Shown here: positions 1-53,239 of the stretch, in pieces
How the letters are laid out: every line of letters starts with the position of its first letter
How positions within the stretch are numbered: the first letter of the stretch is position 1
DNA from: Secundilactobacillus malefermentans DSM 5705 = KCTC 3548
GTDB lineage: Bacteria; Bacillota; Bacilli; Lactobacillales; Lactobacillaceae
Direction of reading: 5' to 3'
Assembly (NCBI RefSeq): GCF_001436395.1
Contig: NZ_AZGJ01000005.1
Location: 11,043-64,281 of the forward strand
Length of the DNA stretch: 53,239 bases
Translations under genes and position numbers: made by a program
The notes under the pieces: generated by a model
Seen by the model: the letters and a program-made list of their open reading frames with translations, nothing else
What the model was told of the DNA's origin: nothing
Database searches by the model: none

Positions 1-1418
1 TATTGATCCAAATATTCCTTCGTTGACGCAATAATTTCTTGCAATCCTTTTTTAGCATCCGAGAAGAACATTCCCGTCTTATCATTTGAGAATAACGGAT
101 TTTGAATTCCTGCGTAACCCGTGCTCATCGAACGTTTGATGACCACGATTGATTTCGATTTATCGACGTCCAAAATTGGCATCCCCGAAATCGCCGTGTT
201 TGGTTCACGTGCTTCCGGATTAGTGACGTCATTTGCACCAATAACCAACGATACATCGGTGCTTTCAAACATCGCGTTCGCATCCTCAAGCTGTTTCATT
301 TGATCGTAAGGAACGTTCACTTCTGCCAAAAGAACATTCATATGCCCAGGCATTCGGCCGGCCACTGGATGAATGGCGTAATTAACGTTGATGTCGTGAT
401 CACTCAATAACTTGGCCAATTCGGCAACTTCGTGTTGCGCCTGTGCAGCTGCTAACCCGTATCCAGGAATAATCATGACGTTCTTGGCATAGGCGAGCTG
501 AACCCCGATATCATCAGCGGTCGTTTCCTTTACGTTAACTGGCACATCAGATTTCGTTGCAGCGCCACTATCACCGGTACCAAATCCACCGGCGATAATG
601 TTTGCAACAGAACGGTTCATTGCTGCAGCCATTTGTAAGGTCAAAATGGTTCCGGCCGCACCAACTAAGGCACCCGCGATAATCAAAACTTGGTTATCGA
701 TGACGAAACCAGCCATTGCAACTGCCAAACCAGTAAAGGCGTTCAATAGCGATACAACCACTGGCATATCAGCGCCACCGATTGGAATGGTCATTAAAAT
801 TCCAAAGACTAAACTTGCGATAATTGCAATTAGGAGCGTTGAGACGCTGGTCGCAAAGCCAACCGTCATCGCAATCGCACCAATAATGACTAGAACGACT
901 AGTCCATTTAGGAGCTTAGCGCCAGGAAAACTAATCGGTTTACCGGAAATCTTACCAGCTAATTTTCCGGTCGCAATTAACGACCCCGAGAAGGTTACAC
1001 TCCCGATAATCAAATCCAGAATCACTGGAATTGAAAAGGCGAGCGATAACATTTTTCCGTTAGGTTGACTGAGGTAATCAAAAGCCCCGATTGCGGCGGC
1101 TGCACCACCACCAACTGCGTTAAATAAACTAACCAGTTGAGGCATATCGGTCATTTTAACGGTTCGCGCCTTAGCGGCACCGTAGCCAACTCCGATAACA
1201 AGTGCAACGACCAACAATATCCAGCCGATTAACGATGCTTCACTTTTTTCAATCGCCACTACAAAGGTCATAATGACGGCTAAAAACATTCCGACTGCTG
1301 AAAGACGATTCCCATTACGCGCCGACTTTGGCGTTCGCATCATGTGCAACCCAATGACGTAGCAAATCGCACTCACTAAGTAGAATAAAGAAACAATTGT
1401 CATTGTCACTGACATCAT
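1..1418 (-). CDS. pntB: NAD(P) transhydrogenase subunit beta (partial, runs off left edge)
   Basis: This is the membrane and NADP-binding subunit of the proton-translocating transhydrogenase, which moves hydride between NADH and NADP+ using the proton gradient. The first half is a run of hydrophobic helices. The C-terminal third carries the NADP-domain signatures GYGLAAAQAQ, HPVAGRMPGHMNVLLAE, VIGANDVTNP and KRSMSTGYAG. About 472 codons lie in the window and the frame is open at base 1, so only the last codon or so is missing. The ATG overlaps the pntA2 stop (ATGA at 1415-1418), which implies translational coupling. It is the last gene of pntA1-pntA2-pntB. Family assignment is firm from motifs and neighbours. 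Confidence 0.93.
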   Translation of the reverse strand, partial: MMSVTMTIVSLFYLVSAICYVIGLHMMRTPKSARNGNRLSAVGMFLAVIMTFVVAIEKSEASLIGWILLVVALVIGVGYGAAKARTVKMTDMPQLVSLFNAVGGGAAAAIGAFDYLSQPNGKMLSLAFSIPVILDLIIGSVTFSGSLIATGKLAGKISGKPISFPGAKLLNGLVVLVIIGAIAMTVGFATSVSTLLIAIIASLVFGILMTIPIGGADMPVVVSLLNAFTGLAVAMAGFVIDNQVLIIAGALVGAAGTILTLQMAAAMNRSVANIIAGGFGTGDSGAATKSDVPVNVKETTADDIGVQLAYAKNVMIIPGYGLAAAQAQHEVAELAKLLSDHDINVNYAIHPVAGRMPGHMNVLLAEVNVPYDQMKQLEDANAMFESTDVSLVIGANDVTNPEAREPNTAISGMPILDVDKSKSIVVIKRSMSTGYAGIQNPLFSNDKTGMFFSDAKKGLQEIIASTKEYLDQ

Positions 1419-1735
1419 TTGTCATCCCCTCCCTTCTCAGAATTCTTGGGAGTCTTAGGCTTGGAGAACATCGTCAGCATTCGATCGGTGACAACGTAGC
1501 CACCTGCAACGTTAATTGCCCCCAAAAGAACTGCAATAAACGCAATTACGTAGAATAAAGGTGTTTGGGCCTCTAACGCAATTAAAATACTACCAACCAC
1601 AACAACGCCATGAATCGCATTTGCACCGGACATCATCGGGGTGTGTAAGGTTGCTGGAATCTTACTAATTACTTCGAACCCAACGAGCAAGCTCAAAACG
1701 AAGATGGCTAAATTTGTAAATAACTGTTGACTCAT
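1415..1735 (-). CDS. pntA2: NAD(P) transhydrogenase subunit alpha 2 (membrane part)
   Basis: A 106-residue protein with three or four hydrophobic segments and a charged C-terminal tail rich in Lys and Asp. It matches the membrane part of the alpha subunit in organisms where alpha is split into two proteins (PntAA and PntAB). The sequence NAIHGVVVVG is typical of the family. It helps form the proton channel with PntB. It starts one base after the pntA1 stop and overlaps pntB by four bases, so the three genes form one tightly coupled operon. Confidence 0.9.
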   Translation of the reverse strand: MSQQLFTNLAIFVLSLLVGFEVISKIPATLHTPMMSGANAIHGVVVVGSILIALEAQTPLFYVIAFIAVLLGAINVAGGYVVTDRMLTMFSKPKTPKNSEKGGDDK

Positions 1736-1736
1736 C

Positions 1737-2921
1737 TTAACGGCCTCCTTCAGTTGGCTCTGACGCTGGCTCAGGTAATTCAGGTAACTTTAAGGCCTTC
1801 CGAAGGCGAGCGTTGATAATCTCACCACCGGTTGTGGCAACCAGTCCCTTAAAGACGTCGTCAGTTGGATCAATTTTAATTTCATCCTCAACCACTAAGG
1901 CGTTAATGACTGCCTGAACATTTTTTGAAAATAATTGTGAGGCGGAATTTGGTAGTTGGCTGGCTAAGTTGCCCGCACCCACGACCATCACTTGGTTATC
2001 AGTTGTAATCGTCTCATCTGGTTTACTGGATGCCACGTTACCACCCAGATTGCTAGCTGCTAAATCAATGAATACGGTTCCTGGTTTTGCGCTATCAACA
2101 CTAGATTGAGGAACTAACAGCGGTGGTTTGTGTCCTGGCACCTGAGCAGTCGTGATAATGACATCATTTTGTGCAATAAAACCAACTAATTCAGCTTGTT
2201 GTGCCTGTTGCTCTTCAGCCGTTAGTTCACGCGCATAGCCGCCCGAACCGGACCCATTTGCGACAGAGCTGGTCAAAAAAGTAGCTCCGAGGGATTCAAC
2301 CTCCCCCTTTGACGCCGCTCGAACATCGTATCCGGAAACGACGGCGCCCAATCGCTTGGCAGTTCCAATGGCCTGAAGTCCCGCAACACCAGTTCCTAAG
2401 ACAAGTACCTTAGCTGGCTTAACGGTACCAGCGGCCGTAATCATCATTGGAAAATACTTCGGGTATAAATCACTCGCAACTAAAGCCGCTTTGTAGCCGG
2501 CAACACTAGATTGTGAGCTCAAAACGTCCATTGATTGCGCCCGGCTAATGGTTCTTGGTAGCAGTTCAAAGGATAATGCGCTTACATTTTTCTCCGCCAA
2601 CGCAGTCATTTTGGCTGGTTCAATCAGTGAATTCAATAACCCTAAAATAACCTGGCCAGCTTTTAATTTGGCCAAAGTTTCATCCCCAGGATTATTAATC
2701 ACCGCAATAACATTGCCGTCATCAAGCGCGGTCTGGCGATTTACCACCTTTGCACCTGCTTGTTCATAACTCGCATCACTATAGTAAGCTGATGCGCCTG
2801 CACCCTTCTCAACTAAAACGGTCATGTTGTTTTTGACTAACTTTTTCGTAACCTCCGGATCAATTGCGACCCGATTTTCCTGTGGCTGTGTTTCTTTTAA
2901 TACTGAAACCACAATACTCAT
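1737..2921 (-). CDS. pntA1: NAD(P) transhydrogenase subunit alpha 1 (NAD-binding)
   Basis: A 394-residue soluble NAD(H)-binding subunit of the alanine dehydrogenase/PNT family. The N-terminus shows the family pattern KETQPQENRVAIDPE. The Rossmann motif VLGTGVAGLQAIGTAKRLGA lies near residues 170-190, followed by GYDVR. The late motif MVVGAGNLASQLP is also typical. The start is supported by a GGGGAGG ribosome binding site nine bases before the ATG. It is the first gene of the pnt operon. A TATAAT box and an inverted repeat lie in the upstream 170 bases. Confidence 0.94.
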   Translation of the reverse strand: MSIVVSVLKETQPQENRVAIDPEVTKKLVKNNMTVLVEKGAGASAYYSDASYEQAGAKVVNRQTALDDGNVIAVINNPGDETLAKLKAGQVILGLLNSLIEPAKMTALAEKNVSALSFELLPRTISRAQSMDVLSSQSSVAGYKAALVASDLYPKYFPMMITAAGTVKPAKVLVLGTGVAGLQAIGTAKRLGAVVSGYDVRAASKGEVESLGATFLTSSVANGSGSGGYARELTAEEQQAQQAELVGFIAQNDVIITTAQVPGHKPPLLVPQSSVDSAKPGTVFIDLAASNLGGNVASSKPDETITTDNQVMVVGAGNLASQLPNSASQLFSKNVQAVINALVVEDEIKIDPTDDVFKGLVATTGGEIINARLRKALKLPELPEPASEPTEGGR

Positions 2922-2983
2922 TCAAATGACCTCCCCTGTTTCATACTCTTCTTCAGAATTTGTCGCTAAACATAAAAGGAAGT

Positions 2984-3023
2984 TGTCACAAAACCAATGT
3001 TTTGTTCAACCTCCTTTATTATA
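2984..3023 (-). promoter_or_regulatory. pnt promoter -10 with inverted repeat downstream
   Basis: On the minus strand a TATAAT box sits at 3018-3023, about 100 bases before pntA1. Just downstream, at 2988-3005, is a perfect inverted repeat (ACAAAAC, four-base loop, GTTTTGT). It is extended imperfectly by GTTG/CAAC to 2982-3010. The repeat lies within the predicted early transcript, so it could be an operator or an RNA hairpin. The -35 element is not clear. Confidence 0.45.
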
Positions 3024-3090
3024 CCAAATTTACGGAATCACCTTTGCTAAATAGCGTAATCCCTTTTAACTTGTTTAATTGAACTGGTAC

Positions 3091-4566
3091 TTAGCTTTGC
3101 GCCTTTTCGGGGTGTCCCTGAAGGTAAATGACGTGGGTGTTCAAGAATTCTTCAATTCCATGACGACCATCGTCACCACCAATCCCTGATTCTTTCCAAC
3201 CAGAGTGTGACCCATTCATGGCTTCAAAGTTGAATCGGTTGATATAGGTTTCACCGTCTTCAAGTTCATTCGCAGCACGAGAAGCTGTATCCAAATTTTC
3301 AGTGAAAATTGAAGAAGTTAAGCCAAAGTCACTGTCATTTGCCATTTCAATTGCGTCATCCAAGGTCTTGAAGGTAACAATTGGTAGAACAGGTCCAAAG
3401 ATTTCATCTTGAACAATTTCCGAATTCTGTTTAACATTCACAATAACAGTTGGTGCATAATAGAATCCTTTTTCAATCTCAATCTTATGACCGCCAGTTG
3501 TCACTTTGCCACCGGCTTCAACGGCTCGTTTGACCATTCCGTCAACCTTGTCTAACGCTGCTTGATTGATTAATGGACCCATTCCAGAATTTTTATCTGA
3601 AATTGGATTTGCCACCTTAATTGCCGCCATCTTTTTCGTCAATTTGTCGATAAATTCGGTTGCAACATCTTCTTGAACATAAACTCGCTCACAGTTGTTG
3701 CATAACTGACCATTATTATCAACTCGTGAATCAATGATGGATTGAACTGCCAAATCAATGTCCGCATCGCTGCAAACAATGGCTGGGGCTTTTCCACCCA
3801 ACTCCAAGGATACCTTTGCCATATGTGTAGCAGCGGCTGCCATGACTCGTTTTCCTGACCCAACGGATCCAGTCAAACTAATAATGCCAATCTTCTTGTT
3901 GTGTGATAATTCATCACCAACGACTGAACCAGGACCAGAAACGAAATTCACAACACCCTTAGGAATGCCAATTTTGTCAACAATCTTAGCAAACTCCAAA
4001 GCTAAGTTTGGTGTGTCTGAACTAGGCTTCAACACAATTGTATTACCCGTTACCAAAGCTGGACCCATTTTACGGGCAATCAAGAAGAATGGGAAGTTCC
4101 AAGGTAAAATACCTGCCGCAACCCCGATTGGCTGTTTGGTAATCATGATGTTTTCATGCGCATTGTCTGATTGTAAAATTTCACCTTCATAAGTTCTTGC
4201 AGCGGAACCCATGTAATCAAAGTAATCAGCTGAGAACATGATTTCAGTTGTCGCCAAGGATTTAATTTTTCCCTGTTCCTCTTGTAGTAACGCAACTAAA
4301 TGATCCTTCTGGTTTCGAATCTCGGTTGCCAGATCATGTAAATATTGTCCTCTAGTTGCTGCGGGAACCATTTTCCAGGTCTTTTGAGCTTCGTATGCAT
4401 CATCAATTGCTTCCTGTGTTTCTTCACGAGTCGCACTTGGGACCGTTGAAATTTGCTCCCCAGTTGAAGGATTGATCACTGTTAATAGTTTGCCTGAAGT
4501 TGAATCCTTAAATTCTCCGTTGATGTACATTTTATAATGCTTTAACTTTGTCAATGTCTCTGACAT
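3091..4566 (-). CDS. aldA: NAD-dependent aldehyde dehydrogenase, lactaldehyde/glycolaldehyde (AldA) type
   Basis: A 491-residue aldehyde dehydrogenase. From memory it resembles E. coli AldA over most of its length: FSADYFDYMG, YEGEILQSD, GILPWNFPFFLIARKMGPAL and the end motif around NGSHSGWKESGIGG. The catalytic Glu is in LELGGKAPAIV and the catalytic Cys in NGQLCNNCERVYV. The likely reaction is NAD+-dependent oxidation of lactaldehyde or glycolaldehyde to the acid, but other short aldehydes are possible. The ATG at 4566 is preferred over an upstream in-frame start because AGGAAG precedes it at good spacing. The gene is alone in its unit. A Crp/Fnr-type palindrome lies about 110 bases upstream. 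Confidence 0.85.
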   Translation of the reverse strand: MSETLTKLKHYKMYINGEFKDSTSGKLLTVINPSTGEQISTVPSATREETQEAIDDAYEAQKTWKMVPAATRGQYLHDLATEIRNQKDHLVALLQEEQGKIKSLATTEIMFSADYFDYMGSAARTYEGEILQSDNAHENIMITKQPIGVAAGILPWNFPFFLIARKMGPALVTGNTIVLKPSSDTPNLALEFAKIVDKIGIPKGVVNFVSGPGSVVGDELSHNKKIGIISLTGSVGSGKRVMAAAATHMAKVSLELGGKAPAIVCSDADIDLAVQSIIDSRVDNNGQLCNNCERVYVQEDVATEFIDKLTKKMAAIKVANPISDKNSGMGPLINQAALDKVDGMVKRAVEAGGKVTTGGHKIEIEKGFYYAPTVIVNVKQNSEIVQDEIFGPVLPIVTFKTLDDAIEMANDSDFGLTSSIFTENLDTASRAANELEDGETYINRFNFEAMNGSHSGWKESGIGGDDGRHGIEEFLNTHVIYLQGHPEKAQS

Positions 4567-4678
4567 CGTAACTGCTTCCTTCCAAATTTGGAAAATAACG
4601 CACTTCATTTCGACAACGACTAATTGATGCCTATCATCCTCAACTGATAAGTCGATTTGTAGTAAACACTTTTACATT

Positions 4679-4694
4679 TGTGAAATTAATCACA
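4679..4694. promoter_or_regulatory. Crp/Fnr-type operator palindrome
   Basis: TGTGA, six bases, TCACA: an exact match in form to binding sites of the Crp/Fnr regulator family (in lactic acid bacteria FLP or ArcR-like proteins). It lies between the divergent aldehyde dehydrogenase and SMR exporter genes, 113 bases before the aldA start. It could control either gene. No Crp/Fnr gene is in the window. Confidence 0.6.
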
Positions 4695-4784
4695 TTTGCT
4701 TATCGCCTTCGTTATAGTCCCTTTTTGGTGAGAATGAAAGTCTTTTGTCGTAAAAAAGTAAAAATAATTATTTGATAGTGGTTT

Positions 4785-4818
4785 CCATGTAAAACTGATA
4801 TGCTTTAGTGAAACATGG
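4785..4818 (+). promoter_or_regulatory. Extended -10 promoter inside an inverted repeat, upstream of the SMR exporter
   Basis: An inverted repeat CCATGT...ACATGG (arms at 4785-4790 and 4813-4818) encloses an extended -10 element, TG-A-TATGCT at 4796-4804. A dyad covering the promoter suggests control by a dimeric repressor such as a TetR-type protein. A possible -35 (TTGATA, near 4773) is too far away for normal spacing, so the extended -10 may suffice. Confidence 0.4.
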
Positions 4819-4837
4819 ATATTTGGAGGAATAAACG

Positions 4838-5158
4838 ATGGTATGGTTAGAATTGTTCGTTGCCGGCATTTTTGAAACCGTTTGGGCAACACTGATGAAG
4901 TACAGTCATGGATTTACAAAGTTGGGATTCTCAATTGCGACAATCGTCACCATGGCAATTAGTATCCTGCTTTTAGCACGAGCCACCAAGTCCCTACCGC
5001 TTAGCATTGCCTACCCTGTCTGGACTGGAATTGGCGCAGTTGGTAGCATCCTTGTCGGTGTCGTTTTGTTCAAAGACGCTCTTTCTCCCCTTACTTGGGG
5101 ATTTGTTGCATTACTGATTATTGGAATTGTTGGTATTAAAATGACAACTGGAAGTTAA
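4838..5158 (+). CDS. Small multidrug resistance (SMR) exporter, Gdx/SugE-like
   Basis: A 106-residue protein with four transmembrane helices. The essential membrane Glu is near residue 13 in GIFETVWA. KYSHGF follows, and the helix-3 motif is LSIAYPVWTGIGAVGS. These resemble the Gdx/SugE branch, which exports guanidinium or quaternary ammonium ions as a dual-topology dimer in exchange for protons. Proteins of this branch work alone, which fits the single gene here. The ribosome binding site TTGGAGGA is 8-9 bases upstream. A perfect hairpin follows directly. I do not see a guanidine riboswitch upstream, so guanidinium as substrate is uncertain. Confidence 0.87.
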   Translation: MVWLELFVAGIFETVWATLMKYSHGFTKLGFSIATIVTMAISILLLARATKSLPLSIAYPVWTGIGAVGSILVGVVLFKDALSPLTWGFVALLIIGIVGIKMTTGS

Positions 5159-5160
5159 AA

Positions 5161-5188
5161 AGAACGGCCAAAATTGGCCGTTCTTTTT
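5161..5188. terminator. Bidirectional terminator
   Basis: AGAACGGCCAAAATTGGCCGTTCT with T-rich flanks on both strands is a near-perfect stem. It ends the SMR exporter from the left and the acetyltransferase from the right. Confidence 0.9.
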
Positions 5189-5191
5189 AGT

Positions 5192-5734
5192 CTACCCCGT
5201 TGCATCCTGCTCAATGATTGGGTCAAACAGTCCCCAACTAAAGACGGACATTACCTTTTTAAAGTTTTGAGTGGGTAGCTTTCCTTTATTCGCCATGGTT
5301 GCGTATTCGCCGCCAGGTTCCTTGAGTCGGTGCGGTGTTAAGTAAAACCCGTTGCGTTCATAGAATCGCACCCGTTTTTGTCGCTGATCATAATTAGCGG
5401 CCTTTTCGTCTAATGGTTCAACGTTTAAAACAATCTGCTTTTCGGGATAAGTTTCGAGTAACCAATTGATAATTTTGGTTCCATAACCCTTCCCACGAAT
5501 GGCATCGTTAATCGCCAAGTAACTCACATAAATTGTCTGGTCAGCAAGACAATAATAAATGAACCCACACAGTGTTTCATCATCATAAAATACCCTGAAA
5601 ATTAACTGTTTTCGTAAGGTCATCAATGTTAGAATCTCCAGCGGATAAGTTTCGTTCGGTGGAAACGCACTCTTATAGAGCTTCTTAATTTCTGGAAAGT
5701 TCCTGGAAAATAGGCGTACGTTTTTTACTAGCAT
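5192..5734 (-). CDS. GNAT family N-acetyltransferase
   Basis: A 180-residue protein with the GNAT acetyl-CoA binding pattern: YVSYLAINDAIRGKGYGTKIINWL (R-G-x-G-x-G/A type, about residues 70-90), then VLNVEPLD, and FYERNGFYLTP near residue 130. The substrate cannot be told. A clear AGAAAGGA site precedes the ATG. It is convergent with the SMR exporter and shares its terminator. Confidence 0.85.
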   Translation of the reverse strand: MLVKNVRLFSRNFPEIKKLYKSAFPPNETYPLEILTLMTLRKQLIFRVFYDDETLCGFIYYCLADQTIYVSYLAINDAIRGKGYGTKIINWLLETYPEKQIVLNVEPLDEKAANYDQRQKRVRFYERNGFYLTPHRLKEPGGEYATMANKGKLPTQNFKKVMSVFSWGLFDPIIEQDATG

Positions 5735-5803
5735 ATAGTGTCCTTTCTATCTGTCTGTATTTAACGCTAGCGTAACATGGTGGCTTTTTTAAGACAAGAA
5801 AAA

Positions 5804-5827
5804 GACTGCAGCCGGTTCACTGCAGTC
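5804..5827 (-). terminator. Terminator of the copper operon
   Basis: Minus-strand hairpin GACTGCAG (eight-base loop) CTGCAGTC, followed by TTTTTCTTG. It lies 14 bases after the small membrane peptide gene, placing that gene inside the copper transcript. Confidence 0.88.
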
Positions 5828-5840
5828 ACAATCCACTTAT

Positions 5841-5948
5841 TTACATAATCCCCGCTAAAATGATGCCAGCAATCATTGCCACGATGACGTAGCCGACCGC
5901 CACAACACTCGTGACTAATGCCGATTTTTTTGAATTTTGATTTTCCAT
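5841..5948 (-). CDS. 35-residue membrane peptide at the end of the copper operon
   Basis: A very short gene: Met, a polar start (ENQNSKKS), then about 25 hydrophobic residues forming one membrane helix (LVTSVVAVGYVIVAMIAG, then IILAGIM). An AGGAG site lies eight bases before the ATG. It begins 18 bases after the ATPase stop and ends just before the operon terminator, so position, ribosome binding site and composition all support a real gene. I do not recognise the family. By analogy to KdpF-type peptides it may stabilise or tune the ATPase; this is inference only. Confidence 0.7.
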   Translation of the reverse strand: MENQNSKKSALVTSVVAVGYVIVAMIAGIILAGIM

Positions 5949-5966
5949 TGAAATCTCCTCTATTCG

Positions 5967-7880
5967 TTATGCCGTTGCGAGTTTTGTCTTGTTCAAGAGT
6001 AAAGAACTAGCGACAACTGACAGTGAGCTAAGTGCCATTCCCAATCCGGCTAACTCTGGACTGAGTACTAAACCAAGGCCAAAAAAGACGCCTGCTGCAA
6101 CCGGAATACCGAGTGAATTATAGATAAACGCCCAGAATAAGTTTAATTTAATTCGATTAAAGGTCTTTTTACTCAATTCCAAGGCCCGGACGACATCCAT
6201 CAAGTCATTTTTAACCAAAACGATTCCGCCCGATTCAATCGCAATATCCGTTCCAGAACCCATAGCAATCCCAACATTAGCAGTTGTCAATGCTGGAGCA
6301 TCGTTGATTCCATCGCCAACAAATGCGACCGGTGCCTGCTCCTGTAGTTTCTTAATATGGTCTGCCTTATCACCTGGCAAGACGTCGGCAATAACTTCAT
6401 CGATTTTAACTTGATCCGCAATTGCTTGGGCAACCCGCTGGTTATCTCCTGTTAGCATTACCGTCCGCATCCCAGCCTTTTTCAAGGCTGCGATTGCAAC
6501 GGCGGAACTTGGCTTGGGGACATCCTGAATAGCAATTAATCCGATAATGTCACCATTCAAACCGACAACTACCACCGTTTTCGCTTCATTTTGAAGTTGG
6601 GTCATTTGCGCCTGTAACTCAGCTGACAATTTACTATCTTCTAATAGTTTGGCATTTCCAACGAATGCTGATTGTCCGTCAACTTGCGCACGAACACCCT
6701 TACCTTCAATTGCTTGGAAGTTTTGGAGGTTGGTGTCTTCAATATTCTTTTCGTTTGCCTTATCTAAAATTGCGGTCGCAAGTGGATGTTCTGAAGCAGA
6801 CTCAAGCGCTGCTGCAATTTTGAGGACTTGGTTCTCATCACCGATAATGTCAGTCACTTTTGGCTTACCAACCGTAATCGTTCCTGTCTTATCAAAAACA
6901 ACCGTTTTAACGGTGTTAACAGCCTCAAGAACTTCACCATTTTTGATTAAAATTCCCATCTTTGCACTGCGACCAGTTCCAACCATTAACGCAGTTGGTG
7001 TTGCGATTCCAAGTGCACAAGGACAGGCGATAATAATCACTGAAACAGTGAACAGCATTGTGCTGACCGCACTTGCCCCCACGATTGAATACCAGACAAC
7101 AAAGGTCAGAATGGCAATTATTAGAACGACGGGAACAAATATGTCCGCAACTTTATCGACTACTTTTTGAATTGGTGCGTGGCTAGATTGGGCCTTCTTA
7201 ACCATTTCAACAATCTGAGCTAATAACGTATCGTCACCAACTTTGCTTGCTTTAAACATGAAGGTTCCATTACTGTTCATGGTTGATCCAATAACCGCAT
7301 CACCAACCTTCTTTTCAGTTGGCATACTTTCACCCGTGACCATGGATTCATCAATTGTTGAATTTCCCTCAGTAATGACGCCATCAACTGCAATCTTTTG
7401 GCCTGGCTTAACGCGCAATATATCCCCCACAACAACTTCTGATAGTGGAATCGTCACCATTTTGCCATCACGTAAAACTTCAGCATTTTTAGCCTGCAAA
7501 TTAAGAAGTTTATCAACTGCACCCGATGCGCTATGTTTCATATTTTCTTCAAATACCTGTCCCAATAGGATTAGCGTAATCACCACGGCTGCATCTTCAA
7601 AAAAGACGCCTTGGTTATTTAACATCGCGTAAACACTATAGAGATAAGCCGTCAGAGTACCAATCGCAACCAGTGTATCCATATTGGCATGATGATGTTT
7701 AAATGATGCCCAAGCAGTTTGAATAAAGCCTCGACCAGATACCAACATAATCGCCGTGGTCAGCAGGAACTGACTCCAAACGCCTCCTGGAATCTCGTAG
7801 CCAAACGGCATCATCATCATGTTAATTAGGATTGGAATTGAAACGATTAATGAGAAAATGAATCGATTCCGAATACTCAT
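5967..7880 (-). CDS. copA: Copper-exporting P1B-type ATPase without N-terminal metal-binding domain
   Basis: A 637-residue heavy-metal ATPase. Visible motifs are TGES near residue 182, CPC in the membrane near 286, DKTGT near 330, the HP of the nucleotide domain (SEHPLATAI) and GDGINDAPAL. YN and MALSSLS in the last helices match the Cu(I)-type (P1B-1) signature. No CxxC heavy-metal-associated domain precedes the first helix. The ATG at 7880 overlaps the cupredoxin stop (ATGA) and has AAAGGTGG upstream. It is preferred over an earlier in-frame start inside the cupredoxin gene. With the membrane cupredoxin and the peptide it forms one operon. CopB-like specificity is less likely given the C-terminal motif. 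Confidence 0.9.
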   Translation of the reverse strand: MSIRNRFIFSLIVSIPILINMMMMPFGYEIPGGVWSQFLLTTAIMLVSGRGFIQTAWASFKHHHANMDTLVAIGTLTAYLYSVYAMLNNQGVFFEDAAVVITLILLGQVFEENMKHSASGAVDKLLNLQAKNAEVLRDGKMVTIPLSEVVVGDILRVKPGQKIAVDGVITEGNSTIDESMVTGESMPTEKKVGDAVIGSTMNSNGTFMFKASKVGDDTLLAQIVEMVKKAQSSHAPIQKVVDKVADIFVPVVLIIAILTFVVWYSIVGASAVSTMLFTVSVIIIACPCALGIATPTALMVGTGRSAKMGILIKNGEVLEAVNTVKTVVFDKTGTITVGKPKVTDIIGDENQVLKIAAALESASEHPLATAILDKANEKNIEDTNLQNFQAIEGKGVRAQVDGQSAFVGNAKLLEDSKLSAELQAQMTQLQNEAKTVVVVGLNGDIIGLIAIQDVPKPSSAVAIAALKKAGMRTVMLTGDNQRVAQAIADQVKIDEVIADVLPGDKADHIKKLQEQAPVAFVGDGINDAPALTTANVGIAMGSGTDIAIESGGIVLVKNDLMDVVRALELSKKTFNRIKLNLFWAFIYNSLGIPVAAGVFFGLGLVLSPELAGLGMALSSLSVVASSLLLNKTKLATA

Positions 7881-8251
7881 GACTTCACGACCACCTTTCC
7901 GTGGAACATGTTCATGCCGCAAGCAAAGTCATATTCACCCGCTTTACTTGTATCAATTTCAATTGAATGGTTTTCATTTTGTGGTAAGTACTCATTGATC
8001 CCGAATTTTTCAAAGACCACTTGTTCCAAACAACTTGAGGGATCTATCCGGTTAAAATTAATTTTTGCTGGAATGCCCTGCTTTAGGACGACGGTTGCCG
8101 GTGAATAGCCACCACTCACAACGACATCCACACTTTGACCATCGGACTCAACATCAGCAGTCACTGCCTTTGTAACGTGCTTACCAAAGAACCACCAAAC
8201 AATAAACCCAATTAAAAGTACTGCAATAACGGCAACTAATATTTTATCCAT
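7877..8251 (-). CDS. Membrane-anchored cupredoxin-like copper protein
   Basis: A 124-residue protein: one N-terminal membrane helix (about residues 5-25), then a beta-rich cupredoxin-like domain outside the cell. Possible copper ligands are Cys in SSCLEQV, Cys, two Met and His in FACGMNMFHG, and His in ENHSIEI. It is coupled to copA by a four-base overlap. The ATPase lacks its own metal-binding domain, so this protein may supply or accept copper for it (inference). The ribosome binding site AAAAGGAG is well placed. Confidence 0.82.
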   Translation of the reverse strand: MDKILVAVIAVLLIGFIVWWFFGKHVTKAVTADVESDGQSVDVVVSGGYSPATVVLKQGIPAKINFNRIDPSSCLEQVVFEKFGINEYLPQNENHSIEIDTSKAGEYDFACGMNMFHGKVVVKS

Positions 8252-8294
8252 GATGAAAGATCTCCTTTTATGTATAATATAGAATTATTATGAT

Positions 8295-8304
8295 TACATT
8301 TGTA
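8295..8304. promoter_or_regulatory. CopY-type operator (cop box)
   Basis: TACATTTGTA matches the known cop box consensus TACANNTGTA exactly. It is 44 bases before the cupredoxin start and sits near the -35 region of a likely promoter whose AT-rich -10 (TATATT/TATTAT) lies around 8270-8280. Copper-dependent derepression is the expected control. No copY gene is in the window. Confidence 0.8.
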
Positions 8305-8333
8305 ATCCACAAATTAAATATACACCCTATGTT

Positions 8334-8343
8334 TACGTTTGTA
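8334..8343. promoter_or_regulatory. Second, imperfect cop box
   Basis: TACGTTTGTA has one mismatch to TACANNTGTA and is embedded in a longer dyad, GTTTAC...GTAAAC. It lies 39 bases from the perfect box. Paired boxes are usual for CopY-regulated promoters. Confidence 0.6.
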
Positions 8344-8354
8344 AACAGTGGAGA

Positions 8355-8384
8355 CAAAAAAACAATCTCCAATTAAGAGATTGT
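8355..8384 (-). terminator. Terminator of the XrtG locus
   Basis: Minus-strand hairpin ACAATCTC, seven-base loop, GAGATTGT, followed by seven T. It lies directly after the exosortase gene and separates it from the copper promoter. Confidence 0.88.
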
Positions 8385-8387
8385 CCG

Positions 8388-9042
8388 TTATTTCTTATTT
8401 AATTGGTTTTTTCTGTCATTTCCAAAACGCTCTTTTAGCTTATGCCAAGCTTGCAAAATCATCTTGTTAACACTTCGATATAGACTGTGTGAGATTTGGG
8501 AGAAGGTAAATACGTTGTAATAGAGCCTGATAATGAGGACGTAGAAAATGATTCGTCCCAAAATTGAATGGGCAAAGAAGAAAATATCGGCGCCAAAAAA
8601 GTGAACGAGTATAATGACACTCATCAAACGAATCAGGTTCGCCACGTAAATCCAGATTACCCCAACAATAACGAAAAATGCCTTTTCAAACCGATTATAG
8701 AATTGGTAGAAAAACAACCAAACTGACAAAGGCCGTTGTTTCAATAATGCCGGAACACTCATAATCAATCATCATCGTGACGGGTGACGTCGAATTATAA
8801 ATGCTAACTAATCCATACTTTGGCATAATCTCACTCATATGGGTTAACGAGCCTAGCCAACCAATTCCGTGCATGACGGCATGGGTAAAGAACCAGATCC
8901 AATAGGGATCACTTAATGTAATCAAAATAAAAAAGAGCCCAACGCTACCAACAATAAAGAAGAATGCGTATAGCTTTGAACGCTTTAATACTGAAAGGGC
9001 ATATAACCAGACAACTGCGCCAATTATTTGAAAAATGCTCAT
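8388..9042 (-). pseudogene. xrtG: Exosortase XrtG, frameshifted
   Basis: A membrane cysteine protease/transpeptidase of the exosortase family, G type. All three catalytic residues can be seen: Cys in DYECSGI, Arg in VANLIRL and His in FFAHSILGR. They are in two frames. The first part (from 9042) ends at a TAA at 8695-8697. The second (from about 8699) continues with YNRFEKAFFVIVGV to 8388. One extra base near 8700 explains the break: PI followed by YNRFEK is restored if it is removed. Read through, it would be about 217 residues with several membrane helices. It starts directly after the Firmicu-CTERM gene (TAA-ATG). A sequencing error cannot be excluded, but all the linked genes are also broken. 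Confidence 0.85.
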
Positions 9043-10380
9043 TTAATGGTCTCCGTTTTTTCTACCTAATTTTATTTTACGGGTTCCAGTCACACTAACA
9101 ACGGCTAGAATGGCAATTGCAAATCCAACTCCGGCGAGTACAACGGGACCTGTACTACCACTGGTGGTCATGACCTCGCCACTCCAAAGATTGGAATTCT
9201 CTAGGGTAATCGTTTGGTTCTCAGTCTTTGTTATCCCATCAAGTTTATCAAATGGAATCTTAACTTCCCATACGTAACCAGTTCCTGCGTAATCCGACCC
9301 ATCACCATTCTTTTATGTGATGTTCTGTCGACTTACTCCACCACCATCTTGCACAGTCGCATCTGTATTTGTAGCCGCGTCCCAGATATCAACTGGTACA
9401 ACCTTTTGCTCGCCAACATTTAGGTATACTGAACCATGATTATTTAAAGATATGTCATAGGTATGTCCACCCATTTTCAATTTGTAACCACTAGCCTGAA
9501 AATCGGTATAACCACCTTGTAATTTAGGCGTCATTGCAACATAAAAGTAAACGTTCTTTTTATCAGTCACCATTGCGACTTGCTTATCATTGTCATTGTC
9601 ACCGTCAGAAGTCATCGTTGATTTCGTAATGCTATCCCAATCGGAGAAAGCACCATCAATACTAATATTCATGTCACCGCTGATGTTGTTGTTCTCTGCT
9701 AAATTTTTATCTTTAGCGGGTGTGTCCTCACCATTTAAAACCTGCTGAGCAGCGCTAGAATCGTCACTATCAGTTGTGGTCGTATCATCAGGTACCGTCG
9801 TCGCCGTGTCAAAAGGCGTTGAAAAGTCATTACTTTCAGCGACTATTGGTTGCGGACTGAGTTCTGAGCTTGAAATCGAGACAGTTTGATCACCATCAGT
9901 ATCGCCAAGAGCCGTCTTTGAAATCTGGCCCTCTAATTCAACCGAATGCCAGATATAATTTGGCCCTTCGTTAGCTGAATACTCGACTGAGCCAACATTA
10001 GAATTTTTCTTCTGCCAATTTGAATCAGCCGATGAAATTGTATATTGTTTCGTTTCTCCGTAAGGCGGCGTGTAAGCATTCAGGTTCACAAAATAGGTAT
10101 TTTGACCAACAGTCAGGTTAAACCCATAAGGAATATAATTTTGTTGAGTCGAGCTAATATGAAAGTAAATTTCATCATTGCTTGTTATTACCGAAGTTGA
10201 ATACCCCGAAGTAGACAAGGTCTGTGAAGCACCTTGCCAATCATCGTAATTTCCATCAATAGATATTGATGATGCATTAACCGAAACGGGATGTGCAATC
10301 GCTGCAATAGTCACAGCAAACATAACGGTCCCTAAAATCGTTAATCCTAATTTCAAAATTCTTTTCATTGCATTTCTCAT
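9043..10380 (-). pseudogene. Firmicu-CTERM surface protein, interrupted by an in-frame stop
   Basis: The likely substrate of XrtG. It has a signal peptide (residues 1-36, RILKLGLTILGTVMFAV) and two beta domains that each open with an IDGxxxDW motif (IDGNYDDW, IDGAFSDW), separated by a Thr/Asp/Ser-rich linker. After codon 355 a TAA at 9313-9315 stops translation. The same frame then continues for 90 codons with plausible protein (DYAGTGYVWEVKIPFDKL). It ends in a tripartite sorting tail: STGPVVLAGVG, a hydrophobic helix, and a basic end TRKIKLGRK. The truncated product would be secreted without its anchor. GGGGG precedes the ATG by eight bases. Confidence 0.85.
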
Positions 10381-10535
10381 TTAGATGACCCCCATCCCTA
10401 AATAAAAGTCGTGTCTTTTTTATATAATCGAACAACCACATACCTTTTGCTTTGTCAACTACAGTATACACCTTTTATTTTACATTAATTACTCGTTCGT
10501 TTGATTTTAAGACAATTAGAGCACTTATTTGCAAG

Positions 10536-12116
10536 TCATTTCAGGTCATTGTGTTCTCTAAGTGCTATCTTACTCAAGCCCACAAAGAACTTTCGCGAAT
10601 CGTTCGCCACCATCGTCGCTAGTAAAATTATAACGGGCAAGTACTGAATCAAATAACGACTCCGTCCACCTTCAAACAGCAGTAGGTAAGCAAATCCACC
10701 CAGTATAGCGAGACGGAATAGTTGTGTCATTTTCTGCTTATTGTGCCAGCCAAAAGCAACCAACCCGAGTAAGAAAACCCACCAAACTTGCGAGATATAT
10801 CTAAAATCTCCTAGATGAGTCCCATACAAGTACACAAATTGTCGAAGAAATCCTGAAAAACCAGTTTCCTGAGGCGTTGGATTTTCATTAATAAAATGAC
10901 CTTCTTTGACCCAAGCAAAGGTTCCATCAGCCGTATTATTTCGATGCTTTAAAATTAAAAATTTTGCGTAGCCTACTGGTCCTAGCTTTTTAAGCCGTTT
11001 AACCAGCAACTTTTTAGAATAGTCAGATCGCGCTTTAACAGTCGGTAACTCTCCCATTTTTAATGCATCCTTGGGATTGTACCCACCGTCTCCCGAGACA
11101 CCCATACTAATAAAATGGATAGCTGGAACTGCCCGCAACCGGTTCACCACAATGTAATTCTGATTGTTGGTTACTTGCTTACCTCCAAAATAACCAGCTC
11201 CCAGCGCGACAACACAGAGCAATAGCAATCCCCACTTAGGCAAATTGTTTCTCCCGAGGCTATTACGAAAGTCTTTTAAATTAACTTGATGATCCTTTGT
11301 TCAATAAATGACTTCTATTAGAACAATCGCAATTACCGGCGCAATGGCGGAAGGTTTCATGAAGTAAGTGCCGGCAACTAATAATCCAAATAAAATTGCA
11401 AACACGGAACGTTGCCATAATTTGAACTTTTTATTTTTCAGTGCCACGTAACACAGTAAATATCCAGAAACGAATGGTAACACCCACGCATCCGTATAGG
11501 GAATAATGATGGTTGGAAACAGCAGTAGCCATGCTGATTCGATATACATCGCCAACGGAATCCGTTTCTTATCTAATAACAAGATTGTCAACAAAATAAG
11601 AACAGCTGATAGATCCACAACCAATAAGGTCATCAGATCAAAAAAGAGCCAAGAAGTCGTTGAAAATAGCGTCGCCAGCGCATGTTGAATAAGGAGCAAT
11701 GCCATATTGTTGTAGTACAAGCCAAAATAGGTTCGCAACTCAATATCCTGGGTGTTAATCAGGCCTTCATGAATGGCCCCCGCATCAAATCCAATCGCCG
11801 GGTGAACATTCAGAACGAAAATAATCTGCCAACAAACCACCAGAGCTAAACAAATGGCCGCCGTTAGTTTCTGATGTTTGACGAAAATTAACAAAAAATA
11901 GTGGCGCGCTTTCGGGTAAACGATAACTGACAGAATTAGAACGATCGAAATAACTATGAAAAAGGTCGTTACCATCGTGGTCCCAGCTCCAGTAATTTTA
12001 TTGTCCCCTAAAATTAGGTTTGGCGAGGTTATCGCAAAAATCAATGCGAGAAAGAAAAAAATATTAAAAAGGATTAACATTGCTCGATTGCTAAATCGAA
12101 AAAACCGATTCGTCAT
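10536..12116 (-). pseudogene. XrtG-associated multi-pass glycosyltransferase (copy A), in-frame TGA
   Basis: A large membrane protein like the glycosyltransferases linked to XrtG (TIGR03766-type). It has many hydrophobic helices and the family features HPAIGFDAGAIHEG, TYFGLYYNNMALLL, IIPYTDAWVLPF and, near the end, FEGGRSRYLIQYLPV. A TGA at 11301-11303 is codon 272 of 527. The frame stays open on both sides of it. The ATG at 12116 is preferred over the upstream GTG because GAGGAG lies ten bases before it. A paralogue with the same architecture lies at 15056-16588. A putative role is transfer of lipid-linked sugars to secreted protein (inference). Confidence 0.8.
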
Positions 12117-12143
12117 ATGCTGCTTGCCGCTCCTCACTTATTC

Positions 12144-12521
12144 TTATTCATCCTCATCTACTGACAAACAGTAGAACCGAGTTGGCGATTCTCCAACCTC
12201 AATTCGAGATAGTCTGGCATGAATTTTCTTTAGTTCTTTTCTGATTAGGTTAAACAAGTAGACCGTCACGTTTTCCACACTGGGATTTACCGTTTCGAAA
12301 TAGGCCAAATCGTTCAAAAATTTTCCGTTAATTAAAGATAAGACTTCATTCACAGATTTCTCCATGTCGTTAAAGATGACCATTTCATTTTCTCGAGTAT
12401 GAATTTCACATATAACTTCCCAAGTATGGTTATGTTACTTACCCATTCCACCTTCCCAGCGCATTGCATGACTCGCATTAACGTAGGAAATAATTTTATA
12501 TGAATGCTTTACAGTCGCCAA
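12144..12521 (-). pseudogene. QueD-like (6-pyruvoyl-tetrahydropterin synthase-related) protein, in-frame TAA
   Basis: A short protein of the kind found in XrtG loci. From a TTG start at 12521 (AGAGGTAAG upstream) it reads VNASHAMRWEGGMGK, then a TAA at 12435-12437, then HNHTWEVICEIHTRENEM and on to a normal end at 12144. SHAM and HNHTW correspond to the zinc-binding histidines of the PTPS/QueD family, and ETVNPSVENV and RIEVGESPT also fit. The stop is codon 29 of 126, so no useful product is expected unless translation restarts at the internal ATG at 12383. Its role in XrtG systems is not known to me. Confidence 0.78.
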
Positions 12522-12526
12522 TTTTA

Positions 12527-13864
12527 TTACTTACCTCTTTTTTTTAGTTTCTCAAAGTCGTCCTTAAAGACAATACCCAAGTTGTGCCGTTCATCGTCAA
12601 AATTCTGAGAATTCCATTTTGATGATTTTGTCATACTGTTGATAATTCCCACAAACCGAATCCAAGCACAAATGAAGTTATAGATTGGCATCGTGAAAGC
12701 AACCCACCCTTGTTTTAAGAAGAAATGGCGTTCCTCCGTAAAGTCGCGGAGCATTAACTGCGAACAGATCAAGTTCATTAGCTCCATAAATACGTACAAA
12801 ATGTAGATAATGACGTACGACATCCCTAATAGAATAGGCGAATAATTGAGCATTAATAAGACCAAACTCGCGAATATCCAAATCATCCTAGGAAACAAAA
12901 ATGTGTGGTCAATCACCATTCGTCTGACCAAAAAATCTTTAAAAAAGTGCTTTAATTCAACACTATTTGAATAGTTATGATCAACTTCAATTTCACCCCG
13001 TTGCCACCGTTGGCGTTGGGTATAGAGCTCACCCAGATTCTCAATTGGCTCCACATAAAAAATGGCATCTGGGCAAAGAATGACCTTTCGCTTCAACCGA
13101 TCTCTCAGCTGAAATGTCATATCTGTGTCTTCACCAACTGTCGACGTACTGTACAGAAACGTTGACATCAACGCTTCTTTTCTAAAAGCAGAAAAGGCGC
13201 CAGACATCGTATATAGCTCATTTCTATCGGATTCAATGGTTCGTCCCACCAAAAAGGCTTGAGCATACTCAAAATATTCGTTTCGTTGTAAGAGGCGATG
13301 TCACAGGTTAGATGTGCTCTGAATTAATTTCTTCTGAGGCAGTATCGTTCCCGTCATCGCAGCAACGTCATAATCATTTTCAAAACGCAGCACCATATTC
13401 ATTAAAGCGTTCTTTTCAAGAATGCCATCACTATCGATGTTAATAATATAGGTGCCAATACTTTCATAAATAGCAAAGTTTAAGGCTTTTGCTTTACCCT
13501 TTTCTGTATGGATGAGCTGCATATGCAAATCCTTAAATTCATTTTGAGCGTGTGCAAAAGCCCCAAAGCTATCATCCGTACTTTGATTATCAGCAAGGAT
13601 AATTTGAATTAAATTAGATGGATATGTCGAATTCGCAATCGATTGAATACATTCAAACAATGTTTCTTCCGAATTATACACGGGAACGATCAGGGAAATC
13701 ATTGGCATTTTATCTGGAATATCTAACTTGTGCTTTCTAAACTGAGTAAAAAGGAGTTTGATTGCTTTTAAAAAGGCAGGTATCAACTCGACGATAAGTG
13801 GAATTAATGACCAAGTCAGCCAAAATCCCATACTTAAAAGTGTTGTTTCAATCCAGTATCTCAT
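12527..13864 (-). pseudogene. XrtG-associated family 2 glycosyltransferase, in-frame TGA
   Basis: A membrane glycosyltransferase of the type associated with XrtG (TIGR03111-like). It has an N-terminal helix, then the GT-A domain with SLIVPVYNSEETLFECI, LADNQSTDDS and the metal-binding INIDSDG. Q/RxxRW is represented by TQRQRWQRGE, and two to four C-terminal helices follow. A TGA at 13301-13303 is codon 188 of 446. Downstream the frame continues with NEYFEYAQAFLVGR, GAFSAFRK and VGEDTDMTFQLR, all expected. The ATG at 13864 has GGGAGG seven bases upstream. A promoter (TTGTAC, 17 bases, TAGAAT) precedes it, so a second transcript may start here. Confidence 0.83.
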
Positions 13865-13902
13865 CGTCAAGCCTCCCTCTGCTTTTGAGTCAGTGTATCC
13901 AT

Positions 13903-13931
13903 TCTAAATCACTTACCCGTGATGTACAAAT
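13903..13931 (-). promoter_or_regulatory. Putative promoter of the second XrtG transcript
   Basis: On the minus strand TTGTAC and TAGAAT are separated by 17 bases, about 40 bases before the glycosyltransferase ATG at 13864. It lies downstream of the 14005-14048 terminator, so the locus probably has two transcription units. Confidence 0.45.
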
Positions 13932-14004
13932 GGGACTAATCAGTCTCTCATTAAACCGGTTTACTGAACTCTTCGTTCTATTTTACCCGACATGTATCCA
14001 AAAA

Positions 14005-14048
14005 AGCAATCCAAGGCGCGTCATTCTCATGATTTGCCTTGAATTGCT
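14005..14048 (-). terminator. Terminator inside the XrtG locus
   Basis: Minus-strand stem AGCAATTCAAGGC / GCCTTGGATTGCT (one mismatch) followed by six T. It begins directly after the stop of the dolichol-phosphate-mannose-synthase-like gene and separates the first two genes of the locus from the remaining five. Confidence 0.82.
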
Positions 14049-15056
14049 CTATTTAAATTGATTTGAATAAAAATCAGTCTCAATCTCAAATCGAGGACGA
14101 TGTTTTACCTCTGTAAAGACTTTTCCAACGTACTCACCAATAATGCTCAATGACACCAGCTGTACGCCACCCAAAAACCAAATGGAAATCATCAGGGATG
14201 ACCAACCTGCCGTCGTGTTACCCACCATTCATTGAATAATCGTATAAATCATTAAGTAAAGGCTCAAGAGGACAATAATCGTACCAAGATAGAGAATTGC
14301 TTTAATTGGGGCAATTGAAAAGGAAGAAATGCCATCAACCGCAAAACTCAGCATTTTTCGGAGTGGATACTTCGTCTTACCGGCAAATCAGGATTTTCTA
14401 GCATAGTAAACCTTTGAGCTTGGATAACCGACTAACGGCACAATTCCTCTTAAAAAGAGGTTTTCTTCCTTATATTTCAAAAGGCCCACCATTGCTCGGC
14501 GACTTAACAACCGGAAATCAGCATGATTTGGAACCATTTTGACGCCAAAGCCTGCCATCAATCGGTAAAAAAGCTTTGCAGTTGTTCGCTTAAACCACGT
14601 ATCAGTTTCCCGATTATTCCGAACGCCATAAACAACGTCCTTGCCTTCTGCGTAGTCCTGCACCATTTTGGGGATTGCATTAACATCATCCTGTAAGTCA
14701 GCATCAATGGTAATGGTCATATCCGCATGCTCCTTGGCAACGGTCAATCCGGCAATCAAGGCATCTTGGTGCCCAAAATTACGGCTAAACTTGATCCCAG
14801 TCACATACTTATTTTTCTTCATTAACATTTCAATTAATTCCCAAGTACGGTCCTGGCTGCCATCATTGACATAGAGGATTCGACTGCCTTCCCCAATCAG
14901 GTGTTCACCACTCAATTTATCTAAAATAATTGATAACTGTCTTGTCGTTTCCTCAACGACAGCCTCTTCATTGTAACAAGGCACAACAATCGTCAAATTA
15001 TTCCCGCGTTCCTCCAAAATTGACATCTTCTTTCCGTTTGATTGCAATTGTGTCAT
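14049..15056 (-). pseudogene. DPM1/GtrB-like glycosyltransferase, two in-frame TGA codons
   Basis: A family 2 glycosyltransferase resembling GtrB and dolichol-phosphate mannose synthase, which load a sugar on a polyprenyl phosphate carrier. Motifs are TIVVPCYNEEAVVEE, YVNDGSQDRTWELI, SRNFGHQDALIAG, TIDADLQDD and FAGKTKYPLRKM. The C-terminus has two membrane helices. TGA codons at 14388-14390 (codon 223) and 14229-14231 (codon 276 of 336) interrupt it. The first stands where related enzymes have Arg before FAG. The downstream frame is otherwise intact to TAG at 14049. The ATG at 15056 overlaps the previous gene's stop. The product would supply lipid-linked sugar to the two TIGR03766-type enzymes (inference). 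Confidence 0.83.
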
Positions 15057-16588
15057 CACTTCCACCCAAGAAAGAGATATCGTTCATCGCCATGATAATG
15101 AAGCCATTTTTTGGCCCTGATTAAGGCATTAAATTCATGCCAACCAACAACAGCCAGCGTCGAAATCATTGGTAAAAATTGAATTAAATATCGTGAACGG
15201 CCGCCTTCAAATATCAGCAAATATAGAATGGCTCCAAAAACACTCATTCGAAGAATTCGCATGATCATCGACTTATCAAAGAAACTAAATAGAATTCCCG
15301 CAAACATTGTAATCCAAATAATTTGAGAAATTGTCGATGAAATTCTCAAGTTAGAACCGTATGGATAAAAGAAGGTTCTAATAAAATGATAATGATCATA
15401 ATTCGATTTGCTAAAGAATTGTCCCTCCTTGAGCCAGCCAAGGGTTCCGTCGCTCGTGTTTGTGTAGTTCTTTTTAATTAAGAACCCAGCATATCCGAAA
15501 ATACCAAAATTACCGAGGCGTTGACGAATCACTTTCATATTCCATTTTTGTTGTTGTTTTAAAGTTGGGAAACTAATGCTGTACTCGTAATCAACCTGTG
15601 AATAGCCACCCGTTGATTGTTTATTCATTCCCATCATGATGAAATGGCTTGGTAATTGCTTTTGATTGGGATTAATGCCAATAAATTACTGTTGCTTAAC
15701 GTATGATTGACCCGCAATCTGGTAAACGCCAAATAAGATAATTGTCAATAATGACGTTAACCCAACCGCTTTCCAATTAAGCTTTGAACGGGCAAAAATA
15801 GCGACTAAAATGAGTTCTACCACCACTGCAATTAAAAGGATGATAGCAGTCGGCTTCAACTCGTATGCCACCCAGGATACAATTCCGAGCAAACCAGATT
15901 GCCAAGTGAGCCGTAGCCACGATTCCTGCTCCTGTTGCCAGCTCGTCACAATCAAACTCAGCAACAGAACCATTCCTGCTACAAAAGGTAGAACAAACGT
16001 GTCAGAGTATACGACAACAATCCATGGTGAAATGAGTAAAACCAGTGGAATCATTGTCCCTAAAATGGCTGATTTTAAGTACTTTCTCAACATCAAGGCA
16101 ATCAAGAAAATCGCAATATCGATTAAAACTAAGTTCACAACGTCCAGCGTAATCATAAAATTCGTAATGTTGAGTCCTTGACTAATGTGGTAAATGCCAC
16201 GTTCCAGGAACATCAACATGAGGTTGTTGGGATACTGTGAAAAGTAGTTAGCTAAATACGATCCGCCCTCAATTGAGGGACTGGCTGCCGCCCACTTGAC
16301 AATACCAGAATCAAATCCAGTCTCGCCCGCGATGGCCACCAATAAAACAATTTGGTAGATTCCAACAAGGATCATAAAGGTCCATTTGGTGCTTAACCAT
16401 TTGACTGCCTTAAGATTAATCTGGCGCTTTCGCAGAGCCCAATGTCCGGCACCCAACAAAAGTAAGACGAACAACCCGCCACCAATAATCAACCCATTCA
16501 GGTTATCTGAAACAAGTACGCCCGCAAACGTCACAAAAAACACAATTCCCAATATCCAATTGATAATTGCGATAAATTTATTCTCCAT
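15056..16588 (-). pseudogene. XrtG-associated multi-pass glycosyltransferase (copy B), in-frame TAA
   Basis: A paralogue of the gene at 10536-12116, with many membrane helices. Shared features are ETGFDSGIVKWA, NYFSQYPNNLMLMF, SPWIVVVYSDTFVLPFV, LKPTAI and FEGGRSRYLIQFLP. A TAA at 15686-15688 is codon 301 of 511. The frame continues with FIGINPNQKQLPSHFIMMGMN, which aligns to the same region of copy A. The ATG at 16588 has GTGG six bases upstream and is preferred over an upstream GTG. It is the first gene of the locus. It overlaps the next gene by one base (TGATG). Confidence 0.8.
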
Positions 16589-16643
16589 ATTTTCCACCAC
16601 TTCTAAATAATTATTAAACGACTATGTATATAACACATTATTA

Positions 16644-16673
16644 AGTATAGCGTATTTAATTATCAAAAGTTAA
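16644..16673 (-). promoter_or_regulatory. Putative promoter of the XrtG locus
   Basis: Minus-strand TATACT at 16644-16649 with a weak -35 (TTAACT) 18 bases upstream, about 56 bases before the first ATG. The stretch is very AT-rich, so other -10 choices are possible. Confidence 0.4.
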
Positions 16674-16686
16674 TTTTTTCTAATAA

Positions 16687-16719
16687 AAGAGCAATCTCAC
16701 GGCGAGATTGCTCTTTTCT
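16687..16719 (-). terminator. Terminator after the PncC-like gene
   Basis: AAGAGCAATCTC, short loop, GAGATTGCTCTT: a perfect 12-base stem with T-runs on both strands. It ends the 16723-17187 gene and insulates the XrtG locus from it. Confidence 0.9.
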
Positions 16720-16722
16720 TCA

Positions 16723-17187
16723 TTAAATTGCTAAGTAGCTCACTAACAAATCGACACCCGCCTGCCGGCTCTGTGCCATGATCGACTCAGGGTCGCCTTT
16801 GAAATGGTACGTTTTTGCAATTGATGTGTTTCGATCCGCGACACCAATACATACTGTTCCCACCGGTTCACCATTCAGCGGCGTTGGTCCCCCAGCCCCA
16901 GTAAATCCCAATGCAAAATGAGTGCCGGCTAATTTACGCGCCTGTTGCGCCATTTTCTTGGCAACCTCCTCGCTCACCACCCCACACTTATCGATCACGG
17001 TTTCCGGCACGCCCAGAATTTTGGTTTTTGCTTCAGTTGCGTACGTAATGAACCCCCCAGGATAAATGTCGTGTGCTTCAGGCGTCGCTGCCAAATGAGT
17101 TTGGAAGGTACCACTTGTCAGGCTTTCAGCGCTTGTGAGTGTCAGCTTCCATTTGGCTAAATACTTGGCTAAGGTTGGGATATCCAT
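16723..17187 (-). CDS. pncC: Nicotinamide-nucleotide amidase, stand-alone CinA C-terminal domain
   Basis: A 154-residue protein consisting only of the CinA C-terminal domain. Typical motifs are LTSAESLTSGTF, ATEAKTKILGVP, GVVSEEVAKKMA and GFTGAGGP. The family removes ammonia from nicotinamide mononucleotide to give nicotinate mononucleotide in the pyridine nucleotide cycle. The N-terminal competence/damage domain of full-length CinA is absent, as in E. coli PncC. GGAGGCAC precedes the ATG at 17187. It is a single-gene unit with a strong terminator. Confidence 0.85.
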   Translation of the reverse strand: MDIPTLAKYLAKWKLTLTSAESLTSGTFQTHLAATPEAHDIYPGGFITYATEAKTKILGVPETVIDKCGVVSEEVAKKMAQQARKLAGTHFALGFTGAGGPTPLNGEPVGTVCIGVADRNTSIAKTYHFKGDPESIMAQSRQAGVDLLVSYLAI

Positions 17188-17340
17188 GATTGTGCCTCCG
17201 TTGTTGTTCGTTTAATTTTAGCGTATCAAATTACACGGATGTGCAAAAGAAATATGCCCAAACTAACGATCAAACAAAAATAAGCGTTCCCGCTTGCTTT
17301 CTGGGTCAAAATCAGATATTCTCATTTCATTAGATATCCA

Positions 17341-17355
17341 CTTACAAAAAGTAAG
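17341..17355 (+). promoter_or_regulatory. Inverted repeat upstream of the flavin oxidoreductase
   Basis: CTTAC-AAAAA-GTAAG lies 23 bases before the ATG at 17379. A possible promoter (TTGCTT, 17 bases, TATTCT at 17319-17324) is just upstream, so the repeat would overlap the transcript start. HxlR- and MarR-type regulators bind repeats of this form; which one acts here is unknown. Confidence 0.45.
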
Positions 17356-17378
17356 CATAAAAATGGAGGCACATAAAT

Positions 17379-18434
17379 ATGGTAGACATCAATAAATTAG
17401 AATTCGGAATTGAAACGTTCGGTGACATTGTTGCTAATGAAGATGGTAGCGTTAAAACTGCAGCAGAATCAATTCGTCAAATTATTCATGAAGGTGAAAT
17501 TGCGGATCAATACGGGATTGACGTCATTGGTGTTGGTGAACATCATCGACCAGACTACAGTGTGTCTAGTCCGGAAATTGTTTTAGGCGCCATCGCATCG
17601 GTCACTAAAAACATTAAGTTAGCAACCGCTGTAACGGTGTTAAGTTCCGACGATCCCGTCCGCGTTTACGAGCGCTTTGCAACGCTTGATGGTTTATCAA
17701 ATGGCCGTGCTCAAGTAATGCTTGGCCGAGGGTCATTTACTGAATCATTCCCATTATTTGGCTATGATTTAACTGATTACGACGATTTATTCAACGAAAA
17801 ATTAGAACTCTATAAAAAATTACAGGCAGAAACGCCCGTTACTTGGTCAGGTAAATTCCGTGCCTCACTTAAAAATCAGGAAGTTTATCCTAAGACTGAA
17901 AAAGGCGAACTCGAAACCTATATCGGAATCGGCGGTTCTCCTGAGTCAATCATACGAGCAGCTCGCTTCGGTTACAAAGTGATTCTTGCCATCATTGGTG
18001 GCCAAGCTGATCGCTTCAAACCCTACATTGATTTATATCATCAAGCAGCTAAAAAGTATGATATGCCTGAATATCCAATTGCCGTTCACTCACACGGCTT
18101 CATTGCTGATGATGGCGACGATGCCAAAAAAGTTGCTTTCAAGAACATTAAAGCCAACTTTGACCGAATTGGATTAACGCGGGGCTGGGCACCAATGAGT
18201 CGCGAACAATTTGATGGCGAAACTAAGAATGGTTCATTCTACGTTGGGACACCAGAAGTTGTTGCCCAACGAATTGCCAGAACCATCGATTTACTTGGAT
18301 TAGGCCGCTTTGATTTAGTTTACGGTGCTGGTAACCAGACTGCAGCTCAAAGAGAACGCATGATTGAACTATTTGGTACTAAAGTAATCCCCCGAGTTAA
18401 GGAAATCTTGACTGAAAAGGAGGCCGCAAAATAA
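17379..18434 (+). CDS. LLM class (luciferase-like) flavin-dependent oxidoreductase
   Basis: A 351-residue protein of the bacterial luciferase superfamily, TIM-barrel fold. It begins with LEFGIETFGDI. Typical patterns are YGIDVIGVGEHHRPDYSVSSP, NIKLATAVTVLSSDDPVRVYE, NGRAQVMLGRGS and YIGIGGSPES. Members are FMN-dependent monooxygenases or reductases; the substrate is not apparent. A GGAGG site lies seven bases before the ATG. The stop overlaps the next ATG (TAATG), so the two genes are probably co-translated and may act on one pathway. Confidence 0.85.
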   Translation: MVDINKLEFGIETFGDIVANEDGSVKTAAESIRQIIHEGEIADQYGIDVIGVGEHHRPDYSVSSPEIVLGAIASVTKNIKLATAVTVLSSDDPVRVYERFATLDGLSNGRAQVMLGRGSFTESFPLFGYDLTDYDDLFNEKLELYKKLQAETPVTWSGKFRASLKNQEVYPKTEKGELETYIGIGGSPESIIRAARFGYKVILAIIGGQADRFKPYIDLYHQAAKKYDMPEYPIAVHSHGFIADDGDDAKKVAFKNIKANFDRIGLTRGWAPMSREQFDGETKNGSFYVGTPEVVAQRIARTIDLLGLGRFDLVYGAGNQTAAQRERMIELFGTKVIPRVKEILTEKEAAK

Positions 18435-19117
18435 TGACCATTAAACGAGTTGGTATTATTGGTGCTGGTAAAGTTGGAATCGTCCTTGCCGGTCTTGCAT
18501 TAAATGCCGGTTATGAAGTCAGAATCTCTGGCTCTGGTTCAACCGAAAAAATTGATCTAACCATTAAGACGCTTGTCCCAGGTGCAATCGCCGCCGAGAA
18601 TGAAGAAGTTGTTGCCAACAGTGACATCATTATTCTCGCTATCCCACTGAGTCGTTATCGAAACATTGATGCTGGCCTGTTTAAGAACAAGCTTGTCATC
18701 GATGCAACCAACTACTGGTGGGAAACCGATGGCATTCGTGAGGAAGTTTTATCACCCGACTCAACCTCCAGTGAACAGGTTCAAGCCTATTTCAAAGACG
18801 CCACAATCGTGAAGGGTTTTAACCACATGGGTTACCACAACCTGCAAGAGGAAGCTCACGCTAAGGGAGACGCCAAACGTAAGGCATTGTTCATCACTGG
18901 TGATAATCATGAGGCCGTTGATACAGTCGCCCAGTTTGTTGATACCATGGGATTTGATCAAATCGTTCACTACAACCTGGCAGATGGCATCATGACCGAA
19001 CCTGGTAGTCCCCTGTTCGGCGCTAGTTTGAATTATGAAGATTTAAAACAGATTATTGACCACTTTGACGAAACTGAATTTTGTAAGAAAGTGGCAGCAT
19101 CAAAATTTAATGAATAA
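18434..19117 (+). CDS. NADP-binding oxidoreductase (F420/NADP reductase-like)
   Basis: A 227-residue Rossmann protein. The nucleotide-binding motif GIIGAGKVGIVLAGLALNAG is at residues 7-26. IIILAIPLSRY and VIDATNYWW follow, and IVKGFNHMGY matches the NADP/F420 oxidoreductase family (cf. KAFN). Lactobacilli lack F420, so an NADP-linked reductase is more likely. It overlaps the luciferase-like gene by one base and could regenerate reductant for it (inference). A terminator follows five bases later. Confidence 0.8.
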   Translation: MTIKRVGIIGAGKVGIVLAGLALNAGYEVRISGSGSTEKIDLTIKTLVPGAIAAENEEVVANSDIIILAIPLSRYRNIDAGLFKNKLVIDATNYWWETDGIREEVLSPDSTSSEQVQAYFKDATIVKGFNHMGYHNLQEEAHAKGDAKRKALFITGDNHEAVDTVAQFVDTMGFDQIVHYNLADGIMTEPGSPLFGASLNYEDLKQIIDHFDETEFCKKVAASKFNE

Positions 19118-19121
19118 TATT

Positions 19122-19152
19122 AAAAAGCTATTCCTTTTTGGAATAGCTTTTT
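19122..19152 (+). terminator. Bidirectional terminator
   Basis: AAAAAGCTATTCC, five T, GGAATAGCTTTTT. The stem serves the rightward flavoenzyme pair and the leftward arsenic operon, which ends next to it. Confidence 0.9.
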
Positions 19153-20553
19153 TTAGTTTCTTTCACTATTTTTAAGTTCCCAATTTTGTGCTGCAATTTG
19201 CACTGCATCCCACGGTGAGCCAACGGGAGGAGAATATGATAAATCTAAATCACTAATATCGGAAACGGTCATATCATTAAAAATAGCTGTTGCAAATATA
19301 TCGTTTCGTTTAGCAACCTCGCTACCATACCAACCCACTAATTGTGCGCCTAAAAGTCGGCCTGTGTTTCGATCACCTGTAATTCTAATTTTAATTTTAT
19401 GAGCCCCCGGAAAATATGCCTTATGATCATCCACCTCAGCTGTTACTGTTAGCGGTAAAAATCCAGCTTGTTTAGCTTCATTCTCCAACAAACCTGTACG
19501 TGCCACCACTAAATCAAACACTTTCAGCACCTGTGTTCCAACACTCCCTCTGAAAGCATGTGATACTCCCGCAACACTGAAGCCAGCCACTCGTCCTTGC
19601 TTATGAGCAGTGGTTCCTAACGGCAAATATGTCGTTCCTAACAAATGATGTTTGGTCTCTATTAAATCGCCAGCAGCCCAAATATCAGGTAACGATGTCT
19701 TCATGTGTGAATCAACTTTAATAGATCCGGAAAATCCAATCTCAGCCCCAGCTTCAACTAACAAGTCTGCATTTGGCGTTACACCAACAACTACAAGAAC
19801 CAAATCAAAATGAGAAATTGTCTCTTCAAGGTTTTCGTCTATTCCAGTCACCGTAACGATTCCGTTGCTTTCATTAATTTTGTAAATTGTTTGCCCGGTG
19901 ACGACGTTGATTTCATTTTCAAAAAATTTTTCATGTACGAGTTGACCAAAATCAGGATCAACCGTTGATAATATTTCAGCGCCCCGTTGAAAAATAGTAA
20001 CCGCTAACTGGCGCTTTTTCATTGCCTCCGCCATTTCAATTCCAATATATCCAGAGCCAACAATTGCAACGTTTTGCACCTCTTTTGTCGACAGCTTCTC
20101 TTCAATTGTAAAATAGTCCGCCATCGTATGCAAAACTCGAATGTTACTTGCCGATTGTTGAACGTAAACCGAGTCAATGCCAGTGATACCTGATAATTTT
20201 GGCTTTGCCCCAGTTGCAACCACTAGGGAATCATATCGAAAAGTGAGTGATTCACCATCTGACGTGTGAGCTAGCACTTGATGTTTGCTTGAATCAATTT
20301 TGTCAGCGGTTGTGTTCATTTGAAACTCAATTCCGTTTGAGGTTAATTCTTTTAAATTTCGATGTGCTAACGAACGCCAATCTGGCACCTCTTTGCTAAT
20401 GGCATAAGGTAACCCACAAATTGATAAATTTGGATATTCATCAGCTAACAGCACTTTAATTTGTAGCTCAGGCTTAAGCTCTTTGGCCTTTAAAGCAGCA
20501 GAAATTCCAGCATCACTGCCGCCGATGATTAATAGATTTTCTGTATTGGTCAT
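19153..20553 (-). CDS. FAD-dependent pyridine nucleotide-disulfide oxidoreductase (CoA-disulfide reductase-like) of the ars operon
   Basis: A 466-residue flavoprotein. FAD-binding IIGGSDAGISAALKAKEL is at the N-terminus. A single redox Cys is in LSICGLPYAIS, as in CoA-disulfide reductase and NADH oxidase. NAD-binding is VAIVGSGYIGIEMAEAM, and the second FAD motif is IWAAGDLIE. A C-terminal dimerisation domain follows. It is the last gene of the arsenic cluster, which suggests a role in thiol or arsenic redox chemistry; that link is inference from position. GGGGATTAATTA precedes the ATG. Confidence 0.8.
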   Translation of the reverse strand: MTNTENLLIIGGSDAGISAALKAKELKPELQIKVLLADEYPNLSICGLPYAISKEVPDWRSLAHRNLKELTSNGIEFQMNTTADKIDSSKHQVLAHTSDGESLTFRYDSLVVATGAKPKLSGITGIDSVYVQQSASNIRVLHTMADYFTIEEKLSTKEVQNVAIVGSGYIGIEMAEAMKKRQLAVTIFQRGAEILSTVDPDFGQLVHEKFFENEINVVTGQTIYKINESNGIVTVTGIDENLEETISHFDLVLVVVGVTPNADLLVEAGAEIGFSGSIKVDSHMKTSLPDIWAAGDLIETKHHLLGTTYLPLGTTAHKQGRVAGFSVAGVSHAFRGSVGTQVLKVFDLVVARTGLLENEAKQAGFLPLTVTAEVDDHKAYFPGAHKIKIRITGDRNTGRLLGAQLVGWYGSEVAKRNDIFATAIFNDMTVSDISDLDLSYSPPVGSPWDAVQIAAQNWELKNSERN

Positions 20554-20576
20554 TTAATTAATCCCCTTCAAGTTGA

Positions 20577-20711
20577 TTATTGCACCTTTACTCGGCTTAA
20601 ATTCTGTTGTAAATAATTAGAAAATTCTGTTAGAGTTGGATAATTTTTCTGCTTAACTATTTCTCCATCAAGCAATGTCACCGGTAAAATGTCAATTCCG
20701 TAATTTTCATC
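20577..20711 (-). pseudogene. arsD C-terminal remnant (second arsD)
   Basis: Between arsB and the flavoprotein the minus strand encodes, without a usable start, DILPVTLLDGEIVKQKNYP followed by TLTEFSNYL, and ends at TAA (20577-20579). This matches the C-terminal part of the intact ArsD upstream (ALPITEIDGEIVKTGSYPT then AELSDYTGL). The Cys-rich N-terminal half is missing. It is most likely what is left of a second arsD copy placed after arsB. Confidence 0.7.
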
Positions 20712-20733
20712 TTTTATGTCTCCTATTCCCTTT

Positions 20734-22029
20734 TTACCCAAAGAAACTCAGTGAAATCCACAATCCCAACAAGGTAATGAACAAAACGGGAATGGTGATA
20801 GTGATACCAATTTTAAAGTAAGTTCCCCAAGCAATTTTGACACCCTTTTGCGCCAAAACGTGTAACCAAACCAACGTTGCCAATGAGCCAATTGGCGTAA
20901 TTTTCGGTCCTAAATCAGAACCAATAATGTTGGCATAAACTAATGTTTGATGCATTAGCCCAGTGACGTTTGCCCCCTTGATGGATAGCGCATTAATCAT
21001 GACGGTTGGCATATTATTCATTGCCGACGATAAAAATGCCGCCAAATAACCCATTCCCATGGTCGCAACAAACCGACTACCGGAAGCAATCCAAGCAATA
21101 GCACTTGCAAGTAGCGCAGTCAGCCCAACGTTTTGAAGGCCGTAAACAACAACGTACATCCCGATTGAAAAGAAGACGATGTTCCACGGGGCTCCCTTGA
21201 TAACAGTTCTCGCATCGACATGTGGACTTCGTTGACTCACAATTAAGAAAATAAAAGCAATCGTGAGCGCAACAAAGGATACTGGAATATTGAAAATACT
21301 ACTACTGAAGTAGCCAATCAATAATGCCGCAAGGACAACCCAGGAAAATTTAAATAACCCTAAATCTTTAATAGCCGATTTGGGCTCCGCTACTTGGCTG
21401 ACGTCGTAGTGCTTCGGTAACGCTTTACGGAAGTACAAATATAAAATGCTGACGCTCGCAATTAGTGAGAAAAGATCTGGAATCCACATGCGTAACACAT
21501 ATTCAGGAAATCTGATGCCGAAGAAATCAGATGAAACAATATTAACTAAATTGCTGACGACTAAGGGCAACGATGTTGCATCAGCAATAAACCCGCTGGC
21601 AATAATGAACGGAAAAATCTGTTTCTCATCGAAATGCAGTGCGCGAACCATGGCCAAAACAATTGGCGTCAAAATCAAGGCGGCTCCGTCATTCGCAAAT
21701 AAAGCAGCAACAATTGCGCCTAACACGGCAATTAAAATAAACATTCGCACTCCATGTCCATTTGCTAATCGTGCCATATGTAATGCTGCCCATTCAAAGA
21801 AACCAATCTCATCCAAAATAAGTGAGATTAAGATAATGGCAACAAAGGATAGCGTGGCATTCCACACAATTCCAGTGACGGTTCCAACATCCCTAAATGT
21901 CACCACTCGGAATAGTAATGCTAAAATTGCGCCGCCAATCGCTGCCCAGCCGATTGATAACCCCTTTGGCTGCCAAATTACAAAAAGTAACGTCAATAAA
22001 AATATAAAAACTGCAAAGAAGACTTGCAT
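20734..22029 (-). CDS. arsB: Arsenite efflux permease ArsB
   Basis: A 431-residue membrane protein of the ArsB/NhaD anion permease family with eleven or twelve helices. Family patterns include [54 protein letters not shown] and [17 protein letters not shown]. It extrudes arsenite or antimonite, powered by the ATPase ArsA or the proton gradient. TAGGAGGAG precedes the ATG. It lies 63 bases after arsA with a strong hairpin in between. Confidence 0.92.
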
Positions 22030-22046
22030 AACTCCTCCTAATCACC

Positions 22047-22073
22047 AAGATCAGGGATTTTTTCCCTGATCTT
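22047..22073 (-). other. Hairpin between arsA and arsB
   Basis: A perfect 11-base stem AAGATCAGGGA / TCCCTGATCTT with a five-T loop on the plus strand. In the direction of transcription (minus) it is not followed by a T-run, so it is more likely a processing or mRNA-stability element than a terminator. On the plus strand a T-run does follow (TTTAGTCTTTTTTTT). Confidence 0.6.
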
Positions 22074-22092
22074 TAGTCTTTTTTTTAATAAA

Positions 22093-23826
22093 TTAGATTT
22101 TTAAAAGTTTATCCTCAAAATTGGGTTGCCACTGCTCAACGGCAAAGTGATTATTCGAAATATCCTTCACCTTTTCAATCCATTCTAGTTCATTTTGGGC
22201 ACGAGCTTGTAAAAATGGATTAGTTGTTTGTGTCGCCAGCATACTTTGATTAACCACCCACCAGGTATGAGCCATATGTGCCCGATTCAAGTCATCATTT
22301 AGCCGCATCGACTCATATACCGGTGTTGTTTCTGGCAAAGTTACCATCACAATCTCTGTTTGATCTGGATCTTGTAAGCGTGGCAATAAGTCAACAATTG
22401 ATTGTGGAACACCGCCAGCACTCCGATTTACTTCTTTTGCATAACTTTGTGTTGAATCTAATAACAATAGTGTGTGTCCCGTTGGTGCGGTATCGATGAC
22501 AACGACATCACTATCATCTTGCGCGACAATATTGGCGAAAGCACGAAACACCGCAATTTCTTGGGTGCAGGGTGATCGTAAATCCTCTGCCACATAGTCT
22601 ACATCGTCCGAATTCATTGTTGCTCGCGCATTTTCCATAACTTCATCCTGGTAATCTTTTAAAACCCGCTTTTCATCAATATGACTAATGGTAATTGCTG
22701 GATCAGCAGTTTTAAAGAAATTCAAATGATCTGCTGGATCAGTAGTCGCCAAATGAACCGTTTTATTTTGAGCAACCAACTTTTTCGTAATTTGAACGGC
22801 AACGGTTGTTTTGCCAACTCCTCCTTTACCCATCGTAAAAATAATTTTCTTATCAGTTGCCACTAAATCAGCAACAATTTTATCAAGGGTGGGATACTGA
22901 TAATCATAGACTTCTACAGATTGGATATCAGGTTGTTTAGTTTTTAGTAGCAATCGAATCTTATCTAAACCAGTCACGTTATAGGCACGCAAAGGTACCT
23001 CGGACATAGGATAATTTTGGAGCAGATGAGGAAGGTTCGCTAAATCAGCCTGTTGCTGTTCAAATATAGCCTGCGAAGCTTCATCATTATGAGTTAGCAG
23101 GGTTCCGTTCACAATGACTTGCTGGTGTTTCATACCCATATCAGCCAATTCCCTAGAAGCTCGTGCCGCCTCTATAAAGGAAGCTCGTTGTGGTCGTGTG
23201 ACCAACATTAGCGTCGTTAAATCTGGATTATTCAGTGTTTCAACGGCCTTAGCATAAGTTGCCTTCTTCTCACCCATACCAGCTAACTGGCCAAGGCAAG
23301 ATGCCCCGCGATCATTTTTATCTAGGTAATCACTCCAAGCCGATGGTAATTGAAGCATCCTAAGGGCGTGACCCGTAGGCGCTGTATCAAAAATAATATA
23401 GTCAAATCGCTTAGCAATTTCCGGACTAGTTAAAAAGTTGGAAAATTCGTTAAAAGAAGCAATTTCAACTGTACACGATCCCGATAATTGTTCTGCCATA
23501 TTCTTAAGTGCAGCTTCAGGTAAAACGTTACGGTAAGGTCCAATGACACTTTCTCGATATTCATTAGCTGCAACCACTGGATCGAAATTAGCGACATATA
23601 ACCCCGAAATATTCTTAATTGACTTAGGTTTATTGGTTAGCTCAGTTTCAAAAACATCTTGTAAATTACTGGCAGGATCAGTAGAAACCAACATAACTTG
23701 ATTACCGTCATCAGCGAGTTGAACTGCCGTTGCACTAGCTGTCGTCGTTTTCCCTACACCACCCTTACCGGTGAAAAATAGGTAATGCGTTAAGTTTTCA
23801 TTCTCTGGAACATACTTTTGCATCAT
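22093..23826 (-). CDS. arsA: Arsenical pump-driving ATPase ArsA
   Basis: A 577-residue soluble ATPase with two homologous halves. Each has a P-loop: FTGKGGVGKTTTA near residue 20 and TMGKGGVGKTTVA near 333. Both DTAPTGHALRML and DTAPTGHTLLLLD are present. Putative metalloid-binding Cys residues are in GSCTVEIASF, GASCLGQL and SPCTQEIAVF. It binds the ArsB channel at the membrane and takes arsenite from ArsD. AGGAGGAAC precedes two adjacent ATG codons. Central gene of the arsR-D-A-B operon. Confidence 0.95.
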   Translation of the reverse strand: MMQKYVPENENLTHYLFFTGKGGVGKTTTASATAVQLADDGNQVMLVSTDPASNLQDVFETELTNKPKSIKNISGLYVANFDPVVAANEYRESVIGPYRNVLPEAALKNMAEQLSGSCTVEIASFNEFSNFLTSPEIAKRFDYIIFDTAPTGHALRMLQLPSAWSDYLDKNDRGASCLGQLAGMGEKKATYAKAVETLNNPDLTTLMLVTRPQRASFIEAARASRELADMGMKHQQVIVNGTLLTHNDEASQAIFEQQQADLANLPHLLQNYPMSEVPLRAYNVTGLDKIRLLLKTKQPDIQSVEVYDYQYPTLDKIVADLVATDKKIIFTMGKGGVGKTTVAVQITKKLVAQNKTVHLATTDPADHLNFFKTADPAITISHIDEKRVLKDYQDEVMENARATMNSDDVDYVAEDLRSPCTQEIAVFRAFANIVAQDDSDVVVIDTAPTGHTLLLLDSTQSYAKEVNRSAGGVPQSIVDLLPRLQDPDQTEIVMVTLPETTPVYESMRLNDDLNRAHMAHTWWVVNQSMLATQTTNPFLQARAQNELEWIEKVKDISNNHFAVEQWQPNFEDKLLKI

Positions 23827-23906
23827 TTTGTTCCTCCTGAATTTAACAATTTATTGATGTTTAATATATTCACACTCATCTATATATCAAACAAAAAAAT
23901 ATTGGT

Positions 23907-24236
23907 TTAACCTCTATTCGTTGATGTAAATGCAAGGCCGGTGTAATCAGATAATTCAGCCGTTGTTGGATAGCTGCCTGTTTTAACAATTTCACCATCA
24001 ATTTCGGTAATCGGCAAAGCTGAGTCTGCGTTAATTTGGATTTCAGCTAAGATTTCTGGCCGTTGTGTAAATATTTTTGGATTTTGACTGAGGTTGTAAC
24101 GTCTTGCTTCGATGCCTGCATCTTCATTTAAAGCCTCAAAAGCAGAGGTAATTCTTAATAAATCTTGATTGACAGAAGGGCCACAAACCCCTGTAGCACA
24201 GCACATAGCCGGTTCAAATAATTCAATCTTTTTCAT
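23907..24236 (-). CDS. arsD: Arsenic metallochaperone ArsD
   Basis: A 109-residue ArsD. It opens with KKIELFEPAMCCATGVCGPS, which holds the three conserved Cys (12, 13 and 18) that carry arsenite to ArsA. The extra C-terminal Cys pairs of some ArsD proteins are absent. The ATG at 24236 fits the family start; an upstream in-frame start would add an unrelated leader. It overlaps the end of arsR by 14 bases. Confidence 0.9.
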   Translation of the reverse strand: MKKIELFEPAMCCATGVCGPSVNQDLLRITSAFEALNEDAGIEARRYNLSQNPKIFTQRPEILAEIQINADSALPITEIDGEIVKTGSYPTTAELSDYTGLAFTSTNRG

Positions 24237-24573
24237 TAGTAAGTACGCCCTTTCTTGAATCGTTTTCTTGAAGTGGCCCATCATCACACACGCAATGCTC
24301 ACTCGCATTTAAAAGCGTATCCGTATCCCGTTTAAATAGGTCAATAAATTCTGGCCTCAAAGTGTAATGTTGCCACTTGCCTTCTTTTCGTGCACTGATA
24401 ATCCCAGCAGCCTGTAACACCTTCATATGGTGGGAAAGTGTTGGCTGAGTGAAATCAAAATGATCTAGAATGTCACAAGCACATAGTGAACCACACGAAA
24501 GCAAATCGATGATCTTTAATCGGTTTGGATCTGCCATCGCCTTGAGCATCTGGCCGTAATTTTCGTAATTCAT
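24223..24573 (-). CDS. arsR: Arsenic-responsive repressor ArsR
   Basis: A 116-residue winged-helix regulator of the ArsR/SmtB family. The metalloid-sensing motif LSCGSLCACDIL lies near residue 25 at the start of the recognition region. QPTLSHHMKVLQAAGII is the DNA-binding helix, and GKWQHYTL the wing. It autoregulates the operon by leaving the promoter when it binds arsenite. GGAGACTAT precedes the ATG. Confidence 0.92.
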   Translation of the reverse strand: MNYENYGQMLKAMADPNRLKIIDLLSCGSLCACDILDHFDFTQPTLSHHMKVLQAAGIISARKEGKWQHYTLRPEFIDLFKRDTDTLLNASEHCVCDDGPLQENDSRKGVLTNEKD

Positions 24574-24588
24574 GATAGTCTCCTTGCT

Positions 24589-24641
24589 GTATAGATAGAC
24601 GTCTATACGTTAAATATAGATCATCATCTATATGTTGTCAA
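24589..24641 (-). promoter_or_regulatory. ars promoter with two ArsR-type dyads
   Basis: Minus strand: TTGACA at 24636-24641, 17 bases, TATATT at 24613-24618. A perfect dyad ATATAGAT-CATC-ATCTATAT (24614-24633) fills the spacer and overlaps the -10. A second dyad GTATAGA...TCTATAC (24589-24608) lies just downstream. The layout is ideal for repression by ArsR. Confidence 0.8.
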
Positions 24642-24785
24642 TCTAAACAATATTAAAATAATGACATATAGTCGTTTTTTGTCATATCTGTCATACTTTC
24701 TTAAAATGCATGATATATGTGGGTAATGTGCAGCTGTTAGTGTGGTTAATGTTGATTAAATCTAAAACACAGGAGCGTATCTATT

Positions 24786-25337
24786 TTGAAAAAATTAGTA
24801 ACGAGTATCATTGCAACTACCGCAGCGGCTTTAGGCCTATTCATTGCCGGCACAACAAGTGCTTCCGCAGACACCACTTACACCGTTAAGGCTGGCGATT
24901 CTGTCTGGGCAATCTCACAAAAATACGACACAACGATTAACCACCTTGAAAAAATTAACAGCATTGAGAACCACATGATTCATCCAGGTGAAAAATTATC
25001 AATTGATGGCAAAGCAACTGCAAAAAAGACCACAACTGCTAAGACAACAACTAGCTCAACAAAGACAACTACCTCTTCAAGTTCAACATCTTACACTGGT
25101 AGCAACTTAAAGAGCTATGTTTTAAGTCAAATGGAATCACGGACTGGCGTTTCTTCATCAACATGGAACACCATCATCACTCGTGAATCAAACTGGCAAC
25201 CAACTGTTCGTAACAGTTCTAGTGGTGCTTATGGTTTATTCCAAAACATGCACATTAGTAGTGGTTCAGTTGAAACACAGGTTGACGCAGCTGTTGCACT
25301 TTACAATGCACAGGGCATGTCAGCTTGGGCACTTTAA
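24786..25337 (+). CDS. Secreted LysM protein with Apf-like C-terminal domain
   Basis: A 183-residue secreted wall protein: signal peptide (residues 1-28, cut near ASAD), one LysM domain (YTVKAGDSVWAISQKYDTTINHLEKIN) for peptidoglycan binding, then a Thr/Ser/Lys linker. The C-terminal domain is like aggregation-promoting factors: IITRESNWQPTVRNSSSGAYGLFQ. The Glu in TRES may be catalytic as in lysozyme-like folds. The start is TTG with AGGAG ten bases upstream. It forms a single-gene unit. Confidence 0.85.
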   Translation: MKKLVTSIIATTAAALGLFIAGTTSASADTTYTVKAGDSVWAISQKYDTTINHLEKINSIENHMIHPGEKLSIDGKATAKKTTTAKTTTSSTKTTTSSSSTSYTGSNLKSYVLSQMESRTGVSSSTWNTIITRESNWQPTVRNSSSGAYGLFQNMHISSGSVETQVDAAVALYNAQGMSAWAL

Positions 25338-25355
25338 TTTAAATCGTCACTTTAG

Positions 25356-25390
25356 AGCAATTGGCTGATGAGGCTGATTGCTTTTTTTAT
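25356..25390 (+). terminator. Terminator after the LysM gene
   Basis: AGCAATTGGC, seven-base loop, GCTGATTGCT (two G-U pairs), then seven T. Confidence 0.85.
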
Positions 25391-25391
25391 T

Positions 25392-26393
25392 TCAAAATTT
25401 AATGATGACCTTTCCATTTGCTGATCCCTTTCGCACTAGATTCAAAGCCTCATTAATATCCTGGATTTTAAATTCTCGTGGATTAACGGCAGGTTTGATG
25501 TCATTTTCTTCAATTATTTTTGTGATTTCTCGAAGTTGATTCCCATCTGCACGGACAAAAATAAATCGATATTCCACATCGCTTTTCTTGGCTAATTTAT
25601 CTATTTTTGAATCGACCAGACTAAATAGGAGTTGTTTCCACCAAGAAAAATGATTTGAAACAGCAAACTGCTTATTCGGACCCGCTTTCAGCGACACAAG
25701 CTTTCCACCCGGTCTAAGGACTGAAAGCTCCCGCTCGATTTCATTTGCGCCAAGTGTGTCGATGACATAATCAACATCAGATACTAACTCCCAATAGTTC
25801 TCTGTTTTATAATTAAGGTAAGTGTCGACGCCCATCGCCAGCATTTCTTCCTTTGCTCGCCCGCTTCCACTCACAATCACTTTTAATCCCATGGCTTTTG
25901 CAATTGGAACCGCCATTTGACCAAATGAACCAGATCCGCCTGGAATAAACACGGTCTCACCGGATTGTGCGCGAAGTTCTTCATGGAACGCCTGATAAGC
26001 AGTTAGGCCTGTCAAAGGTGCTGCTGCAGCTTGATCAAAATCTAAATTCTGGGGCATGTGCCAAATTGCTTGCGCATTAACGGCAACATAGTCAGCAAAT
26101 CCGCCAATCTGGGACGCTGGTAAACGCCCATAAACTGAATCTCCCTTTTTAAACTCAGAGACAGCTGCACCCACTTGGTCCACGATTCCTGAAATTTCAT
26201 TTCCGAGCGTCTGGGGAAATTTATAATCCTGAATTAATCGAATACTTCCAGACATAATCAACATTTCAAGCGGGTTCACTGCGGCCGCCTTAACTTTGAC
26301 CCGAACCTCGTTTGCCTTAATACTGGGAACTGAAATTTCATTGACATCAACATCTATTTGTTTTGAATATCGACTAATTTGAGCTGCTTTCAT
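25392..26393 (-). CDS. Quinone oxidoreductase-like MDR family NADPH reductase
   Basis: A 333-residue medium-chain dehydrogenase/reductase of the quinone oxidoreductase type. The N-terminal GroES-like fold includes KVKAAAVNPLEMLIMSG and GNEISGIVDQVGAAVSEFKKGD. The NADPH-binding part has ETVFIPGGSGSFGQMAVPIAKAMG. No catalytic zinc ligands are seen, as expected for the branch. It is divergent from the TetR gene at 26508, which probably controls it. GGAGGTACAGC precedes the ATG. Confidence 0.85.
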   Translation of the reverse strand: MKAAQISRYSKQIDVDVNEISVPSIKANEVRVKVKAAAVNPLEMLIMSGSIRLIQDYKFPQTLGNEISGIVDQVGAAVSEFKKGDSVYGRLPASQIGGFADYVAVNAQAIWHMPQNLDFDQAAAAPLTGLTAYQAFHEELRAQSGETVFIPGGSGSFGQMAVPIAKAMGLKVIVSGSGRAKEEMLAMGVDTYLNYKTENYWELVSDVDYVIDTLGANEIERELSVLRPGGKLVSLKAGPNKQFAVSNHFSWWKQLLFSLVDSKIDKLAKKSDVEYRFIFVRADGNQLREITKIIEENDIKPAVNPREFKIQDINEALNLVRKGSANGKVIIKF

Positions 26394-26445
26394 GCTGTAC
26401 CTCCAACTGGCATCATTTTAAAATCTGGGTCGAGTATATCGAACT

Positions 26446-26492
26446 AAGTAACAAAAATCAAATATTGTTACCTTTTCTGCTATAATCCTTTT
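26446..26492 (+). promoter_or_regulatory. Intergenic dyad and extended -10 promoter of the TetR gene
   Basis: GTAACA...TGTTAC (near 26450-26473) forms a dyad between the divergent genes. Just after it is an extended -10 element, TGC-TATAAT (about 26480-26488). This fits autoregulation by the TetR protein and control of the reductase. Confidence 0.5.
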
Positions 26493-26507
26493 AGGAGGTA
26501 AAATCTC

Positions 26508-27050
26508 ATGCAAACGACAAAAGAAAAATTAATTGCTGCAACGCAAACACTCATTCAAGAAAAAAATAGTACCGACGTTCGCCTAACTGAAGTTGCCGAT
26601 CGGATTGGCATCACCCATGGTGCAATTTATAAACACTTTAAAAATAAGGAAGCCCTTCTAACCGCTGTCGCCCTGGACTGGTTTAACACCACAATCATCC
26701 AGAATATCCATTTATCAGATGACCCTCAACCACCAAAATCCTTGTTACACGAGTGGCTGTGGCAATTCGTCAATGCAAAAAAGCAAGCATACCAGGACAC
26801 TCCCGGAATGTTTGCTTTAAATGCGACGTATGTTGAGGCTGATCCTCACATTTTAAAATTAGTGCTCCTTGACTCCATGAAGTTCATTGATCAGTTAATG
26901 CAATTCAACGACCCCAAACTTCGAAAATCCGAAGCAATCCTGGCTTCGTTTTCTGTGTTTACGTTGCCCAGTTTCAAGTCAACCTGGACCTCACTCGACT
27001 ATCAGGAACGGTTTGAGGTGCAGTGGCAACTGATTGAGGCTGGTCTTTAA
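26508..27050 (+). CDS. TetR/AcrR family regulator
   Basis: A 180-residue regulator. The N-terminal helix-turn-helix reads VRLTEVADRIGITHGAIYKHFKNKEALLTAV, standard for TetR proteins. The C-terminal ligand domain is not recognisable. It is divergent from the quinone oxidoreductase-like gene across 114 bases, so that gene is the likely target. TTAGGAGG lies nine bases before the ATG. Confidence 0.88.
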   Translation: MQTTKEKLIAATQTLIQEKNSTDVRLTEVADRIGITHGAIYKHFKNKEALLTAVALDWFNTTIIQNIHLSDDPQPPKSLLHEWLWQFVNAKKQAYQDTPGMFALNATYVEADPHILKLVLLDSMKFIDQLMQFNDPKLRKSEAILASFSVFTLPSFKSTWTSLDYQERFEVQWQLIEAGL

Positions 27051-27073
27051 AATAGGGGTTCTGCAATTTACGT

Positions 27074-27127
27074 TTAGTTGATTGATGCTAATTTCCTTAT
27101 AACTTTTGCTGGAACACCACCAAGACT
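27074..27127 (-). pseudogene. C-terminal scrap of a hexapeptide acyltransferase
   Basis: The minus strand reads SLGGVPAKVIRKLASIN then stop. GxPAKVIRK is the usual end of sugar O-acetyltransferases of the left-handed beta-helix family. No upstream coding remains in the same frame. It indicates a deleted gene between the TetR gene and the permease. Confidence 0.45.
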
Positions 27128-27181
27128 TTTGCATCTGTATTCTCCCCCGTTTGTCCCTCATCTAACTTCGATTTAGCTAGT

Positions 27182-28573
27182 CTAATGATGCTCTTTACTG
27201 AATCCATGGCGACTTAAATAAATCACCGTTGCCAAAATCAACACCACTGCCCCAACAATTACCGACACCCTTGTATCTGGATTAATGAACATGAAAACCA
27301 CAATGACCAATAATGTCGCAAACGCAAAATAATTGGAAAATGGGTAAAGGGGCAATTTGAAGGGGTGTTCAACCATTATTTCAGGATTATTCTTTCGGAA
27401 TCGTAATTCAGCTAAGAGAATCACAAACCATGGTACCATCCCCGGTAAAACTGAAGAACTAAAGACAACCACAAATAGATTGGCGGTCGATTTACTATAG
27501 ATGGACGCCACCATATCAATGATGAAGCCAATCAAAATTCCACCGGAAATGCCCAAAATGGCAGCGTCAGGCACGATTCTTTTTGAAATACGCCCTAATA
27601 TGCTGGGCGCATCACCTTCATGGGCCAATTTAAAGAGCATTCGACTTGAAGAATAAATACCCGAGTTAGCACTCGACAGTGCCGCCGTTAGCACAACAAA
27701 GTTAATCACTGAGGCTGCAGCTGTAATGCCAACCTTCGCAAAGGTTGACACAAATGGTGATCCAATCGAACTCAACTGGTTCCACGGATAAATGGTGACG
27801 ATGACGAAAATAGCCCCCACGTAGAAAATTAAAATCCGAAATAGCACCGACTTAACTGATTTAACGATGGCTTGCTGCGGGTTGGCCACTTCACCAGCAG
27901 AAATTCCAAGTAATTCAATTCCTTGATAAGACCCAACCACAATTGACATTGAAAACAAGAATCCTTTTGCGCCACCAGTAAAGAATCCGCCATGACTCCA
28001 AAGGTTGCTTAAACCAACGGGGTGACCCCCATTTCCTAGGCCGAAGAAAATAACCATGAAGCCCAACAAAATCATCAAAATAATGGTAATAATTTTGATC
28101 ATTGCGAACCAAAACTCTAACGAGCCATATGCCTTTGCACTTGCAAGGTTAGCAAGTACTAGAAACCCCAGAATGACAATTCCGGATACAAAAGAATTAA
28201 TGTTGGGCCACCAATATTTCAAATACTCAGTCGCCGCAACTACTTCCGACATCCCCACAACAATATACTCGAAAACGTTGGCCCATTTGGCAAGATAACC
28301 TGCTAATGGGTGGACATATTCCGTGGCGTAATCTGCAAATGACCCCGTTCCCGGGTTCACATAAATCATCTCACCGAGCGCTCTCATCACGATGTAGAGG
28401 ATGACCCCCACAAACATGTATGACAGTAAAACTGAAGGTCCGGTCCATTTGATGGTCGAACTGGAACCCATAAAAAGCCCCACACCAATGGCACCACCCA
28501 AAGAAATCATTTCCATTTGGCCGGCCGTCATTGTGCGGTTTAATGCGGGGGCCTGATTCGTACTCTTTTTCAT
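27182..28573 (-). CDS. Amino acid permease, AAT/APC family
   Basis: A 463-residue transporter with twelve predicted helices. The N-terminus is typical: LNRTMTAGQMEMISLGGAIGVGLFMGSS. ILYIVMRALGEMIYVNPGTGSFADYA and SYQGIELLGISAGEVANPQQAI are consensus segments of the APC superfamily. The exact amino acid is not clear; a D-serine/alanine/glycine or aromatic-type permease is possible. GGAGATAAC precedes the ATG. Upstream, near 28640, a minus-strand TATAAT box (GCTATAAT) is a likely promoter. Confidence 0.87.
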   Translation of the reverse strand: MKKSTNQAPALNRTMTAGQMEMISLGGAIGVGLFMGSSSTIKWTGPSVLLSYMFVGVILYIVMRALGEMIYVNPGTGSFADYATEYVHPLAGYLAKWANVFEYIVVGMSEVVAATEYLKYWWPNINSFVSGIVILGFLVLANLASAKAYGSLEFWFAMIKIITIILMILLGFMVIFFGLGNGGHPVGLSNLWSHGGFFTGGAKGFLFSMSIVVGSYQGIELLGISAGEVANPQQAIVKSVKSVLFRILIFYVGAIFVIVTIYPWNQLSSIGSPFVSTFAKVGITAAASVINFVVLTAALSSANSGIYSSSRMLFKLAHEGDAPSILGRISKRIVPDAAILGISGGILIGFIIDMVASIYSKSTANLFVVVFSSSVLPGMVPWFVILLAELRFRKNNPEIMVEHPFKLPLYPFSNYFAFATLLVIVVFMFINPDTRVSVIVGAVVLILATVIYLSRHGFSKEHH

Positions 28574-28690
28574 TAGTTATCTCCAATTTCATCTATGTAA
28601 AGTTTGTTGCCGCCTATAATTTTAGGCTAGTTGTTATTATAGCATTTATGAAATATCATGAGAGAATAATTAGAGAAAGGATGACGTCAA

Positions 28691-28795
28691 ATGATTACCC
28701 GAGAAATAGTTATTTCTTATATGGCAGAAAATTATGATGTTCAACCTCAATTCGTTTTCAAAGTCTGTTTTTTGTTGCATTTACAACAAAGATGA
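28691..28795 (+). pseudogene. N-terminal remnant of an MmcQ/YjbR-like gene
   Basis: A 34-codon frame with a good ribosome binding site (AGAAAGGATG) and start: MITREIVISYMAENYDVQPQ, then FVFK. This resembles the first 25 residues of the MmcQ/YjbR family (TRE..., Y.v.PE). The rest of the gene is gone and the frame ends in unrelated residues. Confidence 0.5.
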
Positions 28796-28838
28796 CTTAC
28801 ACTAATGACTAGTTTATTGATAGGGAGTTGTGTCACAT

Positions 28839-29354
28839 ATGGCCATAAAAATAAGAAAAGTAACAGTTGCAGATTTATCGACCTTAAAAGAAATCAGTAT
28901 CAAAACATTTACGGATACATTTGGTAAACAGAACACCGCAAAAAATTTACATGACTATCTGGAAGAATCCTATAATGACGGCCAATTAAAGCAGGAATTA
29001 GAAAATGATGATTCGGCATTCTACTTCATCTTTGTTGATCACCAATTGGCAGGTTACCTAAAAGTTAATTCTGACAACGCTCAAAGTGAGTCAATGGGTG
29101 AAAATCATTTTGAGGTTGAACGGATATACATTTTACCTGCATTTAAGCACTTCGGATTAGGGAAACAACTCATAAACTATGCAATCAAGCTCGCCAAAGT
29201 GGCCAACAAACAAGTCATTTGGTTAGGAGTCTGGGAGCGTAATTTTGCTGCACAAGGATTTTATAATCATCTCGGATTCCAACGGATTAGTGAGCATTCA
29301 TTTTACATGGGAACTGATCCACAAACGGATTATATTCTGGAAAAGAGCATTTAA
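28839..29354 (+). CDS. GNAT family N-acetyltransferase
   Basis: A 171-residue acetyltransferase. The core motif FEVERIYILPAFKHFGLGKQLINYAI is near residue 95, then VIWLGVWERNFAAQGFYNHLGF. The latter pattern is common in the PaiA-like branch that acetylates polyamines or small amines, but the substrate is not certain. The ATG at 28839 and a GTG nine bases earlier share the GGGAG site, so the true start is ambiguous. A single-gene unit. Confidence 0.85.
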   Translation: MAIKIRKVTVADLSTLKEISIKTFTDTFGKQNTAKNLHDYLEESYNDGQLKQELENDDSAFYFIFVDHQLAGYLKVNSDNAQSESMGENHFEVERIYILPAFKHFGLGKQLINYAIKLAKVANKQVIWLGVWERNFAAQGFYNHLGFQRISEHSFYMGTDPQTDYILEKSI

Positions 29355-29375
29355 CTTATCTACATTTTTGTCAAA

Positions 29376-29410
29376 AATAGGCATTCCTCGGTTGGGGGAA
29401 TGCCTTTTGT
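29376..29410 (+). terminator. Terminator after the acetyltransferase
   Basis: AGGCATTCC, loop, GGAATGCCT with T-rich 3' flank (TTTTG). It can act in both directions, since the SDR gene at 29445 converges on it. Confidence 0.8.
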
Positions 29411-29444
29411 CTTGCGTTGTATTTCAAGTTTGTTATTGCAACCA

Positions 29445-30080
29445 CTAATCATCGACAACTGTAAAACGTTGTTGATAATGTTGCGGATTTTCAAGTTCAT
29501 CAACCAAGGCACCAGCAAAATTACCAAATGAAACTTCTTGCTTGCCCGCCTTATTTTCCATTACTTCGTCAGTGCCAATCCGGTACTGCGTTTTTTCACC
29601 GGGAACAAAATTAACCTGTGGCGACAAAGCACTCCAGTTGACGTTATCTACCCATTGAAGGTAATCGACTTCATGAACCTGTTGAATTGGTGTTGCAATC
29701 CATGGCTCATTTGCAAACATTTTCAAAACATCGTCCAACATTCGTGTTCCATCAGCCTTTTTAAGGGAACTTGAGCCAACAATGAACATTAACCGGGTTT
29801 GGTCGTCATTACGGAAGAGACTAATCAATTTTGTTGCGAGATCCAAATGCTGATAAGGTTTTTGTGATGCAAAGGCATCAACTACCACATCAAATTGGTT
29901 CAAATCTGCAGCTTCAAGTGATAAGGCATCTTTTTCAATAACCGGTGTCCCTTCACCAAACAACTTCTTTGCCTTACTTCCATCACGAACCAATGCTGTG
30001 ACTTCGTGTCCGCGTGACTGGGCCTCTTTAAAAACCGCGCTGCCAACGTGACCAGTAGCCCCAATAATTCCAATTCTCAT
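29445..30080 (-). CDS. NAD(P)H-binding atypical SDR protein
   Basis: A 211-residue Rossmann protein. The dinucleotide-binding motif IGIIGATGHVGSAVFKEA is at the N-terminus, followed by GHEVTALVRDGSKAKKL. FIVGSSSLKKADG and WSALSPQVNFVPG are typical of NAD(P)H-binding proteins related to YwnB and NmrA-like reductases. The reaction is unknown. AAGAAGAGAC precedes the ATG. A single-gene unit. Confidence 0.83.
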   Translation of the reverse strand: MRIGIIGATGHVGSAVFKEAQSRGHEVTALVRDGSKAKKLFGEGTPVIEKDALSLEAADLNQFDVVVDAFASQKPYQHLDLATKLISLFRNDDQTRLMFIVGSSSLKKADGTRMLDDVLKMFANEPWIATPIQQVHEVDYLQWVDNVNWSALSPQVNFVPGEKTQYRIGTDEVMENKAGKQEVSFGNFAGALVDELENPQHYQQRFTVVDD

Positions 30081-30214
30081 TATTTAGTCTCTTCTTTCGC
30101 AACTTAATTAATGGCGTCTAAAACCATCACATATATAGTAGCAGTTGCGCTTTCTTCTTTCGATTAATTTGTCCATTTTTTGCTAGCTAATATTGGAACC
30201 TGATTTTTAAATAA

Positions 30215-30463
30215 ACGTCATCAGGTCACCACAATATGCGTGGCCAACTCTTTTGGGATGGTAACAAGCGCACCGCCACGTTATGCGCTAATAAATTAAT
30301 GATTGATGGTGGCGCCGGCTTGATCAACGTCCCTCTAAATTTATGGGGACAATGGAATCAGTTGATCAGCGATTACTACCACAGTAATGATATGCTGCCC
30401 CTAAAGCATTGGACTTACAATCATGGTATCGCAGGTGTGACGCTGGGTCCAAAAAACGACTGA
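30215..30463 (+). pseudogene. Fic domain remnant
   Basis: The plus strand encodes the C-terminal part of a Fic/DOC protein: HHNMRGQLFWDGNKRTATLC, then ANKLMIDGGAGLINVP. The Fic core is normally HxFxDGNKRT; here the position of the catalytic His is Gln in GQLFWDGNKR. An in-frame TAA lies three codons before the recognisable part, at about 30209. The N-terminal half of the enzyme, including any inhibitory helix, is missing. It is therefore a dead fragment of an AMP-transferase or Fic toxin gene. Confidence 0.75.
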
Positions 30464-30652
30464 TTAACAAACCAAAAAGAACACTATACCGAGCAACAAA
30501 TCACCGCAACGATATAATGTTCCTACATAATTCAGAATCAAAGATCCAGTTATTATTATTTTCACTTGAAATTAACTTATATCACAATAACTGAATCAAA
30601 GTGATTTCAGCACTAGCATAATATTTTGTAGTTGCTGTTTTCTTTTTAATAT

Positions 30653-31051
30653 TTACATTGCCATCCATGAAGCTGAAAGAATATTGCCATCAGGATCTTT
30701 AATTTCCAACTCATACATCTGATTTTCAGGAATGCCTAATTCAACATGATAATACGAACCGCCATTTGCTGCAGCCTTCGCCGCGAATTCTTTGACCGCC
30801 GCAACACTATCAAAACTGAACGCGGTCATACTTCCACTCATATTTTGTGTGTCAGCTATTGTTTGTCCTTGCAGAAACTTGTTATAAAAGTCATGTGTCA
30901 ATAACATGATCCAGATTGCATCACTCCACATCATGCCCACGCCATTCTCATCCGAAAACTTTTTGTTTTGCTCAAACCCTAACGCCTCGTAGAATTTGAT
31001 AGAACGTTGCATGTCAGTAACCGGTAAGTTCACAAAAACCATTTTTACCAT
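30653..31051 (-). CDS. VOC (glyoxalase/bleomycin resistance) family protein
   Basis: A 132-residue protein with two beta-alpha-beta-beta-beta modules. VNLPVTDMQRSIKFYEALGFE is the N-terminal half, and YELEIKDPDGNILSASWM the C-terminal. These are the usual boundaries of VOC proteins such as lactoylglutathione lyase relatives, but no specific enzyme can be named. A GGAGG site precedes the ATG, and a -35/-10 pair (TTGCTA, 17, GATAAT) lies at 31086-31114. Confidence 0.82.
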   Translation of the reverse strand: MVKMVFVNLPVTDMQRSIKFYEALGFEQNKKFSDENGVGMMWSDAIWIMLLTHDFYNKFLQGQTIADTQNMSGSMTAFSFDSVAAVKEFAAKAAANGGSYYHVELGIPENQMYELEIKDPDGNILSASWMAM

Positions 31052-31085
31052 TGTGCACCTCCTATGTTGATTTCATTACACCGTC

Positions 31086-31114
31086 ATTATCGCAAGTATG
31101 ATCATAGATAGCAA
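31086..31114 (-). promoter_or_regulatory. Promoter of the VOC gene
   Basis: Minus strand TTGCTA (31109-31114), 17-base spacer, GATAAT (31086-31091), 35 bases before the ATG. Confidence 0.55.
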
Positions 31115-31363
31115 TCAATATACTTACCAAATCATGAAAGTTCCAATCGGGCTTGATTGTTTGCTACACTACTTGCCAGGCCTATAAAATACGTCACTAA
31201 TAGTGACCAACTCTGTGCTAATTATGACGGCAACTTGTGGTGTTAATTAGTTGAATGAAGTTTTGATCAAAGCAGTAAAGTGCCCCCTAAGACATATCAT
31301 ATAAGCTGTCAAAGTCTTAGCTCATAGTATCCACGTAGCACCCAACATCAAAAAAATGTGTAT
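31115..31363. other. Gene-free stretch
   Basis: About 250 bases with no frame I can support on either strand. It holds one perfect 15-base dyad, GTCACTA-A-TAGTGAC at 31193-31207, of unknown role. The rest looks like decayed intergenic DNA. Confidence 0.4.
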
Positions 31364-31405
31364 AAAAATAGGGATTCCTCCACACTCGGAGAAATCCCTA
31401 TTTGT
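31364..31405 (-). terminator. Terminator of gpmA
   Basis: Minus-strand stem AAATAGGGATTTCTCC / GGAGGAATCCCTATTT with a T-run, directly after the gpmA stop. Confidence 0.88.
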
Positions 31406-31417
31406 TTACTTCTAAAA

Positions 31418-32107
31418 TTAGTCTAACTTAGTCTTGCTTTGTACTTCCAACTTGTCATTGAAGTCGTAAACAACTGGTTCGCCAGTTGCCATTTCCAAGT
31501 TCATGATACCTTCGTCAGAAATGTCTTCGATGTACTTGCTTAAGGCACGTAATGAGTTACCGTGAGCAGCAATGATAACGTTCTTGCCATCAAGTAACTT
31601 AGGAGCGATTTCGTCTTCCCAGAATGGGATAACACGTTCCAAAGTAACCTTCAAGTTTTCGCCACCAGGGATCATCTTAGGATCCAAGTTAGCGTAACGA
31701 CGATCGTTAGCTGCTGAGCCTTCGTCATCTGCATTCAAAAGTGGAGGAAGCGTGTCATACGAACGACGCCAGATATGAACTTGTTCGTCGCCCCACTTTT
31801 CAGCAGCTTCAGCCTTGTTTTGGCCTTGAAGTGCACCGTAATGACGTTCGTTTAAGCGCCAAGTCTTCGTTTCTGGAATCCAAAGTTGGTCTGATTCTTC
31901 CAAAGCGTAGTGTAACGTTTTGATTGCTCGAGTTAATACTGAGGTGAATGCATAATCAAATTCTAAGCCTGCTGCTTTGATTAACTTACCAGCATTCTTG
32001 GCTTGCTTAACGCCTTCTTCACTCAAATCAACGTCAACCCAGCCAGTAAATTGGTTAGATAAATTCCATTCACTTTGTCCGTGACGGATTAATACTAATT
32101 TTGCCAT
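31418..32107 (-). CDS. gpmA: 2,3-bisphosphoglycerate-dependent phosphoglycerate mutase
   Basis: A 229-residue cofactor-dependent mutase that interconverts 3- and 2-phosphoglycerate in glycolysis. The phosphohistidine motif [20 protein letters not shown] starts at residue 5. [15 protein letters not shown] and [17 protein letters not shown] carry the other active-site residues. Length is standard. The ATG at 32107 gives the conserved AKLVLIRHG start. Codon use is strongly biased, as expected for a highly expressed gene. Single-gene unit with its own terminator. Confidence 0.95.
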
Positions 32108-32204
32108 AGTAATCAATTACCTCTTTCTCTTTTTTATTCAAATATCATACTATTGTACACCAAAACAATAGAGATTTCAGCTTCTAGCTCACAAATATTG
32201 CTCA

Positions 32205-33272
32205 TTACTTATCTTGTTTGTCTGACCCATACCGTTGACGCATTTTTTTAAGGGCCTCGCCGTGCAGCTTAACACTCTTAACGCCCAATATATCAAGGAA
32301 GAACGTAAAGATTGGCACGCTGACAATTAGCCCCCAGACGCCAAACAAAGCCTCGCCACCAATCAGTAAAACAAATGTGTAGAAAATTGGCAGCTCCGTG
32401 CGGCTGGACATGAATTTTGGATTTAAAACATAGGCCTCCAACATGTGAACCACAAGAATAACAATGACCACGGCAATGACATCGTTAAAGCCACCCACTG
32501 AGTAAGCAATGATTGCCAACGGAATGACTGAAATAATAACCCCGGCAACCGGAATCAGACTCAAGAAGAAAATCATAATGGCCAGCGTTGGCAATTGTGG
32601 GAACTTCATGAATGCTAGTGCAACGGTTGTAATGACGGTGTTGCAAAGGGCAATAAAGAATTGCGCTTCTAGAACTACCCCAAATGTGTTGATAAATTTC
32701 TTAGCAAAAAACGTAATATCCTGGAAAAACCAGCCGTAATCACTCGTTAGAAATAATTTTGAGAACCGCGCCATTGCCTTTTCCTCAACCGTGAAGAAGA
32801 AGCTTAAAATCAGTGAAAGAAGTAAGGTAACGCCCATCGATCCAATTCCAGTCACGTAGGTAATCACAATTTTAATGCCACTCTTAAATTGGTTTAAGAG
32901 CTCAGATTGACTGATATAATTGCCAATCCATTTGACCACCTGGTTAGAATCGTTGCTTGGATCCTGATAGAAGGTATAAATATTTTCAAATGAGTGAACC
33001 GCCTGCGCCGCCATCTGCGGTAGATATTTGGTCACTGCAACGTACAATGCCCAAATAATAATGGCGTAGACGACCACCACGATTAAGCTTGTCGGAATTT
33101 TGATGTAGCGCTGAATAAAGTGGACGAGTTTAATAATCAAAAGTGTAAAAATAAACGTCAAAAGAATGGTACTCATTTCTGCTCGAACTAGATATAGAAC
33201 CAACATAATGAGTAGCAAAACAGTAAATCGTCGTAACCTAATATTACCAACAAATCTTTCCCAAGCTTTCAT
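32205..33272 (-). CDS. AI-2E family transporter (UPF0118 permease)
   Basis: A 355-residue membrane protein with about eight helices in the layout of the AI-2E family: paired N-terminal helices, an extracellular amphipathic segment, then a C-terminal bundle with SLIPVAGVIISVIPLAIIA and EAYVLNPKFMSSRTELP, typical of the group. Family members export small molecules or exchange ions. The name from AI-2 is historical, so the substrate here is open. Starts with ATG at 33272. Confidence 0.87.
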   Translation of the reverse strand: MKAWERFVGNIRLRRFTVLLLIMLVLYLVRAEMSTILLTFIFTLLIIKLVHFIQRYIKIPTSLIVVVVYAIIIWALYVAVTKYLPQMAAQAVHSFENIYTFYQDPSNDSNQVVKWIGNYISQSELLNQFKSGIKIVITYVTGIGSMGVTLLLSLILSFFFTVEEKAMARFSKLFLTSDYGWFFQDITFFAKKFINTFGVVLEAQFFIALCNTVITTVALAFMKFPQLPTLAIMIFFLSLIPVAGVIISVIPLAIIAYSVGGFNDVIAVVIVILVVHMLEAYVLNPKFMSSRTELPIFYTFVLLIGGEALFGVWGLIVSVPIFTFFLDILGVKSVKLHGEALKKMRQRYGSDKQDK

Positions 33273-33296
33273 TTAATTCCCCACTTCCCGTAAACC

Positions 33297-33322
33297 AAAA
33301 AGACGAGGTCAGTGGCCCCGCC
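33297..33322 (-). terminator. Terminator of the TPR-like membrane protein gene
   Basis: Minus strand GGCGGGG, loop, CCTCGTC (with G-U pairs), followed by five T. Lies between the 33337 and 32205 genes. Confidence 0.75.
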
Positions 33323-33336
33323 CTTTGTTAAACTCG

Positions 33337-34215
33337 TTATTTATAGTTTTTCTGTGCGTATGATTTGAAACTTATGCCAGCCTTATTAGCTGCAATTAAG
33401 CCACTACGGATATCCTGATCTGAGAATTGTCCCGGTGTCACGCCAATACTTGAAAGTGTTGAACGCGCATTGTTAATTTGAGCAGCGGTGATGGTTTGCC
33501 CATCAATTTGCGTTTGACTCTTTGGAACAGTGTACTCATTGCTACCAGAGTAGGCGTTAGCAGCCGACTGCTCGCTAGAAGTTAAACTGGCGCTACTGCT
33601 GCTAGCACTACTACTGCTACTGCTACTGCTTGTCGTCGCACTCGTTGCCTCTCCCGTGATTCCTTTGGTGTTTGCAGTTTGTAAGGCACGAGCCTTCGTA
33701 TAAATGTTCTTATAGTAGGTCTTTGTGAATTCGGAATCTGCAAATAACTGGTTCAAAGTGGCGTTTGATGCTTCATATTCAGTTGCCTTATTTTGCGTAA
33801 CGGCTTCGCTATAAATCTTGTTATACTTTTTAACATTTTTAATAACAATCTTAAGCGTTGCTAATCGACTCTTAGATCTCGTCACTAAAACCCCTGATGT
33901 GTTTTTGGTATTCTTAACGGTTGTAAAGTAATTCTTCGCCGCATTAAAGTGCCGCGACGTCATTGCATTCTTCCCCGAAACGAATGATTGTGTTTGATCT
34001 AAATAGCGTTGTGCTGCACTATCGTTGGTTTTACGCTTCAAGGCGTTTTCGAAATGACTCTCAGCGCTTGTATACTGTTTAGCCTGAATAGCGGCTTGTC
34101 CGTTACTCATCTCGGTATTGTATTGATTTTCAGTAATTCGATGATTTGAATATGCATAGCCACCGATTAAAACGGCGACGACAACTGCAACAACTGCCCA
34201 TACCCATCGTTTCAA
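33337..34215 (-). CDS. Membrane-anchored protein with TPR-like repeats, unknown function
   Basis: A 292-residue protein. One N-terminal helix (WVWAVVAVVVAVLIGGYAY) anchors it facing outward. Residues 30-170 contain helical, TPR-like segments (NGQAAIQAKQYTSAESHFENA). A Ser/Ala-rich linker follows, then a C-terminal module with TAAQINNARSTLSSIG and IRSGLIAANKAGISFKSY. The start is TTG at 34215 with AGAGGGG upstream; the longer frame to 34287 has no good site. I do not recognise the family. A minus-strand TGG-TATAAT box near 34265 is a likely promoter. Confidence 0.75.
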   Translation of the reverse strand: MKRWVWAVVAVVVAVLIGGYAYSNHRITENQYNTEMSNGQAAIQAKQYTSAESHFENALKRKTNDSAAQRYLDQTQSFVSGKNAMTSRHFNAAKNYFTTVKNTKNTSGVLVTRSKSRLATLKIVIKNVKKYNKIYSEAVTQNKATEYEASNATLNQLFADSEFTKTYYKNIYTKARALQTANTKGITGEATSATTSSSSSSSSASSSSASLTSSEQSAANAYSGSNEYTVPKSQTQIDGQTITAAQINNARSTLSSIGVTPGQFSDQDIRSGLIAANKAGISFKSYAQKNYK

Positions 34216-34313
34216 ATTAATCCCCTCTATCCTCTGTCTTATAGTTTGTTTTCTAGTGATTATTATACCATGAAGCACTGGGTGCAACCAATCCTGAGAA
34301 TAAGTATTCCGTT

Positions 34314-34342
34314 CTTACAAAAATAGTTAAGAAGCGTATAAT
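34314..34342 (+). promoter_or_regulatory. Promoter of cfa
   Basis: CTTACA (34314-34319), 17-base spacer, TATAAT (34337-34342), about 50 bases before the start codon. Confidence 0.6.
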
Positions 34343-34393
34343 GGATTTTGTATTTTTATTAGGATGACCCTAATATCAGAAAGGAATGTTTAC

Positions 34394-35566
34394 ATGCTTG
34401 AAAAGACGTTTTACAAAACTTTTCTGAGTCGCACCTTTAACATCCCAGTTTCAGTTACGTATTGGGATGGGAAAACCGAAAATTACGGCGAGGGAAAACC
34501 AGAAGTTCATATCACCTTTAACGAGGCTATTCCCGTTAAAGAAATCACTCGCAACGCTTCTATTGCCTTAGGTGAAGGTTATATGGATGGCAAAATTGAA
34601 ATCGAAGGCAGCATTGAAAAGCTAATCAAGTCCGCTTACGAAAATGATAACAGTTTCTTCCATAACAAGAAGTTCATCAAGTTCCTGCCTAAGCAAAAGC
34701 ATGATGAAGAAGAAAGTAAGGAAGATGTTCAAAGTCACTATGACTTAGGAAATAATTTCTACCAACTTTGGCTAGATAGTACAATGACTTATTCGTGTGC
34801 TTACTTTGAAAAACCAACTGATGATCTCGAAACTGCACAAGTAAACAAGGTCCATCACATCATCAAAAAGTTGAACCCAAGTAGTGGTCGTAGCTTACTT
34901 GATATTGGTTGTGGCTGGGGTACTTTGATGCTCACTGCAGCTCGCGAGTATGGCTTGAGTGTAACTGGTGTTACGTTGAGTCAGGAACAATACGACTATG
35001 TTAACGAGCAGATTAAAGAGCAAGGCCTTCAAGACGTTGCTGAAGTCCGCTTGGAAGACTATCGTGAGCTTGGCAACGAGCAATGGGACTACATCACCTC
35101 AGTTGGGATGTTCGAACACGTTGGCCAAGAAAACTTAGGTGAATACTTTGATTGTGTTAACCACTATTTGAAGCCAGATGGCGTTGCTTTGATTCACGGA
35201 ATCACTCGCCAACAGGGTGGTGCCAACAACGGTTGGTTGAACAAATGGATTTTCCCAGGTGGTTACGTTCCTGGTTTGGTTGAAAATACTGAGCATATCA
35301 TCGCTTCTGGTTTACAAATTGATGATATGGAACCCCTTCGCCGCCATTATCAAAAGACGACTGAAATTTGGGATGCTAATTTTAATGAACACCGTGCAGA
35401 AATCGAAGACATGATGGATAAGAAGTTTGTCCGGATGTGGGACCTCTACCTACAAGCGTGTGCTGCTTCGTTTGCATCAGGTAATATTGACGTGATCCAG
35501 TTCTTGTTGACAAAGGGTGCGTCGGGTAAGGTGTTGCCGATGACGAGAGAGTATATGTATAAATAG
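34394..35566 (+). CDS. cfa: Cyclopropane-fatty-acyl-phospholipid synthase
   Basis: A 390-residue SAM-dependent enzyme that adds a methylene group to unsaturated acyl chains of membrane lipids, common in lactobacilli under acid stress. The SAM-binding motif [16 protein letters not shown] is near residue 165. [10 protein letters not shown] and [13 protein letters not shown] hold active-site residues. GGYVPG is also family-typical. The ATG at 34394 (AGAAAGGA upstream) is preferred over an earlier in-frame start at 34364. Single-gene unit; an intergenic hairpin array follows. Confidence 0.94.
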
Positions 35567-35568
35567 AA

Positions 35569-35676
35569 GTGTGAGAATTGCCGGTAAACTTCGAGTACTA
35601 GTGGTTGGTCAACGGAAGCGGAACTTGTTTCGCGTGTTGACCACTACTAGACGGAAAAGTTTGGCAATTGGAACAC
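35569..35676. repeat. Large imperfect hairpin element 1
   Basis: A 108-base region that folds on itself. Outer arms are GTGTGAGAATTGCC and GGCAATTGGAACAC. Next come AAACTT/AAGTTT, then CTAGTGGTTGGTCAAC against GTTGACCACTACTAG. No coding frame. It follows the cfa stop directly and resembles element 2 next to it in outline (GTGTGA at the start, GAACAC at the end). Confidence 0.6.
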
Positions 35677-35683
35677 GACAAGA

Positions 35684-35789
35684 GTGTGAAGCAGTTCGTT
35701 TTCATTCGAGCACTATTCGGATTACGTAAGCGCGGACTTGTTCGTGCGTGTAATCTAGAATAGGCACAGAATGATGAACTGGTGAACAC
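35684..35789. repeat. Large imperfect hairpin element 2
   Basis: A 106-base nested inverted repeat. Blocks GTGT, CAGTTC, CATTC, CTATTC and GATTAC on the left pair with GTAATC, GAATAG, GAATG, GAACTG and ACAC on the right. The block AGTTCGTTTTCATTC (35693-35707) recurs exactly at 35819-35833, where it forms part of a third, smaller hairpin. Confidence 0.6.
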
Positions 35790-35851
35790 GTTTCGACTAT
35801 GTACTAGTAAGAACTTTAAGTTCGTTTTCATTCTTTACAATAGACACTAAT

Positions 35852-35887
35852 AAAGGCATTTCTATCCCAGTGGTAGAAATGCCTTTT
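35852..35887. terminator. Bidirectional terminator between cfa and yolD
   Basis: AAAGGCATTTCTA, nine-base loop, TAGAAATGCCTTT, with T-run to the right and an A-rich left flank. It ends the yolD unit on the minus strand and can end cfa transcripts. Confidence 0.88.
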
Positions 35888-36265
35888 TCATGCTATTTTG
35901 ACCCATCTAATTTCGTCTAGTCGAATCGTCTGATACTGGTTTTCCACCTCTATCACGATTAAATCTTCCTCATAGCCCGCAATCATTCCCGTTACCGTCA
36001 TTAAATGTTCATCCTGGTCATCCATCATATTTAATTGGAGTTTCATCAATTTTTGACGATTCCAGCCCACCATCAAAAGGTCGCCAATGGCCTTCTGCGG
36101 CATTTGAGCATGGGTTGGCTCATTTGCCTTTGCCGCTTCGTGCTTAAGTGCCTTCGTGTGATCAGATAGGAAAAAGCCACCCCACTTCAGCATCCCCCGG
36201 TCATTATAATCATATTTAAAAAACTGATGAGCCACCGCTTCCGATTCTAACTTTTGTCGACGCAT
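35888..36265 (-). CDS. YolD-like protein
   Basis: A 125-residue protein with the YolD-like pattern DRGMLKWGGFFLSDHT near residue 25. YolD proteins lie next to Y-family DNA polymerases in Firmicutes, and a UmuD-like accessory role has been proposed. The ATG at 36265 has AAGGG six bases upstream; longer starts would overlap umuC. It follows umuC after 17 bases, so the pair is one SOS unit. Confidence 0.75.
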   Translation of the reverse strand: MRRQKLESEAVAHQFFKYDYNDRGMLKWGGFFLSDHTKALKHEAAKANEPTHAQMPQKAIGDLLMVGWNRQKLMKLQLNMMDDQDEHLMTVTGMIAGYEEDLIVIEVENQYQTIRLDEIRWVKIA

Positions 36266-36282
36266 ACTCATCCCTTCTATCA

Positions 36283-37575
36283 CTATTCATAGCTATTACC
36301 ACCGTTATGACCGCCCACAAGCGACGCCCGATCAATCATGGTCCCGCCCTTCAGTAAGCTGCTGGCCATCACGAGTGCAGTTGTTCCAAACTTACGCCGA
36401 ATTGCGTCGGTTACACGATCGTAGCTGTCTCGTTTAATTTGTTGTTCTGGTAGTTCAAATAGGTTCAGCTGTTGCCCCGTGTCAGCCGATAATTGGCCAC
36501 AATAAACAGAAATGTTCCTGATTGGCTGATGCGCCCAATATTTCCTAAACAACGTCAAAACCGTTAGCGCAATTTCACTATTACTATTAGTCGGCGGAAC
36601 CTTGACAGTATGGGAGAAGCCTCCTCGTTTATCATCTGCCGCATAGGCAAATCCAATCGATAGGCTCACCTTCCCAGCTTGTTTGCCGTGATGTCGCACT
36701 CGAGCGGCTACCTGATTTGCAAGCTCCCGCAGAACAATTTCAATTTCCTCTTGCCGCCGATAGTCTCGCGGCAAGACCTGCGAATTTCCTAAGCTAGGTT
36801 CCTTCACCTTTATTCGCTGCGAGAGTTTCGACCGATCTACTCCCCAGGCTAATGCAAATAATTGCGTTCCAATCACGCCCATTTCCTGCTTCAGCCAGTA
36901 GGGATCTGTGTGCGCAAGGTCATCCATATTATTAATGCCTAACCGCTTCAAATGCGCCGCCGTTCGATTTCCAATACTCCAAACATCCGTCAACTCCTTA
37001 ATCGTCCAAATGAGCTGTGGGACTGTTTCAAAGCTTATTTGATCAATAAATTCCGGATCGTGCTTCGCATAAACATCGAGCGCAATCTTTGCTTGAACCG
37101 GTGTATCGCCAATTCCGATTGTAGTATACAAGCCTAACCGCTTAAGAACGGTTTGCTGAATAACCCGTGCCGTTTCTCTCGGCGTCTTCCCAAATAACTT
37201 CCAGGATTGCGTTAAATCTAAAATGGATTCATCAATTGAATAGGGATATAAATCGGCATCAGCTACAAACTCCTTAAAAATAGCATTTATCTTCAAATTC
37301 TTATGAATATACAAATTCATTCGTGGCGGTACCACAATCAGCCGAGGATCATTTGGTAAATCACGGGTTCGGCTGACGTTCGTAATATGAAAGAGCTTCT
37401 TTGCCATTGGCGAGGCTGCCAAAATCAATCCTCCGTTTGTATTCTCGGCTTCGGACATGACAACGAGGGGCGTTTCCAGTGGCTTAAGTCTCCGCTCCAC
37501 ACACTCCACGCTGGCGTAGAATGATTTATTGTCGATTAAAAAAAAGACGCCTCGTGGTTCCTCAGAATAATCCAT
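36283..37575 (-). CDS. Y-family DNA polymerase (UmuC/UvrX-like)
   Basis: A 430-residue translesion polymerase. FFLIDNKSFYASVECVERRL is the first catalytic block. PYSIDESILDLT carries the DE pair of the active site. The GIGDTPVQAKIA, WSIGNRTAAHLKRLGI and GVDRSKL segments follow the family order. It lacks the C-terminal beta-clamp sequence I could name with certainty. GGAGGTG precedes the ATG. A LexA-type SOS box and TATAAT lie just upstream, so damage induction is expected. Confidence 0.9.
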   Translation of the reverse strand: MDYSEEPRGVFFLIDNKSFYASVECVERRLKPLETPLVVMSEAENTNGGLILAASPMAKKLFHITNVSRTRDLPNDPRLIVVPPRMNLYIHKNLKINAIFKEFVADADLYPYSIDESILDLTQSWKLFGKTPRETARVIQQTVLKRLGLYTTIGIGDTPVQAKIALDVYAKHDPEFIDQISFETVPQLIWTIKELTDVWSIGNRTAAHLKRLGINNMDDLAHTDPYWLKQEMGVIGTQLFALAWGVDRSKLSQRIKVKEPSLGNSQVLPRDYRRQEEIEIVLRELANQVAARVRHHGKQAGKVSLSIGFAYAADDKRGGFSHTVKVPPTNSNSEIALTVLTLFRKYWAHQPIRNISVYCGQLSADTGQQLNLFELPEQQIKRDSYDRVTDAIRRKFGTTALVMASSLLKGGTMIDRASLVGGHNGGNSYE

Positions 37576-37604
37576 GAAAATCACCTCCGTTTGGTATTAG
37601 CTAT

Positions 37605-37624
37605 ATTATACGAACAAACGTTCT
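37605..37624 (-). promoter_or_regulatory. SOS (LexA) box and -10 of the umuC-yolD unit
   Basis: CGAACAAACGTTCT (37611-37624) differs in one base from the Gram-positive SOS consensus CGAAC-N4-GTTCG. It abuts a minus-strand TATAAT (37605-37610), 30 bases before the umuC ATG. Confidence 0.78.
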
Positions 37625-37654
37625 ATTTTACAACCGAACACGGAAATTTTTCGC

Positions 37655-37686
37655 AAAAAAATAGCCCACCAACTAATTTGGTGAGC
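37655..37686 (-). terminator. Terminator of azlC-azlD
   Basis: Minus strand GCTCACCAA, short loop, TTGGTGGGC (one mismatch), then TATTTTTTT, just after the azlD stop. Confidence 0.85.
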
Positions 37687-37693
37687 CACGAGT

Positions 37694-38038
37694 TTACACG
37701 ACCATTGCAATGAGAAAGGCCGCCATTAACCCAATAATAACGGACATCGACATTGATCGCGTTCGATATGCAATTATAATAACGATGAGTGACGCTAATA
37801 GTTCCGGAACATGCGTCATTGGCGCTAATTGGTAGTTTGAATCAATAAAAACATCCTTGACGACCAATGCCGTAAAAAGTGACACTGGCACAAATTTCAT
37901 CCATTCGTTGAACCAAGCGGGTATTTTTCGCTTTGTGAAGATTAATAACGGAAAATATCGGGGAACGAACGCAACGAAAAAGCCTAAAACGATTAACCAA
38001 AAATGTTGTGTAGTTGTCCATGTATTAACAGAATTCAT
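37694..38038 (-). CDS. azlD: Branched-chain amino acid transport protein AzlD
   Basis: A 114-residue membrane protein with four helices. It has family features FVAFVPRYFPLLIF and WFNEWMKFVPVSLFTALV. With AzlC it forms a two-subunit exporter of branched-chain amino acids. It starts 13 bases after azlC in the same unit, and a terminator follows. Confidence 0.88.
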   Translation of the reverse strand: MNSVNTWTTTQHFWLIVLGFFVAFVPRYFPLLIFTKRKIPAWFNEWMKFVPVSLFTALVVKDVFIDSNYQLAPMTHVPELLASLIVIIIAYRTRSMSMSVIIGLMAAFLIAMVV

Positions 38039-38051
38039 ATAATATCCCCTG

Positions 38052-38837
38052 CTAGTTGCTATCAGTTTCCTCTACGGCATCTTTACGACTACCTGGGCCA
38101 CGCACTTTCCAGAGCCAGCGACTCTTTGGTGTGTGGGTTGTAATGTAATGCTCCAAAGCAAAGCCAATAAAGGATGCGATTAACGTTGAAATAACTAACC
38201 CAAGCGTACTCTTTGTTAGAATCATGAAGAATGCGGCTAGGAAGCCAGATAACACACAAATTAGAACCGTGAGTCGACTCTTAATTTGCATCACAATCAT
38301 ATATAGGAACAGTGCCGTTAAGGCAAAATTAACGATAGAAAGGTTAATCTTTAACGCACTACCAACTAAACTGCCAACAACATTGCTGACGGTCCAGAAC
38401 AGTAGTGAATAGTGCTCCACCATCAGTGCTTGATGGCCATCCCATTTTTTATCCGTCGCAAACTTTAGATAGTTTACGGCATAATTTTCATCATTCATTG
38501 AAAGGGAAAAGGCAAAAATAAAACGATGCGGTTGCCCTTGAAGGTATCTGGAAAGACTTGATCCCAATAAGGCATATCGTAGTTCTAGGAAAAATAGCAT
38601 TAGAACGATAGAAAGTAAGGGCGCATTGATTGTCAGCATTGACGCAATCATAAATTGCGCACCACCTGAGAAAATAAAAATAGAAACTAACGCCGTTAAT
38701 AACGTATTAAATCCGGCGGCATGCAGCAAAATCCCACAAGCCAAGCCGATAGGAATGTAACTCAAATTAAGCGGCATTGCTACCCGTAAAGTGGATAGCC
38801 ATAGTGGCTCATTCGGGTTTCGGACCTGTTTAGTCAA
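38052..38837 (-). CDS. azlC: Branched-chain amino acid exporter AzlC
   Basis: A 261-residue membrane protein. The typical AzlC core is LNLSYIPIGLACGILLHAAG, then FIFSGGAQFMIASML and LRYALLGSSLSRYLQ. The frame is open further upstream to an ATG at 38921. The TTG at 38837 is preferred because GGAGG lies eight bases before it and the resulting N-terminus (TKQVRNPNEPLWLS) is close to the usual start. A promoter (TTGGTA, 17, TATAAT) is about 230 bases upstream, which implies a long leader. Confidence 0.83.
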   Translation of the reverse strand: MTKQVRNPNEPLWLSTLRVAMPLNLSYIPIGLACGILLHAAGFNTLLTALVSIFIFSGGAQFMIASMLTINAPLLSIVLMLFFLELRYALLGSSLSRYLQGQPHRFIFAFSLSMNDENYAVNYLKFATDKKWDGHQALMVEHYSLLFWTVSNVVGSLVGSALKINLSIVNFALTALFLYMIVMQIKSRLTVLICVLSGFLAAFFMILTKSTLGLVISTLIASFIGFALEHYITTHTPKSRWLWKVRGPGSRKDAVEETDSN

Positions 38838-39200
38838 GAATAATTCCTCCATCAAAAAACCTGCAGTTAAGTAAGTGACAGTTAAGGCGCCCAATATTAG
38901 ACGCTCTTGATTAAAACGCATCGAAAATATTTTAACACGAAACTAAAAACTTGCATACCTGATTTCATAAGCTGAATGAATATTGCAAACAGTTTAATCG
39001 CTATTCGTTAACTAAGCTCATAAGCTAATATGTAATCGAAGAACAAAGCATTCTCCGCCTACCTATTATAAGAAAGTTTTGGTTAAATACCAATGTTTAT
39101 TTTACATTTCTTTTACCCAAGACAGGTAAAACGTTACAACAGCGCCCTCCATCCATTTAATTAAATAAATCGACGATAAGCCCATATCTGCAAATAGCAA
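38838..39200. other. azlC leader and gene-free stretch
   Basis: No supported gene. A good minus-strand promoter, TTGGTA (39088-39093), 17 bases, TATAAT (39065-39070), would give an untranslated leader of about 220 bases before the azlC TTG. I found no T-box signature (GGTGGNACCGCG) and no long terminator hairpin in it. The rest, to 39200, shows nothing definite. Confidence 0.45.
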
Positions 39201-39241
39201 AATAGACTGCAACAAAACCCACGTTTTGCTTCAGTCTATTC
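39197..39241 (-). terminator. Terminator of the D-Ala-D-Ala carboxypeptidase gene
   Basis: Outer stem AATAGACTG / CAGTCTATT with an inner CAAAAC / GTTTTG hairpin and a short T-run on the minus strand. Confidence 0.7.
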
Positions 39242-39252
39242 ATCATGATTAA

Positions 39253-40578
39253 TTAAAATAAAGCAACGAGTCCACGCCACATCCGAACAAAGATATTGGC
39301 CTTTTCAACTTTTGTCGCAGTTTTAACTGACACACAGGTAGCGGATTTGCCATCAACAAATCCAAGTTGATCACCCTTTAGCGAAATTGAAGCAGCACCA
39401 ATGGTTTTTCCCTTTGAAACGGGTGCAACTAATTTGCCATCTTTATTCAGCGATTTCTTCAGCTTAATTGAACCAGTCGCATTGCTTGCCACCTGGTTGT
39501 TCCGAATCCAAAGCTTAAGTGGTGATTTCAACTGAACTTTAACCGTCTTTTCCTTACCATTACTAGTAGAAATCGACTTAACGCCCTTAATCTGACTATT
39601 CGTATAAGTGGTTGTCTTAAAGTTTTGGAAAACGTACGACATGATGTGTTGCGTTTGTACAAATCGTGATGAGTCCGTTTCTGATTTATGTGCGGCACCC
39701 ATTACCACCGTAATAATTCGGTTACCATTCTTTTTGACCGTTCCGGTAAAGTTGGCGCCAGCTGCATCAGAAGTACCTGTCTTTAGCCCATCAACGGGTA
39801 GCGCAGAGTATGAGTTCGCTAAACCTGGTAACATCCAGTTCCAGTTTTCCATCTTGATTTGGTCGTCTGTTCCCTTTTCAAACCACATCTTCTTGATTGA
39901 CGTTGTTTGGAGAATTTCTGGATACTTATTTAAAAGGGCAACCGCTAATTTACCCATATCTCTTGCTGAAAATTCATTCTCAGCACTATTCGCCACGTTA
40001 TCATAACCTGCATCACTAACCTGTTTATTGGTTAATCCAGAAGCATTATAAATCTTGGCATCCGTAATTCCGAGCTTCTTAGCTGTTGAGCGCATTTGAC
40101 TGACAAATGCGTGAGGAGAGCCGGCAACAGCATCTCCCAAAGCAGTCACTGCTGCATTAGCAGAATAAATAATTGACGCTTGGTACAGTTCCTTAACGGT
40201 GTATTCTTTGTCCTTCCGAAGCGGAACGTTAGATAGATTGGTGTCCTGGCTCATTTTGTAGACGGTATTATCAATTTTAATTTTTTGATCCCATTTTAAT
40301 TTACCAGAATGGATATTTTCCAAAATAATATAAAGGGATAAAAGCTTACTCATCGAAGCAGCGGGCAAAACCTTAGTTGAGTTTTTATCATATAAGATTT
40401 GACCTGTTTTAGCATCGATTGCCAAACCAGCCTTTGCCTTCAAATCAACCGTGGTTACCTTTGCTGCTGTGGCAGCCTGTGCGCTTGGTGTTGCTGCTGC
40501 AGGAATGCTCATTCCTGCGGTTGCGATCATAAGTGTTGCTGCTAAACCTGTTGCAACTTTTTTTAGTCGTTTAAACAT
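39253..40578 (-). CDS. dacA: D-alanyl-D-alanine carboxypeptidase (PBP5 family)
   Basis: A 441-residue serine peptidase that trims the terminal D-Ala from peptidoglycan stem peptides. A signal peptide lies in residues 1-35. The SxxK motif is in AASMSKLLSLY, SxN in YSANAAV, and KTG in GLKTGTSDAAG. The C-terminal PBP5-like domain and an amphipathic tail (IFVRMWRGLVALF) follow, which would attach it to the membrane. The second of two close ATG codons is better placed relative to GAGG. It lies downstream of the two-component system at 40652-42718, with a 73-base gap. Confidence 0.93.
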   Translation of the reverse strand: MFKRLKKVATGLAATLMIATAGMSIPAAATPSAQAATAAKVTTVDLKAKAGLAIDAKTGQILYDKNSTKVLPAASMSKLLSLYIILENIHSGKLKWDQKIKIDNTVYKMSQDTNLSNVPLRKDKEYTVKELYQASIIYSANAAVTALGDAVAGSPHAFVSQMRSTAKKLGITDAKIYNASGLTNKQVSDAGYDNVANSAENEFSARDMGKLAVALLNKYPEILQTTSIKKMWFEKGTDDQIKMENWNWMLPGLANSYSALPVDGLKTGTSDAAGANFTGTVKKNGNRIITVVMGAAHKSETDSSRFVQTQHIMSYVFQNFKTTTYTNSQIKGVKSISTSNGKEKTVKVQLKSPLKLWIRNNQVASNATGSIKLKKSLNKDGKLVAPVSKGKTIGAASISLKGDQLGFVDGKSATCVSVKTATKVEKANIFVRMWRGLVALF

Positions 40579-40651
40579 TGTCATTTCCTCACTCTAATAT
40601 GTAATTAAGGACGGCAAAAATTGCCGCCCTCCTATTTTACCACATGAAAAT

Positions 40652-41845
40652 TTAATTAAGCTGCTTTTGCAATGATTCATTGACTTTATTTACAGCCTCA
40701 TCTTCATCAGAATCTACCTTAGCTTGTCGAATCGGCAAAATGATATCAAACGTTGTCATCTTGTCCGTCGATTCCACGGTAATTGACCCATGGTGAAGCT
40801 GGACAATGCTTTGAGTAATCGCAAGTCCTAGCCCAGTTCCACCCGTTGCTTTGTTTCGTGATTCTTCAACGCGATAAAACCGTTCAAAAACGTGATCAAG
40901 CGACTCCTTAGGAATCTTCGGTCCATCGTTTGCAACCTTAATTTCGATTTCCTTATCATTGTGACGGTTGGCAATCATATAAATATGCTTACCACCATCC
41001 CCATATTTCAAAGCATTGGAAATCAGATTATTAAAAACCCGACTTAGCTGTTCAGCATCCGCATCAATCATCAATGGCGATTCCTCGCAAGTGACCTCGA
41101 TTGCCTTATCCTGCTTTTCAGCTTCTAGCTCAAAACTGGCTGAGATTTGTTCCATCATTTGAGAAAGATCGACCTGGTTAAAGTTAACCTTGGCGGCAGC
41201 TTGCTGAACCTTTGTGTATTCAAACAAATCTTCAACCAGGGCCTTCATCTGAGATGCTTTCAAAAAGGCCGTGTGCGTGTACTTCAAAATGTCTGCTTCA
41301 GATCGATACTGTTTATCCTCAATTAAGCCTAAATAGCCAATGATCGACGTCAAAGGGGTGCGCAAGTCATGACTGACATTTGTAATCAGTTCATCCTTAG
41401 ACCGCTCGATGTCTCGTTCTTCCGTCATTGACTCCAAAACGGAATCGACTAGCGCATTCACAGAATCGACGACATGCTGAATATCGCTGCTTACTTTGAA
41501 CTGGATTCGGTGGCCAAAGTTTCCTTGAGCAATGTAATGAAGCTCATCGATTATATGGTAAAGCTGCATTTGCCGATATCGCCGCATAAGCCGCCAGTAA
41601 ACAACCCAGACATCCAAAATTGCCATCAATCCGATAAACAGATTCTCCCAACTCCAAAGCTGGAAGTGATCTGGTCCAATGACGATTGATTGTTTGATAA
41701 TAAAGATTCCATCTCGGAGTCCCGGATTTAGCTGAATTGCCTGGGTGATGATGACTAAAACCGACAAGTTTAAAAGCAGTAACAAAATAACCGTTACAAT
41801 ACCCTCAAAGAATAATTCACTTTTTTCACGTCCCGTTAGTTTCAA
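40652..41845 (-). CDS. Sensor histidine kinase
   Basis: A 397-residue membrane kinase. It has two N-terminal helices flanking a short outside loop, then a HAMP-like linker. The H-box is ELITNVSHDLRTPLTSIIGYLG; the N-box NNLISNALKYGDGG; the G-boxes VANDGPKIP and GTGLGLAITQSI. The form is like VanS-type kinases that sense wall stress, but the signal is unknown. It pairs with the response regulator upstream; a large hairpin separates them. Confidence 0.9.
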   Translation of the reverse strand: MKLTGREKSELFFEGIVTVILLLLLNLSVLVIITQAIQLNPGLRDGIFIIKQSIVIGPDHFQLWSWENLFIGLMAILDVWVVYWRLMRRYRQMQLYHIIDELHYIAQGNFGHRIQFKVSSDIQHVVDSVNALVDSVLESMTEERDIERSKDELITNVSHDLRTPLTSIIGYLGLIEDKQYRSEADILKYTHTAFLKASQMKALVEDLFEYTKVQQAAAKVNFNQVDLSQMMEQISASFELEAEKQDKAIEVTCEESPLMIDADAEQLSRVFNNLISNALKYGDGGKHIYMIANRHNDKEIEIKVANDGPKIPKESLDHVFERFYRVEESRNKATGGTGLGLAITQSIVQLHHGSITVESTDKMTTFDIILPIRQAKVDSDEDEAVNKVNESLQKQLN

Positions 41846-41912
41846 GTGTGACGGCCCCTTCTCCTAGTTAAATCTGTCATGACGACTTGTGTTGCGAAGC
41901 TGATGCATTGTC

Positions 41913-42018
41913 GTGTAATTCCAATCAGCCCCCTCCGTCTAACTTGACCAATACGCAAGACAAGTCTTGCTACTATTGGTCTTTGTTAGTACTCGGTGCC
42001 TACCGATTGAAATTGCAC
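41913..42018 (-). repeat. Large nested hairpin between response regulator and kinase genes
   Basis: Centre: GCAAGAC-AA-GTCTTGC (41955-41970), enclosed by GACCAATA / TATTGGTC (41946-41953, 41974-41981), then CTAAC / GTTAG. The outermost arms are GTGTAATTCCAATC / GATTGAAATTGCAC. It occupies nearly the whole gap of 183 bases between the two genes. The motif AGTACTC beside the arm also occurs, inverted, in hairpin element 1 after cfa. Confidence 0.65.
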
Positions 42019-42028
42019 TTCCTTAAAT

Positions 42029-42718
42029 CTAGTGCGACTCTATCTTATATCCCACGCCCCACACCGTTTGGATGACCTTTTCACCATTCGTTGCTTCTTC
42101 AATCTTATCCCGCAAATGGGAAACGTGCACCATCACCGTTTTGGCAGAAATGATGGATTCCTGACGCCATACACGTTCAAATATTTCATCAGCTGAGAAG
42201 ACCCGATTTGGGTGACTTGCTAGCAAATATAAAATACCAAATTCAAGCGCCGTCAATGAAATGACTTTACCCGCAATTGTTTTAACTTCATGTGAATCCT
42301 TGTTAATAATCAGCGGACCAATATCCAAAATGTCTGGCGTATCATCGGTCACATTATCCTGGCTTCGACGTAGAAGTGACTTGACCCGAGCCATGACTTC
42401 AAGTGGATTAAACGGCTTGGTGACGTAATCATCCCCACCCGTAATTAATCCCTGAATTTTGTCCATATCTGCCGTTTTGGCAGACAGAATTAAAATGGGA
42501 ATCTGAGAATCTTTTCGAACTTCTTTAATAACTTCCATCCCGCTCATTTCAGGCATCATAATGTCCAAAATCATGAGTCCAATATCCGGTGTGGTACGTA
42601 ATTTGGTTAAGGCTTCACGACCATCATAAGCAGACACTGGTTCGTAGCCTTCATTTTTAATGTAAATTTCGAGTAACTGTGCAATTTCTTTATCATCGTC
42701 GACAACTAAAATTTTCAT
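42029..42718 (-). CDS. OmpR-family response regulator
   Basis: A 229-residue regulator. The receiver domain begins MKILVVDDDKEIAQLL (acidic pocket). The phospho-acceptor Asp is in GLMILDIMMPEMSG, and the Lys is in DDYVTKPFNP. The C-terminal winged helix ends with VWGVGYKIE. AAAAGGAGCG precedes the ATG at 42718. It is the first gene of the unit with the kinase. A dyad TTTACCAA-N5-TTGGTAAA is at 42766-42786. Confidence 0.92.
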   Translation of the reverse strand: MKILVVDDDKEIAQLLEIYIKNEGYEPVSAYDGREALTKLRTTPDIGLMILDIMMPEMSGMEVIKEVRKDSQIPILILSAKTADMDKIQGLITGGDDYVTKPFNPLEVMARVKSLLRRSQDNVTDDTPDILDIGPLIINKDSHEVKTIAGKVISLTALEFGILYLLASHPNRVFSADEIFERVWRQESIISAKTVMVHVSHLRDKIEEATNGEKVIQTVWGVGYKIESH

Positions 42719-42765
42719 GATAACGCTCCTTTTCGAGATAAACATCCCTGTTATCTGTCAATAAC

Positions 42766-42786
42766 TTTACCAATTAATTTGGTAAA
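42766..42786. promoter_or_regulatory. Dyad upstream of the response regulator
   Basis: TTTACCAA, five bases, TTGGTAAA, about 50 bases before the regulator start and next to a TTGACA on the minus strand (42756-42761). A regulator site is plausible; a matching -10 was not found. Confidence 0.35.
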
Positions 42787-42904
42787 AGTCGCAAAATTCA
42801 CTAAAACTTAACCGAGTTTAAACTAAATTAAGAAAATAGTAAGTTCTAATCAGTCTTATAAGACTATCATTCCACAAATACAGGCGCTAGACAAGTTTGA
42901 GGTA

Positions 42905-42940
42905 AATAAAAATCGACCACATTTTGTGATCGACTTTGAC
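42905..42940 (-). terminator. Terminator after the DUF1129 gene
   Basis: Minus strand AGTCGATCACA, short loop, TGTGGTCGATT (with G-U pairs), then five T. Confidence 0.8.
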
Positions 42941-42945
42941 GTGAC

Positions 42946-43665
42946 TTAAAATAAGAATCCTTTTTTCAACCCATACTGACGGCGAATAAGAAGTGCGCCA
43001 CCACCTGAGAGAACCCCTACAATAACGGCAGGCCATGATTGTAGAACTGGGTTTGCAACGCTTGGAATAGCACTTGTGATGTAGAAGAGTCCCATCCAAA
43101 CAACAAATAGTGCAATGACAACTAAAAGTCGAACCCAAATTGATTGTTTGTGCTTTCGCTTTGGATCGAAGATTGTTGACATGTATGGCAATGCCAAACC
43201 GGCAAGTGCCGATGAAATAAAGATTGACACAATTCCGACTGGTTGACTGCTTGCAGCCGTTTTTGGTGAGAGGAGCATAATTGCGCCAAACATCACGTTA
43301 AAGATCATGAAGAAAATTAGGCCGTTATATAACGCACTTGGCCAATAGGGATCATCCGCATTTGGATCCTTAGCTGGACCGTTCACAACGTAATCAATCC
43401 GTTCTGAAACATCCCCGTACATATTCTTAGCAGTTTTCCCACTCTTTTGACCATCAACCAACTCTTGAACCATTTCATTAACAACTTCCGTCTTCTTTTC
43501 AACCGAAAGCTTGGTTTTTTCTATTTCTTGATTAAATCGGAACATGTAGTCAGCGTTTCGCTTCGACAGTCCTAAATTATCAAATGCACTATGCTCATTC
43601 TTCTCGACTGTATGGCGAGCTTGTTGCGCACCAGCATTACGTTTACGGTTTTGATTATCGCTCAC
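42946..43665 (-). CDS. DUF1129 family membrane protein
   Basis: A 239-residue protein. The N-terminal half is soluble and charged (LGLSKRNADYMFRFNQEIEK), and the C-terminal half has four helices. This layout and its place after ychF match the DUF1129 proteins of lactobacilli. Function is unknown. It ends the origin-proximal cluster and has its own terminator. Confidence 0.82.
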   Translation of the reverse strand: MSDNQNRKRNAGAQQARHTVEKNEHSAFDNLGLSKRNADYMFRFNQEIEKTKLSVEKKTEVVNEMVQELVDGQKSGKTAKNMYGDVSERIDYVVNGPAKDPNADDPYWPSALYNGLIFFMIFNVMFGAIMLLSPKTAASSQPVGIVSIFISSALAGLALPYMSTIFDPKRKHKQSIWVRLLVVIALFVVWMGLFYITSAIPSVANPVLQSWPAVIVGVLSGGGALLIRRQYGLKKGFLF

Positions 43666-43696
43666 GAGAGACCTTCCCTTCCATAATTCCGAATTT

Positions 43697-44797
43697 TTAA
43701 ACGTTAAATCTAAATTCTACGATGTCGCCATCACTCATGACGTATTCTTTACCTTCTTCACGAAGTTTACCAGCATCTTTGACCGCAGACTTGCTTTCCA
43801 GCTTGTCCAAATCATCAAACGCCATTACTTCGGCACGGATGAAACCACGCTCAAAGTCAGAGTGAATGATTCCGGCAGCTTGTGGTGCCTTAGTCCCTTC
43901 ACGGAAGGTCCAGGCCTTGGTTTCCTTACCACCAGCAGTGAAGAAAGTTTCAAGTCCAAGTAGCTTATATGAGGCACGGATGAGTCGGTTCAAACCAGGC
44001 TCTTCCACTCCCTCAGCTTCTAGGAAGTCAGCCTTTTCGGCATCATCCAACTGGGCAATTTCCTCTTCAGCTTCAGCGGCAACCGCAATTGCTTGGGCGC
44101 CTTCTTTGCTAGCGTATTCTTCAATAATACTAAAGTACTTAGAATTTTCAGGATCCGCCATGTCATCTTCGGCAATGTTGGCCACGTACAGAACTGGCTT
44201 TGAAGTTAACAAGAACAAGCCTTTAACAATCTTTTGCTCGTCTTCATCAAATTCAATCGTTCGAACGCTACCACCAGCTTCAAGAACTGGCTTAATTTTT
44301 TCGAGAACTGCTAATTCAGCTTTAGCTTCCTTGTCGCTCCCCTTTGCAGCACGGGCAACTTTTGCCAATCGCTTATCAACGGCTTCAAGGTCTGATAGTC
44401 CCAATTCCAAATTAATGGTTTCGATATCATCAGTTGGATCGATTTTCCCTGAAACGTGGGTGATGTTGTCGTCATCAAATGCCCGAACAACGTGCACAAT
44501 GGCGTCAACTTGCCGAATGTTTTCTAGGAATTTGTTACCAAGTCCCTCACCCTTACTAGCACCCTTTACAATTCCGGCAATATCGGTAAATTCAAAGGTG
44601 GTTGGCACCACTTTTTTAGCTGGAATGAGTTCCTGAATGCGATCGAGTCGATCATCTGGAACTTCAACCATTCCCACGTTAGGATCGATTGTTGCAAATG
44701 GGTAGTTGGCCATTTCGGCACCAGCCTTAGTGATTGCGTTAAATAGGGTAGACTTTCCAACGTTTGGTAAGCCCACAATACCTGCAGTTAATGACAT
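43697..44797 (-). CDS. ychF: Redox-regulated ATPase YchF
   Basis: A 366-residue Obg-family protein that prefers ATP. G1 is GLPNVGKSTLFNAITKAG; the switch region is YPFATIDPNVG; DIAGIVKGASKGEGLGNKFL is G3. The NKxD motif is altered to NIAEDD, which is the basis for ATP preference. The C-terminal TGS-like domain holds AWTFREGTKAPQAAGIIHSD. It is a ribosome-associated housekeeping protein, here in its normal lactobacillus context. Confidence 0.96.
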   Translation of the reverse strand: MSLTAGIVGLPNVGKSTLFNAITKAGAEMANYPFATIDPNVGMVEVPDDRLDRIQELIPAKKVVPTTFEFTDIAGIVKGASKGEGLGNKFLENIRQVDAIVHVVRAFDDDNITHVSGKIDPTDDIETINLELGLSDLEAVDKRLAKVARAAKGSDKEAKAELAVLEKIKPVLEAGGSVRTIEFDEDEQKIVKGLFLLTSKPVLYVANIAEDDMADPENSKYFSIIEEYASKEGAQAIAVAAEAEEEIAQLDDAEKADFLEAEGVEEPGLNRLIRASYKLLGLETFFTAGGKETKAWTFREGTKAPQAAGIIHSDFERGFIRAEVMAFDDLDKLESKSAVKDAGKLREEGKEYVMSDGDIVEFRFNV

Positions 44798-44815
44798 TAA
44801 TTATTCACTCTTTCC

Positions 44816-45010
44816 TTAGTTATCTGCGTTATCGGCTTTTTCCAATACGCGTTTTAATTTTTTCTCAAATTCTCGCCGTGACAGCATGACAATATGACCG
44901 CAACCCGTACATTTGATTTTAATGTCCGCGCCCATTCGAATAATCTGCCAACGGTTAACACCACAAGGATGTGGCTTCTTCATTTCAACTAAATCGCCAA
45001 AATCATACAT
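44816..45010 (-). CDS. DUF951 family protein
   Basis: A 64-residue protein: MYDFGDLVEMKKPHPCGVNRWQ, then CTGCGHIVMLSR. The paired Cys motifs (CG and CxxC) suggest a small zinc-binding protein. It is conserved between parB and ychF in Firmicutes. Function is unknown. Confidence 0.88.
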   Translation of the reverse strand: MYDFGDLVEMKKPHPCGVNRWQIIRMGADIKIKCTGCGHIVMLSRREFEKKLKRVLEKADNADN

Positions 45011-45032
45011 ATGAAGCCTTCCCTTCTGTTAA

Positions 45033-45923
45033 TTAATCTAAGTTTACATCCAAAATATCCAAAATGCGGCTCAAGTCGTCATTCGTTAAGTAATCAATTT
45101 CAATCTTCCCAACACCCTGTTTGGTGCTATTCTCGTTGATTGAAACCTGCGTGCCAAACTTCTCTTGAAGCTGATCCTCACTAGACCGAATGTACGGTGA
45201 CTTTCGTCTTGACGGCTTACTTTGCTTAATTTTCTTCTTTGACTGACCATTAATTTGACCAACAATCTCTTCCAAAGCCCGAACCGTTAACTTTTCATCA
45301 ACAGCTCGTTTTGCAAGATCGCCAAGTCGGCTACGGTCCTTAAGTGACAATAATGTCCGTGCCTGGCCCATTGAAAGTTGCTTCTTGTTCAAATATTCCT
45401 TCACAATAATGGGTAATCCCAATAATCGTAAATAGTTTGCAATGTACGGTCTACTCTTACCCAATCGTTCAGAAACCTGGGCTTGGGTCAAATCGAGCCG
45501 CGTCATCAGTGTATTATACGCTTCAGCCTCTTCTAGCGGTGTTAAATCCTCTCGCTGTAAGTTTTCGAGTACCGCAATTTCCATCATTTGTTCTTCAGTT
45601 ACGGAACGAACAATCGCTGGAATCGTTTTATTATCAATCAACTTGGAAGCTCGAAATCGTCGCTCACCCGCCAATATCTCGTAGCGTTCTTTCTTAGCAT
45701 CAGGTTGGCGAACAATGATTGGCTGAAACACGCCAGATTCCTTAATGGAAGCTGCTAAATCGTTTAGTGCAGCTTTATCAAATTTTTGTCTAGGTTGATA
45801 AGGGTTTGGCGTAATCGTCTTCAAATCGATATCAGAAACAGTTTCTTCCTTTGGGTCAACCCCGTTGTCCGCAAAGAGTGCTTCAATGCCTCTTCCTAAA
45901 CCCTTTTGATTTTTATTCGCCAT
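45033..45923 (-). CDS. parB: Chromosome partitioning protein ParB (Spo0J)
   Basis: A 296-residue ParB. The N-terminal CTPase domain includes NPYQPRQKF and LAGERRFRASKL (the ENxQR-like VLENLQREDLTPLEEA follows). The helix-turn-helix is TQAQVSERLGKSRPYIANYLRLL. A C-terminal dimerisation region ends it. It loads at parS sites and works with ParA in origin segregation. It overlaps parA by 11 bases. Confidence 0.95.
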   Translation of the reverse strand: MANKNQKGLGRGIEALFADNGVDPKEETVSDIDLKTITPNPYQPRQKFDKAALNDLAASIKESGVFQPIIVRQPDAKKERYEILAGERRFRASKLIDNKTIPAIVRSVTEEQMMEIAVLENLQREDLTPLEEAEAYNTLMTRLDLTQAQVSERLGKSRPYIANYLRLLGLPIIVKEYLNKKQLSMGQARTLLSLKDRSRLGDLAKRAVDEKLTVRALEEIVGQINGQSKKKIKQSKPSRRKSPYIRSSEDQLQEKFGTQVSINENSTKQGVGKIEIDYLTNDDLSRILDILDVNLD

Positions 45924-46680
45924 GAGCTGCTAACACTTCCTTTGCAAGTTCACCATAAACGATGGCACCCTTTGACTTATTATCGTAATCCATAATTGGC
46001 ATCCCGTAACTTGGCGCTTCGGATAGCCGAACATTCCGCGGAATGATTGTTTTATAGACTTTATCGCTAAAGTATTTTCGAACTTCTGCATTAACTTGTT
46101 TTCCAAGGTTCGTTCGTGCGTCATACATCGTCAGCAAAACGCCTTCAACCGCTAAATCGCGATTGAAATGCTTTTGAACAAGCTTAACGGTGTTCAGTAA
46201 TTGACTAAGCCCCTCTAGCGCATAGTACTCACTTTGAACGGGAATTAAAATTGAATCACACGCCGTAAATGCATTGATTGTGATTAAACCTAACGAAGGT
46301 GGACAATCGATTAAAATATAATCATATTGATCCTTGACCTCTTCTAGCGCGTCCTTTAACCGGGTCTCTCGAGCCATTTGCGGAGTCAACTCAATTTCAG
46401 CACCAGAAAGTTGGATTGTTGCGGGCACAATGTCTAATCGTTCATGAGCCGTTTGTAAAATGGCTTCCGAAATGGGTTCCTCATTCACAATGACATCATA
46501 AATATCCTTTTCAATTGTGGACTTCTTGATGCCGACACCACTCGTTGCATTTCCCTGAGCATCAGTATCCACGAGCAATACTTTTTGATTAAGATCCGCA
46601 ATGCTGGCGCCTAAGTTTACCGCAGTGGTCGTTTTACCAACGCCACCTTTTTGATTCGCAAGCGCAATAATGATTGCCAT
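45913..46680 (-). CDS. parA: Chromosome partitioning ATPase ParA (Soj)
   Basis: A 255-residue deviant Walker ATPase. ALANQKGGVGKTTTAVNLGA is the P-loop, VDTDAQGNAT Walker A', and ILIDCPPSLGLIT Walker B. The length is that of chromosomal Soj without an extra regulator domain. Lies 18 bases after rsmG. Confidence 0.95.
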   Translation of the reverse strand: MAIIIALANQKGGVGKTTTAVNLGASIADLNQKVLLVDTDAQGNATSGVGIKKSTIEKDIYDVIVNEEPISEAILQTAHERLDIVPATIQLSGAEIELTPQMARETRLKDALEEVKDQYDYILIDCPPSLGLITINAFTACDSILIPVQSEYYALEGLSQLLNTVKLVQKHFNRDLAVEGVLLTMYDARTNLGKQVNAEVRKYFSDKVYKTIIPRNVRLSEAPSYGMPIMDYDNKSKGAIVYGELAKEVLAAHGE

Positions 46681-46698
46681 GCTTAGTCCACCTTTCTT

Positions 46699-47436
46699 CT
46701 ACTGATTCTGACTTCCCAATGGTTCCCGGGTTGGCGTTCCAGCTTTTCTAGGATAACGTCCCGGCGTTTTCTTTTCCTTGTTAATCACAACGATGTGTCT
46801 TGTCCCTGCATCAAATGGCAATTCAAAGGCAACATCCTGTTTAACCTCACCACCAAGCAGCTTGATGGCCGTTGTAGCGCTTTCTAAATCTTGATCAGCT
46901 TGTGCCGCTTTTAAGGCAACAAACTGCCCACCGACTTTGGTTAATGGTAAGCAAAATTCGCTTAAGACGCTCATTTTTGCAACCGCCCGAGCAGTCACGA
47001 TATCAAAGCTTGCTCGAAACTCAGATTTTCGTCCCCCAAATTCCTCGGCGCGAGCGTGGTGAAAGTGGACATTTGTTAAACCGAGTGTCGTCTGGAGTTC
47101 CTTTAAAAAGGTAATTCGTTTATTGAGTGAGTCCACAATTGTCACTGTTAATTGCGGAAAAGCAATTTTTAGCGGAATTGATGGAAAGCCTGCACCCGCC
47201 CCAACATCACAAAGACTAATGGGTTGCTCCCGCAAGGCCTCTATGTAAAATGCTGGCGTCAATGAGTCGTAAAAGTGCTTGAGATAAACGTCATCACGCT
47301 CCGTGATGGTCGTTAAATTGACGTGCTCATTTGTGGCTACCAATAATTTATAGTATTCCTCAAATTGAGTCATCTGGTGCTCATCTAGCATGATATTATG
47401 CTCAGCTAATTTCTGCTGAAATTGATCTGGATTCAT
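46699..47436 (-). CDS. rsmG: 16S rRNA (guanine527-N7)-methyltransferase RsmG
   Basis: A 245-residue methyltransferase. [21 protein letters not shown] is the SAM-binding motif, [14 protein letters not shown] follows, and [15 protein letters not shown] is also family-specific. It modifies G527 of 16S rRNA near the decoding site. GGAGAAAAGG precedes the ATG. In many lactobacilli a noc (parB-like) gene follows rsmG; here parA follows directly. Confidence 0.95.
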
Positions 47437-47452
47437 CCTTTTCTCCTCATCT

Positions 47453-47468
47453 GTGAAACATGTTTCAC
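47453..47468. promoter_or_regulatory. parS-like half-site palindrome before rsmG
   Basis: GTGAAACA-TGTTTCAC is a perfect 16-base palindrome made of the two half sites of parS (TGTTTCAC-GTGAAACA) in swapped order. The second half continues as TGTTTCACGT, ten bases that match canonical parS. It could be a degenerate parS or a site for a related protein. Confidence 0.45.
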
Positions 47469-47542
47469 GTACTGGTCTACTTTACCCTAAATTGAGAAAA
47501 CACGCAACAGTCTGGCTTAATTATACTAGAATTTGGACAGAC

Positions 47543-47588
47543 AAAAAAGGTCGTTCCAGCAAAATGTTGAATTGCTGAAGCGACCTTT
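47543..47588 (-). terminator. Terminator of the pbuG-rih operon
   Basis: Minus-strand AAAGGTCGCTTCAGCAA / TTGCTGGAACGACCTTT stem with TTTTTT after it. Confidence 0.88.
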
Positions 47589-47599
47589 ACTTTGAGCCG

Positions 47600-48514
47600 T
47601 TATTTTTGAATAGCAGAGACTTCTTCAATGAACCACTTGTTGAAGGCAACGTCATCGATGTCGACACAAACGGCTGCGTTAGTGCGGCCATTGTGGTATG
47701 CGCCACGAATGTCGCCAACCGTCTCACCATTTGCTGGTCCCTCAGTCTGAACGTCAACCCACATCTTTTCAGTTTGAATTGCTTCAGGGTGAAGTAAGTA
47801 GAAAATGGTGTTCACATCATGCATCGCGATTCCGGCATCAGAATTATCGCCATCATGAATGATGATGTCATGTAGCATCTTACCCGTTTCGTTGAGTGTT
47901 GGTAATTTTTCGATGCTTTCATGAGTCAGTAGTGCTTTCATGGTGATGTCCAAACCAACCATCACAATCGGTACGCCTGATTCGTACATGATTTTAGCAG
48001 CATGAGGATCCGTAAAGACGTTAAATTCTGCAGCAGAGGTCATGTTCCCTTTGCCCAGTGAACCGCCCATTGCAACAATCCGTTCGATATTTTGCTTTAC
48101 TTCAGGATACTCGGAGAATAACAGCGCAATGTTGGTATAAGACCCCGTTGGTACCAAAGTAATTGGTTCTGGAGCAGCCATAATTGCGTCGCGTAACGCG
48201 ATAACAGCTGATTCTTTCATTGGCTTTGGTAAGTCCTCAGGGAACTCATAACCTGGCATCCCTGACTCACCATGAATTCGAGCAGCATCCTCAAATGGTT
48301 TGATTAAAGGCTGTTTTGCACCCCCAGCAACTGGAATATCGGAATTGAAGAATCGAACCAATTTAAGCGCATTTTTTGTCGTCTTATCAACCGTTACGTT
48401 ACCCGCAACCGCCGTGATTAGTTTTAAATTAATTTTAGGATCATTGATTGCCATCGTAATTGCAGCAGCGTCATCAATGCCTGGATCCGTATCCATAATA
48501 ATATTAATTGCCAT
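47600..48514 (-). CDS. Inosine/uridine-preferring nucleoside hydrolase
   Basis: A 304-residue hydrolase that splits ribonucleosides to base and ribose. The calcium-binding signature IIMDTDPGIDDAAAI starts at residue 5. Others are AVAGNVTVDKTTKNALKL, VPTGSYTNIALL, MGGSLGKGN and EFNVFTDPHAA. RihA, B and C types cannot be told apart by eye. The ATG at 48514 has AAGGAGG; an upstream in-frame start does not. It follows the purine permease by 38 bases in one operon. Confidence 0.92.
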   Translation of the reverse strand: MAINIIMDTDPGIDDAAAITMAINDPKINLKLITAVAGNVTVDKTTKNALKLVRFFNSDIPVAGGAKQPLIKPFEDAARIHGESGMPGYEFPEDLPKPMKESAVIALRDAIMAAPEPITLVPTGSYTNIALLFSEYPEVKQNIERIVAMGGSLGKGNMTSAAEFNVFTDPHAAKIMYESGVPIVMVGLDITMKALLTHESIEKLPTLNETGKMLHDIIIHDGDNSDAGIAMHDVNTIFYLLHPEAIQTEKMWVDVQTEGPANGETVGDIRGAYHNGRTNAAVCVDIDDVAFNKWFIEEVSAIQK

Positions 48515-48552
48515 TTTAATTTCCTCCTTGTATTTGTAACTCATATTTTCGC

Positions 48553-49863
48553 CTAAAGTAAGGCGCTAAATATCAAATCTAATAGGAACAAAACTCCTAA
48601 AATGTAGACTGGCAACGTCAGCTGTCGCCGTTGACCACCAGCTAATTTTAGAATTGGGTAGCAAACGAAACCAAATGCTAGTCCAGTAGAAATACTGTTA
48701 GTAAGTGGAATCAACACGATAATCAAAAATGCTGGGAACCACTCTGTGAAATCACCAATTTTGATACCACCAATGGACTCCATCATTAAAGCACCCGTGA
48801 TGATAATAACCGGCGCTATGGCAGCTTGGGGAACGTAGGCGAGTAAAGGAATAAAGATTAGCGACAAGCCAAACATGACGGCTGCTGTGACGGCCATCCA
48901 CCCCGTTCGACCACCGGACTCAATGCCGGAAGCACTTTCTGCAGCGGCAACCGTTGGCGATGTCCCTAGGAAGCTAGATAAAAATGTTGTAACGGAGCTC
49001 CCCTGAAATGTTTTCTTGAATTTTCGCTGGTCAGGCAATAATCCCTGAACCAGACCCATTGATTCGAACACGAGAATCATCGTCATCGAAAATGTCGCTA
49101 AGATAAATGGCGTTGACAGGATATGGGAAAAGTCCCCTTTAAACGTAATCTGATGATAATTGGTGAGCTTGCTTAGAATGACATTCGGCGTATCCGCATC
49201 CCGAATGTGGAAAATAACGCCCACAATCGTCGTCAAAATAATCCCAATGAAGAAACTCCCCTTCACGCGCCGAAGATATAGAATCAAACTGATGGCGAGC
49301 CCGAAAATGGCTAGTAGTGCGGCTGGCTTTGTTAAGTCTCCCAGCACAATGAGTGACGTTTTTCCGGCAACAATCAAGCCCGCCTTTTCCAGTCCAATTT
49401 CAACCAGAAAGAGCCCAATTCCCGCTGTAATTCCGTGCTTCAGTGATTGCGGAATTGATTTGGACAAAATATCGTTCATTTTGGTGAACGCAATTGCCAT
49501 GTAAATGACGCCCGATACTGCAGAAATTGCGACCGCCGTTTGCCACGAGAGCCCCATGTTCACAACCACCGTATACGTGAAGAAGGCGTTAACCCCCATC
49601 CCCGGCGTCAAAATAACCGGTGAATTGGCATAGAATCCCATGATCAAACAGCCAATAATAGAACTAAAAATTGTCGCAAAAACGCTTAAATCAGCTGGAA
49701 TTCCCGCATCCTTCAGAATCATCGGGTTAACAATGATAATGTACGAAATTGCGAAAAATCCGGTAATGCCAGCGATAATTTCGGTTCTTAAAATGTCCTT
49801 GTGTTTCAGTACCTCCAGAAAAGACATGTTGTCAGCGGAGGTCCCATTTTGTTTACTTTCCAT
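48553..49863 (-). CDS. pbuG: NCS2-family purine permease (AzgA/PbuG-like, hypoxanthine/guanine)
   Basis: A 436-residue transporter with 12-14 helices. TEIIAGITGFFAISYIIIVNP and GMGVNAFFTYTVV are typical of the AzgA-like branch. FLSSFLGTSPTVAAAESASGIESGGRTG carries the conserved substrate-binding region. It likely imports hypoxanthine, guanine or adenine, and is paired with a nucleoside hydrolase. AGGGAGC precedes the ATG. Confidence 0.9.
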   Translation of the reverse strand: MESKQNGTSADNMSFLEVLKHKDILRTEIIAGITGFFAISYIIIVNPMILKDAGIPADLSVFATIFSSIIGCLIMGFYANSPVILTPGMGVNAFFTYTVVVNMGLSWQTAVAISAVSGVIYMAIAFTKMNDILSKSIPQSLKHGITAGIGLFLVEIGLEKAGLIVAGKTSLIVLGDLTKPAALLAIFGLAISLILYLRRVKGSFFIGIILTTIVGVIFHIRDADTPNVILSKLTNYHQITFKGDFSHILSTPFILATFSMTMILVFESMGLVQGLLPDQRKFKKTFQGSSVTTFLSSFLGTSPTVAAAESASGIESGGRTGWMAVTAAVMFGLSLIFIPLLAYVPQAAIAPVIIITGALMMESIGGIKIGDFTEWFPAFLIIVLIPLTNSISTGLAFGFVCYPILKLAGGQRRQLTLPVYILGVLFLLDLIFSALL

Positions 49864-49869
49864 AAAGCT

Positions 49870-50030
49870 CCCTAGCTTTCAATAGACGAGTCATCGTCCA
49901 TTTAGACTTGTTGGGCAATTGCAATTCGGTGGTCTCACGCACCAAACTGGGTTTCAGCGTCTATCGAACGTTTCGAGCGACCCTAACAGAACGTGTTTAC
50001 AGTACTAGCATACCAAATTTAAGTAACCGC
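49870..50030 (-). promoter_or_regulatory. Promoter and structured leader of pbuG
   Basis: Minus-strand promoter: extended -10 TGG-TATGCT (50007-50012) with TTGGTA 18 bases upstream. The leader of about 130 bases has several dyads: CGAA-ACG-TTCG, GGTG...CACC, GACGA-TGAC-TCGTC and a longer pair near CAATAGACG / CGTCTATCG. I do not recognise a purine, PRPP or ppGpp riboswitch in it. Confidence 0.45.
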
Positions 50031-50045
50031 TACCAATACCTTTGT

Positions 50046-50078
50046 GAAAAATAGCTCAGACCACTTGGCCTGAGCTAT
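50046..50078 (-). terminator. Terminator of the nupC operon
   Basis: ATAGCTCAG-A-CCA-CT-TGG-C-CTGAGCTAT, followed on the minus strand by TTTTTC. Confidence 0.88.
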
Positions 50079-50106
50079 CAAATTTTAGATTGAGTGGAAG
50101 ACTATT

Positions 50107-51363
50107 CTACCAAACGAATAATCCAACAATACCAGCTGACATCAGGGATACTAAGATACCTGATAGGAGCATGTAGCCCACGTTTTTAGAAATAAGGTCA
50201 TTCTTTTCTTTATCAACCAAACCTTTGAACGCACCGATAATCATACCAGTGGTACTGAAGTTGGCAAATGAAGTTAAGAAAACAGTCAATTGTGCTTGAT
50301 AGTGAGCTGGGTAAATCTTCAAATCGTTGATGTGTGGGGCAATTTTACCCATAACAACGAATTCATTTGTTACTAACTTGGTACCCATGTATTGAGCAAA
50401 CTGGAAGGCTTGAGAAACATCCAGACCCATTAACCATGCAAATGGGAACATGATGATTCCTAGAATATGTTCCATCGTTAACCATGGGTTGAAGAGTTGC
50501 AAGATTTTGTCAATCAATGCGGCTAAAGCAACGAACGCAATAACGTTTGCGGCAATGATTAAGATCAAACGACCAGCACCCAAGATAGAGTCACCCAAGA
50601 ATGAGAAGAATGGTTCTTTCTTGCCGTTAGCCTGAACTTCGCCAGAATCAACAGCAGCTTCTTCAGCAGCAGCGTTTGAGCCACCCATTTTGGCAATTGT
50701 ATCTTCTTCTTCTGAAACCTTAATTGGATTCAAAATGTTGGTAATAATGATGGTGTTTAAAATGTTCAATGGAACGGCAGTCAAAACGTATTGACCAGGA
50801 ACCATTTGAGTATAAGCACCCAGAATGGAAGCGGTGATACATGACATTGACATCAGAGCCAACGTTAAGTCACGTTCTGCAGACATTTGCTTCAATTGAA
50901 GACTTGAAACAGCCAAGGCCTCAGTGTTACCCAAGAACATCATCTCAACTGAGAAGAATGATTCGAACTTTGGTTGACCTGTAACAAAGGCCAATCCACG
51001 ACCAATCCATTTGATAAGGAATGGAAGCACGCCGATATAAGTTAAAATATCGAACAGTGGGACAATCATCAAAATTGGGAGAAGTGAACTAGTCACAAAG
51101 TCCATTGACTTCATGTGAACCCAACTTGGAAGTGCAAATGCAATACCTGTATATGACACTTGAACTAGCCAATTGAATCCGTCTGCGGCACCTTTGACGA
51201 TGTCTCGACCCCAACTGAAACTAGTTAGAACCCAAGCAAACAGTAAATTAATAACTAACACAATAATGACAGATTTCCAGTTAATCTGTTTGCGGTTCTT
51301 TGAGAACAAAAGGGCAATTCCAAGATAAACGATGACCCCAAGTATGTTGACAAGTAAGTACAT
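50107..51363 (-). CDS. nupC: Concentrative nucleoside transporter, NupC family
   Basis: A 418-residue membrane protein. VEMMFLGNTEALAVSSLQLKQ and LALMSMSCITASILGAYTQMV are the typical CNT segments. QYMGTKLVTNEFV and FANFSTTGMIIGAFKGL form the C-terminal repeat. It imports nucleosides with protons or sodium. The strong codon bias (few rare codons) suggests good expression. It follows the phosphopentomutase-like gene by 100 bases. Confidence 0.93.
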   Translation of the reverse strand: MYLLVNILGVIVYLGIALLFSKNRKQINWKSVIIVLVINLLFAWVLTSFSWGRDIVKGAADGFNWLVQVSYTGIAFALPSWVHMKSMDFVTSSLLPILMIVPLFDILTYIGVLPFLIKWIGRGLAFVTGQPKFESFFSVEMMFLGNTEALAVSSLQLKQMSAERDLTLALMSMSCITASILGAYTQMVPGQYVLTAVPLNILNTIIITNILNPIKVSEEEDTIAKMGGSNAAAEEAAVDSGEVQANGKKEPFFSFLGDSILGAGRLILIIAANVIAFVALAALIDKILQLFNPWLTMEHILGIIMFPFAWLMGLDVSQAFQFAQYMGTKLVTNEFVVMGKIAPHINDLKIYPAHYQAQLTVFLTSFANFSTTGMIIGAFKGLVDKEKNDLISKNVGYMLLSGILVSLMSAGIVGLFVW

Positions 51364-51463
51364 TGACCAATACCTTCTTTTCTAAAATTTAACGTGGCGA
51401 CTATTCGTCAAAATGGCATAACAATATACGCGTTGCACGACAACAATTTAGTAGTAAATAAGA

Positions 51464-52285
51464 CTACTTAAGCTCAGACAAAAAGCTGGTTCCTGGACCT
51501 AACCCCGCAAAATCGAAGTTTTCCAAAACCGTGGCGCCCAAATCAGACAATGATTTCTTAATTCCAAGTGCTTTACCACCTTTTAATGCTGGTGAATAAG
51601 CAAATAATGGCAAATACTCTCGTGTCATCTGATCTGGATTCTCTGGGTTAACTGAGTGGTTGGCAGTGATGAGTAATAAATCGGAACGCTTCATCACTTG
51701 CATGATTAATTCCAATTGACTATCGAACACCATTAGTAAATCGCCTAACTCAGCAGCAGTTGCGGTATTGTAATCCTGTTGAAATTCAGGCAACTGAAAA
51801 TAACTCAGTCGATAGTTTCCTTCCCCAATTTCAGCGGCAAGTAGCTGCAACGCTTCCTGATTGCGGTGAACCAAAAGCCGTTTGGTAGTTGCCTGATTAC
51901 TCAGGTAACTAATCAATGGGCTTGCTAACAAAACTTGCTCATGGCGAATCGCCAGGTAATCAAAAGCGGAGGTTGTTCGCCCCTCACTTGTGAGGTCCCA
52001 GCTCTCCCGAATCCCAGAAGCAAATGCATTGTTCTCATTAGCAGGTCTGATTTGACCAAAAAATCCAAGCGGCTTCTCAACCTCAGTAACGTGCTTCAAC
52101 GGGTTTTTATGCCGTAAATTCCCTAAGCCCAGCTGAGTCAACGTTGGTAGCGTCAAACGGTCAGGCATAGCGTTATCAATTTGGCCTAGACTATCCGCGC
52201 CAACTGAATCAAATCGGTTGGCATCCGGAGACTCGCCAATTCCCATTGCGCCTAAATCAATCACGAAGACTCTACGAAACGTCAT
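51464..52285 (-). CDS. Degenerate phosphopentomutase-like protein, probably not a mutase
   Basis: A 273-residue member of the alkaline phosphatase/phosphopentomutase superfamily; true DeoB is about 390. The DeoB-like start (VIDLGAMGIGESPDA, ADSLGQID, KPLGFFGQI) and end (MTREYLPLFAYSPALKGG, SDLGATVLENF, GTSF) are clear. The DeoB nucleophile segment GKDTxTGHWE is replaced by NNAFASGIRESWD. The metal pair DHG is changed to NHS, and the later His of DHTRE is Met (QMTRE). About 120 residues, matching much of the cap, are missing. The frame is intact with GAGGTG upstream. It probably binds nucleosides or acts as a regulator or unknown enzyme; no function is shown. Confidence 0.7.
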   Translation of the reverse strand: MTFRRVFVIDLGAMGIGESPDANRFDSVGADSLGQIDNAMPDRLTLPTLTQLGLGNLRHKNPLKHVTEVEKPLGFFGQIRPANENNAFASGIRESWDLTSEGRTTSAFDYLAIRHEQVLLASPLISYLSNQATTKRLLVHRNQEALQLLAAEIGEGNYRLSYFQLPEFQQDYNTATAAELGDLLMVFDSQLELIMQVMKRSDLLLITANHSVNPENPDQMTREYLPLFAYSPALKGGKALGIKKSLSDLGATVLENFDFAGLGPGTSFLSELK

Positions 52286-52318
52286 TTAATCACCTCTATA
52301 ATTGTCGTTCATACAACG

Positions 52319-52339
52319 CGTAAATCGTTTTCATTTACG
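52319..52339. promoter_or_regulatory. Operator-like dyad before the phosphopentomutase-like gene
   Basis: CGTAAAT, seven bases, ATTTACG: perfect arms, 34 bases upstream of the start codon. Probably a regulator site for the nucleoside operon; which regulator is unknown. Confidence 0.5.
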
Positions 52340-52444
52340 TTATGACTATCTTACCGTTTTTAAACTAAGGTGTAAATTCTATTTTTTAAGTAAATCTTAG
52401 TTTTTACAAAGGAGTTTTCCGAACGAAGCTACTTAAATCCATAG

Positions 52445-52460
52445 ATGAAAGCGCTTATAA
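52445..52460. promoter_or_regulatory. Candidate cre (CcpA) site
   Basis: ATGAAAGCGCTTATAA fits the CcpA consensus WTGNAANCGNWWNCAW with a single mismatch. It lies 160 bases before the phosphopentomutase-like gene, consistent with carbon catabolite control of nucleoside use. Confidence 0.45.
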
Positions 52461-52488
52461 CGCAAACGACCGTCATCCATTTCATTTT

Positions 52489-52581
52489 AAGAAAAACGGC
52501 CTTACTTGTCTGCAATCATACAAGTAAAGCCGTTTACTAAAAATTGGAGGGAATTTTCAAAATCCCCCGCCCCTGCCAAGG
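52489..52581 (-). ncRNA. Candidate small RNA 1 (about 93 bases)
   Basis: An extended -10 (TGC-TATAAT, 52588-52596) predicts a leftward transcript starting near 52581. It ends at a strong hairpin (arms 52494-52509 and 52520-52535, ACAAGTAAGGCCGTTT side followed by TTTCTT). The body is G-rich (GGCAGGGGCGGGGG) and has no open frame of note. The -35 is weak. Confidence 0.45.
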
Positions 52582-52598
52582 AACTCCATTATAGCAAT

Positions 52599-52823
52599 AA
52601 AAAAAGAATTTACCACTGGGGGTAAATTCTCACATGAATCAATAAATATTATATGAGTGTCGGCAATCTGGTTCTAGTTTGGAGGAAGCAGAGATTACCT
52701 GATATTGATTCCAAAAACTAAAATAAACCTATCTACAGAAACAACCGAGCTTCGGTGAGCCCTTCTTGCCTATGACAAACTTCCAATTCCTGATCAATGT
52801 TGCTTTCGAAAGTTAATGTCTCA
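52599..52823 (-). ncRNA. Candidate small RNA 2 or decayed gene (about 225 bases)
   Basis: Promoter TTGCGA (52852-52857), 16 bases, TAGAAT (52830-52835). The terminator GAATTTACC / GGTAAATTC (52606-52629) is followed by seven T. GGTGAG at the 5' end can pair with CTCACC (52754-52759) to close a domain containing CTTTCGAAAG; ACCGA-AGC-TCGGT follows. One frame also reads NIDQELEVCHRQEGLTEARL without a proper start, so this may instead be a gene remnant. Confidence 0.35.
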
Positions 52824-52884
52824 CCTAGTATTCTAATCTATCCCAAAAGAATCGCAAGAATTGTGTCTTATTAAATGAACGCAC

Positions 52885-53147
52885 AAAAAAACCGAACTAC
52901 AATAAGTAGTCCGGAGGGATTGTAACAGCTTAAGTAGCTAACCTAAGTTGTTGATTCTTCTACATACACCTAATTTTTTATCTTATTTATAGGGGACTAA
53001 AAATATTATTTGTAGGGAGAATACTTTTAGTAATAAGTATATTAGGGAGGAGATGTTTGTAGGGGCAAACATCTGAAAAAGACCATCACAACCAAAGGCT
53101 ATAATGAACGGTGCATGTAGAATCAGTTAACGTTTATCATTAACTAT
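52885..53147 (-). ncRNA. Candidate small RNA 3 with C-rich unpaired segments (about 260 bases)
   Basis: An extended -10 (TGA-TATAAT, 53154-53162) predicts a start near 53147. The transcript ends at a perfect hairpin CCGGACTAC / GTAGTTCGG (52888-52916) plus TTTTTTT. No frame longer than about 20 codons. Between short hairpins (AGATGTTTG / CAAACATCT; ATACTT / AAGTAT) it exposes CTCCTCCCTAA, TTCTCCCTAC and GTCCCCTA, which can pair with Shine-Dalgarno sequences. Confidence 0.45.
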
Positions 53148-53162
53148 GAATTCATTATATCA

Positions 53163-53239
53163 TCAATATTTAAAAATAAAAGGGATTATCACCAATTTTA
53201 TCGAATTAATTTAACTCGCGCGTTTTATAATCAAGTTAG
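53163..53239. other. Right edge, nothing assignable
   Basis: The last 77 bases are AT-rich and contain no supported gene or terminator. A rightward TATAAT at 53098-53103 could be the promoter of a gene beyond the window. Confidence 0.3.

Follow-up and report, generated by a model that had tools for sequence, protein, structure and literature searches.

Gene content of the exosortase G locus

The analysed window is a 53,239-nucleotide stretch of the Secundilactobacillus malefermentans DSM 5705 genome, which is available as a draft assembly of 152 contigs. Judged from sequence, the segment between positions 8388 and 16588 is a whole exosortase G operon of seven adjacent genes, all on the minus strand. 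The genes code for exosortase G (XrtG) together with its Firmicu-CTERM substrate, for three linked proteins associated with XrtG and for two additional glycosyltransferases, with members of TIGR03110, TIGR04145, TIGR03111, TIGR03112 and TIGR03766 all adjoining one another. None of the seven is open from start to end in this strain: the operon carries eight lesions, seven in-frame stops and one frameshift, all on the minus strand and each where an earlier note on this DNA had placed it.

The rightmost gene, GT39b (15056..16588), codes for a membrane glycosyltransferase that is classed as a relative of TIGR03766 only, its score of 278.8 bits not reaching the cut-off of 500. It is interrupted by a TAA codon at 15686-15688 (codon 301 of 510), and its nearest relative lies in Pediococcus cellicola (locus L051, positions 4581-6140; 53% identity). 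The following gene (14049..15056), a family 2 glycosyltransferase gene with 76% identity to its P. cellicola counterpart, contains two TGA codons, at 14388-14390 and 14229-14231 (codons 223 and 276 of 335). The best model for its product, NF047588 (cut-off 500), gave 137.6 bits with the first piece; since even the open P. cellicola protein scored far below the cut-off (240.7 bits), we use no name more specific than "PgfS-like".

The three linked XrtG-associated genes come next. The family 2 glycosyltransferase gene (GT2, TIGR03111; 12527..13864) has a TGA at 13301-13303 (codon 188 of 445), and the two resulting pieces score 256 and 335 bits over model positions 3-180 and 201-437 of 439, each alone below the 363.95 cut-off. 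In the gene of the 6-pyruvoyl-tetrahydropterin-synthase-related protein (PTPS, TIGR03112; 12144..12521, start codon uncertain), a TAA occupies 12435-12437 (codon 29 of 125), and the piece downstream of it passes the cut-off of 69.35 by itself (79.5 bits). The GT39 glycosyltransferase frame (TIGR03766; 10536..12116) reaches 702.4 bits, against a cut-off of 500, across the single TGA that it contains at 11301-11303 (codon 272 of 526).

The last two genes code for the substrate and the exosortase. The Firmicu-CTERM protein (TIGR04145; 9043..10380) scores 194.2 bits (cut-off 50) with one TAA inside, at 9313-9315 (codon 356 of 445); its N-terminus appears hydrophobic by eye. The xrtG gene (TIGR03110; 8388..9042) is split by a single-base frameshift near 8701-8711 into overlapping open reading frames at 8695-9042 and 8388-8768, which lie in different frames, and the N-terminal piece scores 124-126 bits (cut-off 102.75). 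A terminator-like hairpin with a T-tail is located directly downstream of xrtG on the same strand (8360..8386); terminator-like sites in the region numbered 11, with 6.8 expected from shuffled sequences. Promoter-like sites were not above shuffles (24 vs. 25.9), and no promoter is claimed. The repeat search returned nothing that we took as an insertion boundary. The operon forms part of an unstranded accessory block (5159..16730) together with genes for a GNAT acetyltransferase, an E1-E2 ATPase and a cupredoxin.

Distribution and spectrum of the lesions

Relatives align to the frames beyond the lesions, in agreement with the claim of the earlier note that the frames continue with conserved sequence. 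At the stop sites, relatives have sense codons, the nearest one encoding Gln, Trp or Arg at all seven. Lesion positions within the genes vary widely, from codon 29 of 125 in the PTPS gene to codon 276 of 335 in the PgfS-like gene. A GC-to-AT change is apparent for all seven stops (P ~0.01 under one assumed spectrum), and nonsense changes make up seven of the eight lesions (P 0.0002-0.0008 against three yardsticks taken from other organisms and loci). If eight lesions are taken as given, every one of the seven genes would be struck with a probability of only 0.006-0.012. These tests of stop spectrum, nonsense excess and struck genes, as well as the missense tests below, overlap with one another and were picked after the data had been seen. 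By eye, no sequence motif shared by the surroundings of the affected sites was seen. A mutator or repair defect behind the GC-to-AT stops was considered and rejected, as the genome has ung, mutS and mutL, and the matched stretch of each is free of stops.

To place the lesions in the context of the assembly, we sampled 40 stretches chosen by contig number (that is, not at random) together with contig 98, which carries the locus; the sample covers genes that have a relative in the reference set. The eight operon lesions lie in 7.8 kb, while 231.8 kb elsewhere yielded 19 raw candidate rows, sorted by eye into five start-edge cases, eight shadow-frame cases, three weak frameshifts and three plausible stops; six of the 19 were judged plausible. 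Lesion density is thus ~1.0/kb in the operon and 0.03-0.08/kb in the 232 kb of other homology-covered sequence, a 12- to 40-fold ratio, and the binomial probability of such clustering is 1.6e-6 with all 19 rows and 3.3e-9 with the six plausible ones. The flanking genes appear whole, as the earlier note had it: all nine flanking proteins submitted to Pfam matched a family, and ~22 kb of homology-covered sequence of contig 98 outside the locus contained one lesion, in pepT, ~13.8 kb to the left of the locus and beyond the window.

We also scored the five core genes at 81 other XrtG loci (374 genes; the best 80 of 305 relatives plus four genus loci, less the three duplicates L054, L057 and L089). 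Sixty-seven of these loci had no broken gene and no locus had more than two, under a scoring rule that misses some lesions (a stop in the P. cellicola CTERM gene went uncounted, as did the operon's own TIGR03766 stop, which the density comparison above does include) and a choice of genes that leaves out further broken genes of Secundilactobacillus similis. The idea that XrtG genes are a general lesion hot spot was examined separately, giving 44 lesion rows per 362 kb vs. 27 per 491 kb for other genes (binomial P 0.0007). Nothing is drawn from this count, because many rows are, by eye, artefacts of extended starts or shadow frames and because reference depth is unequal.

Probable origin and decay of the operon

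The operon groups with that of P. cellicola rather than with those of its congeners (tree support 1.0 for GT2, 1.0 for GT39 and 0.93 for XrtG). Branch lengths for this operon and P. cellicola are, respectively, 0.258 and 0.184 (GT2), 0.327 and 0.114 (XrtG) and 0.305 and 0.301 (GT39). The nearest operon found shares 71% identity in the GT2 protein, in a compared set from which very near genomes may be absent. An XrtG gene was found in only five of 15 genus genomes, and S. oryzae, the one species checked in this respect, is without the 11.6-kb block 5159..16730 at the matching place. Such a pattern suggests that the operon was probably acquired through horizontal transfer.

Departures from conserved residues at 1274 sites numbered 101 on this branch and 73 on the P. 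cellicola branch (one-sided P 0.02; 102 and 73 without L253, a poorly aligned PgfS row used as an outgroup), or 60 vs. 34 in the core genes alone. The excess fades as sites are chosen more strictly (61 vs. 44, P 0.059; 29 vs. 21, P 0.16). Extrapolated, it amounts to 57 +/- 27 extra changes, where 60-104 would be expected alongside seven neutral stops. In an 11-row comparison, this operon departs most at the looser threshold (130/837), while at the strict one (26/498) L025 and the P. cellicola locus L051 stand higher. Within a hand-chosen closer set of 36 loci, the operon departs at three of 231 fully invariant sites (rank 8) and at nine of 354 sites that are almost invariant (rank 6); in the wider alignments, coverage filtering left 71 XrtG, 74 GT2, 67 PTPS, 63 GT39 and 59 CTERM sequences. 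Private residues number 97/1758 here and 94/1729 in P. cellicola, GT39b left out, and at conserved sites GC-to-AT missense shows no increase (12 vs. 19).

We consider it likely that the operon is a recent pseudogene cluster that lost its function as a unit, is decaying under relaxed selection and was probably transferred. This reading is based on the raised lesion density, the spread of lesions along the genes, the patchy occurrence of XrtG, the absence of the block from S. oryzae, the pairing with P. cellicola, the longer branches of this operon for GT2 and XrtG (those for GT39 being about equal) and a weak missense excess. As family annotation suggests, the intact system would make a Firmicu-CTERM surface protein, which XrtG would process or anchor and to which the linked glycosyltransferases would attach sugars. 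Decay would most likely have begun when the need for this product was lost or with one first hit, after which all genes of the operon would escape selection and gather stops independently. The first alternative of the earlier note, a system switched off and then hit several times independently, is thus better supported than its second, readthrough. Its view that a lesion in every gene calls for an explanation holds in part: relaxed selection on the whole operon permits this outcome, while the chance of its arising is as low as given above. Since all seven genes are interrupted, sorting or modification activity is not expected in this strain.

Plain decay fits poorly with the GC-to-AT origin of all seven stops, the 7:1 ratio of nonsense to frameshift, the striking of every gene and the lack of a rise in GC-to-AT missense, a decay-like lesion spectrum being usual for such clusters and not strictly part of their definition. 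The excess of nonsense over frameshift and the striking of every gene would be in line with expression having become harmful or costly, for example through a surface glycoprotein used by phage or a lipid carrier trapped by a half-working pathway. Truncations in successive genes would then have been favoured and not just tolerated while missense stayed low, so that the dead pathway would be rich in nonsense and almost without missense. Nonsense also exceeds conserved-site GC-to-AT missense: 12, 5 and 2 changes were found at rising strictness where 24, 20 and 16 were expected (P 0.12, 0.017 and 0.004, all operon-only changes being taken as decay). However, a single hit should suffice for silencing, two of the seven stops lie at or beyond 80% of the gene and would save little, frameshifts should be equally favoured and only one is present, and the overall missense excess matches neutral decay. 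We regard selected silencing as unlikely.

Base miscalls or misassembly where coverage is poor are less likely still. The genome is a draft, and spurious internal stops do arise from low-quality reads (PMC11017572). Yet seven such stops imply ~60-104 missense miscalls, whereas invariant sites are almost untouched and the homology-covered flanking genes are clean.

The conserved frames beyond the stops and the small missense load at invariant sites would also be in line with readthrough or regulated recoding, by which the ribosome would pass the stops and the operon would still work. We hold this to be very improbable, since TAA, TGA and a frameshift would all have to be bypassed, the rarity of lesions in the 231.8 kb sampled outside the locus speaks against genome-wide tolerance of in-frame stops, and a stop-reading anticodon is absent from the 25 tRNAs found in a draft whose tRNA set looks incomplete. 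The earlier note had named relatives with the same stops and purifying selection downstream as possible support; the relatives compared have sense codons there. Deliberate base editing, writing one or two stops per gene, is scarcely credible: Gln, Trp and Arg codons are those used by stop-writing base editing, but an NGG motif, the only one tried, is at the needed distance for only two of the seven sites, most of the stops come in the middle or late part of a gene, and one of the eight lesions is a frameshift.

Decay under relaxed selection would make the locus a clean case in which an entire surface-sorting pathway of a lactic acid bacterium dies as one unit. The exosortase G system is little studied, and the operon would also serve as its natural knock-out, for comparison with relatives that retain it. 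Should the nonsense excess recur in other isolates, the operon would become a case of selection silencing a pathway.

Comparison with known systems

In a literature search that covered listings, opening lines of abstracts and some passages, no description of this operon was seen. A complete exosortase G/Firmicu-CTERM system is named in Lactiplantibacillus plantarum (PMC12854382); unlike in the known system, every gene is broken here. The closest locus in sequence and in trees, that of P. cellicola DSM 17757 (L051), has the same seven gene kinds, including the two extra glycosyltransferase genes joined to the operon. It differs in that all six of its enzymes are encoded by open genes, the CTERM gene is interrupted by a single in-frame TAA at a different position and a second GT39b copy is present. 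In addition, CTERM and xrtG come first in S. collinoides and P. cellicola, whereas both are last here. In S. similis (L024, L026 and L027), the genes for GT39, CTERM, the PgfS-like protein and one GT39b copy are likewise broken; there, however, the breaks are frameshift-like (possibly sequencing indels) and spread over three contigs, and XrtG, GT2 and PTPS are open.

Loss of several genes of one pathway through separate hits has been described for aaxABC of Chlamydia trachomatis, where substitution rates give no signal of relaxed selection because the loss is recent (PMC2720952), and for flagellar genes of subseafloor Thalassospira (PMC8406185). Compared with these young clusters, the present operon is distinguished by having all seven genes struck, nearly all by stops. 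Pseudogenes of Sodalis resemble it in decaying under relaxed selection, but there small indels dominate and nonsense accounts for 16-19% of disrupting mutations (PMC3499248), in contrast to seven of eight lesions here.

Lesions in the exosortase G operon

The draft genome analysed comprises 2.05 Mb in 152 contigs, the window being positions 11043-64281 of contig 98. Seven genes occupy 16588-8388 of its minus strand, in the order GT39b (a membrane glycosyltransferase related to TIGR03766, below the family cut-off), PgfS-like family 2 glycosyltransferase (GT2), TIGR03111 GT2, the PTPS-related TIGR03112 gene, TIGR03766 GT39, the Firmicu-CTERM substrate gene and, last, xrtG, directly 3′ of which there is a terminator-like hairpin. 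CTERM and xrtG stand at the end of this operon; in S. collinoides and P. cellicola both precede GT2.

The locus is interrupted by stops at 15686, 14388, 14229, 13301, 12435, 11301 and 9313; in addition, xrtG carries a single-base frameshift near 8701-8711. All eight lesions had been listed in an earlier note and were found at the same sites; its claim that the frames continue beyond them was also borne out, the alignment to relatives holding before and after the breaks. Comparison with relatives showed that an open version of each enzyme gene is known from other species.

As a control, 481 kb of genome stretches plus contig 98 were searched for homology to 1853 reference proteins of relatives, which covered 239.6 kb, including 7.8 kb within the locus. 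The eight lesions in these 7.8 kb correspond to 1.02/kb, versus 0.026-0.082/kb in the remaining 231.8 kb, where 19 candidate lesion rows were retrieved, six of them plausible as sorted by eye. One in-frame stop lies in the pepT (peptidase T) gene at ca. 5637 of contig 98, ca. 13.8 kb left of the locus and beyond the window (reference S. oryzae pepT, 79% identity); another stop, at L203:2407 in a different stretch, falls within a gene that by eye resembles a ribosomal-protection-type protein gene.

We consider it probable that the exosortase G operon was recently inactivated and, having probably been transferred, is decaying as a unit, which matches the earlier proposal of a system switched off and then hit several times independently.

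Origin of the operon

XrtG was found in five of 15 genomes of the genus. In trees of GT2, GT39 and XrtG, the window proteins pair with those of Pediococcus cellicola (support 1.0, 1.0 and 0.93), and the congener copies (three, two and four, respectively) are separate from this pair. The P. cellicola operon has the same seven gene kinds, with a second GT39b in addition. In S. oryzae, the sole congener compared, the match of the gene at 4838-5155 directly adjoins that of cinA; thus, the 11.6 kb lying between the two in the window, with the operon, are absent there. Together these sequence comparisons suggest that the operon was acquired by horizontal transfer.

Pattern of stops and alternative explanations

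P. cellicola has Gln (three), Trp (two) or Arg (two) opposite the seven stops, so every stop resembles a GC-to-AT transition, some of the alignments, chiefly at 13301 and 11301, being in variable regions. The probability of all stops being of this type depends on the spectrum assumed: ca. 0.01 for one with a transition bias, 1e-5 if it is flat and 1 if it is purely GC-to-AT. That eight lesions strike all seven genes has P of 0.006-0.012, and that seven of eight are nonsense has P of 0.0002-0.0008 against either the tabulated Sodalis pseudogene spectrum (PMC3499248, Table 2) or other XrtG loci (five stops, 13 frameshifts). Since these tests overlap and were picked post hoc, we regard the pattern as a mild anomaly. 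A repair defect behind the stops was considered and rejected, ung, mutS and mutL being without stops over their matched stretches.

The earlier note had also allowed for some form of readthrough. This is unlikely, since it would need to cover TAA, TGA and a frameshift, lesions are rare elsewhere in the sampled genome, and none of the 25 tRNAs found by ARAGORN in 23 stretches (the draft's set appears incomplete) has a stop-reading anticodon. Miscalls, judged from the assembled sequence, are a very improbable source of the stops, because numerous conserved residues would be damaged too. Deliberate base editing can be practically dismissed, the geometry required with an NGG motif being present at only two of seven sites.

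Relaxed selection should bring more missense change. At 1274 sites where outgroups agree, the window is the sole departure at 101 and P. cellicola at 73 (P 0.02), a gap that narrows with site strictness (61 versus 44, then 29 versus 21). The extrapolated excess, 57 ± 27 changes over 2593 codons, is close to the 60-104 expected with seven neutral stops. Against relaxed selection speak the low departure at invariant sites (3/231, rank 8 of 36; 9/354, rank 6 of 36, under a looser rule), private residues at a rate equal to that of P. cellicola (97/1758 versus 94/1729) and GC-to-AT missense, which shows no excess in the window (12 versus 19; at invariant sites 2 versus 4, with ca. 16 expected). The nonsense-rich, missense-poor spectrum is a feature that fits operon-wide decay poorly.

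Comparison with other loci and known dead pathways

Five core genes (XrtG, TIGR03111 GT2, TIGR03112, TIGR03766 GT39, CTERM) were scored by a single rule in 81 other XrtG loci. The rule, which is not exhaustive (it counted single in-frame stops in L069, L072 and L096 and missed one in P. cellicola CTERM), gave no broken core gene in 67 loci, one in 10 and two in four, versus four in the window, or five of five with the TIGR03766 stop from a separate family search. The three counted stops, at L069:11636 (Lactiplantibacillus nangangensis), L072:9188 (Companilactobacillus mindensis) and L096:10331 (C. kedongensis), each interrupt an otherwise conserved XrtG-associated glycosyltransferase gene; the C. 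keshanensis protein (L090), 95% identical to that of L096, is open. Because of the in-frame TAA in P. cellicola CTERM (L051:7806-7808), the locus of the nearest relative is also not fully open.

Closest to the window in damage is S. similis (L024, L026, L027), with two counted breaks, GT39 and CTERM, plus a PgfS-like gene and one GT39b copy, all spread over more than one frame. These breaks resemble frameshifts, whereas those in the window are mostly stops; they represent either sequencing indels or a second XrtG set decaying within this genus, there by frameshifts.

Dead pathways with multiple hits are already known, and the XrtG operon is probably a further case. Several hits in one pathway are described for Thalassospira flagellar genes (PMC8406185) and for Chlamydia aaxABC, where substitution rates likewise gave no sign of relaxed selection (PMC2720952).
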